Below the pieces are notes generated by a model. That model searched no databases, was not told the origin of the DNA, and saw only the letters and a program-made list of their open reading frames with translations. The translations under genes and the position numbers were made by a program. This document shows positions 1 through 64,000 of a DNA stretch of 64,000 bases, piece after piece. The DNA is from Lepidurus packardi (taxonomy: Eukaryota > Arthropoda > Branchiopoda > Notostraca > Triopsidae): positions 6,568,790 to 6,632,789 of the forward strand of contig JAKZAN010000002.1 in assembly GCA_023053545.1 (NCBI GenBank), in the 5' to 3' direction. Each line of letters begins with the position of its first letter. Position 1 is the first letter of the stretch.

Positions 1-1857
1 CATTCTTTCGGGTCTTTCCACGTGATGTCTTGGCAAAGAAAACAATCTTAACCAACAGTAAAACATTGACACGGGACTTACGGCTTGGTGTAGCTGTAAT
101 GAGCCAACATGCGTTCATCGTAAATCAAAGCCACGGAATCACTCTGAGTGCCTGGTGGCTTGGCAATCTTGGGAATTCTCGTTTGCACACGCTTTTTCAG
201 CAAAGACGGCAATGTGACATCTTCGGGAGAGCTTTCAATCGAAGAAAGAATTTCGTCCGTTCCCTGGAAACGCAAACACTTCCAGTACGGTCTTTGAGCA
301 TTCAGGGCATCCAAGATCATCCTATGCATACTATCGCCATCCAAAGAATGTTTTCAACAAAAGGAAAACAGAAAAAAATGTGGCAAACTTTTCAGAAGTC
401 TCTCCACCAGACAGTGAACTGGGACAAGGTTGTCCTACTAAACCCCGTAAAATCGAAATAGCTGCATCGGGAAGATAACAATCGTCATTCTCGTCCTAAA
501 ACATTACATTACCTCTGTAACGTCCAATAAGTGGTATTAGGCAAAATTACTTGTACAATGGCGACTACTTTACCATGCGCCAAAGCCATTAAAGCATTCG
601 TTACATGTGTGAACAACGGACCGTTCGTTTTGTTTCCACCCTGGGAACGTGACAGTAAAGATCATCTAATTTATTCACTGTTTCATTTAATTTATTCACC
701 TACCCCGAGGATGAGCACCAAGTCTGGGTTGTACTAAAGACGAGTTATAAAAGAGGCTCCAAGTTTTGAATTGATTAATTTTACTTCGTAAGCCATTGGG
801 AGCAAAAGATTGTGTAAAATTGCCAGATAGTCAGCGTCGCTCAGGCCGTTGCTGCCATATGACACATTGGTATTGTAACCTCGCCCTAATTTCTCGCCAA
901 CGTTTAAGGTTGACGCTCCCATCTCGAATGCGGCATTAATAGAAAAATAAAATATTTTGGAGTCGTCATAAAAGGGTTGTTGTTTATCGACTCCATGCGG
1001 GACGTCCCAAGCCAGGATGAATACTTTGTTAACCTCTTTCCTCGCACGTAACGTTTTTTGCACAGTTAGTACTACGCTGTTCATAAGGGACTCGGAATTC
1101 TGGTCCACATTTCTCCCTGAGAAACTGCCAGATAATTCTTATTTACCTATCCTTTCTTGGTTAAACTAATATACCAGGAAAGAACGATTCCGTTTTGTAC
1201 TTTTCCGTCAAAGACAGCTTCCAGTATTTCTAGTGTAGCGCCTTCAATCGACAATGCCTGGGGACCTGGGCCCTACAGTACGACCGCGAAGTCGGGTTAT
1301 ATTATTCTATTTGCGCAATACCTGTTATCTCAAACAAATAAGTACCTTTAGACAAGAATGCTCCTGTCCTAGGCTCTTCTTCAAACATGAGCTCTCGCTG
1401 ATATCTTTCCCAAGAGGTTTGTTGGTCATCAGCAATGGATCTTCTGCGTTGTTGACAAGCTGGGGTTTTATAAACGATACGTTCCCGGAAGCAAAGCTTA
1501 CTTCGAAGCACCTTCAAATCGTTAGAGTATAGCCAAGGAATCCAAGAAGCCTTAAATTAAACTGTCCCGTAGGATTATACCTAGGCAAGATTGATGATGC
1601 AAGTTCAGAAGGGTCGCGCGATACATAATCAGGCGAATTATTAACCGCTGGCAACACACCGGCGCAGATAAAACCGGTGAAACCACGGACCTTATCCTTC
1701 ACCAACTTCAACTTTGGTAACAAAATTAATACAAGTGAATTATCACAAAACACTTCGAGACGGCTTATAGAGTAAAGTAAATTTATAAAATATCGAAAAG
1801 AAATAAAAGTATCTGAAGACACTATTTAAAGCTTACCGGTTGCAAGTAGTCCTCCAT
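1..1857 (-). CDS. HDAC6 paralogue, left copy (5' part only, runs off the window)
   Basis: This is the N-terminal half of an HDAC6-like protein deacetylase, reading right to left. It starts with a short exon MEDYLQP (ATG at 1857), the same first exon as the complete gene at 3012-7270. Further exons give KLVKDKVRGFTGF (near 1690), a variable stretch (1370-1520), an exon ending in FDGKVQNGIVLS (1170-1260), then FILAWDVPHGVDKQQ and [21 protein letters not shown] (near 800-1010), [10 protein letters not shown] (near 715), and a linker ending [18 protein letters not shown] (78-344). That linker leads into the second deacetylase domain. The last visible exon has HHVERPER and leaves the window. The first deacetylase domain is degenerate: the usual WDVHHGNG reads WDVPHGVD, and the PPGHHA and GFDA motifs are absent. 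The family and tandem relation are secure. I cannot tell whether the second domain is intact. Confidence 0.85.
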
Positions 1858-3011
1858 GTTCTTTGACGTTCGAATACAAAATGATAAGACAAACCAAGTT
1901 GAAACGCTGAAAAACAAACCCTAAATTGCTTACAGATTGTTATCGCTTGTACTAATTGACATAGTCAAAGTTCAACATGTTAACCAAAACCAGGAAATGC
2001 TTCTAGGTCTTCCATTGTTTATCGGTTACTTCTACGGAAAAAATATACGTGACATGAATACGTTTCAGGCTTAATTACCAAAATGATTCTTTTTCGTAGG
2101 CCTACATTAGAATAGCTTTATATGTGTCCCTGCTGTACAATTGATGAATCCCACAAACGTTGCGAATCAAGATATACGACTTCTACAGTTTGTTATATTT
2201 CTTATTTTGTCTTACCCTACTTTAGGGCAGTAGGGGGGGGGGGGGGGGAGGTTATGGGATAAACTTAGAAGAAATACAAGAAGTATACAATCTTGAACTT
2301 TGAGAAAACCAGTAAAAAAAAATATACAATAAAGCACTGAAAACGCAGAACCTTGCTTTGATATTGAATAACGTCATCTGCGTCATCTGCGTCATCTAGG
2401 CTAGACGGGATGCTGGTATCAATTAAATGTTAATCGAGATCAACTATAGGCCCAGAACGGGGAACTGTTGATGGAGTCCAGACGACAAACTGAAGGCCAT
2501 TTTAAACAATTTTAACCTTTTTCTGGAAGGAGTTAATAGACAAAAACATGTCCCGTCTAGCTTAGGATGCTTAAATCCTGCCCTCCCTTCTTTCGTATTT
2601 TCACAACATTATATACCCATGAGTCTGGTTTAGCTTACTCAGCTAATATCCATATCACATCCGTGTAAAAAAATTCCTTTCTCACGGGAGAAAGGACTAA
2701 TTCTTGGTAGCAATAGCAGTTATATCGCTCGTATTTTATAGCAGAGTTTTAGCTAAGCAAGCATAAATTTTATGACTAGACCCTCTATTTCGCGAATTTC
2801 TGAAATACTGTAATAAAGCTAGTATTCAAAGAAGTTGGTAATTAAAAGGTCAAAAGTCTGTATTCAAATAAATTGGTAATTAAAAACGTAGGGCTCCAAG
2901 ATAAATGCATTGTACACTCAATAATAAGCAGCGATAAGCATAAGAAGAAATTCTGTGTTAAAACTTTTGAAAACGCTATACAATTCTGTAAGTTGACTAA
3001 CTTTCCATTAT
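1858..3011. other. Intergenic region between the two HDAC6 copies
   Basis: No gene was recognised here. It holds the 3' flank of the complete HDAC6 gene and the likely promoter of the left copy. It contains a run of 16 G at 2233-2248 and three perfect copies of a 9-bp unit (cgtcatctg-like) at 2372-2398. Otherwise it is AT-rich and featureless to my eye. Confidence 0.6.
2233..2248. repeat. Poly-G tract (16 G)
   Basis: A pure run of 16 G lies on the plus strand in an AT-rich setting, about 375 bp upstream of the start of the left HDAC6 copy. Length may be affected by sequencing. Confidence 0.9.
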
Positions 3012-6000
3012 TTAGGGTGCCAACTTTGGATAGGAACAAGGTTTTTCTCCGTACCGCTCCCAGTGGGCTCTTTTGTTCACAGTTTCGAAGTCCTACAAGA
3101 ATAAACGCACAACAATACAAACTTTACCGAACCGCTAGCAATACTTACAGGATGATCCACGTAGTTATCGCAGCGATGACACCACACTTTCAGATTACCA
3201 AAGTGAAGGGCCAAGGAATGTCCTGTTTCTTCGTAATGCTGATGACTATGCCCATTGTTGCCCGGAGGAAAACAGAAGGGCTAAAAAATAAGTGAGTTTA
3301 AGTTAACTTTGAAATTGGTTGGTAGAGAATAAAGAACTTATTAACATACTTGATAACAGGTCAGGCAACACGCATTAGGCATGAAAAACTTGCAAACGAT
3401 GCAATGTTTGCCAAAACCGATGCCTTTGTTAGAACGCGGATCGAGCGGCATCAAACAATCCAAATGAGGACACCATTTCAGAGTTTGAGGTTCTACCCAT
3501 TGCTTTGATTCCACCGGCAAAGTGGTCGGGAGTGGGATTTGAAATTGCAGGCATTGCCAATACGGCTCATGGGCTTTTTTCACCGTACGAATATCTTCAC
3601 GTGCACCAGGATGAGGTAACGCTGAAAGCCGTAGTTTAGGTAACGGATCACCTAACAATGCTTTAGCGACCATTGTCATTCCATAAGATACTGATTCCAG
3701 GCCATATCCGCCTTCCAGAATCACTGCCATTCGACCGTTGGCTAACGGTTTCAGAAAATGAGTCATGTGTCCATAAGTTTCAGGAGAAATGTTACATCCT
3801 AAATGAGTAAAAAAAATTTAGAAAAAAATATCTTTTGACTTGACAGATAAGAGAGCGTACCTCCTAATGGATCTCCTCGGGCAGCATCGAATCCGCACGC
3901 TACCAGTACCAGTTCGGGTTGAAATTCTGAAGCTATGGGTAGTATAACGTCAAAGAAAGCTGATAAGTACTCCGAATCGCCCATTTCACGCTAAAAGTGA
4001 ATTAAAGAATTTTTTTATAATTAATACATAAGGGTTAGCATTTTCAGATTTACTTGACTCCAAGGGATGTTAACATTGAACCCTATCCCGGCTCCCTCCC
4101 CTACTACATTGGAACCCATGGTTTCAGGTAACACAGGGAAATCATCGAACAAATGTGTGGAGATATAAAGCACGCGTGGGTCTTCAAGAAACATACGTTG
4201 AATGCCATTGCCATGGTGCACATCCCAGTCAACTATGAGAACACGAGACAGATTTCGTTCCTCGATAGCGTGCTTGGCAGCCAAGGCAGTGTTGTTAAAA
4301 AGGCAAAAACCGCAAGGAGCGCTGGCTTCGGCATGATGTCCTGGCGGTCGGATTACGGCAATCCCGCTGTCTGTCTCACCGTCCAAAATAGCGTCTACCA
4401 ACTGCAAAATACTGACCGTTAATCCGTCATATTTACAGGTAAGTTATTATCTGTGTCTACGTAAATAACGCTAAAAGACCTTAATTGATGAACCAGCAGC
4501 TAGCAAAGATAAGGCGTAAGTGTCTGGACAGCAAGAAACAGTATCTATGATGCCCCGGAACAAATGTGGTCCTATTTCTTCATCACTCTGGACTCGTGAA
4601 ATTAAATCCACATAACTCGGTTCATGCAGCATCACAATCTGCTCCTTCGTAGCCATTTGGGCCTGTAACGTAGACAAAACTATTAGCAAAGACGACAGCA
4701 TCGCATTCCTCCTTCTTTTCTCTTATATCCTATATTTGTCTGCATACAAAAAATAGTGACTCTAGTCAATTGGCTGTAGTTAAAAGGACAGTAATTGATT
4801 ATATAAATATAGCTTCAAAAAATGGTTTTACTTCAATTCGATGACAACGATCAACAAGTCCGTATTCAAGCATTCGATTATAGATTGAGAAGATTCTTTC
4901 TGGTCTTTCGACATGGTTTCTAAACAAAGAAGACCCAAAAAAGACTTCTATAAGCAATAAATATCTATAAAAAAATAGATTTCTATAAAAATGTCAAAAA
5001 AAAGAGTCTATTAAACGGCTAATAGAACGAAGCTTAATTTGACTTACGGCGCTGTGTAACTGTAATGTGCCAACATGCGTTCGTCATAAATCAATGCCAC
5101 GCGACCACTCGGTGCATGTAAGGAGGTCGCCTTCTTGGCATCATCCTTTCGTAAACTCCGCTTCGACAAGGAAGACAGTCTTTCTTCATCAAGCAAGCTT
5201 CCAGCAGGGGATTGAGTTTCCTCCGTTTTTTGGAAGCGCAAACATTTCCAGTACGGTCTTTGCGCATTTAGGACATCCAAGATCGCCTTACGAATACTAT
5301 GTTTATCCAAACAAAGGAACAAAATGAAAAAAGAGATACAAAAAAGTATTGGTGTAAGCATACCTTTCGGAAGCAGCTCCACTAGACAGCAAACTGGGGC
5401 AAGGTTGTCCCATCAAAGCCCGTAAAGTCACAACAGCTGCTTCAGGAAGATATTCTTCTCGATTTCCGCTCTAATGAACAACATTTCTTTCCGGTATGTC
5501 TCAAAAGAAGACTTCTGAGGAACTCACCTCTAGAATGACGGCTACTTTGCCAAGAGCTAAGCTCATTAAAATAGTCGTTAGATGAGCAAATAATGCAGCA
5601 TTTTTTTTATCACGACCCTGAGTAAAATGTACAATAAATTTAACAATCTACTTTTTAAAAACAAATAGTGAATAAAATAGAAAGGAGTTACAAATTGCAT
5701 CAACCTACAATGCAAATGAGGACCAAGTCAGGGTTATACTATAAAGAGAAAATCATATTTTTTTTTATAAAAAGATCGTCAAGCATTTTGAGTTGATTGC
5801 TGTACTTCGTAAGCCATGGGGAGCAGAACATGGTATACAACCGACAAATAGTCGGCGTCACTCAGCCCATCGTTACCACAAGACAGATTGATATTGTAAC
5901 CTCGTCCCAATTTCTCGCCAATGTCAAATGCAGAAGCTCCAGACCCCATTTTTTCCCCAACGGAGAAGTATAGTACTCTGGGGTCTTCATAAAAGGCTTG

Positions 6001-7270
6001 CTGGATGCCAAGGCTTTGCTGGACGTCCCACGCCACAACCAAAATCTTCTTGACATGGTTTCGTTGTTGCAAAGCCCTTTTTAGGGTTAGTGCCAGCCTG
6101 TTGGCTGTATTCGTGTCATCCTTAATGCCAACTCCATGAAAAGAACTAACGAGGAAGACTTATTTATGGGTTCCCTTTTTCTTTATTTTGTTAAACGACT
6201 TGGAATTGTATACATACCGAACAAGCGCGATGCCGTTCTGCACTTCACCATCCAAGACAGCTTCCACTAATTCAGAGGGAGCGTCAGAGACTGGGGAAAC
6301 TGTTTGCGGGGATCCCTAAAGATATACCGAACTAGCTTTAATCTTCTTTTCTTTAATTTTTTCTTCAATTAATCGTTATACCTCACGCAAATATTCCATT
6401 TGTCGCAAGGTTCCAGGATTTGTACATCATCAAAATAGGACCTCCCATTGATGGCTTTCGGTAACGTGTTGTTAGTTAGCCTTGGGTCTTCAATCAAAAG
6501 TACTTCTTGTTTTTGGTTTTCACTTTCTTTGACCAGAGGCCGAGGTCGGAGAAGTTTTACTTTCTCGAGCACCAAACCATCTTCTGGACATCTGCAAAGC
6601 ACTCTTCGTTTAATAAACCTCAGACAGCTCTTGACCGAAGAAAATAGGAAGCTTACCTCGCCAAGGACGAGGGAATAAAGTCCGAATTGTTCCACGAAAA
6701 ACGGGTTTGTAAATCATTTTCTTCCGGATAGCTCTCATCCCAGGAAATTCCGGTTAAACCGCGTATTTTGTCCTTAACCCCTTTCAACTGTAACCGAACA
6801 AACAACCACAAAAGGATATAGTTAAGATAAGACAACTCGCGAGTGTTATCTATAGCCTAGTAGAAGTGGTAACGATACTCAAATTCAACTTCAATTTTTT
6901 AAATTACGGATTCTGAATTAGACTACTCAGTACCCTGTCCGAAAGAAAAGCTATACCGACATCGTAACAAGGTGGTAGTAGTACTTCTGCCTTTTCTTGC
7001 AATAACGCCAATGAAATAAATCACCAATGCCACGATTTACCATTGAATAATAAACACTATACCAAACGAATGTTGCTTCTTAACTTTTCGGTAAAGCTTT
7101 TTAGGAGGAAAGTAAAGCGTCACAAAATCACATGCGTTCAAACTGAAACATAGCGAAGTTAAATTCTGTTGCTTACTGGTGCTACAGAAATGAACAATAG
7201 ACAAAACAATATTTCGAGGGAAATTTTGCAAAAATATTATAATATTCACCGGTTGTAAGTAGTCTTCCAT
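3012..7270 (-). CDS. HDAC6: Histone/tubulin deacetylase 6 (complete, tandem right copy)
   Basis: This is a cytoplasmic Zn-dependent deacetylase of class IIb, about 900 residues in about 16 exons from ATG 7270 to stop 3012. Domain order is HDAC domain 1, linker, HDAC domain 2, then ZnF-UBP. Domain 2 (exons about 3500-5130) keeps the catalytic motifs: [33 protein letters not shown] and EGGYGL. The C terminus has the zinc finger WCPHLDC..., [18 protein letters not shown], then [18 protein letters not shown] and [13 protein letters not shown], which in HDAC6 binds free ubiquitin C termini; the gene ends CSYPKLAP. Domain 1 (5400-6790) is degenerate: WDVHHGNG reads [14 protein letters not shown] is gone, and the GFDA block is shortened to ICIGRDKK. 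Fold residues such as [16 protein letters not shown] remain. It is divergent from cystinosin across 650 bp. Confidence 0.92.
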
Positions 7271-7924
7271 GTTGTTCCACGTTCACGTATGAAATGGTAA
7301 GACATTCAAAGTCCGATCTCCGAAGTTAGAAATGAAATGTAAATGATAGCAATGAATGCCCTTGCAAAACCGGTTCCTGTTCCTGGTTTTGGCCTTAAAA
7401 AGAAGTATGGTTAGGCCTACGTCCACCGGATATATCTAGATGCTCTAAGCGTATGTGTCGGGGAGGATATAGTAGAGGAAAGTTAAACCGCAGGCATCGC
7501 AGAAACGAAAGGGAGGCCAAGGTCTTCCACAGCTACAGAAACGCCCTAGGAAGTGTGTTAGTAAGGTTGTTTTTAAACGAACAAATACTCAGATGCCAGC
7601 TTACAGCTTCCTTCCTTAATTTTATGTCGCGCATTTGGTTACATAGCTTGTTCAAAGGTCGGTTCAAGATCAGTTGATTTTTTTTTATCAAAAGGCTTCA
7701 ACAAAATTAGATACGAGTACTTATAACCTTCGATCATCGATGTTTTCCAATATTTAAAACCGTTCAATGGGTTTATGATTGCGTTATCTCAGAGATTATG
7801 TGTTGATAGAACAAAGCCAAATCTGACAGGCAAAGATAATCTCATAATGGAAATAAATAAGCGAGTGCCATCACTCACTACGATTGTATTGTCTTCACTG
7901 GTACACGACTTGTGTCTAGAAAAC
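7271..7924. promoter_or_regulatory. Divergent intergenic region HDAC6 / cystinosin
   Basis: The two genes start back to back 654 bp apart, so this stretch should hold both promoters. I see no convincing TATA box. It carries no open frame with a recognisable product. Confidence 0.45.
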
Positions 7925-10230
7925 ATGTCGTTAAAGAATTTGTTGATATTCGTCTTTCTCGGTAACCAAAATTCCTTAATAAAATCTAGTGTTTTGTTAA
8001 TTTAGTTTTCACTAGCGGTAGTACACGCGCAGATAAAAGCCGAAAATCAGCTTCTTCTGACAGTATCCACTCATGGTACAACAGTGATAATCGACGAAGA
8101 ATACTATTTAAAGTTATCCCTTCCGTAAGTTTGAAAGCTAAATCCTTATCGTCAGTCCTTATATAACATGTTCTAGAGGAATTACTTCAGTAGAATGTAC
8201 TTTTATGCCCGTCTACGATCCCCCAGAATCAGCAAGAATCGTTGATCCGGTAGAAAATGTGACTGTTTTGCCAGGAGTCCTAGACTGGGAAGCTTCAATC
8301 CCCGTCCGAGGCCGCCAAGCGGGTCACGTGACCATCGTATGGAAAGTTGTACCAAGCGAACGGGATGTCTTTAACGAGACTATAAAGTTCGTAAAGCAAG
8401 GATTGCTTGTAAACAAGCTTATGCAATAACCAAGTTCCTTACATCACTTAGAACGGACGAAGCCTTCACGAGTTTCACTGTCATCCATTCGAGGGAAATT
8501 GATACCACATGTGCAGTCGTGGGTTGGATTTACTTTGCCGTCTGGTCTGCGTCGTTTTGGCCTCAAGTCTATGAAAATTGGAGGCGTAAAAGGTACACGA
8601 AAAGAATCCTCATGCATTCGCTCATGATTTAAACTTTAATTACCCTCGTTAGTGTTATTGGTCTCAATTTCGACTTTGTGGGACTCAATATCTTGGGTCA
8701 TAATTTATATGGCATTTTTAACTACAACCTTTACTGGAATTCGTTTATTCAAGTACCACCAACTCATCATTTTATGGGCAAAGCGTTTTTAATTTAATAA
8801 TGTCGCTTATAGGAACAATATATAACGAATCATCCCTACGGTGTCATACCAGTGCTAATCAACGATGTAGTATTTTCCATCCACGCTTCAGTCATGACCA
8901 TAGTTACGGGTGTTCAGTGCTACATTTATGAGGTAAAGAAAATGGGGATTTTCCGGGTCTTTTATAACTTTTCTAAAAACCTGGTTTTCCCCATTATAGC
9001 GAGGCGATCAAAAGATGTCGTGGCCAGGTATTGGCTTTCTAATTACGTCCGCTTTGATCCTCATTTGTTCCATGATTAGCGTTGCCGCTGGTGCCCTTTC
9101 ATGGCTTTCCGTGCTGTACATTTGTTCCTATATTAAGCTAGCGGTTACCATCACCAAATACATTCCTCAGGTTAGTACAGACACATTTTATAACATAAAT
9201 GTTCATATCACCAACAATAAATTCACGGCAATAACAAATTCTCCCCACAAGGAATTCTCCAATCCCCCGCACTTCGCAAACAACTACTTTAACAATGAAA
9301 TATTTCACAGGCCATCATGAACTACAAACGTAAGAGCACTGACGGCTGGTCCATTGGTGCCATTTTAATGGATTTCACTGGAGGTGTGACAAGCATTATG
9401 CAAATGTTCCTTCTCGCCTACAATAACGGTGAAAAGTGGCTTCAAAATATGTCGCTTGACTTAACTTTCCTTTCTCCTATCCGTAGACGATTGGACTTCC
9501 ATGTTTGGGAACCCTACCAAGTTCCTTCTTGGGTTCATTTCGGTTTTGTACGACATCGTATTCATGTTCCAACACTATGTGCTCTACAGGTATATACTGA
9601 GGTCATCCTACCTTACATTAACTAGCCATATCGCGACTTGAATCAAAAGCTCGCCACGTGTTTCTAAATTGGGAGAGTAACATCACGCTTTGCATGAATT
9701 GCACTTTCATTCTTTTTTAAGTTACTGTCGTCGTGATAGCACGTTATAAGCGAGGGGGTGTTCGACACGACTTCCCCCGTAAGCCTAGAGCATAAGTAGG
9801 GTAATTGAAATATTGATGCTTCAAAAAGCTCGCGTTCTTGAGCTCCTTATCCTTGAAGGGGAAAAGTGGAGGAAAAATCCCGTCAAAGAGTAATTGAATC
9901 TTCAATGTAGCAGGCGGGATTTCCCCGTCCCAAAGAAGCCCTTCAAAGCCGTTCGAATTTTTTTTATTTATTTTCTTTACAGCGGGCGACAATTTCTCTC
10001 TTTCTAGATGACATTGCTACCTTGTCACATACATCGATTTTTGTGACCCAGATATTAGTCAAAGGATTTTCTAGCCCAGGTCATAATGTTTCCCTCGCCC
10101 TTGTCTCTTGTCTTCTCCACTGACTTTTGTTATATATACATTTGCTAGGCATCCCAAGACCAAAGACCCCATTCCCGAGGCCCATGAACATGAACTTGGC
10201 ACGAGCCAAATCGCCTCCTTGTCGACTTAA
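7925..10230 (+). CDS. CTNS: Cystinosin, lysosomal cystine/H+ symporter
   Basis: Cystinosin exports cystine from lysosomes with protons. Exon 1 starts at ATG 7925 and gives a signal peptide, [18 protein letters not shown] after splicing to the acceptor just before CGGTAG. The luminal N-terminal region follows ([26 protein letters not shown]). Seven membrane spans then begin at [19 protein letters not shown], the first PQ loop, and continue through [37 protein letters not shown] and [15 protein letters not shown]. The second PQ loop region is [18 protein letters not shown], followed by [21 protein letters not shown] and [17 protein letters not shown]. The gene ends after a 550-bp intron with [11 protein letters not shown]. 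The border between the FNETIKF and RTDEAFTSF exons is ambiguous. The C-terminal GYDQL lysosomal sorting motif of vertebrate cystinosin is absent. Confidence 0.93.
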
Positions 10231-11431
10231 AAAACTGTGCTGGAACCACAGCTAAGCGATGCCAAAGACGATCCCGTCAAGCGTCGTAAACGTCACCTTG
10301 TCGTACATTTCTACCTAAACTTTATGAATGTACATTGCAGACACAAACCTATGTCACAACAATACCCAATACACAACTCATCAATTTACGACTCCGTTCC
10401 TTGCTTATCTATATTCTCACTTTTCCCTTAACGTCGCCAAGGTGGTTGGATCTTTCGACTCCAGCAGCCGCTTTTTCCTTTACTGCTTACGCATGCGCAG
10501 TCAGAAGTGCTCGCTTCTTCGTTAATTAACCACGTTCTTTTGCTGTTTCTTCTTCTCTCTTTTTTCCTGGCGGGTGAGCTCCCTCTCCTGTTGCTAGTGA
10601 CTACAAGTATCGTCTCCAACCTCGCAGGGTCTGGCAGAAGAACATTGTCGGCCCGTCTGGTGAGCAAGCCGAAACGTTTCTTGTCTCTTTTCTCGGATGT
10701 TTGCAAGTTTGTGCTAATCCAAATCGCCATTTGCCAGTCTTCGTGTCTTCCCAACATTCTTTTGTGAGAAAAAAAAGGATATTAAAACATACGCAATTAG
10801 CCTTGGCGTCAGTTACGTTTTTGCGGGACTCGCTGAAATCCAAATTACACCGGCACGAGGTAAAGCTTTCCTTTCATCTCGCAAATCTGTCATTCGCAAA
10901 AACCCGAAGTCAATTTACAGAACGTCGCCGGGAGCAAAAAAAAAAAGCGTGTAACTAGTTCGCTGTACGTCGTCATCGGTATAAATCCAGCTGGAACGTC
11001 TCTAAGAAAATAATTAAACCAAAGGAGAAAAAAGGGGAAATTTTTTCCTTAAAAAATTTCTTGGCTGTCGTTTCTTGGCACTTTAGCCTGTCAAGCTGTT
11101 GCGGTCTCTCTATACTGCATAACACGATTCGTCGTTGACCCAGAATCTTAACCGTCTGGCGGACTTCGCCTGAGAAGAATTTCGGAGCTTTAAAATCCTT
11201 TCAAAAAATGTGTTGTGATTGCAAGTTTTTTTATCGTCTCGGTAGACCTGATTTCCGTTTCTAAAATTCTCTTTCCAAATACCCTGTCATGTTCCGAGAT
11301 TTGTCTTTGGGCGTGATTGCTTTTCGAGGTTTCAGTTCATATACGGGCCAATTGGATACTAAAAGATCGTTAACCTTCCAACAGATCAACCGTTTTGGAC
11401 TTTGAGAGAGAAATAAAAAGAGGATTTCCTC
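10231..11431. other. Intergenic region
   Basis: This 1.2 kb stretch lies between the cystinosin stop and the start of the small GTPase. Short overlapping open frames occur on both strands near 10430-10960 but none shows a recognisable domain, splice-consistent structure or family motif. It probably holds the 3' flank of cystinosin and the promoter of the GTPase. Confidence 0.5.
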
Positions 11432-14400
11432 ATGAAAACGGACGGGAATCATATCAAGGTGTTTATCTTGGGTGCTCGCCACGTGGGCAAATCCGGTAAG
11501 CTAAGAAAACGTAGCAAGAGATTTATTGGATTTCCTAAATATTTACGGATTCTTAGCTATAACCGTGCGGTACTTAACGCGGCGATACATTGGTGAATAC
11601 CGATCAAATACAGGTAAATTTGATCCATATCCCTCAATAACGATTTCTATAATTAGACTTGGTTTAACCTGCTTCTGAAATTTAGATTTGTCGTACCGGC
11701 AAATTTTCACTGCTGACGGAAGTAATATTGAGGTGGAATTGGTGGACCTGTCTAATGAACCGGTAAGTTTCTTTTGAACTTTTCCGGCGTTGGCGTGGGT
11801 TCCTTATCTTCAAAGTGGCGTTTGCTTTCGTATTTTTTTCTTTTACTTTACAACGTCTCGACCTCGACATCATTCAAGGACTTGTCCATTAGTAATCTAG
11901 CTTCTTCAGCGTGTCTTCTCCACTATGTGGGAGCAACACGACCTACATTTCTATTCTATTTTACACCACGTGTCGTTCAAGTGACTTCTCTGGAGACTAA
12001 TTACGAGTTATCAAACACTAGAAGCTTTTAATGGAAAACAAACACAAGCTTTCACAGCTGTTGCATCTTATTATGCGTAGTTTACTTCTAGCTCTTTGCG
12101 TTTTCCTAACCTTGGCACTACAAAACTGTGCGGTTCTCATGTATAGTAAAACTTCTAAAGTTGGGAGTTAACCTTCAAAAACAGAACGTAACAATGAAAA
12201 GCTGTGCTTGGCTTTAGGATGAAGCAAAATATACCGTTACAGATTGGCTAATGGAATTCCACGAAAATTACGAACCTAATACTCACTACAAAGAACCAAA
12301 AATAATTATAAGGATTTACTAAGCTAACAAAACATCCTTACGCCTAAGCATATTTTAAACATGTTAATGGTGTAATGTTAAATTTTTGTAAGGTTGAAAC
12401 AAAGTTTCAATACTCGAATAGTTTCAAACATATGTGTAGACATTACATTCGTATTTGGACCATTTAATAAATATATGAAATATTGCTCTGGCAATAAGCT
12501 ATGAATTCCACCCGAAGAAGTAATTGTAATCTACAATAATTATATGTAACTTTTGTTACAAATTCCCAATTATTACGCTGTTTAGAATGCTTAATTTGTT
12601 TTGTACACCTATAATATTCAGAAACGAATTGCTCCAAATTACACTTGTATAATTTAAAAACACAATCGTCACTAAAAAAATGTAATCGGCATTTATGGTC
12701 ACACGTGTTGCCCTTATTAATGAATTCAAGATCATTAATGAATGTCATTCCATAATTTGTTCAGTCGCCAACGAGTTACGTAATATTACCTAAGCCGTCT
12801 CCAACACTGCTCTACTAATATGCAAATCCATCTCATCACTTTCTAGATGCATACCCAATCCGAACTGTAACTTTCGATTAGAGCTGCGTTTGTGGTATTT
12901 AGTTCATATACATAGTAGGCTGTCTGTGGAATTACGTAGGCGAAGGGTCGGCACGATTCCTTGAATTAGGAAATGGGTTATAAAGCTTCATCTAATTAGC
13001 ATTCTGGAAACCTATATTTAGCACGCCACCCACGTCTTCAACATTTGCAACACAAATTCTACTTTCAAACAAAGAGAAGGATTTTTTGTGTTTATTTTTA
13101 CGGAAAAACCTTTATGAATGCAACATCAAACATCAACTGCAGAAGCTGGAGCTTTCGGATCTCATTAAAACTACATTTATTTAAAACCTGAATCGCACTT
13201 GTAAAAAAGCTCTGTTCACATCCGAAAATGCGAAATTTCTACGCAAAGTCACACAAAGCTTGTTAGTAAGATTACCCAGTTAAAAGTCATGACCTGAAAA
13301 GCTTTTCTGTCATAATTCAGAAGGCGTCTGTGGTATATATAGCGCCACCCACTTCTCGAAATTCGCTACCTGGATGCCTAATGTTCTGTAATATTTAAAG
13401 CCCATATAATTAGCAAGACCTAAGACTATTCTTAGATAGAGTTCCGATTGCTTTTATAGCTCATGAGCTGCAAAACTGTTTCCTTCAACGTCTCCTCCTC
13501 TGGCAAATGCGATTAAGCCTTCCCTTTCCCAAGCAATTAAATTTTCTTTTAATTTTTAATGAAATTGACAAAGTTGAAATTAATTTTCCGCCTTGTCAAA
13601 TCTTTTCACATCCAGAAATATCTTGACTGTGTAGTCGACTGTTGAGCGTTAGGGAACTGAAGCAAACGTCTAGCATTCCAATCCTGATTTATTTTCTGTT
13701 TTATTTTCTTTACTGAAAAAAACAAAATAGGACGATGCAACTCTTCCCGTATCCAAAACAATGAACGGCGATGCTGTCATTATCGTCTATTCAATCGTGG
13801 ACCGCGCCAGTTTCCGTGCTGCCAGGGACGCATTGTTGGCTCTCCGGAATGTCCCCAATCGCTCCAGCACAATACCGCTGCTCCTACTAGCCAATAAGAA
13901 AGACTTGACCCATTTGCGTGAAGTAAGGAATAAATCCTTTTCCACTTCTACATTCTTGCATTCTCTGACACTCTTCCAAAATAAAAGGGGACGAGACAAT
14001 TAATCTTTATCTTTTGGCATAGGTTGAAGTAATCGAGGGCAAAGAACTAGCCCAAAAGTACCGGACTGATTTCAGCGAAGTTTCCGCCGCCGAAGGTGAA
14101 TCCGAGACAGCCATTTACGGTATATTTCGTCACATTATCCATGAAGCTCGCTCCACCAAATTAGACCAAGTCACATGTTCGCCTCTTCCGAGTCTCAATT
14201 ATAGCAACGGCATTGTTGGCAGCTTGCTCAACAATACGGGCAGTAATAATGCAGTCGTTCTGTCAGCTCTTACATCCAGCGTTGCGGAACGCCGGCAAAG
14301 GAAGAAGTCCGTATTTACGATGAGTCGAGTTATTGGATCTCTCATTGGACGAAATTCCGTACCGCGTGATGCTGTGCATAAATCCTCTTCCTTCTCCACA

Positions 14401-14460
14401 ATGACGGCTCCTAATGTCGAAAGCACCCTTAAATCCGTTTTTAAAAAACGATCTGTTTAA
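11432..14460 (+). CDS. Ras-like small GTPase, RERG/RASL11-12 type
   Basis: This is a small Ras-superfamily protein of about 280 residues in five exons: 11432-11496, about 11557-11611, 11686-11762, 13731-13922 and 14023-14460. Exon 1 gives the P-loop GARHVGKS (G1). Exon 4 has VIIVYSIVDRASF and LLLLANKKDL with the G4 motif NKKD. Exon 5 has FSEVSAAEGES, where VSAAE is the G5 motif and is typical of the RERG/RASL subfamily. The G3 region reads VELVDLSNEP, so the usual DxxG glycine is missing unless an exon border differs. There is no C-terminal CAAX box (it ends FKKRSV), as in RERG and RASL11/12, which suggests a non-prenylated protein. The long basic, serine-rich tail (RRQRKKS ... RVIGSLIGRNS) resembles RASL11 tails. 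I am sure of the superfamily but not the exact orthologue. An AATAAA at 14810 could end the mRNA. Confidence 0.85.
11765..13730 (+). other. Large intron of the Ras-like gene
   Basis: This intron of about 1.97 kb separates the G3 and G4 coding exons and begins GTAAGT. It is AT-rich. A 94-residue open frame on the minus strand (12464-12748) has no recognisable features. No transposon or RNA gene was identified. Confidence 0.6.
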
Positions 14461-16351
14461 CTTTAAAAAATAGTCAGAAATCATTAAGAAAGACAATTAT
14501 ACTTTTGATACTTTATGAATGTTTCTAAAGTCGCCCTGGAACCCCAAACAGACCTTACTTGTTATATCAATATCTATCTAGATATCTATCTAGATATAGA
14601 TATATAGATATTTAGATAAACACATGTATATAACTTTATATCTTTATTTTATTCGATATGTTCAAATAGTGCCTGACTGATTAACTTAACGGGGTTCTAA
14701 GGGCGGAAAAAGTGAGTAAATTGTTGCACGTCCTCTTTATTTAATGTATATATTCTACTGAGAATTTATTCGTTAAAACGAAATAAGTCCAAACTGTATA
14801 TAGGTTTTTCAATAAATTACGAACGTAATAAGGTAGTTATGGCACTTTTTATCTAGTAGTACTTGAGTTCACTGACCAATGGCAATAACGATTTTCCCCC
14901 CTATACATTACTTACTGTCCCATCCAAAATAAAAGCTGCCGAAATTTCTCATGCGGTCACGCGCTCGCTATGGAAAATATGCAACGATGCACCATTAACC
15001 TCAATAATGAGCGAATTCCTTTTGCTATGGTATATCACACCAACGCTAGAAAAGAAACGTAAATGTCTATGTGGTTAGACAATTAACATGTAGGTCAATT
15101 AGAACCGATGCAAGTGGAACTTTCAATACAAAGGCTACGCGTAGAAGCTTTTCCTCTTCGAAGATCTAGGTTAGTACGGAACAAATTGTGTAGACCTACG
15201 GCAAAAATCCCAATAAATATGCTGAAATTCTCGTTTGTTGCTTTTTTAGTGCGCATCTGCGGTTCAGTGGTACGACGAAACTCCGGGTAATTTCGAAGCT
15301 ATTATACGGAACGTACTGCGAAGTGCTACAGATTTATTTCTACCGTGGCAACCGTCATGCTGACAACATCCTCTCGAAGTTTGCGTTAAAGACATACTTT
15401 TAACGACGAGAAATCGTGCCAGGGCGATGGAAATTCATCGCTTTTGGAGGTAATGCAATAAGTACTGATACGCCATAGTTTTCATTGTTGTAATACTTAA
15501 AAGCGCTGGTAAAGTTCTGAAATGCGGCTGCAGTAATAAACCCCTTATTAACTCGTATGTTACAGATTACAACGAAAATAAACCAACTGCTTATCATGTT
15601 GATAATAAGTGCGCCTATTACGGGATATTTGTTTGACCTATTACGTTGCTATTATGGGATAACAACGAGTATTCCATGTCATAAATGTGAAGTTCCTCCT
15701 TGTAATATCCCGCGTGACACGACTTAACCTAGTCGAACTTGTTCTATATGTAAGTTATTTCCTTGGTGTGATTTAAATACTAACAGTCCGGTTTTATTGC
15801 TACATTGCATCTTATTTCTCAAGATGCAACAAAAGATTGTTTGCAAGGCAACGATAACGATGACTTTGCTTGTGGATCTAACTTTCAATAAATACGTTCT
15901 GTTGATTCGGTTGTCTTTTTAATACAATAATAGCATAAAAAAGGAACGTGAAAGCCGACTCTCTAACGGCCAAATAATAAATTATTCACCTATATATGGA
16001 AGAAGTTGTACTGAATTCCAAGGTAAAAAAAAAAGCAAGACGACCTTTGGGACCTGCCTCGCCCCAACTCAATAAACCAAACTATATAGCTCACTTGGTT
16101 AGGCTAATGTGTGTACATAATAGCCAACAACAATACAGGGTGGTTGAATTTTAAGTTTAATAAATTTTTAATTCGAAGATTCCTCCCATACTTTCCTAAA
16201 TTACTGCTGATGACAGGTGCATTATAAATTGCACTGACCATACAAGTTTCTATATAGTAGTGCTCCGTTCAGTCCAGCTAGTACAATTTTTCAGAGAATT
16301 TCCATAACGTCTTCAGGCTAGAAGCTTTGTCACTAAGAACAGAAGCAAACA
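14461..16351. other. Intergenic region with GATA/TATC microsatellite
   Basis: There is no recognisable gene in this 1.9 kb between the GTPase stop and the gustatory receptor start. A tetranucleotide-like, partly self-complementary repeat (tatc, tagata units) occupies about 14568-14625. The remainder is AT-rich, with several short open frames lacking any family signal. Confidence 0.55.
14568..14625. repeat. Imperfect TATC/GATA microsatellite
   Basis: Repeated tatctatctaga units switch into gatatagatatatagata units, so the tract is largely self-complementary and could extrude a hairpin. It lies about 110 bp after the GTPase stop codon. Confidence 0.8.
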
Positions 16352-17680
16352 ATGGCCTCCGAAGAATATACCATTCCGCTTATAAGAAATATGGCTCCTC
16401 TCACCAAGTTAATCATCGCAACAGGTGCTTTGTTATCTGTGAATCATAATTTGCCCGAATCTAAGATCGTTTTATGTCTACGGTACACAATTTCTGCCGC
16501 TGTCGGTGTTGGACTGTGTTTCGTGAGTGCTTTCGGCTGGTACTTTATGATTGACGGTATTATTACTGATGGCGAACTAAAACAATTCGTTATAACTTTG
16601 ACCAAATACTTGTACTACCCTCTTGGCATTACGAGTTTCGTGGTATTTAGCCGAAAACGTAATGTTATCCACAAATTCTTGCAAGACTGGAAAAAACTAG
16701 AAGAGCCACTGGATATAAAAAGAACCAACGCTGATCTCGCTAACTCAACAACTTTCCGCTTTGTCGTGATTCTTGCTTGCGCATCTATTGTTGGGTCAAC
16801 AGGCTTTTCTGGATATTTTTACCTGCAAAGTGTTGATGAAATTCGGTCAATCTTTTCCTTTGACATAATAAGAAACTCGAGAGCTTTCTATGCTGTTTAT
16901 GTTCTAGACTTGTTATCGGTCTTTTATGCCATGGCACTTAGTTTTTACGGGGAAGCTACATCTGCGTATGTATACCGTCACCTTGCATTTCTTTTGGTCA
17001 AGATCGAAAAGGCGTTCCTGGCAGACATAGACAGTTTCATCCAACACAAAAACGGTGTCCATTCTGAAAAGCCTATGATCACCTATACCAACAACTTCGT
17101 GGTGCCAGATAATGTGCCGTTAGCATTCTACCAGAAAAGTCAGAGTTGTACTGATTTGACGATCATTTCGACTAAGGACGCTATACATAAGATGTGGAAG
17201 CGTTTCGAGCACCTAAGTCACCTCATAGGCCAAGCAGGAGCCCTTTTTGGGCCCATTCTTTTCGTTAGCTACGCGGTATCATTTTTTGCAACCTGTTTTA
17301 TAGCGTATTTTCTTTTCGTATCCCTTCGGTCCATAAAAACGATCGACAACGTATTGAATGACCCAACGATAATAGCAATGGCCGCTGTGGGTCAGCTTAT
17401 GACCCTAGCCAAGGTAATTGTTCTTACCAACTTGTGTAGCACTTTACCAATTCAGTTAAAACAGTTTGAGAATAATATAAGTAACGTTCTCAACATTCAT
17501 TGGGACGAGCTTAGGACGGATGAAATGCAATTGTTTCGAGCTTTTCTACAGCACGTGCGTGCGAAAAATTGGGTAGCTTCTCCTTTAAATTTGTTTACAA
17601 TTACTAGTAGTACTTCGTTATCCATGGCCAGTCTTATTGTCACGTATATTATTGTCTTATTGCAAAGTCAGTGTAAGTAA
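16352..17680 (+). CDS. Gustatory receptor family protein (7TM chemoreceptor), single exon
   Basis: This is a 442-residue intronless membrane protein beginning MASEEYTIPLIRNMAPLTKL. About seven hydrophobic segments can be seen: near residues 45-70 (TISAAVGVGLCFVSAFGWYF), 88-105, 130-155, 185-205, 300-330, 340-365 and the last 30 residues. The tail reads SLIVTYIIVLLQSQCK, close to the TYhhhhhQF signature of TM7 in insect and crustacean gustatory receptors. Length and lack of a signal peptide also fit. These receptors act as ligand-gated cation channels or subunits in the dendrites of chemosensory neurons, with an inside N terminus. The ligand cannot be read from sequence. No neighbouring receptor copy is present, although such genes are often clustered. 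Family assignment is good but rests on topology and the tail motif. Confidence 0.8.
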   Translation: MASEEYTIPLIRNMAPLTKLIIATGALLSVNHNLPESKIVLCLRYTISAAVGVGLCFVSAFGWYFMIDGIITDGELKQFVITLTKYLYYPLGITSFVVFSRKRNVIHKFLQDWKKLEEPLDIKRTNADLANSTTFRFVVILACASIVGSTGFSGYFYLQSVDEIRSIFSFDIIRNSRAFYAVYVLDLLSVFYAMALSFYGEATSAYVYRHLAFLLVKIEKAFLADIDSFIQHKNGVHSEKPMITYTNNFVVPDNVPLAFYQKSQSCTDLTIISTKDAIHKMWKRFEHLSHLIGQAGALFGPILFVSYAVSFFATCFIAYFLFVSLRSIKTIDNVLNDPTIIAMAAVGQLMTLAKVIVLTNLCSTLPIQLKQFENNISNVLNIHWDELRTDEMQLFRAFLQHVRAKNWVASPLNLFTITSSTSLSMASLIVTYIIVLLQSQCK

Positions 17681-18826
17681 GATGTTTCCAACAATTTGAT
17701 TACTTCGCATACTTAAAAAATAAGAACTCTTGTAATACATAGAAAGAGGAGCACTGCAGTGTCACTAATACACTATCACATACTGCAAGAAATCATCGTA
17801 TAGTACATCTGAATTTTTTAGAATTATTGAATTGTAATGTCTTTTTACAATACTATAACGATATGAAAGGTTGGATGTCCGGTTTTTTTTGCAATGTATT
17901 ACCCCTGAAAAGTGATCACTGTATGCCTACACTGACCACACGAAACTTCGTGATCGTAAGTTGTTGTAACAGCGCTATTAATTTTCCATCGTATAAATTG
18001 ATAACCAATGCAATATTGATGGCTCAAACTGAAGTAAAGCAAGTTATTGGTTAACATCTATGTGGCTACGAGTGTTAGCATTTCTGAAAATATTTTTCAG
18101 AGGAAGCAGTTTCCGATTCTGGGCGTCTTTTACTTGCTAGTTCAAACTTAACAGCTAAAGAAGTTGACTTGCTGAGAGTAAAAGCCATTCGCTAGGTTCC
18201 CGAAACTTGACATAAACTACGGATTTGTAGGAAATCATTTCTACGAAATTATGTTCCCTCGTGTTCTTGTATTGGCTCCTTTCAGTAAATAAAATACTCC
18301 TCCTTTATCAGCTCACTTTATCACTTGTCGGTAATCCAGCCTTTTTACTAAAGCTGAGAATCCAAACTTGGCGCTCGTTCCATGACACGCCTGATAGTTA
18401 GATAAAATTACTGGAGGCGGAGTCAATGCTGAGGAGCATGTGGAGTGGTAAAAACGCCTTCAAATTTCTGCGATTACGTCTTCACACGAAAAGGAAAATT
18501 GGAATCTAGAAGGAAATTAAAGATCAGTGAGACAGTTCACTTGCGAAAAGTCGGACAAATTTTTGGGGATAACTTTTAACAAGTCTTCGTCTTTCTCAGA
18601 ACATCTGGAAGCCATTAGGAGAAAGGATTAAAGCTATGGGGATGCTCAAAAGACTAGCAGGGACAAATTGGGGGAATAGCGAGCAAGTTATGAAAACACA
18701 AATCCCTCTATTTCACCGCTCACGTCTCCTGCAAATTAGCTACGCCCACATTCAAATAGTTCGGAATTTTAAGCCCGGAACTACTACTTACAAAGTCTCT
18801 TCCCATCTCCCCATAGGCTTAGCAAA
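17681..18826. other. Intergenic region
   Basis: This 1.1 kb lies between the gustatory receptor and the oxoglutarate carrier. No coding unit was recognised. The region 18420-18820 probably contains the promoter and 5' UTR of the carrier. Confidence 0.5.
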
Positions 18827-20063
18827 ATGGCGGATTCTAAGCCAGCCACAATTCCTAAACCCGTACGGTTTTTGTTCGGTGGCCTTGCAGGGTAAGTGTA
18901 CTACTAAATACATTTTGCATTTATCTACTAAAGCTAATGATTGATTTGTCTTAGCATGGCCGCAACCTGCTTTGTGCAGCCAATGGACTTGGTCAAAAAT
19001 CGCATGCAGCTTAGTGGGGAAGGTGGCAAGACGAAGGAGTACAAAACTAGTTTTCATGCTGTTCGAAGCATCTTAAAAAATGAAGGTATTTCCGGGATGT
19101 ATTCAGGCCTTTCTGCCGGTTTGTTAAGACAAGCTTCGTACACTACAACCAGATTAGGAATTTACACATGGCTCTTTGAGAATTTTTCTAGGTAAAGCAA
19201 TAAGAAAGCTAATTAATCCCTTGTCGCTAACTTCTCTATATCAAGTCCGGATGGAAAACCTCCAGGCTTCTTTATGAAAGCTGGTCTAGGCATGGCTGCT
19301 GGTGTAGTTGGTGCGTTTGTTGGAACACCAGCTGAGGTTGTATCTCTTTAACTATGATTATTTTTCAAATCTCTAAGTTTTGTTTCTTATAGGTAGCCTT
19401 AATTCGAATGACTTCTGATGGCCGCCTTCCTTTAGCCGAACGAAGAAATTACCGTAACGTTGGAGATGCTCTTTTACGCATAACTAGAGAAGAAGGAATC
19501 TTGACCTTATGGAGAGGCGCAGTACCCACTATGGGCCGCGCTATGGTCGTAAACGCCGCACAACTAGCTTCATACTCACAAGCTAAGGAATTGCTTATGC
19601 AAACAGGTTTGTGTAACTCTTGGGACAATGAGATTTAGTTTATCATTCTTTTTCTCTTGAGTAGAATTCTTCTCAGAAGGCATTTTCTTGCATTTCTTGG
19701 CAAGTATGATCTCCGGCTTGGTCACCACTGCCGCTTCCATGCCTGTCGATATCGCCAAAACTAGGTATAATCGAAAAGCTGCATTTTCTTTTTCTTGGAT
19801 TTTTTTTTATACATATTCCATTCGTTAATAGGCTTCAAAATATGAAGATCATCGATGGTAAACCTGAGTACAAAGGAGCTGTGGATGTGTTGGGTCGTGT
19901 GATCCGTAATGAAGGCTTATTCGCACTATGGAAGGGTTTCACGCCTTATTATGCTCGATTGGGCCCGCACACTGTGTTGACGTTCATTTTCTTGGAGCAA
20001 ATGAACCAGTCGTACAAGAGAACAATTTTGGGTCAGAAGGATGCCAAAGGAGGCGGTCTCTAA
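18827..20063 (+). CDS. SLC25A11: Mitochondrial 2-oxoglutarate/malate carrier
   Basis: This inner-membrane carrier exchanges 2-oxoglutarate for malate and serves the malate-aspartate shuttle. Six exons encode about 305 residues starting MADSKPATIPKPVRFLFGGL. The three carrier repeats carry PMDLVKNRMQ, PAEVALIRM and PVDIAKTRLQ. The second form, PAEVALIRMTSDGRLP, is characteristic of the oxoglutarate carrier rather than other SLC25 members. Other hallmark stretches are LTLWRGAVPTMGRAMVVNAA, AQLASYSQAKELL, SMISGLVTTAASMPVD and the C-terminal GFTPYYARLGPHTVLTFIFL. The start ATG at 18827 directly precedes a highly conserved N terminus. The exons are close together, with introns of 54-66 bp. The gene converges with the nucleotide carrier to its right across 320 bp; an ATTAAA at 20148 could serve as poly(A) signal. 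Confidence 0.95.
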
Positions 20064-20384
20064 ATAATTCCCTACTGCTCTAACATAGTACTCCTAGCTA
20101 AGATCTGCCTAGTAAACCTGTAAAAAGCTTTTGTGATTGGTTAAAACATTAAATACAGCAACAATACGCTAACCTTCAACGGTATCAAAAGTGTATTTAA
20201 CTATCACAGGCTCTAAAATGCGCCATTTTTCGACCTGTTACAAAGCCAAGGGTGACTAGCTTCTGGAGGGAAGCATCTGTACAATACAACACTTAATCAT
20301 TGTTACAACATACTTGCATTGACCATGTGCCCGCCCCAACAAAAATTTTGTACATGTTTTGGCGATAATTCTGTTACAGATTTA
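20064..20384. other. Convergent intergenic region
   Basis: This is a 321-bp gap between the stop codons of two mitochondrial carriers on opposite strands. It must hold both 3' UTRs. Nothing else was seen. Confidence 0.6.
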
Positions 20385-23300
20385 TCATTCTCTGGTTATC
20401 CTGTCGTGGCTCAAAATAGCTGAAGCATTATGTACATAAAATTGACCTTCTTCGTCGTCAAACACTGTGCATAACACTGGTGAAGGATTGTTGTGACGCC
20501 ACCGCCGAAACAGATACACACAAGCTTCATACGTCGTCATCATAATTGCTGTGTTGGGAACTTGTCGCAACAATTGTGTTCCCAAACCGCGGTATAAGCC
20601 TCTTATACCATCTTCGCGTGCTACTGATTGTAAGGTTTGGAAGAAGCCGGTAAACGGTGAATTCTCTTCCCGCAATCTTGTCCGTGCCACCTCTGCAAAA
20701 CAAAGAATGACAACAAAGAATTATAATGCGCCTTGGTACTAGAATATAAACCCAAAGCACATGGCAAAACAGATCCTATTTCAAGGGTCATACCCTTGAC
20801 CTAAATTCTTTCACCGAACCTGCCTACCAAGATACTAGTAAACATTGCGAAAGTTCTGTTCATATCTACACTATTTTGGCTTGTTAGCGGTAAAAGACCT
20901 AGAAACAACTAGCCCTAACTAGCTTACTATCCAATAAAAAAAAGAACCTTTCAGGCCTACTAAGCTACGCTTATAAATCTGTTAGCACTTGTTTACAATT
21001 TCGTGAAAAATTTAACGTATTTGGTGTCGCAATACGTTTAGGAGTCTGCTCAGTAAACCATAACAAGAAAAACGTATGAGATAATAACAAATACCGAATT
21101 ACAAACCTACATAATAAACAATATATGTTTGTTGCCACAAAGGCATATAACAGCTACGATGTACCCTAGCTAATACAATAAAGAATATAAATAAACATTC
21201 AAATATTTTCAGAATTTGCACGTATGAAATGTAGGAATTTTGAATAAGTATATCCTGAATGTAGTCTCGGGCTTAATACTCCCGACTGCTATCTTTCCTT
21301 CGGGAGCTTGTAAAAATGACGCGCTCAAGGAAAATCAGTCGCGGCGGTTCGTTTATTACTACGATAGACGCTTAATTAAAGGAATCCTAATTTACGAGAA
21401 AAGAATGCGAACGCGCTAGGGATATCCACATATAACGACGTGACGTAATATTGCCAGTTGTCACACTAGCAATAAACTCACGTCTTCTTAAGGAGTAGAA
21501 TTTTCTTAAGAAAAATCGCACGTGGCGGCTATTTTTACACTACGGATAGGCCCCTATTAGAGGATGTCTAAGAATCACGACTTTTGCATATTAAGAAGCA
21601 CTTGAGATCGTGTTCGGAGTTTTTAATAACCAAAATGATCACCTTTTCCACAGAATCTCAAACGAAAGCCTACTATATCGTAGGACTTTTCCCTTCTCAA
21701 TTTCCAACAAGGCTTGAAAACGTTTTTCGAAACGATGCCTTATATAAGCAAAGTAGCAGTCAGCGTTCGAACGCATGACTGCTAGAAAGTAGAAAGCGTC
21801 TGGCATACAAATGCCGAATGTCCCACGTGACATGGCTGGTTACCTAACCCATAATTCCAAGGAAAGAACTAGGAAAAAACGAGTAGACAAGAGGTGACTT
21901 ACCATGAGGATATGCTACACAGGAAGCGATCGTCTTTGATATACCGCCAGCAATCATACAACTGAAAAGCGAAGATGCGGGTTTTTCGTGATTTTCCTGA
22001 GAATCCTCACAGCAACACTGCCATCGCTGCAATTTGGCTTTCACCGCTTCGTAAATTACAAAATGGATCACCGTCTCGGAGATACCGAAATAAGAGGCAG
22101 TGATTCCCTTATAGAAACCTAACAAACCCTATAGCGAATCCCAAATGAAAACGTTAGCATAATTTATCGAAGGTTTCAATAATTTATCGGAGTTTTCACG
22201 AAACGCAAATGATGTTACCTTACCTTTTCCTGATAAACGCGTCGAATACATTCCGAAGCGGTCATATTTGGCCGCCTACTCAACTGAATTCGAGTTTTCA
22301 CAAACCAGATTGGATTGGTGAGACTACACGAAACAAAACCTAGAAAAAAGTATCAATAAAAGAATTGATTATGCCGGTTCCAAATCAAAACAACACCTTC
22401 GACGTGCCCTTTATCACGTTTCCTTTAATCATACGTTGCCTTCCCTTAATCAGTCAAGCAACACTATCTTTGAAAAAAGACACGATAAAGTTAATCTTCT
22501 GATAAATAAAAAACGTGGTAATACATTGTCCCTTATGCACAAGAGAAAGTTGTATCGGATTTAATAGTTTAATTTAGCACTGTTGGTATATTTTAGAAGA
22601 CCTTGACTTAAATGTGGATTTAGACTAGCAAGGTTATACTCGTGATGAAAAAAAAAATCCGTTTCATTACATGTAGTTGGAGCCTTGACCACCGTCGTTT
22701 CCGCCCTGTTGGCTAAATTCTGTTCACGTGTACACGGCATGGGTTGACTTAAGCACGGTAAAATGCGTTATATCGACTCGCGGGTTTAAATTTAGAGACT
22801 TTTGAAGTGCTGCCAATAGTGAGGGGCGCTTCAAGACGTTAAAAATTGTCGGGTAAGTCAGCTCGACAGTCTGCTCATATCTCAGATGCCGCAGTCATAC
22901 ACAACCTTACCCTGTATCCTAACTGGCAGAGTAAATGATTTCGAAAAGGGCTTCCTGCCGAGGGAGAGAATATCCCTTTGACCCAGTCCCTACTGAAACG
23001 AAAATCACATACAAAGGCAAATTTACCGCTAGCTTTCTCCCCTTAGTTCCCGGCTGAAAATCAGTAAAGTTTGCCCGAAGTCTACAATTCTAGGAAAAAG
23101 GGCCCGTTAAATTCTTGGAAGTCGGGTGCTAGGGTAGCAAAATAGCCAATCTGTGTAGTAGAAACTTCGAAATTCAAGTTCCTAACAGCCGCCAGGAAAG
23201 GCAGAAAAGGTTCATTTCAGCCTCCCGGCTAGTAAACAAGGGTGGTTAGGTAACGAGCATGAGGTTCAATGTTCTTTCGCAACTTTTGTTTGGCCTAGAA

Positions 23301-24146
23301 CGCAACTAGAAACTGTTTACTTACCAGCACACGAGGCTGAAAGAAGATGGACTAATGGCGTATCAGGAGCCGAAATGGAATTAAGAGTGGATTTGGCCCA
23401 CGAATATGTGCAGAAATAAATGGCTCGCGTTGGTGCCACTCCTATCAAGTTGGGGCCTAGGCCTTTGAAAAGGGCACGGTAGCCTTCGTTCTCCGTTATT
23501 TGCCTACAATTGGCACGTGAGATCCTGTTATATTATAGAGGTTAAAGTCTCTGTACTTGAAGCACGAAGTGAGGTTCAACCGTTCTCCGGTTAGGACCGA
23601 GGGACCGATACCGATGAGGGGTAATCGCTGAGCATGGAAAGGATGATACCGTAATAGCTTATTCTGAGATTCCAGAGGATTGTGTGCATGGCAAGCTATT
23701 CCTGAATAAGGGGATAAGATAACAGCCTCATTTTCTGCAAAAGCATGTACGATGCTTCTGTTGGACGAGTTGGAAGACTGCAAACGAGTCTTGATCACCT
23801 CGAGAGGACAAGTTATAATGGCCCCAGCGGTCCCCCCAATCCTTGACAGACAAAGAGAAAATGAAGATTAAAAAAAGGATCAAACGGGTTAGCAAACACT
23901 CTAATACGCAAAACCTTATCGAAGTCACTTGGGTATTGTCCCCTGGCAAACCCCCAGACTGAGGAGTTAAGTTATGTCACAGATAACGTAGACTGAAATC
24001 AGATGCACCCATTTCACCGCTAAGCCAGGTATAGAATTTCTTTCCGAAAAATAGGCCATGCAGAATTTAGTTTGTAGCACGTAGAATGATACATTGTGAA
24101 CTTACCCTCCAGCTGCCAAGTGGATAATTTTTTCGTTTTGCGACAT
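20385..24146 (-). CDS. Mitochondrial pyrimidine-nucleotide carrier, SLC25A33/36 type
   Basis: This is a mitochondrial carrier for pyrimidine (deoxy)nucleotides, encoded by six exons over 3.8 kb. It starts at ATG 24146 with [14 protein letters not shown], joined to [20 protein letters not shown] (exon 2, 23500-23850). Then come [20 protein letters not shown] and [16 protein letters not shown] (23326-23510), [19 protein letters not shown] (22220-22340), [20 protein letters not shown] with [12 protein letters not shown] (21905-22130), and finally [20 protein letters not shown] with [20 protein letters not shown] (20385-20696). The three signatures are [17 protein letters not shown] and [19 protein letters not shown] and [10 protein letters not shown] are typical of the 33/36 group, called rim2 in insects. 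An unusually long loop follows the first signature (about 85 residues), and 35 extra residues follow the last span. Introns of about 1.2 and 1.0 kb are present. Confidence 0.92.
20697..21904 (-). other. Large intron of the nucleotide carrier
   Basis: This 1.2 kb intron lies between the last two coding exons. Two weakly similar stretches at 21328-21400 and 21506-21575 share a motif around aaaatc..cg.ggcgg followed by a second match about 20 bp later, suggesting an old internal duplication. No gene was recognised. Confidence 0.5.
22345..23325 (-). other. Second large intron of the nucleotide carrier
   Basis: This roughly 1 kb intron lies between the exons coding for LLSASCAG and [12 protein letters not shown]. 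No repeat, RNA gene or coding segment was recognised in it. Confidence 0.55.
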
Positions 24147-26680
24147 GGAACAGCATATATTTATTCACCAGATTGAAATTACTTGACCGGCAAGTTCACC
24201 GATTAAACATGTTCTACCTTACTGCGTTGCTGGGATCTGCGTTTTTTCCTTGCCTTGAGAGGCGGGGTTATTTCTTCGAACACTTCTTAGCCGCCATCTA
24301 CCATCGATAATAAAACTAGACTTACAACGTACATAAGGACGATTCCTCCAGGTTTAAGCTCAGCAAACGGACCCTTAAGATTACAGATCCTACTTGCTTG
24401 TCAATGAGTAGATGGGGTATAAAGCACTAAGTTATTCAAAATCTGCCAGGAATATATTTATTACAAGTAACATATTATATTTATTAATTATTAATATAGG
24501 TATTATTATAATTATATATTAACATTGTAGGCATAATTATAACCGTATTCATTATGGTACCTCCATGAAATCTAAAATGTTCTCTAAATGTCTTTGCAGC
24601 TGTACCTGGAACGAAGGCATTAGTGCAACGTAGTCCTCTTTAATCCTTATACTAAGAATAGTTAGGTACATTGTTACGTTTAATCAACGTTTTCTAGTAG
24701 TTCAGCATTTTTGGCCATGACTGACAAATCATTCAGCAATCTCTCATTATTATCCTTTGCTCGCAGGATCATGTTTCTTCGTGTGTAAGTGTGTTATTCA
24801 TTAAGTAATTGATGTACAGTATTCTTAAGAGTTCCAAATAGCCTTCAGTTAATTATGTTTTCCCTTCGCAATGCGGACATCCTCACACGCAAGGTCACAA
24901 AGAGAAGCGAAAGTTCCGGTTTTCCGCGTTCTTCGCTACGTAGTTAATTCAAATTTGCAGCCCTGGAGACTTGCATTAGCACACTTTCCTTGTGTGACTT
25001 AGGATTTTTTGCGCGTTTAGCAACGCAGCTTGAGCTTTAAATTCAAGCCCATTTTCGTTTTGCATTACAGGACAAACCAATGCGCCATTTCGACTTCAAC
25101 GTAAGAAGCCGGAGCAGGACTGGTGTATACTAGCTAAAAATCTTGGCTCGTCAACCCTCCATAAACGTGTGTGGCATTCTGTTCTTCAAAGCTCAATAAA
25201 ATAAATTCTTTGAAAGCTTGTCTTTGTCTAGGAAATTATGGCTTCCTTCCAAACCCTCTTGGGTTGCAATTCAAGCTGGATTTTTTTTTCAGAAGTCGAG
25301 ATTCGTGTAGGTTTTATGTTGTAATTCGGCCCCATAACAACGAACTGCGCACTGACCCTTTTCTTGCAACTTTCGTGCGGGCATTTGAGCCTTTTGTTTT
25401 TCGTGGTCGCCTCTTCGTTACAAACTCTAATAGGGAAAGCTTACAACTGAATGAATCGATCAACAAAACCTGTTTGTTTGTTGATCAACCTTGAAAACTG
25501 TAGAACTCGATTGCACTTGTTCCTTATTGGAAAGAAGCCCCTTATACGGGCAACCCGAGCGCCTTAATGGCTTTCAATCACATTGTTTTCTTTCTCGGTG
25601 GTTGAAAATAACCCCAAATCTCTCGAACCCATGCACGTTGCGGGCGTCATAACGAAGGCCTAAATTGCTCAACAACTCATGATTAACCAGACGTAAGGAG
25701 ATATTTGCCGCTGCGGATTATTGATAAGCCTGTTTACTCCTCTTCGTACTTCAGGTATAAACCCTTTCCATACACGCACTTTGCTCAGAACAGCCGTGTA
25801 TTATCTTTTCTCTCCGTCAGGGTAAATAAATGCCTCGAACGACCCTCGCAGGACTTTTGCACCAGTGGATAACTACATTCTTTAAAAGTAACATGAACTT
25901 ATTTCTTGGCAAGATCCTAAAGTTCACTTGCAGAATACGAAAAAAAAATCTTGAAGGTTCTCGATTACTGAGAAAATCCATCTCCGGACGTGTGACAGAT
26001 GGAGGCTGTTCAACCTACCATTCCCGTACCCTGCGACTGTACCTTTCTAAATGATGTAATATAACGTGTCGAGCAATAAATTGTGGATTTCCTTTCCGAA
26101 GCTTTTACGACATTCTTCCGAGAAGGTGACATCAAGAACTACCTAAAAGTCTTTCTGCTGGCGTGACTTCTCCCTCGCAGACGCGTACGAGGGCTCGCAT
26201 ACGAAGGTATCTCCCCTTATCCTTTCACATTTTAGCATTCTTCCAAGGAAATAGACATTTTGGGAAGACTGACAATTTTGGAAAGCTAAACTAGGCATGC
26301 TGTCATGATTTCTCCCACGTAGTGCGTTCCAGCTCTGATGGGATGCATGCGAATTCTTATTCTTTCTCGCAGAAACTGAACTACGATTACGTCAGTTGTT
26401 GGCAATGACTCAGGAGTTTTGTAGTATGTCGTACGAGATCCTGGGCGCATTTTTGTTTGGGTGGCGGTGGTTAAAAGGGCATCGCACGAGGGGGACAAAA
26501 AAAGATAAAAGAAATAAGGGCCAAGTGAATGAAACCGTAAAAACCAACGCAAATTGAGGCGCTAGCATCACGTGATGCTGGTGAACCCAATGGCTGTTGA
26601 GAACTAGTTCTTTTGCCGGAGCAGGTGTAAAAGGGCGGGAGCCGTCCTTTGCGCAAATCCTGTCTGTGAGGGGAACTTTT
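24147..26680. other. Long intergenic region
   Basis: This 2.5 kb separates the nucleotide carrier start from the secreted-peptide promoter. A very AT-rich block (about 24450-24550) consists of tatta/aata strings. Open frames at 25171-25494 and 25830-26054 have no domain, signal peptide or splice logic that I trust. A short unannotated gene cannot be excluded. Confidence 0.45.
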
Positions 26681-26684
26681 GGGA

Positions 26685-26690
26685 TATAAA
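26685..26690 (+). promoter_or_regulatory. TATA box of the secreted-peptide gene
   Basis: TATAAA followed by GGCGGC lies about 30 bp before a TCACTC initiator-like sequence near 26715-26730 and about 230 bp before the ATG at 26923. Position, flanks and spacing match a focused metazoan core promoter. Confidence 0.65.
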
Positions 26691-26922
26691 GGCGGCTTAG
26701 AGGTGATAGGACCCCAAACAATCCTCACTCACTACAGGTAGTAAAAGCGACGAGTTTGGAAAGTCGTCTACAAGTTTTTACCATCCATTGCAACTGTAAA
26801 GACGCGTACTTAAAAATTTCTTGGAAATTTTGCGGATCTTGCAAACGTTCTTGTTCTTCGGAAGTCAGAAACATCTCCCAAGTTTTTTAGCTTTTACCAT
26901 TTCAACGTCCCAATCTACCCCA

Positions 26923-27884
26923 ATGAAGAAAGCTATTATCGTAATTGCCTTCCTTTTGGGTGCTCTCCTGGTTCTCAGCGAATCGGCTGCCATCGATAAG
27001 GTAATTTACATTGCATTTACGTATACCCTCGCCTTCTGCTCACTTTCCCTGCTTTGCCCGCAATCGGAAGTCCTTGAATGAGTCATAGATCTTGGAAGAT
27101 ACGAATGTTGGTTCTTGGTTGTTTGCTTGCACTTGATTAGTGGAAATTAGCAAAAATGTATCCTTGGTTTGGTAAAAGCTTGCCATTGTGTCATGTCCTG
27201 CACGAATTCCATCTTCCCCGCTGTGAACCAAATGATGAAACGAAATGGTCATTATGCTGACCATGCAAGCATCTTTTGTTCGTTTTTCCTGGAACTTTTG
27301 AATTGAAGCTTTGTACCTACAACCATAGGGTAGGCTATGCACCAGCTGTATGGTACCTTACACTATTCTATACAGTATATAGAGCTTGCTTATTGTATGC
27401 TTGCTGCCAATGTCAAAGTGCAAAACGTTTTCAAGTTTGGAGTTTGGGTTTTATGAAGCCTTGTGACCAATGTACGTCACGCGCAGGCTAAGTCCGAGCT
27501 CACCCAACGAGTCCACCCCTTTCTTGTCTGCGAGCATTTATATTTGACCTCATATTTTTTCGTTTTTTTTTTCACCCCCAGAGAGCTATTCGTGAGCGTT
27601 CTCGGGAAGCGTCGGATGCCTGCTCGGATTCAACGCCTTGTGGCTGGGAAGTCTATCATCCCGTAACACGCAGGACGAGCTATCGTATCCGCAACACGTA
27701 AGGTTTTTGCCAACTGCGATTTTATCGTCGTGTTTCTAACTTTTATTTGTTGACTTTTAGGTGTGAATGCACCCCTAACACTCGCTGCCGTATGGCTTAT
27801 GACGATGTTTCCGTCTCTGCCTACGTTTATTTGTGTAGTTCTGCGCCCAACCCGAGCACCGATTTAGTGGAAAACCGACTGTAA
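26923..27884 (+). CDS. Small secreted cysteine-rich peptide
   Basis: Three exons encode a secreted peptide of about 105 residues. Exon 1 (26923-27000) is a textbook signal peptide, MKKAIIVIAFLLGALLVLSE, with cleavage probably near SAA. Exon 2 begins at about 27581, after a run of pyrimidines ending cag, and reads RAIRERSREASDACSDSTPC then GWEVYHPVTRRTSYRIRNT. Exon 3 reads CECTPNTRCRMAYDDVSVSA, YVYLC and a short polar tail to the stop at 27882. The mature part has six cysteines (one pair before GWEVY, C-x-C, then two more), consistent with three disulfides. DKR and RR-type dibasic sites might allow processing. I recall the pattern PCGWxVY...CxC...DDxSxSAYVYxC from arthropod secreted proteins but cannot name a function. 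An alternative extra exon at about 27488 is possible but lacks a good donor. Confidence 0.75.
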
Positions 27885-28470
27885 GGAGGAGCAATCATGT
27901 AACAAACTTAACAGAATTTAGAGAGGTCAAATTTATGAAGATCTATGCTAAGTGTTTTTCGTGTCGTGTGGTGACATTCCCCCCCAGATGTCACATTCCT
28001 GGTTTGATTCAGTATTATTCCTCGCCAAAAGCCTGGTTCTGTCATTATTTTTGATACGAAAACTCCAGACCTCACTTATTAACCCTTAACCCATTGCTAC
28101 CTTAACCATACACGTACACATGCATGCATAAATGTATACATAATTACCCATCCATAAATGTTCGTATTTACGAGTGATGACAATTAAAGTACAGTGATTA
28201 TTCAAAGAAACATGGATTACCTTTAAATTGTCCCCATAGAGTCTTTCACTGAATTAGGTTCTTTCCAAAATAGATTCAGCTCGACATCGGAATGGATGAA
28301 ATCAGCGTGTAACAGTTCATTATGAACCAGGGATTCTTTTGTAGGTGATCTTTCAACGACAATTAACGATTCGACAGTGACGTGAGCTTCGAAACAACGG
28401 AAAAAACTGTTGTATTGATAAGTAACCCACGAGACACCAAGCAGAAATACATAAAGACGAGTTTGGGCTT
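27885..28470. other. Convergent intergenic region
   Basis: This gap of about 590 bp between the secreted-peptide stop and the IWS1 stop contains both 3' UTRs. An 83-residue open frame on the minus strand (28223-28474) overlaps the IWS1 stop codon and is most simply 3' UTR. Confidence 0.55.
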
Positions 28471-31091
28471 TCATAGAGTCATTTTCCGGCCTTCAATACT
28501 CAAAATCGCGCCTCCACGTGCAGCCTTTGAAGACTTATTACGAGCATATTCTTGCATGCGCTTCTCAAATCGATTAGCTGCTTTTTTAGAAGTCTATGGG
28601 GAAAGAAAGAAGCGTAATTCTTCATCCTAGTAGCCCTCCAAGGGACATTGACTTACTTTGTTGCTTATATCAGTATCATTCGCCCACTGTGGTCGTACTA
28701 CATAATCCTTGGTTGAAGGCTGTGGAACCCGAGCGCGTCCAATCCAACCAGGGTCCCCTGGTCTTAGTTTCCTGTTTATACACAAGTAAAAAAATGCATC
28801 AGTTCTCCAATATCTCTACAGTATGATATTATTACTTTTCTTCCCCCGATAAAGCTTTTCCAATATCCTTGTTCTTCCCAGGTGAAGTTGCATTTGATGA
28901 GCCTCGCCTACGAGGTACCTGTTCAAGATCGCGTTGCTCGCGTTCTTCGCGACTGAGTGCTGCATTAATGAGACAATTACTTTACTATCCTGTTCATCTG
29001 GTTGCCGAACGCTAGTTATTCAAGCAGCAGTAAAAAATTTTTTAAAATAAAATACTAACATACAATCATATTGCTTGAATCAGCAATTTTTGTTAGTTTG
29101 CTGATTGTAATTTTGCTGGTTTGCCTCAAATCTCATTAAATTTTACCTCTTGTAAAAAAACATTGTGAAAGGAAAATAGCTCATAAAGGCTTCAAAAAAT
29201 CTCCTACATCAATTCTAATTAAACTGTAAGAGAAAATTGCAAGTTGGAATTCCAGTTACGGATCGTAATAAGCAAGATACAAATTTGCTTAAAAAAGGAA
29301 AGCAAGTCTCACTATCTAAAATTTTCGTGCCTCAAACTAATGAGTAAGGAAAATAACAAGCCTTGGTAACGCTTGGCTTTATTTAGCGTAAGCTAACCAA
29401 ACTATTTTTGAAGGGGTACAGGTCGTCCCCGCGGGTTTTGTCTACTTTGCAGAACCTGTAGGAGTATGCGATCTGCCTCGCCTAATTACAATAAGAAGTT
29501 TCAAATTACCTTTGAAATCAGTCGTGAGGTTGAAAATCGGTCGCGCCCATTCGCTAATTAATTTCCCAGCACGCATCTTGTTCTCTTTGATCTCCTTAGG
29601 GTGCTTGTACAAATACATCACAGCTTTTCCAATCCCAGATTGCTTTAGGTTACCTTGGTCAATTGGTGGGAACTAGCCGTAACGCTCGAAATTTGTAACT
29701 AAACTTGTCCTAAGTCGCAAATCTTACTTCTTGCAATAACTGCAACATTTGTTCACGAATCCTTAAGGCGGGTAAACTACGGTCAGGCATGGGTGCTAAC
29801 CAATCCGTAATTACGCTTAATACGTTGTGTTCAATAAATGCCATCTGTAAGTCATGCTTTCTTAACTGGGACATCACGTTTGGAAGCATGGAAATTTTTC
29901 GAGTGGCAGGCTGGCGACTTTTATTGCATTCTCGATCATCCTAATTCATCCCGTAATTTTAATTCAATTCTTTAATTTTGTCTGATTTAATTGATTTTTT
30001 TCAGACGGCTTACCTCAGCCGCTTGTCGCATTTGCGTAATCATTTGCGCTATAAGGTCGTCATTGTCATTGATAATATCTATATCTCTGCGTTTCCGACG
30101 TTTGGTTTGCTCTTCCTTTTTGCGAGCAAGCATTAGTTCGAAATCCGAGACGAAATCACCTCTAAGGAAGACCAACCACGTTATCAAAAATACAAAAATA
30201 TTGTTAGAAAAAAGAGAATAAAGAACAAAAATTAAACCTGTTGCTTGGTCCACCGTCGTCGCTATCGCTGTCAGAAACTTCAGGCAACACGTTAGCACCC
30301 GGTTCTTTCTCCTCATCGTCCTTAGCTTCTGTTCCCTGCTTTTCGTCTTCTTTTTTGTCGTCAACCTTCTCGCTTTCAGAATCGGAAGCTAATCTGGCTC
30401 GCTTGTTCTAGACAGTACAAAGATATTAGATGATTATAAGAAAATTACTGCCAATTTGTAGTTATACTTTCTTGTTGCCTTCTTCGTCTGATTCGCCAAA
30501 CACCTCGTCCATTTCTTTCTTTTTCTTCTTAGAATCGCTGCCAGAGCCATCGGATTCGTCGTCAGAGCCAATTTTGCGAGAACGCTTCTTGGTGCTAGTG
30601 CTGGGACCTTCTCCACCACTACGAGAGCCACTGCGTGATCGACTTCTAGAAGACCGGCTCCCTGAACGGGACGATCCGTTACTTGATCGGGAACGACTTC
30701 GGCCCGATCTAGAGCCACTTCTGCTGCGAGAACTACTTCGGCTTCTGGAACGGCTGCGACTTTTGCTTCGACTACGCACACGACTACGACTACGTTCTGA
30801 CTCTGAACGAGAGGCTGAGCGTGATTTAGGTGAGTTACTCCGCGAACGAGAATTTTCCCTTGATGCAGTTGGGGATTTAGGACCATCGTCTGTGTCTTTG
30901 TTGGGTCCAGCCTTAGTGGGGCTGCCTGGTGCGGAGTTGTGTGGGGAAGTTGTTTCTGTCTTTTTGAAAGAATCTTGATCGCCATTTTCTATTTCTTCAT
31001 GATTGGGCATAAAAGGTGTGTTAAGTGGTTCGTCTTGGAAACCTGTTAATTCAGCGAGAGACGGGAAGGAGTTGTGCTCAGTTTCTGCCAT
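28471..31091 (-). CDS. IWS1: IWS1/Spn1 transcription elongation factor
   Basis: IWS1 is a nuclear partner of Spt6 and elongating RNA polymerase II. About nine exons give roughly 570 residues. The N terminus (ATG 31091; an in-frame ATG at 31133 is also possible) starts [20 protein letters not shown]. It continues into about 90 residues of RS/SR dipeptides and then acidic SDSE-type segments ([32 protein letters not shown]). The folded TFIIS-N-like core follows: [73 protein letters not shown] and [19 protein letters not shown]. After an intron of about 560 bp come [49 protein letters not shown] and the conserved C terminus [10 protein letters not shown]. The order matches animal IWS1 throughout. 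The RS-rich N terminus is unlike the SDSE-repeat tail of the human protein. Confidence 0.93.
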
Positions 31092-32023
31092 GTTTAAGGA
31101 ACCTTGACCAGAGAAAATGTTTAGTATAGGCAAAACAACGTGTGTTTATTAGATATTACTATCGAAATCCATATTTGATGTAACCTTATCGGTGCATACA
31201 GAAATGTAACTAGAAATTCGGGAGAAAATAGACAAAAACAAGGCACCACCTTGACGCTCGACCACTCGCGAATCACATCTAAACTATAAGTTTTGAACGG
31301 CGAAGCACGACGAACGACGAATGGCAAGAACGACGAATGGAACGACGAATGGAAGAACGACGAATGGCAGACTAATCGCGGTTCAGGTTGTTCAGGCGAC
31401 TGAACGCAGGAAAATCACATATATATGAACTGGAAAGGTTGAAGTCGACCAATAAAGCCATTCCAAATTGCAATGGCACGAAATAAGAAAGGAAATGGCT
31501 CAGCGCTTCGACTTGTGCTTAGAAAACTTCCAGCTCCCCCGCAAACTCTGGAAAGAGTTCACTTGCGAGCTAAGTAGTTGCTGATGCCCGTATTTAGTTA
31601 AACTAACTTCAGATTAACGTGTAAATTAACTGTTAATCTATACGCATTAACTGAAAAGTAATATTTCACTTGCTTTTGATTTTCTTGACGTCCTTTTCAT
31701 TTGGTCCCTAGTTCTTGCGGGAGCTTTATTTTTTCAATATTACTCGCATCCTTTAGCATTCTTCAAGTCATTTCTGAGTATTGTAAAATGTAATGCACTG
31801 AGAAAAGTACGTGATTCATAACAAAGGAACATCATATGGCCTACAACATAAAAGCAAAAACGCCTTTCAACTGTAGCGAAATCAATCACAGTTATTTACA
31901 CGATGAGATGGTAACACGAGAGCACATGATATTTTAACCTACGAACTTTCCATCCTGCGGCATGAAAGGTAAGAAAGACAATCTCTTAGAAAAACGTATT
32001 CTTATACTCATCCTTTAGCATTC
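31092..32023. other. IWS1 promoter region and 3' flank of the CELSR gene
   Basis: This gap of about 930 bp lies between two genes on the minus strand. It contains a short imperfect tandem repeat (about 31295-31372) with units of the form aacgacgaatgg, and an acatatatatga element near 31420. No gene was recognised. Confidence 0.55.
31295..31372. repeat. Short tandem repeat, aacgacgaatgg units
   Basis: About five imperfect 12-15 bp units built on acgacgaatgg lie 200-280 bp upstream of the IWS1 start codon. The array would be in the promoter or 5' UTR. Confidence 0.75.
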
Positions 32024-35000
32024 TTAAACGTACTCCGAATCTGTTAAATGCATAGAAGTTAGCGGGGGCACGACCATTTTCTGCGACGCCAAAACAGAAG
32101 CCAAGTTATCCTGCGACTTTGAGGTATTCAAGTTGTTAATTTCCTCATCATTCATATCGTCTTCTTCGTCATCTCCCGCCACTAGATAAAACTCCAATCA
32201 AAATCACGTCTCTTACTAATCCAGTTCCTTTACTTGGACTTGGTGCATCAAAATCCTTTTCATCTTCCTCAGCATATTCAGGCGATTTGAGACTAGCTTG
32301 TGATTGAGGCGAACTTCGCATAATATAGGACTGGTCACGAGACTTGCTATAACTACTGTATCCCATGCCCAGTTTCAGTTGCCTCATTCTATCCAATGAA
32401 TGGCCTGTTAGCCCTAACGGATTGCGTTCCCGGGAAGTGTCCATAGGACCGTCATTGTTTTCATTGTCAGAAATGGTAGCATTCGATAACCGGTCTGCAG
32501 CCCACCTTGGAGATCCTAAAGTCATTAACAAATTATTAGTAAAAAAAAAAAAATACTAGAGTGAATCAAATATTTCCATTTTTGTACCTTGGTACGCTGA
32601 CGGATAAGCTGGAGGTAACTGATTCGACCAAGCTGTGGAATACAGCGGCCGGATATTGGGCACAACAGGAGATTGACGCATTGTTGGTAAATTCCGTTCA
32701 TGATGGGCTCCTAGGTCTTCCGGATACTCGCAAATATTGGGCATGAAATTGGGTTTCGACGGCAACTCAGGCTTTCTGTGGTCCCGGCTGTTACGATTCA
32801 AACTCAGGCTCTTCGAGGTATCTTCGTCATCGCTGGAATGGCTTGAAGCTAAATCCATGCTCCTCCTCTCTGATTCTGATTCGGTTGCAGAATTTTTTCG
32901 TTTCTGTGAACTCGAGGAATCGTCGCCTTCAAAGAAAAATTAATATTAAATGCCATCCTAATGTCACCAAAAAATCTAAATCACTAAATCACCAAAAACC
33001 TTACCGTATCTCCTCACTGAGGAACAATCGTAGTTGTACGGATACTTCGTGGTAGAATGTGGTCGAAGATCAGTCACAGAATCTAATCGGCTCCCTGTAC
33101 TGGTGGAAGGGTCCCTTCCATCACTTCTATAATCACAATCGTTGAGTTAGTTCATAACTTTGATACAGCTAAGATCTTAAGTTTCAACCACATACCTATA
33201 CGGACTGCTACCGGTCTTGCAAGTGGATCTGGAAGTAGTACTAGATGTAGATATGCCCACATTCCTATGCATGGTGCCAAAATCTCGGTTATGGTATGCC
33301 AACGCAGATCTCTGTAAGAGAACAATATCCTTCAAAACTGTCCATAAAGCTGAAATTATGCAAATTACGGAAGATATAGCTGGTCTTCTTCCCTCCACAG
33401 TCTCGTCCAAAGGCAGCTTCTTGCCCGACAGGAGTAACAGCGTTTTCCGGAGTCCTTCACGCACGCGCACATTCAAGATGCAATAAGCCAACAGTACATA
33501 CACGCCTTCCAACACAGAACACACTGAGTAGGCATAAAAAAGGACTTCGGAATGATCACTAGCTGATAATACAGCTAATGTCCACGTAGATCCAGTCAGC
33601 GCAAGTAATGCCAACCCAGACCACAATAGACTCCTAAGTTAATAGTTTATTTTAAAATGTAATTAAAAAACAAATTTAAAATGTAATAAATACTATTATT
33701 TCTTTCCCTCAATTATATTTGAATCTATTACCTCAAATTGCCATAGCCTTCCACGTTTTCTTTTAAGGTAAACGCCGCTTTGAGTCCCAGCGCAAAGGTA
33801 ACCAAACTAATCAACAAAAGAACGCTGACAGGTCCCACTAAGCTCCAGATTACCGACTCGTATATTGAGAGCCAACAGCTTAAAAAAAAGAAAAAAAAGG
33901 CAATTAAAGCTTGTCTAAGTTATGGTTTGGATTGTGGATCTACTTACAAGTAAACGTTTCCATATTGGTCGGCACGAACACCTACTGAGAGCCCCAAGAC
34001 AACAGCTGGCATGCCATATCCAACACCATAATAACACCTCATGGGTCCGTGATTTATATCCCGCAATTCGGTAAGCATGCGGTACAAATGCACCGCTTCC
34101 AGCCAGAGCCACGAGAACACACTCACCCATAAATAATGCAGCAGCATGGCCATCAGTTTGCAGGAAAACTAAGTCATTTCCACAAGACATTGGTAAATTA
34201 ACTCATAAAAATTATGATGCAATGAATGTATACCTCGTGTTGGAAAACAGAGCGGCGCAGTTTTAAAGCTAGCAAAAAGATCAACTGGGCCAGCAGTAAA
34301 GTTCCGATAAGGTTCCGGTGAATGGCGTTGGAATTCGTTTTCATGCCTCTCAAAATGGCTAATAACGCTAACGTCGTTGCTAAAAATGCCACGCTGGCGA
34401 CCAAACCCACGTATGTGACCACGTCTTCAGCCACCGAAGGCTCAGCAATAGCCTATTACAAACAACATTAATAAACTCTAGAAACTGGTAGAAGTTCTCT
34501 CATTTCGAAGTTCTTACCAAAGGCTCGTCGCGATTCATGACCACCGTCACAGGCGATAAACCAGGACAAGTGCAGTTCACATGAAAATCCTGTCCTTCAT
34601 ATGCCCAGCTGTCTTTGAACTCCGTCTTGCAACCAGTTCGGCTCCAACTTCCACTACCGCTACTGAAAACGAGAGCCATTTAGTTAATTTACGAGATATT
34701 TAAGGTCATAATTCTATGTAATTACCTGTAATTTCTCCAAAACACACACTGGGGATTGGCTCGCTGATTAAGATAGTCCACACGAATTTTGTAGCGTATA
34801 GGAGGGGTAACTCCTGAGACAAAAGCACCCTTCGAATTCAGGAAAACGACGGATAACAGGGGAGAAGGTACGGATAATTCCACTCCGTAGCGTTGTCTCA
34901 AATTGGATTCGAAATTGCCTGGTAATAATTCCCCCGCTGTGCGATACATCGCATAACTAATCACAGCTTTCTCAGCACTGGCCGCCACGGAAACTTCACC

Positions 35001-38000
35001 TACAAATTTGAGAAAAAATTAAAATAAAACAAGTACTTTTCCTGGCTTTTAGCTACTACCTTGCTTAGGAGAGCTCATGCTTAGCAACGATAAAGGGACT
35101 CTGATTTTGGAAGTACGATCCCACAAGTAAGTGCTTTTTACGTAGTTGTTATACTTGGGAAAGGAAATATACGTCTCTCCGTTAGCTTCTGTGTCCATAA
35201 AATGTGAATTGTCAGGCAAAACCAACTTGACGGTGCCTTCACCATTAGTGCTGCTATTATCGTCCTTCTCATAGCCAAAGATGTTCTCGGAGTTTACCGT
35301 ATCCATGCCAAAGACTGCGCAAGAAAAAGTTATGGTCAAAAAGTGAATTCCTTGACCAAGATAAGAAAATAAAAAACGAAAATACTCACTCATATTCTCC
35401 GCGACAACTTCAAAAGCAGTGGTATAAGTGTCGCCTTGGTTTACAATTAAAGTCGTAGCGTAATCTCTAAAGTTGAGAATAATCGAGTCCGCAGTGACTT
35501 CAGCCAACGCTTCAATAGTATCCCATTGGGCTTGGTACTTCATTCTAAAGAACACACTGGCTGCCGACACCAAATTCTAAGAAGGAAAAGTAAAAAAAAT
35601 TGTAAGTGGCTTGAAGTTTTAGGCTAAAAGATTGTCCAAAACGGTCTATCAAATTTTGCCGATTTACCTTGACATAATCCTTGTCTTGAGTATGGCTCAA
35701 GTTCAGTCCACTTTGCTGTGTTTCATACTGCAACAAGGCGTTGAGCAACTGAACGCCAATCACGATATCCATACCATACAAAGTCCTGTTGAAGCTCACA
35801 GCTTTATTCAAGTCTTTAGCTAATCGTATGGCTAACGCAGGGCTTAAAAGCACCTGTCCCGTCTGCAGTCTTGTCAACTATATCAAAACAGCCCAATTTA
35901 GATTCTCTTTTCATGGAAAGTGGAGTATATACCATCTCACGAAGTTCCACATAGGGCAGAGAAGTACAGTTAAATAAATTCGCAGCTTCCCATCCCCATT
36001 CGCCATGACAAAACCGTGAAGTCTGACCCCTGGAACCAGCAGGACAATCTCTTACAGCCACTTGTTCAAAAAAGGTTCTGTCCCACCACAAACCAGCTTC
36101 AAAACTTCGTGGACAGGCGTCATAAATGACTAAAAAAAAATAAAATGAATTAAAAAATTTTAAGATATTAAATAAATAAAACTTATTTGGCTTTTTTACC
36201 TTCACAGCCATTTAAAGTGACTTCTGCAAAACGGTTGGTACAAGAATCGCATCTGCGTCCAATAACTCCAGGTCTGCATTGACACTGGCCATTAATTTCA
36301 TTACAGCGTGGGCCAAAAGATCCTACGCTATAACAATCACACTCCAAACAACGATCTGAGCCCTCAGGGCGATAATGGTTCGTCTAAGGAAAAACGAACA
36401 AATATAAAAAGAAAACTCAATTCTATCTGAGTGTCTTCCTTCAAAACTGGTAAAACCGTCTTCAATCAAAGGATGCAATCACTTTTTCTCATAAAAAAGG
36501 AATCCACAATAAAAGCTGAATTGAATCCTACCTCGCAAACACATTCTCCTGTCGTTTTATTGCAGTTCGCATCAAAACCTTTCTCAGTATCACACTGACA
36601 CGGACCACACACAGGATATCCCCACCAGGAGGCAGGACAAGGTTGATCCAAAGTATTCTCGCAGTGTTCTCCTAAGAAGAAACAAATCAACAAAACACAA
36701 TAAATACAAAACAACATAAGTAACAATAACATACATTATGTTATTACTTTTATTTTATTCTATATCGATTTCGTGTACGTTATCGTTTATGTCATAAACA
36801 ATAATTTACACGAAATCGATATAAAATTAATGTAAATAAAAGCAATTCCTGATCACGAAACCGAACACGTAACTCACCTGAGGAAATGTTATGGTTGCAT
36901 TGACATTTGTAGCCTCTAGGCAACGCTCTGTCCGATATACAAGTGCCATTATTTTCGCATGGATTGAATTCGCAAATGTTTAGGCAATCTCCTCCCGCAT
37001 AACCTGTTTCCAAGCAAAAACAATGAACATGAAAATCACTAAAAAAAAATCATAAAGTAAAAGAAAGTTAATTGCAACTTTACCAGGCTCACACTCGCAG
37101 GTCTGTGCTTCCCACGTATCGACACATGCGCCATGGGTTGGACATACGTCCGTAACGCAAAAGAGGTTAACGCGGCATCCTTCCGTAACGCGATGTTCTA
37201 ACCCACTTCTCAGAAAGGAGTTGGGAGCGTTTCCCAGTCTCATACCCTATAGAAAGCAAAAGAGAAAACGAATTAAAAGATAATAAGTTCTGTTTTTTGT
37301 CAGTGTTAAAGTTACGGTAATTTACCTGTATGCAGCCTTTGAAGCCCACAAATTCTGTTTCCGAGTTGGATTCCATGCCTGCTACGGCTACTTTCCCTAC
37401 GTAGAGACCCTGGATCTTGGCATCAATCGTTTGGGTCGTTTCCCACACTCCGTGGTCCAGGCTTAGCCAAACTTCATTCATCATCCACTTTACTTCGACG
37501 TTATGCCATTTGCCATTGTTAACGAGTTCTGACGGCAAGCTAACTTCATGTCCGCCGCACTGATACACAATTTGGCCTTCACGGATCTACCAGAAAGCCC
37601 AAAAGGAACACACAATGATCAATCAAGCTGTCACAACCATGGAAATCTGCAAGCAATACCAAATACCTCTAAAACGGAAACTATGTTAGTCCCAATATCG
37701 ACTCGCATCAGCAACCCATTGCCTTGCCGCGTGCGGAAGGATAATCCATGGAACCATGGCAGTTGAATGGGTCTTAAATTGGGGGTAAATATGATAAATC
37801 CATCTCCGTTCAAATGCTTCGGAGCGTCAATCACTATACAGGCACAACATGTCAAAATAACCCCAAAAATACGAATATCTTTACCTTCACTGCAGTCTTT
37901 GCCTCCAAACAACTCCCCACATTCGCACAGATACGTGCCCCATCCTTCACTACACTTTGCGCCATTTAAACAAGGCGCCGAATGGCAAAAATCGCGCTTT

Positions 38001-41000
38001 TCAGGACAGCCAACTAACGTCCCATTATCAGCAACGAATCTAAAACCAAAACTTGTATGAAAACATGCCTTTTTTCCCTTAAAATAACGTCAAGTTACGA
38101 GTTTAGGTCGACGAACTGGTGATCTACGTGCAAGTCTCGTAGGCAGCCCACAAAATGCTGCGTTTTGATAGGAAAATTAGTGCTGAGCGCCGGCAAGCCG
38201 CCTAATTGCAACGGAGCGGTAAGATCCAAATACCGGTGGCAAGTTTCCGTAAATTGGGAGCACCTAAAACAGTTCTCTTAGTTAAAACCAGCTTTCTAAC
38301 TCACATTTACGAACAAATTACGAACCTCGACTCCAACTCTTGTGATCCTTGCACAGCACAACGCCACTTTCCGCCGAAAAATCCGCCGTATTTCACCGAA
38401 ACTTTCGAGTCGCAGTCATCCACGCTGATCGTAACCGTCTAAGATCATCCAGAATTTATTAAATATTGCCCCCTGAGAACCAATAATTGCAAATAATAAG
38501 GTTACTCTGTTGATGAAGGAAACAGTGACAGTATGCCAATTGCCATCGTGCACCAAATGGGCCAAATCCGTCTTCACGTGCGTGACATTCATCCCCAAGG
38601 AATAGGAAAACTTCAGATTGCCTTCCACAATTTCCAAAGCGATGAAATCGTGCTGTTCGTTGTACCTTCCATTGTAGAGCAACAAGCCATGACTCTCCCT
38701 CGTGGCAAAGCTACAAAAAAGATTAAAAGTTAACAAAAGAATACAAGCGTTCTATAGCCAAACCGCTAAACTTGGAACAAAAGAAAAGTACAGTTGGTTT
38801 ACCTCAATCGCAGATGCAGTCGGTGGCGCTGCCTTAACGCTGGAAAGGTTAAGTACGATCCTTTGTTAAAGCTCCTCGTCCGTAACTCGCAAACCGAGGT
38901 GTAAGTTTGGGCCAGTTTGGTACAATTGCTTTTGCTCTGGGTGCTTTGCCTAATGGCCACTTCACAGTTGGTTCCTAAAAACGTACCGCAAAAGTTGTGT
39001 CAGTGTAATAATTGCCGACACGAGTTTTTTGGGTGGTTGACTTTTTTTACTATTATATATTTTTTTTTTATTTTTACCAGTATATCCCGGCTGGCATAAA
39101 CAGGTATAGCCGCCTTCTTTCCTCATGCAAGTGCCTCCAGATTGGCACGGATTCGAGTAGCACAGGTTGACTTCCGTGTCGCAGACGTAGTGCTCACGCA
39201 TACCTAACGGCAAAAAGAACGAACGTCAAGTTCCACATGCCAAAACAAACATCATTTTACGCGCTCACACATTACCTGTGAAGCCTGTAGGGCAACGGCA
39301 AGCAAAAGTGCTGACTGGGTAAATCGGTCGGAATAATACCGTACTGCTACTGATAAAATCAGACGCGTTGCCAAACTTGAGCACTGACAAGCACTCTTCG
39401 AAATTAACACACGGCTCACGTACGCACAATGTATCATCAAACGGTAGCACCTGTCGAGGAACATTTGATTTCAAGAATGTTAGCACGCAAGTTAGGGTTT
39501 TTGCCTTTTCTTTAATTTATACCTCAACGGTGGACAGTTTGCCCAGTAATGCTCGCCGGAGATAAACGCGCTCTTGCAAGTGTTGCTGCGGATAAAATAC
39601 GTCGCCAGGGACGTCTGGTCGCTTCGCAGAGAAACTAATGTTCAAAATCCGGGATTCCACATCTGTATCATCCTTTAAAAGCACAAGAAGAGGAAGATAC
39701 AGAATTTAAATACGTTTTCTGCATACAAATTAACGCAAAGTAGAAAACCTTCTAAAATGAATGAAAACCTTTTAAAACATGCTGTAGGAATCGTTGTTTT
39801 TACATGCGTTAATTAATACGACCTTGCATTGTCAGCGACGTAGTATATTGTACATTTATTGCAGTTTAAGAAGTTAAAAAATTAATTTAAATGTAAATTT
39901 TATAATAAATTTTATTACGGAGACTTACAATTAAAAGTGCAAATAATTGCAAAAATAATTTGACAGATTCCTGAAAATACTTCAAATGATAAAGTGATTA
40001 TGATAAAAATTCCAGGAAACTAACTACTCCTACGCCTTAAAAAAATAAAAAAATAAATAAAAAATTCCACAACGTGATTACACCATACAAAAAGTACAGA
40101 AAAAAATAACTTGTAGTGTAAAAAATTTCTAGAAAATAATGTTTGAAACCGGCTTTACATAGTCTCCAAGACACCTTATTTAGTTAGCCTAAAATCCGAG
40201 CCGGAAAACTCCGATATGCAAATAAGGCAGGAAGGAAATGTAACATGTTTCCTTACTTGGATATTAAAAAGGAAAATATTTTCTCTGGGACAGGGTACAA
40301 TGGCCGCCAGTCCTTCCACGAAATAATTGTAGAGAGGCGACAGGAAGGCTTCTTGGGTCATGTTATTCAATCGGACCGTAACGGAATTGAACAGCATGGC
40401 TTCCGTCACTAGCAGCACGGATAATTGTAATTCAGCTTTCACTTCGTTCAATCCGTCTAGAAAAGACAATTAAAATCAAACAATTAAAAATCCAGACACC
40501 AGCGGACGTGCGTCAATAAATTTTTTTTACAAAATATATATTTATTTTTATAAAAAACCCTGAAAGTTGGGTTTCTTTCAAGCACGAACATCTGTCATTA
40601 GAAAAAAAGAGAGGGGGAGTTGCCATGGCGACTTTTCTTGCCGTGTGCAGAGCGTGCAGAGTAACTTGAATCCGTTACACCACTATTGTATTGATTGCCC
40701 CATGCACGCATACTACAAGCACAGCATCCCCCCTCCCCTCGATTCTTATAGAAATAGCCAAGGGGCTTTCTTGAGAAAAGTTTAGGCTCCAAGACATTTC
40801 AAGATACACAAGTTTTGATACATCGTAAACGCTGGTTTGTAAACAAGTCCGCTAAATAGATACTCCGGAGGCAACGCTACTTTGATTGTATTTAAATAAA
40901 TTTTTAAAATAAAAAATATTTAGGAGGTGGAGGTGGAAGTCAGCTTAACTCGCTATCTTTCGCTACCGAAAACTTCTCCCCCTTTTGGCTTTGATACGCA

Positions 41001-44000
41001 AATTAAAATGTCGGTTCCCTGCCACTTCTGATGTAAGTATTCTGTTTGGCCCCCTCTTGAATTGTCGCGTGACTACAGGTCGTATTACATTCTTCAAAGT
41101 GCCCGTCTGCCCCACAGGTGAAGTAAACACAAAACAAAAGGAAAAAAAAGCTCGTTTTTACGATGGAGCCAATGGACGACCAAGCGCTGCGGAGCATTCC
41201 AGAGCCATTTTCATATATATGAAGAAAAAGAGAATGCAGGAAGTCTGATTGCACCTCTCGCTCGTAATTCCTATCCCTACACGGACGTTAATAGGCGACA
41301 ATCATCCAGAACGAAAGCAAAAAGGAAAAGTGAACTTAAGGTTGGTGACGTCGGAGCAAAAAATCAATACTCTTCATTCTTTAACGGATGCAACAGAGAA
41401 GGAAAAGCCTTCAAGTTACAAAAGCACACACAAAGAGGGTGGTCAAATCAAAGAATCACCATCCAGAACGTTCGTCAATGCGTTTCTGATGGGCCTTTCC
41501 ATCATGTCAATGTTACGCTATATCGACTGCCTATTTATTTCTGAATTTACGAGTCTATCAATCTGGTGCAAGGAACCAAAGGAAATGGAGGGGGAGTGGA
41601 CAGTCCCCTTGTTCGGTTACAGCCATATAATATAGCACCCTAGAGGTTCTTTTTCCCATTGACACGGGAAGCTATTACATGCTTGGGCATTGCCTATAAG
41701 CTAGTTTCTAAGATATACTGTATCCGATAGCTCCTTTAATGGCTATTTACGTCCATCTCAATGTCTTGATCAGGCTCCAATCAAATGGCAAACAGGCGAG
41801 GTTAGCCTAAAAGGGAAATGCTTACTACGAGGGCCATGTCTTCAAGATAACCTTTGAAGACTTGTCAAGATGCAAAGGAACTCCCCCTTCTTCCCTTTTT
41901 TCTACCTTGTCTTCTTACGTCGGAGTTTTAAAAAGCAAGTTTTTGTCGAGTAGCCTTGTTTGTCTTGCCAGAGTTTCTTTTTTTAAAAATCTTGGGAACA
42001 AGCTTGTCTTGGCAGTTCGAGGTCTCACCTTGCCAGGAGGGGCCAGACCAGCACTACGAACACCACACCCCATCTTTTGTCTGCGAGGGAGATCTTTTAG
42101 GTAAGAGGAATGAACCCTCTGCCATTTCTTTCTTTGGTTCCTTTTTATTTATTGCCCCCGTGTCGAAGTTAACATTTTCGCAGCGTAAAGTTGCTCTACA
42201 AGGGGTCGAGAGGGTTTAAGCCTTGGCTTGTTTATTAACAGCGTATTCGAAAACATCGACTGGCATCATTTTCCCCACTCAGCTTCAATTGGTAAAAGAA
42301 ACTGGTTATTAATGCTCTTTACAATTCCTAGAATCCAGAAGAATAAATACAAAATATAGATACAATTAAAGGTACAGTATAAAAACGCTAGATTCGTGTG
42401 GGATCCCAAAGATAGAAATGATGTAAAACAAGGGTAGAAATGATGAGATTTAGGAGCTCTACTATGTAACTGGGCCAAAACATACACGAACCACAAGAGT
42501 GTTATTATAAAGTTGTTTGCCAACAGGATGAGAAAGCCAACGGCCAAGCTCTATGCAAATAAGGAGCAAAGAGACATCAAATTAGGAACCCTAGCATTAA
42601 TACGTCCCTTACTTGAACGCCTAAGTGTGTGTCATTCAAGCAATACACACCATTCTAGCTGGCCGAACGCTGCTACACGACAGTAATTATATATTCCTTT
42701 TAAGAAACCAGTCGCTTCCTTAATTCATCCTCGCCGCTGGAGAACACATGCAACTATCTTTACCTTTTTATTTTTTTTACTCAAGCGAAAGTCACGTGAC
42801 TGGGGAATTCTTATTCAGACAACGTATACACCATTTAAAAATAAAAGTTAATCAACACTAAGGATGCCCACACTTGTAGGATCCGTGCCCGTTCTTCGCA
42901 TAAAAAACGTGAGGTTAACGTTTTAACGAGATACCACGCACAGATAAAAGAATATAATACCTGAATGTTGACTAACGCCATAAAAATTTTAAGGGTCCGT
43001 GATTATAACGTGAAAAGGGTTTTACTTTCTATGGCTACAGAAACACTTGAGAGCATACATTTATACAGCAATATTTTAAGTCAGGAAATTTTTTCCAGAA
43101 GGAGAAAAGAAGCCCGGAATTAAGATGATAACTCAAGTATGCAAAGATTTTCTTGGGGAAAAAACGGAGGCAATTGCGAGCCTGCAGGGCAAAGGATGTG
43201 CCAAGGGTCCATTCTAATCAAGCTCTTACGATACTGTTGGGAGCCAGGAGTATACAAGTGGAAGACGACGATCTAACAAGCAAGAATAAAGAATGGCTTG
43301 GCAACTCTAGCCTTCCCTTACATGGCAGCTTAGAAGGGAAAAGAAAACTCGAATCCGAATCTTCCCCGGCCATTTAGATACACATGACTAGTTTCTTCAC
43401 TTAGGACTATCGACATTCCATTAGTCTTATGCAAAATCACCTACACGTTTCACCTTGCCATGCAGGTACACAAAAAAGCCCATAAAAAACAGCGCTTTAG
43501 AAAGACTTCCAACATTAACCCATTCTCGAACCTGTAACCTCGCAGCTCATCCATAATAACGTTATGTTAACTAAAAAACCTCCGTTTTCCTCAGTTGCAG
43601 CCTCCTGCCTTAAGAGAAACCATGCCATAACTCTCCTCAGCCTCCTCAAGATTTTACGCAACCTGCACATCGTTATAAAAATACTACAAAGCTAGTGTTA
43701 CTACACCAGTGTCTTCCACCTTATACAATCCCAAACTTGGTGTTTGCTGTGGCAGGCGGATAAGGTGATGATTAGCAAGAGACATATTATACTCCCTTTT
43801 TTTCCTTCCAAAATATATAAAATAACTAAGAAGACAGGGGAAAAAGAAAGAAGAAAGAAAGGAAAAATACAAACAAAACTCACCCGTGACGGCCACTTCC
43901 ATTGTTGCAGCCATGGGGACGTTAGTATTGAGGCTGGGTGACAGAGTGATTTTCCCACTCGTTTCATTAATGTGCAACAGCTGTGCGTTGTTTCCCGAGA

Positions 44001-47000
44001 GAATCCGATAATGCAACTACAATGAATAACATGTACGTTTAAGTAAGTCAACAAAGCATATAGTTTAAGGCAAACCATTATTTCATGTTTGTCTGCATCT
44101 CATGAGATTACCTATTTTAATGCCGTTATAGTGACAATTCAATAAAAGAATAATACTATTTACGTGCGAAAACAACAACAAAGGATGTTTGGGGTAAAGT
44201 CAATGGATCGTTATTCTGAAATGACTTTCCTGTCTAATAGCTTTAATGGATAACATTGAGAATATGAGTATTGATCGATTAAGTGCAAAGTAAGCCAGCA
44301 ACGAACGTTTTTGGCAAACCAACAATGCATACATGATTCTTTGGTTCCTTTCTTCCTTACTGTGGGCCTTTTTGTGAATTAAGTGTAAGTCTAATGTTTC
44401 CGTTTAAGTACGCAAACAAAGTACGTTTTCGGCAAATCAACAATGAAAAACAGATTCTGAAGCTACTTGTCTTCTAATGTGAAACTAGGTTTAGATTAGA
44501 AGACAAGTAGCATTAGAACAGCAACGTTAGAACAGCTGTCCTAACCTTGCTACAATGAATATGTCGTTTACACGCAAGCCGACAAAGAATATTTTTAGGG
44601 CAAGCTAACAAGGAATGGTTTGGGCAAACCAACAATCGAAATGTTATTCTGAGGGTTATTTGCCTCTAGTGTGGATCTGCTTCAACATAGAAGTGCACCA
44701 AAGGAAGCCAGAAAGCAAAGTATAGAGGCGGAGTAAAGGGAGGGGGAGAAGTAACATAAGACAGAGGCAAAGATGGATAGGTAATTTAATCAATGTGTGC
44801 TATTAGTCATAGCCTGGTTCCGCGTACCACGGTCTCTATGCCTTTAACCATTGAACACGCCTCATATCTACTCCACTCGAGTCAAAAACCACCCGCAGAT
44901 GCTCCTCTCTATATATCCCTCTCCCCCTTCCAACTTTAATTGAAGGGTTAGGAACTTTTAATGGAGTGAAAGTCCTGAAGCGTTGGAGCTGTGGAAGTTA
45001 ATTCGAAACTTTCGTTGTGAAGGGTTGTCTGGGGCGTTGTGAAACAAAGAAGCTGCTGAAAAGCGAGACTTTTTGCTTACAAGTAAGGGGTTGGAAAAGC
45101 AGCAGGAAGTTTCCGCGCGTATGGATCAATACTTTGCATGGACACTCTTCTCGATCTCTCTCCTAGGGGAGGTGGGTGGTGGTGTGGGGAGAGGGAGTTT
45201 GGCCCAGGTATGAATTATCTAGCATGCACATGTACACTAACACGACTTAGGGTGAGGGCAACGAGCACGAAAATCCGCCTTAATTGACATGCAAATGCAC
45301 TCCATTTTGTCTTCTCGGCGCCTTGGTATCAAGATCCACACGGATACCTAACGTCTGTCATGCTAAAAGAAGCAAACGAGCCTCTCTTTGTGTTTTTACC
45401 TGATCTGTAACATCCGCATCGAAGACTGGAACGCGTCCGATAGGACCCACGGGGAAGTGATTGGCGAAATTGTTGAAAACAATGCGGAAATCTTTCAAAA
45501 TCGGAGCGTTGTCATTGACATCAACGAGGAAGACTTCAACGGGAATGTCGGTCCGCAGGGGTGGCGAGGACGCGCGGATAATTAGTTCAAATCGCTTACG
45601 CGGCGATTCGTAGTCGAGCTCTAAACGCGTGAGAAGCTCAGCTTTAGATTCCTCAGGCCTGGGGACCAAAGTGAAGGCGTCGGCATCTTGGCCTCCAATG
45701 ATTGAATACTGGATCACGGCATTAGCACCTTCGTCGGGATCATGGGCGACGATATCACCGACAAGAGACCCGACGGGCGAGTTTTCGTATATATAAAGCT
45801 TAATCTTGTCCGTGGCAAAGCTGGGCGGTGAGTCGTTAATGTCATCTATGACTATGACCAAGGGCACCGATGTCGACAACTCTGGCGAGCCACGATCTAC
45901 CGCCCAAGCTACGAGCTCGTATTTGGCCACACTTTCGCGATCGAGTAATTTGTTGGTTCGCACGATTCCCGATATGGAATCGACAACGAAAGACTGATCG
46001 GACGAGTCGAGCAAATAGCGAATTCGGCTATTTAACCCTTGATCAAGATCCGTGGCCGAGATTTGGAACACGCTGGTCCCTAACGGCGCGTCTTCAATGA
46101 CGGAGCCGTGGTAGCCATGACTTTGTTGGAATAAAGGGGCGTTATCGTTAATATCGGCGACGGTGATTTCCACATCGGTCGTATCGCTCAAGGGCGGATA
46201 TCCATTATCACGTGCGCTGATGGTTAGCAGATAGCCGCTAACTTTCTCCCGATCCAACGGTTTTATCGTGGTAATAGACCCAGTTTGCGGGTTGATAGCA
46301 AACTCGGGCACCATTTCCCCCGAAAGCGAGTAGGTAATCCGCGCATTGTCCCCTACGTCGCCGTCACTGGCACTCACAATGAGCACCGTGGTACCGATCG
46401 GTGCGTCTTCGAATACGCTGGCCGAGTAGGGTGCATTTTCGAAGAATGGCGAAAAAGTATTAGCATCGGATACATTGACGTAAACCGTGGCGGAATCAGA
46501 GCGACCACCCGAGTCGGTGGCAGTGATGGTCAGGACGAACCGTTTTTCTTGCTTGTAATCTAACGGTTGAGCCACGGAGAGTAAACCTTGACCGTTTTGC
46601 GACGTAACCGAGAATCGACCCCGGGTGTTGCCCCCCGTTAACGTGTATTGCAAACGCGGATTCTCGTCTTTGTCCGCGGCCGTCACGGTGAGCACGGGAG
46701 TGCCAGGGGTGGCGTCTTCACCAATGACAGCTTCATAAATCCTGGGATCAAAAATGGGGTTGTTGTCATTGAGATCTTGGATATGCAAAATAATCGTAGC
46801 CGAGGCAGTTTTGGAAGGCTCCCCATGATCCACTGCCAACACTTCAAACTCGTAGTGGTGGTTTTCTTCACGATCCAAGTCGCGCACCGTCACGACCCAA
46901 CCGGTATCTGCATCTACGCTGAATGGCAGGTTCTCAGAGGCGCTTTTTTGGATTCTGTACGTTAAGGCGGCGTTTGGACCGTCATCCGCGTCGTAGGCTT

Positions 47001-50000
47001 GCACCCGCACGATGCTGTGGCCCACAGCTACATTTTCCACCACTGATTCTTGGAATAAGGCGGTGTAAAAACGCGGAGCATTATCATTAACGTCTTTTAC
47101 ATTGACTAACAACTGCGTTGTGTTGGAGCGAGTCGGATTCCCACCATCTGAGGAGCACAAACACAAAAGAAAAACGTTTTTAGCAAACTCCCTCAAAACG
47201 AAGCATCACGGCTCAAATTTGGTTTCCTTGCATTGCTTTAGACAAATACAAATGAACTCATTCAAATGAGTTCATACAAATGAGTTCATAAACTATAGGT
47301 AAATACAAAGCAAACTACATAAAAAAAAGAAAAAAAGTTTATCATTTTCAAAGTTATAATTTCCGTTGAAGAACTTGGTAATCTATGTTAAATTACCGAA
47401 ATATACTAAAACAATACATGTTTTGGCCTCGTGTACCTTTTAAGAATACGCTTTTTACTTTTTAAGGCAATAACCTTAAGACTATTGAAACTTGTTTAAA
47501 GCTCCCGTATACCGTAGCTTATTGGTTGAAACAGTCACAGATGGCACTTATGTTTGTTATTGTTTTGCCGAGCCTTGAAAGAAAGTTAAAAAAGAAATAG
47601 ATAGCTAATTGCCGGCAAAGTTTCTACCGTTTGTTTTGATTCTGAAAAGTACAACTTGTTACCACAATTTGCTGTAGCAGCACAGTACCCCAAATTAAGT
47701 CGTCGAACTTTCGAAACAATATTTCTCGAAAACAGCTTGTCAGATTTTAAAGCAATCTAAAGTTAGTTTTCTTTCGTTGATCTTTTTCATGAACTGCCCT
47801 GGTTTTCTCAAAAACTTGTTCCGAAATTACCCATGCTAAACGCCTATACCGAGCTATGGTATACGGGAGCCTTAATTATCTTAATTAATAATACTTATTG
47901 ATTTGTTTAATCGATTAATAATAATAAGTATGTGTCACTTTTGCCTTATGTTTTCTCGTGAATAACCCGTTATAAAGCGTGCCAAAGGCTCGGTCGTTTC
48001 GCATTTTTAACTGTATCTAAAAATGAATGGCAGCCTACGGAATCGCTTCTGCGTCCGATCCTTTTAGTAATAAACACGATAGTTATCCACAAGAGCACTA
48101 CGCCATTACTGCTGAGTCAACCTTCAGATCAAACAAATCGATTTAGGCTGATTTATTCGGGTCAAATGAATCAGCGTAATTTAAGCCTCAATTGAGATGT
48201 AGATGCGCTAGTACCACAAAATTGTTTTCTTTAAACAAATCCTAATCCTACAGTTATAAAAATTGTTCTATAAAAAAGCACATCTCAAAATAATGATATA
48301 ATTAAATGTACCCTTCTCGAAACTTTAGTAATCGCAAAACAAGATTTATTAACACAAGCTTAATAAGTTATCGGTAAATTATACCAAGTGTTTTACCAGT
48401 AAAATAAGAATTTATTATTAGTTCCTCACAAAACACTTACTGGTAATGTACCATAATTTATTAAGTAAATTTACCATATAAACTCCAAGTCATTTTTCTC
48501 TTCCTCCCCTTTTTGCATGCTTATTAACTTTACCTTGGGCCCGGACCACCAATCGATAGCTCCGGATGACTTCGTAATCTAAAGGCTGTACCACAGACAC
48601 GTCTCCGGACAACGTATCGATGACAAAATGGCCTTGCGTGTTGCCGCCAATCAAGGAATATCGCAGCGCCGCGTTGGCGGCTGCATCCGCATCCGTAGCC
48701 CTATTTGTGAACGAAAAGGTAACGCAAACATGCAACACGTTAGTCATGTTATACATTTGAAGTTTCCCCTCAACTGTCTGGCTCTTGTTGCAACCTTTCC
48801 TAAACCGTGACTCATCTAATAAGTTTCACCCAATGTCAGCTCCTTGCTGGGCGGACATCAAGAAAGGGTTTTAAAAAAACATGGTAACGCAGAAATGAAG
48901 CACATGTTATACCTTATTCTGGCGATGACAGGATTGGCTGCCCAATTAACATTCTCCGGCACTTCTACCGAGTAAGTGCGTTCGCTAAATTGCGGATAGT
49001 TATCGTTCTCATCACCAATATGCAAAACTAATTGGGTTGTAGCGGATTGGCGGTCAGTAACCGGACCTTGGTCCACCGCTTGGATCGTCAAGTTGTACGT
49101 ATCGGTCGTTTCGCGATCCAGCGCCAAACGCGAGGTAATGATTCCCGTGCGGGGATCAATACGGAACGCCTCGTTGGCGCCAAACGGATTCAGAATGCTA
49201 TAATGGATCTCCGCGTTCATTCCCGTGTCGGAATCCGTGGCCCGGACGGTGAAGACGGTGGAACCAATGGACAAGGATTCCTTGACAGTGCTTTCATAAA
49301 CGCCCTTCTCAAAGACGGGCGGATGATCATTGGCGTCTTCTACGTTAATTTGCAATGTCGTCGTGGCGCTCTTCGGGGGGAAACCCGAGTCCATGGCTGT
49401 GATGCGAAAGTAATGGACGTCCATGGCTTCTCGATCTAAATGCAAAGAGGTGGCAACTTGTCCTGTTTTTTCATCCAGGCTAAAAAGCTTCTGGGAGCGA
49501 GCGTCCAAAACTGCCGTCATGGAATAGGTGACGGGCCCGGAAGCTGGGTCAGGCTCGTGAACAGAGATAGTTGCTACTGCCAAACCTTTCTCACGCTCTT
49601 CGGGTACCGTAGCCACGTACAAAGGTTGGTCAAAGTATAAGCTCGCTTTGGAAGACGTCACGGCTCGGCGGCGCCGGCCAAAGCCCGCTTCTCCAGTTTC
49701 TTGCACTGCTTTTTCCCATTCAAGCCTCATTAACGCATTGTTCTCGGACGCAGCGTCTTCATCAAAAGATCCTGGTCTGCGGATAGTCGCCATGACCGGC
49801 ACCCAAAACTCGCTTTCGTGAAACTGATCCGCCGTGTCTTCTTCGTTTGCGCTCAAAATGAGAACTTTGGGTCGGGAAGGAAGCGACAGCACCTTGGGGC
49901 ATTTCACCTGCAAGGCTAAAGCAACGTTCCATCGCGTCCCAGGGAGGCATTGGGCGATGGGAGAAATGAGATCCTGGCCCTGCGGTTCAATGCGAAGGAT

Positions 50001-50657
50001 GTTGGTGAGCGTAAGCAGATGCCAAGACCATCTCACGTCTGGTCCGCAGCGCTGTCGAATCCAGTGCGGCACATATGAATCCAGATGCAGCACCTGTTCG
50101 CTTTCTTGGTAGCAAAACTCGTTGTACAGCAAGGAATCGCTATCTTCCACGAAAGGAACTGTCATCACCATAACAAGCGGCGGGAGTGAGGTCTCGGATG
50201 ATTTGGATTCCCATGGATACGCCCATGTTGCCCCACAACGCTCGTTCGTTAAAACTATAGTCCAAGGAATCAGCACTCGGATCGTAATCCCGGCAAAGTC
50301 CTCTTTGGTGGCGACAGCAAGGATGTTGGAATGAAAAACACGATCAGGTTTTGTACAATGCAAGGTGAAGGAATGTTTGAGCATGAGCGAGCCGTTCTGG
50401 CGAGATACGTGAAACCATCGTTCCACATTATTATTTTGGTGATGATCCTCGGATAAGGATCTACTGTTGGGATTGCTGGGATCCCAGGTATATTCCCACT
50501 GTAGTCTGTCACTTCCAGGTAATTGTTCCAATTGACTGGATGCCACTATCGTGCCTCCCGGCGTTGAATCACTGACCAGCACGTGAAATATGCACCGTCC
50601 AGGCCCAATAAAATGGGATAAAATGAAGAGTACTTGCACTGCAGTTCGGAATGCCAT
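32024..50657 (-). CDS. stan: Starry night/Flamingo (CELSR) seven-pass cadherin, adhesion GPCR
   Basis: This is the core planar-cell-polarity receptor, forming homophilic bridges between cells. It is roughly 2,600 residues in about 30 exons. ATG 50657 opens a signal peptide ([20 protein letters not shown]). Nine cadherin repeats follow (about 49700-43890) with linker motifs DANDHPP, DENDNYP, DVNDNAP, DLNDNNP and DINDNAP. Next come the Flamingo box ([20 protein letters not shown]), EGF-like and laminin-G modules (exons 39500-36800), a laminin-type EGF, a hormone-receptor domain (near 36000), the GAIN region, the GPS (34535-34660) and seven membrane spans (34434-33400). A serine-rich cytoplasmic tail ends [12 protein letters not shown] after a 52-bp intron whose donor I place at 32228. 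The largest introns are 3.4, 1.4 and 1.4 kb. The GPS reads [13 protein letters not shown], lacking the usual HL(T/S) cleavage histidine. Confidence 0.95.
36761..36823. repeat. Perfect 17-bp inverted repeat with nested palindrome, in a CELSR intron
   Basis: Arms 36761-36777 and 36807-36823 are exact reverse complements (TATATCGATTTCGTGTA). The 29-nt loop itself contains a perfect 7-bp-arm palindrome, gtttatg/cataaac (36785-36799). The hairpin lies in an intron between EGF-type exons. Confidence 0.9.
40457..43887 (-). other. 3.4 kb intron of the CELSR gene
   Basis: This is the largest intron. It separates the last cadherin-repeat exon (ending MEVAVTG) from the exon beginning [10 protein letters not shown]. 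Several short open frames exist, including 128 residues at 41249-41635, but none shows a domain or is flanked by credible signals. No transposon was recognised. Confidence 0.6.
44030..45399 (-). other. CELSR intron with decayed repeats and a hairpin
   Basis: This 1.4 kb intron contains about four diverged copies of a segment centred on ggcaaaccaacaatg (near 44070, 44310, 44430 and 44625), several followed by an attctga word. It also holds a perfect 17-bp inverted repeat (44462-44478 with 44495-44511). No coding content was seen. Confidence 0.6.
44462..44511. repeat. Perfect 17-bp inverted repeat (16-nt loop)
   Basis: Arms gctacttgtcttctaat (44462-44478) and attagaagacaagtagc (44495-44511) are exact complements. 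They lie inside a CELSR intron within the decayed-repeat zone. Confidence 0.9.
47150..48530 (-). other. 1.4 kb intron of the CELSR gene inside cadherin repeat 3
   Basis: This intron separates the exons ending SYRLVVRAQ and beginning DGGNPTRSN. It is AT-rich. It contains three near-tandem copies of a 14-bp unit (tcatacaaatgagt-like) at about 47246-47292. Nothing coding was seen. Confidence 0.6.
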
Positions 50658-50746
50658 TTTTTTACAAATTTAATTTAGTTTCACCTGAGAAGGGTAAATA
50701 GAATTGCCGTTCCATAGGAGTTCACACACAAGTTCAAGAATTAAAT

Positions 50747-50953
50747 ACATTCCAAGATAAACCTGGAAAGAAAACCGAAGCATGAGCACTGCTTCATGGC
50801 GCTCTCACCTGCCCATGGTGTTCTTTCACGAATGGCCTTGTTATCCAGCAATGGTCTATAGTAGGTCCAGCAACTCCAACTACGGCGGATTCCTTCCAGC
50901 TCGAGGCATTTTCCCTGGTTCCTCTTGATGGGAACACACCGCTCTTGCGAGCG
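50747..50953 (-). repeat. Local duplicated segment, copy 1
   Basis: This stretch matches 52074-52265 closely over about 200 bp, for example cctggaaagaaaac.gaagca and ccctggttcctcttgatggg. On the minus strand it is open and reads RCVPIKRNQGKCLELEGIRR and SWSCWTYYRPLLDNKAIRE. It begins about 90 bp upstream of the CELSR start codon. Function is unknown. Confidence 0.75.
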
Positions 50954-51487
50954 CGCAGAACCCAAGCGTGCATAACAAATCCGAAGCGGCACTTTCATGG
51001 GAGGAGTTAGCCCTTTCTCGATTCAAAAGCTTCCCAGGAAATTAAAAGTATCTTTGATGTTTCAAGAGCCATCTGGTAGCTATTCTTTTAACAAAGCTCA
51101 GATCTAAAGTCATCTAGTGGCTTCTTCTGTAGGTCCCAACACCTTCTCCAGATTTCAACAGGTTCTCCAGTTAAGCCCAGTGGTCTAAAGTGACACTAGT
51201 GTGTCATTGCTGCAACCCATTCTTCGTAAATTGATGACAAACAGCTGTCACGTGTTCCGCTGGTGGTTTTTACCGGAAAACCTTAGTTGAAAATTCGAGT
51301 TGAAAATTGGTAGTTGGATTGGAAATGAATTAGGTTAGGTTATTTTTAGTTAGCTTAAATTAGGTTACTGATTTTCTTTAAGCAACCAGGATAGAATAGA
51401 ATTGCACACCATCTGGTCTACATTGCTGAGAAACTTGGTGTGCGGAAACAGCTAAGCATAATTTTTACAGCGTTACAGACCGGTGTC

Positions 51488-51538
51488 GTTGTCACTGAGA
51501 TCTTGGATATGCAAAATAACCGTAGCCGAGGCAGTTTT
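51488..51538 (-). pseudogene. 51-bp copy of a CELSR cadherin exon
   Basis: This fragment matches 46762-46812 inside the large cadherin exon at 49 of 51 positions, in the same orientation. The parent part codes for [12 protein letters not shown], a cadherin linker. The flanks do not match the gene, so it is a dispersed fragment rather than an exon duplicate in use. Confidence 0.85.
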
Positions 51539-52073
51539 CTGCATACGACATGGATTCGAAATATGAACCTGAATTCATATATGAGAATCTGAAATTCTGT
51601 CTTTGTAGTAATTCGATGATTTTGCATTGTCAGCTTCCGCTCTACAACTCATTAACTATGGCAGACATAGAAGACAGTACAGCAAGTTACACAAACGGCT
51701 TTTTTCTTGTGCATATATCATTCTAACATATCACGTTAGCGAAGCAAATCAGCTGATCTCATCTTTACGTCCCTGTTTGTTACTCTCAAGGACAAGGCTA
51801 CTTAAACGGCTGCTTAGCCAAAGAAGAACCTGTTAAAAACCTCCGCATTCTTCCATTAAGGCTGATCCATTATGTAAAAGTTATTTTATCCCTTTTTAAA
51901 TTCCTAGTTAAAACTTCCATGTCGAATAAATCCATGTCATATCTTAGTTATTGTCTTCGTATGAATTAGATGTCTTCAGAAAACCGAAGTAAAAACATCA
52001 TTGCTTCACGGCGCTCTCACCTGCCCACGGTGTGTTCTTGTCTCTTATAATGTCGAATCCAAAGTATTTTAAA

Positions 52074-52265
52074 TACATTCCAAAACAAACCTGGAAAGAA
52101 AACTGAAGCACGATTACTGCTTCATGGCTCTGCTGTGTTTTTTCACCAATGGCCTCATTATCCACCGATTGTCTACCGTAGGCCCAGCAACTCCAAATAC
52201 GGCGGATTTCTGCCAGCTCCAGGCATTATCCCTGGTTCCTCTTGATGGGAACAACCCGCTCTTGG
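52074..52265 (-). repeat. Local duplicated segment, copy 2
   Basis: This is the second copy of the segment at 50747-50953. Its minus-strand frame (VPIKRNQG ... EIRRIWSCWAYGR) is interrupted, so it looks like the decayed copy. It ends right beside a TGACAC palindrome at 52266. A partial third match (cttcacggcgctctcacctg) lies at about 52000-52022. Confidence 0.75.
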
Positions 52266-52283
52266 TGACACACTAGTGTCATT
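52266..52283. repeat. TGACAC palindrome, one of three related borders
   Basis: The word tgacacactagtgtcatt resembles tgacactagtgtgtcatt at 51191-51208 and tgacacaatagtgtcatt at 54411-54428. Each is followed within about 100 bp by a related string containing tttgtca and an ttaccgga/tccgga word. The three sites look like matching borders of a local repeat family. Confidence 0.7.
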
Positions 52284-52720
52284 CGTTCTGGTCTAAAATT
52301 AACACGTCAGTGTCGCTTTTGATAGCTGGATACCTTACATCCGTTTGTCAATAAATCCGGCTACACGTTCTCCGGATTTAGTAATTGAGTTATGGTGTTC
52401 TAGTGGTTTCTCGTGCAAGTGTAGGTTATAGTCATGCAATTACTATAATGTCCAAATAAAACGACCCAATGGATACCCTAAAGATCGCTTATCGAATTAC
52501 TTTTACTGGCCAGCGGGTTTAAACTTCCCTTTCATTCCCTTCTTTCATGTCTAAACCAAACCGAACTCTTAAAGCGTGTTCAGATTAAGTCAAATGGTTC
52601 TTCGCTTTACAGCGAAATGCGTTGTGTAAGAGAAAATTTTGGCTTAATCTGATCAGGATTATTCATAGGTAAGTATCACTTAAGCTAACACTTATTTAAT
52701 AAAGCTCAAGAATGCTTTAT

Positions 52721-54312
52721 TTATAATTGGTTCACACGCTTCACACATTGGTTCACTTCTTTGCTCCCAGACAGTAATCTTCCCGTTTCGAATTCTATCA
52801 CCTATTGTAGATTAAACAACAATCAAAGCCAACGTTTTCTGTGGTTCAATTGGATCTTACCACGATCTCCTCTTGTGTCTCTTGAGCACTTCCAAGAATC
52901 TCACCGGCTGACGGGCTTATAACCTGCAAACTACTCTGAAACGAGGAAACAATAAATCGGAAACAATATAAAACACTAGAAGGCAACACAACAAAGTAAT
53001 GGAAGCTTTACTTCGGACAATGGGGCAACGGTGTGGATCTTCTCCAGCTGGTCATTGGTCCGTTCAAATTCAGGAAATTCAACCATCTAATATATTACGA
53101 AAAAATATACGTTCTTTGTGTCAGAAATCCGACGACCCTTAATTACTCAATTTAGCATAAAGATATTCAACAGTGTACCTACCGCATCAAGCTCAGGTTC
53201 AAGTTTTTGGTTACCTTTAACCGAATGGATTGCTGGTGAAATGGGTAATTGCTGGGTCTTCTGAAATGAGTCACATGATGAAATAAAATGCTGACACTAA
53301 TTTGTGAATAGCTGTACTTGGTTGCTTTGTTCTTCCGCCGCTTTCATTCTTTTGGCTTCTTTCTCTAATCACATGTTATAAATAGGTAAGCAATTACTTA
53401 AAAAAGGCAATATTTACTCGAACACGTCTTGAGATCTTTAGCCTTCCTCGCTTTTGTACGTTTTTTCTTCTCCGTTTTAGTAACACCAGAAGTATGAGGG
53501 GACTCTTTTCCGTGGGTTACATCAATTGGGAGTTCCTCTGCGACTTCCTAAATTTTGAACATTAAAACGCTCAAATATGTTAATATAGAGTTACCTTGTC
53601 AGCCGTATGATCTTCGTCATCCGAGACTTCCACTTCTTCCATGGCGTCCGCTGAATCCGGAAGAGGTTGAGAATCCTCCCTGAAAGTAACGAAGACTTAA
53701 CATCTTAAAATAGTGCTAAAAGGCCATACATGGCATTAAACAAAATATATTATATGAATGCCTGTTAATTTGTGACTAAACTTGAGTGTACTTGTCAACT
53801 GCAGAAATGTACTCCTCTTTCAGGAAGGTAAGGATATGATGGCCTCGTAGGCTTAAATCCTTTCGCCCGCAGCTTTTCTCTTCCACGAACATTTTTTCAA
53901 TAGTTTCGTTGTATGTTAGGAAACTTGACCTGTAGCTAGGCTTTCGCCCTATAATAAGCAAGACGCTTGCGTAACCGACACCTTCTAATTTTGCCATCTG
54001 TAAAATAGTTTTTATTTTCACAATTTCTGCGCAGACAGTCTTTGGAGGAAAAAAACTTACTTGTTTGGAAATAGACTGCTTAATGCGCATTAATGAGTTC
54101 GACTGTAGGGAAGCCTTCAGACCTTTCTCAAAACTTTCTCGCAGTTTTCCATTCCGCTTTTCCATTGTCACTTCTTTAAAATTTGTGGGTTTCTTACATT
54201 CTGAACACGTTTTTCTTAAGTAATGTAGTGGCTCACTGCAATGTGGGCACGGCTTTTTATTGCTGATATTTCTTTTATTCATTTCCAATTCAACCGCTGT
54301 ACCAATTTTCAA
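52721..54312 (-). CDS. Unknown spliced gene, zinc-ribbon protein of the local cysteine-cluster family
   Basis: I do not recognise a named gene. Nine or so exons give about 330 residues. The start (54312) is MKIGTAVELEMNKRNISNKK, followed by a zinc-ribbon-like CPHCSEPLHYLRKTCSECKK. A helical basic region follows, then GVGYASVLLIIGRKPSYRSS and FLTYNETIEKMFVEEKSC (exon 53776-53998). Splicing at a GTACAC donor joins VDK to the acidic EDSQPLPDSADAMEEVEVSD. Next come KTEKKKRTKARKAKDLKT, KEAKRMKAAEEQ, LPISPAIHSVKGNQKLEPEL, VEFPEFERTNDQLEKIHTV, and the end VNQCVKRVNQL at 52721. Its first codons (VELEMNKR) and 100 bp of upstream DNA match the start of the gene at 54455-56138, so the two share a promoter-type origin. 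The lysine-rich and acidic tracts suggest a nuclear protein, which is inference only. Exon joins are by eye. Confidence 0.55.
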
Positions 54313-54410
54313 CTACCAATGTTTGTAAACAGAAACCAGTTCAAAGTACAACAGCTCTCCGAGCGGCGATGTCCCTAAGCTGTCGCGCAGATGTATGTAG
54401 CAAATTCTTC

Positions 54411-54428
54411 TGACACAATAGTGTCATT
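54411..54428. repeat. TGACAC palindrome between the two cysteine-cluster genes
   Basis: The word tgacacaatagtgtcatt is the third member of the palindromic border set. It sits 27 bp past the stop of the right-hand gene and about 100 bp before the start of the left-hand one, so it lies at the junction of the two units. Confidence 0.7.
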
Positions 54429-54454
54429 TTTGACCAGCGCGATATGTTACACCG

Positions 54455-56138
54455 TTACATCTGTTTGTCACTTTTACCGGAGAACGTGTTGAAACGAAAA
54501 CCTTTTCTCCTTGGTGAGCAATCAAGGCCAGATTCGCCCTCATCGACAAAACCGTTCAGTCCGGGCATGCATCGTACCCATTCTTCAAATGCGTCCTTAA
54601 ATGCGATTGGAGAGATGTTCGTTCCCTATAGGAAAATATGTACAAGAGAAATAGAATAAGTCGTGACTGTTATGCAATTAACAAGTGCAATACTTACGCG
54701 TGCATCTAAGCCTTCTGAGAGACGTTGAAGGGAAGCAAGAAACGCTCTTACTGCGAGCTCAGGACTTTCCATTCTTAAAAAGAAAAACGTGCGTAGAATT
54801 TCCGTCGAGAAAATATAGCACCCTTTAAAGTAAGAGTAGAAAAAGTTAGGCAGCCAGTCTTTAAAGGTCCCGTTTACCTCCGTAAATACTGGGCGAACCA
54901 GCGAAATAGTTAGAAGCAACGAGATTTTCCCAATCAACATTATGAATGAAACTGCACGAATGGCATTTCAAGGCCGGAAGGAACACATCTTGTTGACCTA
55001 ATGGGAAAGGAAAAAGAAATGCAAGTGATAAGACATTACTACTTTTCTGACAGGCTACCTCGAATGGACACGAATATGCAGGGGATATCAATAATGCACT
55101 CGACTTCTCCTGAGCCGCAGTTTTTGCAATTGCTTTCAAGTCTTGCCGGGATTGCACGATCTAACACAGATGAAAGAGTTTAATATACTTCCTGTTCGAT
55201 ACATTAAGAATATACCATCGTTGCCCAGAGAGTATGATCCATCCTGCTGTAAAACTAAAGCCTGACAAGGTTTAAGGGTCGTTTTAATGCCAACAGCCCA
55301 AGTATTACGAACATGTGTAGCTAAGAATTTGTGTTTTAACGCGTCACATGTGACACACAAAGCCCCACAGCCGTCTTCACACCTGCAATGCTTCACTAAT
55401 TAAAATAATAGAAGCACTTAAAAATTACCTAATAATCGCCGGACTTGAGTTGCAATTAACACAATTCTGTTCAGTGAACGGAGATCCTTCTTTTAAAAAA
55501 GCAGCGAATATTTCCGGTCTTCTTGCTTCCCATCCTGCAGATCTCTTTTCTTTCCTTTCAATCCGAGCCCGAGAAGGAGGTGGATTTGGTTGTCCTTCAG
55601 TGAACGTAATTTTATCCAGAAGTTTCCTAGGCCTCATTTGCTCAACTCGATTACCTGTAATAATAAAATATTTAACCAACGAGGACACATAATCTAACTT
55701 AGCTTCCTTACATGCTTGGGAAATTTTTGGAGCTTCGGACTCAAAAGAACTTCCGGAGGTCGACGCACAATCGTTGGGTGTTTTCGTTATGCCAGTGGTC
55801 TTAGTTTTGGAAATACGCGATGGTCGGTTTGAGGACTGCACTGTTCCGGCTCTTGTGTGTACATACAGTTTACCACTTTTTCCGCCAACTTTTCTCTTCT
55901 TTGCTTTTTCAGCATCCCTTTTTCTTTTCTGTACAGCTTCATATCGTTCTTTAATCATTTCACCAAACGCCGCCGCCAACTCCTTGTCCTTCGTTTTCCC
56001 GGCAAGTTTTCTCTTCTCCTTGTTCGCATCCCTTTTTCTTTTCTGTACAGCTTCATACCGTTCTTTAAGCATTTCACCAAAAGCCGCCGCCAACTCCTTT
56101 TCGCTCTTCCTTTTATTCATTTCTAATTCAACTACCAA
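54455..56138 (-). CDS. Cysteine-cluster protein resembling the N-terminal part of KDZ-type transposases
   Basis: Six exons give about 460 residues from ATG 56138 to stop 54455. The N-terminal part contains two tandem copies of a 34-residue basic coiled-coil-like unit (KELAAAFGEM[LI]KERYEAVQ then KRKRDA). Then comes a cysteine-rich body: NCVNCNSSPAIIR, CEDGCGALCVTCDALKH, SNCKNCGSGEVECIIDIPC and ALKCHSCSFIHNVDWENLV. The last exons give GCYIFSTEILRTFFFLR, ESPELAVRAFLASLQRL and FKDAFEEWVRCMPGLNG. This layout (C-x2-C pairs, then a helical AFL.SL segment and an F..AF.EW motif) resembles cysteine-cluster regions of Kyakuja-Dileera-Zisupton proteins, but no DDE catalytic part follows. The intron beside SIYGG could instead be very short. 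Function unknown; the KDZ link is tentative. Confidence 0.5.
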
Positions 56139-56430
56139 TTTTCAAGTACCAAATGTTTGTAAACAAAAACCAGTTGAAAGAACAACAACTCTCCGAGTGG
56201 TGATGTCCCTTATGGCATTCGGTAAGCCCCAAAACTATTTGATATACAACAGAAAACGGACTTGACTGATAGCCTAAAAGACGACCCGTAAAAATCTATC
56301 AAACGCTATCAAGTTGTATCAAACCTTCTTTCAAACGCTATCAAGTTGTATCAAAACTTCTATCAACTGCTATCAACTTGTATCAAAACTTCTATCAACT
56401 GCTATCAACTTGTATCAAACTCCACCTAGT

Positions 56431-56541
56431 GTATCAACTTCGAACAAGTTGTATCAAACTTTCTCTTCTGTGTTTTCAAGTGCTATCAACTCACCGATTT
56501 TGTACAAGTTTGTCTCGCCTGGCCCGGGCCAGGCTCGCTTC
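56431..56541 (+). repeat. Left terminal inverted repeat (inner part)
   Basis: This stretch reads gtatcaacttcgaacaagtt onward and is the inverted copy of 63858-64000. The right arm has an extra block of about 45 bp and lacks a short insertion present here. Further TATCAA-rich subterminal repeats extend outward to about 56300. Confidence 0.85.
56517..56534. repeat. 18-bp GC palindrome in the left repeat
   Basis: GCCTGGCCCGGGCCAGGC is a perfect palindrome, and an identical copy lies at 63865-63882 in the right repeat. It stands out in AT-rich DNA. Confidence 0.95.
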
Positions 56542-56894
56542 AAGGGACGGCCATTTTGTTGTTAGCTGTGACAACAGCTTATATCGTCCAGACTTTAGCC
56601 TTGTTTTTGAATGACGATTGTTTTTCGTATTCTTAATAAGACTAATAGTGTCCTGTTTCTTAATAAGACTAGTAGTAATAGTTACCTGTCCAATAATAGT
56701 GAAGACAAAGAAGATTTTTACTAAGTCTTATAGTGAAAAAAAAACAACACTTCTAAGAAAGTGTTGTTTAAATTAATTGGTAAGTTTTTAGAAGAGGACA
56801 GTTTGATATTACTATTATTTTTATAATACTCTTTCCGGTTTGGGATCCCGCGCTTTTTCAATACTTTTAACTTCATTTGAAGAAAACGATTAAC

Positions 56895-58624
56895 ATGGAC
56901 GAATTCACGGATTTTTTCGAAAGTTTGCGAACTAAGATACCTTACTGGCGTGAATCCTACCCAACGGATGATGCTACGTTGGTTGAGCGCACTGTTTCTG
57001 ATATCGAGTCTTATTATCGCGCAATTAGTGGGTTACTACTGCGAAAGGTTAGTGCGTTTATGATTTAAACAAATTAATCTATTTTCTGGCGACTGCCATT
57101 CAGGAAGCATTTACTCCTCCTGTCGTTGCGACACTTGAAAGTTTACTTGATGGTGTTAGTGCCGCACTGGAAATCTGGAAGTCGTTACCAGTAGCCACCA
57201 GCTCGTGTTGCGCTTTGTATTTTGCTCCGAATAAGCAACGTACACTTCACGATGGCGGTAATGGGAGACCCAGGTACTTGATTTTACAAGAACAAGTTCA
57301 AGAACTCTGCTCTTTCGGTAAGCTAGGATATTTAAAAGTAAATGCAATAGCCCCGTCATTTCGATATAGGTTTTAACTGTAAACAGATTGCGGGGATGCT
57401 AGGAGTCTCGCGTAATACTATGTCTCGTCGCTTTGCCGAATGGGGGTTACAAAGGAAATTTAGGTAATTGTGTTGTTTTAAATGACTTGCTCGTTTTTGT
57501 ACTTTTAGTACGTCCATTACCTAGGTTTTCGAATGTTTCCGACGCTGAATTGATCAACGTAATTCGAGAAATTCATCTTGACCATCGACATTTAGGATGT
57601 ACCGTGCTTTATGGGCTTCTACGTGCAAGAGGTTTGCACATACAACGAGACAGAGTCCATTCAGCCCTTCGCCAATGTGATCCGCTTAATGTAACGTTTC
57701 TAACTTCTTTTTTATTCGTGTTAGTTGTATTTTATTGCCTCTCAGGTTCGAAGGAGATGGGGTGCGCTGGTGACCCGAAAAAAATATTCGGTGAAGGGTG
57801 CCAATTCTCTCTGGCATATAGATGGCCATCATTCTTTGATTCGCTGGGGCATCGTAATCCATGGTGGCATAGATGGCTTTTCTCGGCTCGTTGTGTTCCT
57901 TTCTGCGAGCGGAAACAACCGTGCCGCTACTGTGTTGAAGCGTTTTGAAGAAGCTGCCGAGAGCTACGGTTATCCTTCACGAGTGAGAAGTGACAAAGGG
58001 CTAGAAAATGTCTTAGTTTGTCGACGAATGGTCGAAGTACGCGGTGTTGGTCGGCGAAGTTTTATTACGGGACGCAGCGTTCACAATCAGAGGATTGAAC
58101 GTCTTTGGCGCGATGTGTACCGTTGCTTCGTTATCACGTACTATTCCCTATTTTACCATTTCGAACATTCGCAGATACTCGACCCATCGAACCCGTATCA
58201 CATTTTTGCTCTACGCTACGTCTTCTTGCCAAGAATTAACGCGGGACTTAAAAGATTTCGACAAGGATGGAACTTCCATAAACTTCGCACGGAACGTAAT
58301 TGGAGCCCTAATATGATATGGGTAAATAACATGATTAGCCTTGCCGAAGAGCCTGACGAGGTTGACGACAGTTATGGAGTCGATGATGACGGTCCAGCTG
58401 ACCCAGAATTGGACAATTACAATGAAGCCTCCGAGGATGAAGCAATTAACGAAACTGCGGATTACCCGTGTCCCATGAGTGGCGAGAATTACCGTCTACT
58501 TTGCGAACATATTAATCCTCTGAAAATCTCTACAAATCATGCGCAAGATGTTTTCGAGGAAGTTTTGAATTATTTGGAAACCTTGCGTGAGAATAACGAT
58601 TTCGTCATGTTGCCGCGAGTGTAA
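56895..58624 (+). CDS. Integrase-core DDE transposase
   Basis: Five exons encode about 500 residues. ATG 56895 opens MDEFTDFFESLRTKIPYWRE. A helix-turn-helix follows (CKQIAGMLGVSRNTMSRRFA, exon at about 57370-57465), then RFSNVSDAELINVIREIHLD and LYGLLRARGLHIQRDRVHSA. The catalytic core is in the last exon (from about 57747): LWHIDGHHSLIRWGIVIHGG with the first Asp, YPSRVRSDKGLENVLV with the second, and RSVHNQRIERLWRDVY with the Glu, giving an intact DDE triad. LPRINAGLKRFRQGWN follows, and the tail is acidic (PDEVDDSYGVDDDGPADPEL). Such integrase-core proteins are common in fish and invertebrate genomes. The gene sits 82 bp upstream of the HECT-like gene in the same orientation. Confidence 0.88.
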
Positions 58625-58706
58625 GTTTCCCCGCAACTGTTAGCTTCTTGGCGCTGGACGGGTAAACACGTTTTTGCTCCAAGTTTTAATACCAAAATAT
58701 CTCGTG

Positions 58707-61700
58707 ATGGATTCGTCATCGAAGGTTTTAAAACAAGTATTGTGGGATTTGGGAAAGGAACATTTATTGGAAACCTTTAAATTAAATATGGTAATTACAT
58801 TTTCAATGACTTTGTGGACACCACATGTTATTGACAATCAACCGCATGCTATATTGTTTATATATTTTTAACAGATGCATATAGTAATAACTTTCTGATG
58901 CATAGACGAAGGCGTGTCAAAATAATCTGTTCTCTTGTCTTTTTGGACAGATAACCGACGAAAACGCCAAATTCATTAGCGAGGCTCAACTAAACGCTCT
59001 TGGTTTGACAGAGATTGGTTTGCAGCTTAACTTTAAGTCTTTCTTCCGGAAACATGAAGAAGGTACCTATGGCTTACCTGGACAAAGCCAGTGTACCAAC
59101 GCTGTTTCGCAGTATAATTCTCCTTCCATAGGTTTGTTATTTTCAACTTAATTTGTTTTATACATACCACTATCGTCTTTTAGTATAGGACAGTCTCATG
59201 AAAATGCGTTCCGGCGATTATCGCAAGCTGAATGTGCCACAAATAATTTGTCTCAAGTCGAGAAGGAGTGTCGTGATGCATTCAAACCATACAGCAAGCC
59301 TACAAATTTCAAAAACAAACGTCACAAAATTGATGAATCTTATTTTGACTCACCATCATCGGTAGCTAAGCTAGAGTCAAGCCGTGGTAAACGGAGCATG
59401 CCGCGTCATTTGGAAGATGACCGTATTGTTGGGTTTTTGAAATGGAATTCGCAAACAACAGCGGCCAGAAACGTCATTGTTGAAACGTCCATGCAACTGG
59501 GTGCCCACGATTCAGCAACCGTAGTGATGGAACGTATAATTTCCTTCTTGAGCCGTCGGCCAAAGGTTTATAAATATATGTATGTATATTGTATATTTAT
59601 TTATTCTTTTTCCCCTAGTTTGCCTTCGTGTCACATCATGATATCCAACTAGTCCGTGTAAAAGGGCGAGAGGTTCACGAGGTAGATGTCGAAAAGATAG
59701 ATGGGGCAACTATTTGTAGGTTTTATCCAAAAGAAAAGTCTGCCGTTTATTTTCGAGCTCGGGTAACCCGTTTCATAACAACAATAAAAATCGTAAACCT
59801 ACTATCGTTTTACAGGAATGGGAATTGGTTAAAGGAGAGAATCCAAAGCGAGCTCCCCAATCAGATTCCGACTCCGATTTTGAAATTACTGCCAGACCCT
59901 TGACGGTACACAGTCCTCGCTTCTTCAAACCTTTTACTTAATTCTGCCTTTTTTCATACCAAAACTTACCAGAAAAAGACAGTTGATCTTTCTTCTTCGG
60001 ACACGGATTCCAATGCACGTACCCAGGATGTACCCCAGTATTCTGCGCTTTCTCCAAGTAAACCATCAGTCAAAGAGTCCGAAATCGCTGATGATGGTAA
60101 AAAAAGTGAAACCCTCCCCGATTTTGTTAATTTTATGGACTCCATTGGCGGGTACTGCACTAATATTTTTTCTAAACAAAAATACTTACACAGTTACAAG
60201 TAGGATTGTTTCAAACGGAACTGGGTCGCGTGAGCTTAACCTTCCCGTCTTTGTCCCTGTAATGGATACAACGTCCGTTGGCGACAAGTACGTGAAGTAT
60301 TTCCCACCTTCTTTAAGAGGCAACTAATTTTGTTCTTTCCAGAGCTAGTAATCGGTCCCTCATAATAGATGTGTTAAATACGCTCAAGTCAAGTATGCTG
60401 CCTGGCGTTGTCCAAATTTATTCAACAAGAAGCAATGCGTTTTCGAAGTTCTGCGAAAAGTCACAATTAGATAGCAAATTGGTGATGAAACACCTCAGCG
60501 TGACCCTGGCAGGGGAATCTGGAATTGACGCTGGAGCGTTGACTAGGGAGTTCTGTCGTCTTGCGCTTATTCAAGCTTTCCAGGAGCTGTGTGAGCCCGC
60601 CCCGTTTGGATATATTTTTTCATCCAGTGCACTGGCATTGGAAGAGGAGAAGTTCGTTCATTTTGCCAAACTTATCGTTGTCGCACTTTTGAATGGCCAT
60701 CCAGGTCCCAAAAGCTTCGCTCCGGCAGTCGCTAATTGGCTTTTGCAATGCCGTAAAGCTGACGCAGAACCGTCCATTTGCGATATTCCCGGAGAAGAAC
60801 TGAGAAGCACTTTGACGAATGTAATAATAAAAAAACATGTTGCGGTTATAAAATCAATATTTGCAGGTACGTGACGCTGGCTCGAAAGAGGAATTTTTAG
60901 CATTGCTTTCCCACACTGATTTGCTATCAAAACTTGGCTGCAGACGTTTGCCATCGTTTAACGAAAAGGATTCCTTTATTAAAGCGGCTTGCAAATTCTT
61001 TGTTATTCACAGCGTGAAAGCGCCGATGGACCAGTTTTTACAAGGTAAGCTGTTAATTACAGTGCTAAGTAAAGTGGACCAATAAACGATCCGTAACTTT
61101 TCATAGGTTTGGGAGAATTAAATTTCTTGGATTCGGCCAGACAATTGCCAGATCATTTCTGGCCGTTATTTGTTGCTAAATCAGTTGACGATATAGTTGC
61201 CAAGGAACTAGTAGAATTGTTCCAAATTGAGTTTGCGGATATCGGTAATACGAAACGCCCAAAAGAAGAGGCTGTTATAGAACACCTTTTTAACACGTGG
61301 CAAGAGATTGAAGGTGAATATAGAGCTATAGTTACACTTTTATAAAAAATTTTGACCTATTAATGTTTTCCGACTTTAGAGTGTCCGCTTCAATGTCAGA
61401 TCTATTTGCCCGGCTTGACCGCTGCCGAAGATACCCAAACAAGTGAAACAGTAGCCTTAAGTCTGGGTTGCTTTCTCACATTTGCAACTGGTTCACAAGG
61501 GTTAAGCGCTGTGGGGTATGGGAGTTTTACCCCTACCATCCAATTTTACCACCCCGCGCCTGAAGAGGACAATGCTAAGTTTTATATCACTGCCCATGTA
61601 TGTGCAAATACCGTCATCATTCCTGTTACCAAAAACTATCAGAGTTATGATGAATTTAAAACAATGTTCATCACTTCAATAGCGTCCTCACCAGAATTTG

Positions 61701-61711
61701 GCAGGATTTAA
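58707..61711 (+). CDS. Transposon-borne protein with SAM-like N terminus and HECT-like E3 ligase C terminus
   Basis: About ten exons encode roughly 720 residues. ATG 58707 begins MDSSSKVLKQVLWDLGKEHL. With exon 2 (FISEAQLNALGLTEIGLQL, NFKSFF) it forms a SAM-like helical domain. A low-complexity middle part follows (SDSDSDFEIT, DLSSSDTDSNAR). The C-terminal 350 residues match a HECT domain in order: VTLAGESGIDAGALTREF, FGYIFSSSALALEEEKF, LVVALLNGHPGPKSFAPA, then LGCFLTFATGSQGL and FYITAHVCANTVIIPVTKNY. The Cys in HVCANTVIIPV lies where the ubiquitin-accepting cysteine sits, and the end SSPEFGRI matches the usual HECT C terminus. It resembles G2/M-phase-specific E3 ligase (G2E3)-like proteins often found beside such integrases. 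The join near 60150-60195 is uncertain. Confidence 0.82.
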
Positions 61712-63857
61712 GAATATTCAATTTGATCATGCTATAGGCTATGCTATAGGTTAAGTTATTAAATTAACCTAACCCAACTTTAACCCATCCAGGTAAAAAA
61801 ATAGCACACCGGTGTTTGCTGATTTCAATCTGAAGAGCAGCAGATAATAGTATTATTCAAGTGCCTTAAATTGTTTTTATACCAAATTGGTCCATTATGA
61901 TTATTGTTATCTGATTAGCATTTACTGTACTCAAGTGCCATTTATTCCAAATTGATGCGTTTTTATCGTTATCAGCAGTCCATTTGTGATCTCGTCTGTT
62001 TTGTGGCGACCCTCGTCTGATTTGAATATTACTGCATACTCAAGTGCCTTCAATAATTATACCAAATTAATTACAATTTTTTAATCGTTGCTGGCTTATT
62101 ACTACCGCGCTCTCATAAGTGCCTTCAATAATTATACTAAATTTGATCCTTCTATGCTGTTTGACTTCAATCTGTTATGATGGTGTCTGATTTCAATCTG
62201 AAGAGCAGATAATAGTATTATTCAAGTGCCTTAAATTGCTGTTATACCAAATTGATAAATTGGACGGTATTTGGTCCATTTTATGGTCCTTGATTATTAA
62301 GAAAAGAAACGGACGCATCTAACTTATCGATCGATCTTTAATTTATGTTTTATGTTTCATGCAGCATAGGTACCGGAACACTATAAAACAAGAATTAACT
62401 TTAATGAATATATGCTAATTATCTAAATATATAAAATAAATGTTCAAAATAAATACAGATAAAAAAGATGAGCTATTAACAAATCCTGTGACCGTGCCGT
62501 TTATGGATTCATTTTAGCGTATCCGCGTCTAAGGTAAATATTTTGTGCTTGTGTTAATTATTAGCTATATATGATCCTGCTGTTCTAATAAATCAATATC
62601 ATCAAGTAATTACACTACCAAATCAGGCTATAGAAATTAATCAAGCAAACGCATCACTTCGAAGAAAAGTACTACAGAATTCCAATAATAAGTTTCGAAC
62701 AGATTCGATTAATAACGTACACTCCGTGTTATTTTTCACTGTATTGGTTTTTGCATGGGATTCAATTACAAAGATGTAATAATTTGACCACACTTTTGAA
62801 TAATAAAAGGTTACGAGGGAGGGCAATAAAATTCTGCAGCAACAAAGATGAAAAAGGTGAATGAAAAATATCGAAACGAAATTGCAATGAAACAGGAATT
62901 ATTACTTTTAAAAAAACCGAATAATCTCAAGTACAGTATTTAAATACTCCATGTGAGGTTATATACCTTTATTAGTCGGATAGTCGTTGGAAGTAATTTA
63001 AATTATTCCGCGTGTTTGTGTGTTATATATTTATCTTTTCGTAGCAGTAAATTAACTGTGCGCCTATGTTCCAAATTAAATATAATTATAACGCTCAATT
63101 AGAAAGAGATTTATTACTATAATACCCTTACCACTTTTTAACCATTATTATACAGACCCTTTTGAAACAATAAATCAAACAAATGAAGTACTACGGAATG
63201 CAATTTATACATGCTATGTTTCAATGTATTTATTTTTGCACGATATAACAATCTGAAAAATACGTTTGAATAAAAGCGCTAAATATGGTACACGTTATTA
63301 TTTTGCGAGGAAAGGAACACGTATAATCTGCAACCATAATAATGCTCATATTATATCACTAACAGGTATAACCAACTTTAAAAAACATTGCACTATAATG
63401 AAAAAACCTGTATTCAAATAAATAAGAGATTGTAGACCAGAAATAAGGATATAAGTATAATATCACAATAAACTGATGAAACTATATAAATTAACAGCAG
63501 ACTATACCAATAATGAATAAACCTACTCCCATTAGAACTTATTAATTAACTCCTCAAACAAGTATAACGCTTATGAGTGCAATCTAAATACTTTATATGT
63601 ATTCGCCACAACAATATTATTATTACAGGCTTATTATTGTTACTATAGTGTGTAAAAAAAAACATTTCGCATAATATTATATCATGACATAAACAATCGG
63701 CATTCAAACAAATCATAACAAGAGGGGTTTGTTAAATGAACGTTAGAATATAGCAGAGTTTTGTTGAGGCTTTGAGCCTGTTTACTGTGGGCAATACGCA
63801 ATAATAATAATAATAATAAATCATAAATAAATAACAATAACAAATAGGCGTGGTTTG
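61712..63857 (+). other. AT-rich non-coding 3' part of the transposon
   Basis: About 2.1 kb lies between the HECT-like stop and the right inverted repeat. It contains dispersed repeats (see 61836-62260), an ATT/AAT microsatellite at about 63801-63820, and no recognisable coding sequence. It may hold the transcription end and cis-acting DNA needed for transposition. Confidence 0.6.
61836..62260 (+). repeat. Subterminal direct repeats
   Basis: A unit of the form caagtgcctt(a/c)aa followed by tatac(c/t)aaatt occurs at about 61859, 62043, 62116 and 62224, with a shorter variant at about 61934. Two of them are part of a longer near-identical block of about 65 bp starting tttcaatctgaagagcag (61826 and 62189). 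Confidence 0.8.
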
Positions 63858-64000
63858 GAAGCGAGCCTGGCCCGGGCCAGGCGATAAAATCAGTGAGTTG
63901 ATAGCACTTGAAAACACAGTCGTTTCGCATTTCGCGTTTGGTTTGTATGTCTGTACGCGTTTTCAGAGAAAGTTTGATACAACTTGTTCGAAGTTGATAC
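63858..64000 (-). repeat. Right terminal inverted repeat (truncated by the window edge)
   Basis: This is the inverted counterpart of 56431-56541. It includes the second 18-bp GC palindrome (63865-63882) and ends in tttgatacaacttgttcgaa and beyond at the window border. The outermost repeats seen on the left are expected just past position 64000. Confidence 0.85.

Follow-up and report, generated by a model that had tools for sequence, protein, structure and literature searches.

Transposons of the IS3EU (IS3EU/GingerRoot) superfamily combine an integrase-like DDE transposase with 6-bp target-site duplications (TSDs) and TA..TA ends. The fungal members, as the published accounts describe them, end in a TAYGG..CCRTA pattern and carry accessory TET/JBP and alpha-kinase genes (PMC10045372, PMC12730594). 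A precedent for coupling a transposon to the ubiquitin and SUMO pathways comes from Ginger1 elements with OTU or Ulp1, and enzymes that remove ubiquitin or SUMO are described in Ginger1, Mutator and Helitron transposons (PMC2836005). An E3 ligase in a transposon would be the opposite activity in the parasite's hands. In the collection of papers searched, none names both IS3EU and HECT. Here we describe an element in a 64,000-nucleotide stretch of Lepidurus packardi DNA (the window) that is probably, judging from its sequence, a young and autonomous IS3EU cut-and-paste transposon with a selected accessory HECT E3 ligase. Its parts are given below in window positions; both gene models were built by hand, and their introns (4 in the transposase gene, 10 in the HECT gene) measure 46-160 bp.

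56205-56210, no strand: left TSD, GTCCCT; the right copy, 64221-64226, lies outside the window
56211-64220, plus strand: IS3EU-type DNA transposon, 8,010 bp, the last 220 bp beyond the window
56211-56466, plus strand: left terminal inverted repeat (TIR), perfect part of 256 bp, beginning TATGGCATTCGG; imperfect homology continues up to about 56563
56295-56419, plus strand: tandem array within the left TIR, 32-bp unit, 3.9 copies
56895-58624, plus strand: transposase gene, 501 aa, 5 exons (56895-57047, 57104-57317, 57370-57463, 57525-57690, 57746-58624)
58707-61711, plus strand: HECT E3-ligase-like gene, 777 aa, 11 exons (58707-58790, 58951-59131, 59189-59565, 59619-59762, 59816-59905, 59973-60151, 60204-60287, 60343-60820, 60867-61044, 61107-61313, 61380-61711)
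61712-63835, plus strand: right part with no long open frame
63836-64000 in the window, minus strand: right TIR, imperfect from 63836; the perfect 256 bp are 63965-64220

The TIRs are perfect over 256 bp and end in TATGG..CCATA. The right end, taken from the same contig downstream of the window, was recovered at 64220, with GTCCCT on both sides of the element. A diverged second copy of the target, free of any insertion, lies at 54354-54376 and reads straight through (..GATGTCCCTAAGC). Two intact plus-strand genes between long inverted repeats had been proposed in an earlier note on this DNA; this arrangement is confirmed, with the left end at 56211 rather than 56285, and the genes are intact as spliced genes, not as unspliced frames. 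The 32-bp repeats are possibly binding sites for the transposase. To the right of the genes the longest frame in 61712-63870 is 85 aa (any frame), and irregular repeats occur at 61819-62261.

The transposase matches the Pfam family rva_4 (PF24764) with an E-value of 5.7e-81, and rve at 1.2e-5, which is below rve's own cut-off. Residues D235, D292 and E327, assigned by eye, form a putative DDE core; as is typical of IS3EU, an HHCC zinc motif is absent, also by eye, from the N-terminal part of the model. Among IMG/VR viral contigs, a search with the 299-aa transposase exon gave no relatives (40 pattern-matching stretches, 0 confirmed). Only two genes were found in the element, and neither matches an OTU/Ulp1, polymerase or capsid family in Pfam. 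By its ends and TSD length, the element fits the IS3EU superfamily, with which it shares the integrase-like DDE transposase, whereas its accessory gene is HECT E3-ligase-like, unlike the TET/JBP and alpha-kinase genes of fungal IS3EU. Polinton/Maverick elements, which carry DNA polymerase and capsid-type genes, were considered and rejected: the TSD length fits (6 bp; PMC10045372), but there are two genes only, neither of them polymerase or capsid, and no long right-hand frame. Ginger1 resembles the window element in joining an integrase-like DDE transposase to ubiquitin/SUMO-pathway chemistry, but there the protease domain is on the transposase itself, while here a separate gene carries the opposite chemistry, a ligase; the TSD reported for Ginger1 is 4 bp (PMC10045372) versus 6 bp here, and the transposase here bears no OTU or Ulp1.

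The second gene starts 82 bp downstream of the first, on the same strand. Its product matches the HECT domain (PF00632) at 30.3 bits, above the curated cut-off of 23.9 (E 4.4e-7), and includes the HECT cysteine context that the earlier note had pointed to, AHVCANTVIIP, with the putative catalytic cysteine at C742 (codon TGT). The similarity is weak overall and strongest in the C-lobe, where phmmer weakly aligns C742 to the C-lobe cysteine of AREL1 (E 0.15). A genome-wide Pfam HECT search left this gene unlisted, presumably because single exons score weakly. The N-terminal part yields less. A SAM-like front end, claimed from the sequence before, is suggestive only: two of the four PDB chains matched by residues 1-66 (E up to 10) are entries for the SAM domain of STE11, with E-values of 0.024 and 0.033; Pfam gives no SAM match in the protein, residues 1-66 included.

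The pairing of the two genes could in principle be one of chance, a transposase gene that happens to adjoin a HECT gene of the host, the inverted repeats having arisen in some other way; HECT genes are common in animals, and nothing else speaks for this reading. The earlier note held that the two genes form one mobile unit, and named as contrary evidence that they should never occur together between one pair of TIRs. The opposite was found: both genes lie inside both TIRs in all eight copies found, a lower bound, as are all copy counts here, since the search scored the best candidates only. These like-structured copies are spread over six contigs (C1 and C3 hold two each), and seven have a perfect 6-bp TSD, each different (GTCCAT, GTTCCA, GTCCCT, ATTTTT, CTGCAA, CCCCTC and GTGAAG; flanks read by eye), which refutes chance neighbourhood and leaves it a negligible probability. 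The eighth copy (C3:5.13M), whose left end lacks 7 bp at its start, shows no TSD. Across the sampled 5.67 of 8.01 kb there are 0-3 changes per copy, with a 20-bp insertion counted once; for the other seven copies, the central 2.3 kb is covered by protein matches only, and HECT and transposase exon scores are equal exon by exon across all eight. Copies that are young, almost identical and unbroken in either gene offer a concrete system for asking why a transposon needs ubiquitin.

A transposase gene and a HECT gene are paired again in a second family. The element at C6:5750287-5760452 (10,166 bp) has its own 483-bp TIRs, the ends TATGG..CCATA that fit the fungal pattern as in the window family, and the 6-bp TSD GGGGTC in the one copy (1/1). 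Its TIRs hold tandem arrays, as do those of the window element. The two elements have no significant DNA similarity, and their transposases are 39% identical over residues 241-407. The HECT gene has the order and strand seen in the window element; its product scores 40.7 bits against Pfam HECT, and its cysteine context, ARTCGPTLILP, is aligned to E6AP by phmmer (E 3.9e-5). BLASTP barely connects the two families' HECT proteins (E 0.016), and searching the C6 locus by tblastn with the HECT protein of the window gave nothing significant, so their relation rests on the common Pfam match and motifs, and a single ancient acquisition is unproved. One of four HECT-domain introns stands at the same aligned place in both families (after LTN or LTK, phase 0; by eye).

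In total, HECT sequence lies downstream at 10 of 12 rva_4 loci, namely the eight copies, C6 and a broken locus at C2:2.63M. The other two, C16:1.86M and C1:2.65M, show no HECT gene within about 7.5 kb downstream (best weak match E 0.34), and HECT is therefore not universal among the transposase loci. Both appear interrupted by other elements and have in common a different open reading frame behind the transposase; a BESS-like reading of this frame found no Pfam support (best match Anamorsin_N, E 0.049).

Capture of host genes is common among DNA transposons, and the HECT gene might be such a passenger, without function for the element, as the two loci lacking a detectable HECT gene would allow. 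We regard this as improbable: two families whose transposases are only 39% identical both carry HECT in the same place, the exon matches are equal in the eight copies found, and the HECT codons are constrained. In addition, the window HECT gene scores 30 bits against Pfam HECT, while chromosomal HECT matches elsewhere reach more than 160 bits, which makes a recent capture from a chromosomal HECT gene unlikely. The constraint was measured against a relic at C1:6.83M, where 26 bp of a family end survive together with fragments of the first two transposase exons, part of HECT exon 9 and HECT exons 10 and 11; DNA identity is 79-82%. Over 213 of 218 codons dN/dS is 0.21 (bootstrap 95% 0.13-0.33; Fisher p 2.6e-12), a value that may overstate constraint because the relic introns (21 of 112 aligned sites differ) diverge less than synonymous sites. 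The cysteine codon is kept in the relic.

Given the weak HECT similarity, ligase activity may be lost or altered. In its full form this reading leaves a HECT-like protein with a binding or scaffold role only, for example on ubiquitin or an E2; the score of 30.3 bits is consistent with it, and so is the vertebrate G2E3 HECT domain, which is reported to be catalytically inactive. It nevertheless appears unlikely, since both families, and the relic as well, retain the cysteine within its C-lobe context.

Because a very different transposon in the same genome also carries HECT, the two genes seem to be functional partners rather than neighbours by coincidence. In the mechanism that we favour, the DDE transposase would recognize the repeat-containing ends and excise the element, which would insert with a 6-bp stagger, as suggested by the family and the duplications. 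The HECT ligase, travelling with the element and selected there, would pass ubiquitin via C742 to a substrate picked by its N-terminal half. Host silencing, repair of excision gaps and transposase turnover are candidate uses of ubiquitin; the favoured role is modification, at the donor or the target site, of a host protein involved in chromatin, silencing or DNA repair, by which transposition might succeed or evade repression. The earlier note had proposed that the protein could mark host restriction factors or the transposase for turnover. The nearest rival is control of the transposase itself, in which the HECT protein would target the transposase or the strand-transfer complex so as to keep its level down or to clear it once the element is inserted, much as ClpX acts on MuA, so that self-regulation would be its main role. 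The 82-bp spacing on one strand would suit linked expression, retention of the pairing in two families is what a transposase partner would predict, and the N-terminal pieces scanned from both families' HECT proteins, which have no Pfam match, may differ, each tracking its own transposase. All of this also agrees with a host target, and we consider self-regulation plausible, though not the probable answer. RAG1-RAG2/ProtoRAG likewise keeps two genes, one for a DDE transposase and one for its partner, inside one TIR pair; that transposase and partner are unrelated to those here, and a HECT protein as part of the transpososome is unsupported.

Extending the favoured reading beyond this genome is more tentative. 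Animal IS3EU elements could have had the HECT ligase as a conserved second gene since ancient times, acting with the transposase; the swarms of G2E3-like genes described from some animal genomes would then largely consist of such elements, and G2E3 of vertebrates might itself have been domesticated from one. We consider this somewhat doubtful. G2E3 and the window protein share a HECT-type C-terminal domain, the window match being to the general HECT model only, but vertebrate G2E3 has PHD-type fingers, whereas the 777-aa protein lacks a PHD match in Pfam (E up to 1). Marin (2010) dated G2E3 after the chordate/echinoderm split (PMC2837046), and the unclassified repeats described in sculpin include a G2E3 match (PMC5638112). 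Should the pairing prove widespread, it might account for the expansion of G2E3-like genes and point to a testable origin of G2E3.

Finally, a transposase-HECT fusion was considered and rejected: acceptors tried by hand up to HECT exon 2 run into a stop, and a spliced fusion that keeps the frame, which would require a skip to HECT exon 7 or 8, is unlikely. The stop codon of the transposase gene sits inside a consensus donor, GTAAGT, at 58621-58626.

The window corresponds to C2:6568790-6632789 in an assembly of 108.6 Mb. Read on the same contig beyond the end of the window, the whole element occupies 56211-64220, a length of 8,010 bp. Its right end, expected past 64000 together with a target duplication, was recovered at 64220, with GTCCCT at both sides. 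The terminal inverted repeats are perfect over 256 bp before continuing imperfectly, and are occupied in part by 32-bp tandem units; the ends of the element are TATGG..CCATA. The insertion site is one member of a local duplication (window 54318-56210) whose copies lie ~1.83 kb apart and share 59 bp at 90%; the other, diverged duplicate at 54354-54376 reads ..GATGTCCCTAAGC without an insert and is a paralogous empty site for the element, supplied by the local duplication.

PMC10045372 and PMC12730594 describe 6-bp duplications and TAYGG..CCRTA ends for IS3EU. The window element and a second element on contig C6 share with IS3EU both their TATGG..CCATA ends and their 6-bp duplications, the class being read from the ends and the duplication length. 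Accessory genes are known for IS3EU of rust fungi (TET/JBP, alpha-kinase; PMC12730594) and, as OTU or Ulp1 domains, for Ginger1 transposons (PMC2836005). In the literature searched, with most subscription papers and Repbase reports outside its scope, no paper contained both 'IS3EU' and 'HECT', and titles and abstract openings pointed to none about a HECT gene carried by a transposon; the pairing may already have been recorded elsewhere.

Short introns of 46-160 bp split both genes of the window element, so that plain ORF lists give fragments only, and both models were spliced by hand. The modelled transposase has 501 aa and the HECT protein 777 aa, with 82 bp between the two genes. In Pfam the transposase matches rva_4 (E 5.7e-81), with DDE residues assigned by eye to D235, D292 and E327, and has no PDB match at E up to 1. 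The second protein matches Pfam HECT above the curated cut-off (E 4.4e-7) and carries the cysteine motif AHVCANTVIIP; as a whole it finds weak PDB matches only, the best being AREL1 (E 0.15). As to the SAM-like front end proposed in the earlier note, the first 66 residues weakly resemble STE11 (SAM domain; E 0.024), and Pfam did not confirm SAM. The structure as a whole supports reading the element as an autonomous cut-and-paste transposon. The transposase stop codon (58622-58624) is embedded in GTAAGT (58621-58626), a consensus 5′ splice site, 82 bp upstream of the HECT start; alternative splicing or a transcript common to both genes is possible.

The main transposase exon was found at 100% identity in eight places on six contigs, a lower bound as the search scores the best candidates only. 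All eight copies have left-to-right repeat spacings of 8.00-8.03 kb and equal HECT exon scores, and in every one both genes lie inside one pair of inverted repeats, as the earlier note had proposed for a single mobile unit. Perfect 6-bp target duplications, all different, flank seven of them; the copy at C3:5.13M is missing 7 bp from its start and shows no target duplication. Over element positions 1-3911 and 6255-8010, with the middle 2.3 kb of the other seven copies covered as protein matches, those on C16, at C1:10.12M and, its lost end aside, at C3:5.13M are identical to the window copy; the C5 and C1:4.54M copies differ by one gap each, the C46 copy by two mismatches and one gap, and the C3:0.81M copy by one 20-bp insertion. 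This near-identity indicates that the family is very young. The left end gave at least 53 matches in all, including further places at 72-95% identity (best 40 of 121 candidates scored). Among the 78 transposase matches listed, 31 are fragments away from full transposase loci that derive from the region of the first exon, within residues 1-79 (e.g. C1:6955665, C2:3851032), as if non-autonomous derivatives had retained the 5′ part; one is a relic at C1:6.83M, and at least one (C2:3.85M) lies near a family-like end.

The pairing recurs in a second family:

C6:5750287-5760452, 10,166 bp: element bounded by identical repeats of 483 bp that begin TATGG, flanked on both sides by the duplication GGGGTC

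Its transposase matches rva_4 (E 1.2e-53) and is 39% identical to that of the window element over residues 241-407. Downstream on the same strand lies a HECT gene, whose hand-spliced domain matches Pfam (E 2.9e-10) and, in the PDB, E6AP (E 3.9e-5), with the cysteine motif ARTCGPTLILP. DNA comparison of the two families found no significant similarity, and their HECT proteins are linked marginally by BLASTP (E 0.016; 25% in global alignment). A profile search of the genome listed 62 matches to HECT exons across 108.6 Mb, or ~0.006 for any random 10 kb, a figure that takes in ciliate-like contigs and misses the window family; chance presence of a HECT gene inside the C6 element is therefore unlikely. 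The strongest HECT matches in the assembly lie on small contigs (C123, C188, C133, C174, C150, C198, C243), which look like co-assembled ciliate because their frames are interrupted mostly by TAG/TAA and translation table 6 lengthens the longest frame at 8/8 loci (e.g. from 250 to 797 aa). The ends of the C6 element match many other places (at least 97 matches).

HECT sequence lies downstream in 10 of the 12 rva_4 loci listed (14 matches): the eight window-family copies, C6, and a broken locus at C2:2.63M with a HECT piece that shows 63% identity to the C6 one across 78 residues (E 2.7e-22). At C16:1.86M and C1:2.65M none was found in ~7.5 kb (best weak match E 0.34); both seem to be broken up by ORFs that resemble, by eye, Gypsy, DIRS or hAT elements. 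Behind the transposase they share an ORF (NCHAR...), possibly another accessory gene, whose C1 copy has no significant Pfam match. A further HECT fragment lies at C3:0.93M. In the C1:6.83M relic, a family terminus of 26 bp is joined to parts of transposase exons 1-2 and to HECT exons 10, 11 and part of 9, at 79-82% DNA identity.

Between the HECT exons of window and relic, 213 codons were compared (5 of 218 dropped for gaps). They show 50 synonymous and 50 non-synonymous differences, giving a dN/dS of 0.21 (bootstrap 95% 0.13-0.33; Fisher p 2.6e-12), and the cysteine codon is unchanged. Across the two introns of this region, 21 of 112 aligned sites differ and a further 16 are gapped, less than at the synonymous sites, so the ratio may overstate the constraint. 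Retention in every copy found, recurrence in a second family and sequence constraint argue that the HECT gene serves the element in some way. We favour a putative ligase that would ubiquitinate a host factor involved in chromatin, silencing or repair; almost as likely, it would drive turnover of the transposase or the strand-transfer complex.

The C6 element also contains a 312-aa open frame between its two genes (positions 4166-5101 of the C6 locus sequence), either a nested insertion or a third gene; it has no Pfam match and is 29% identical (E 1.6e-10) to a stretch at C1:2.65M that is hAT-like by eye. In the window element, the non-coding right part (61819-62261) holds irregular repeats with TCAAGTGCCTT..ATACCAAATT. 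An animal origin is suggested by other genes of the window, with matches to cadherins and to a 7tm_7 chemosensory receptor.
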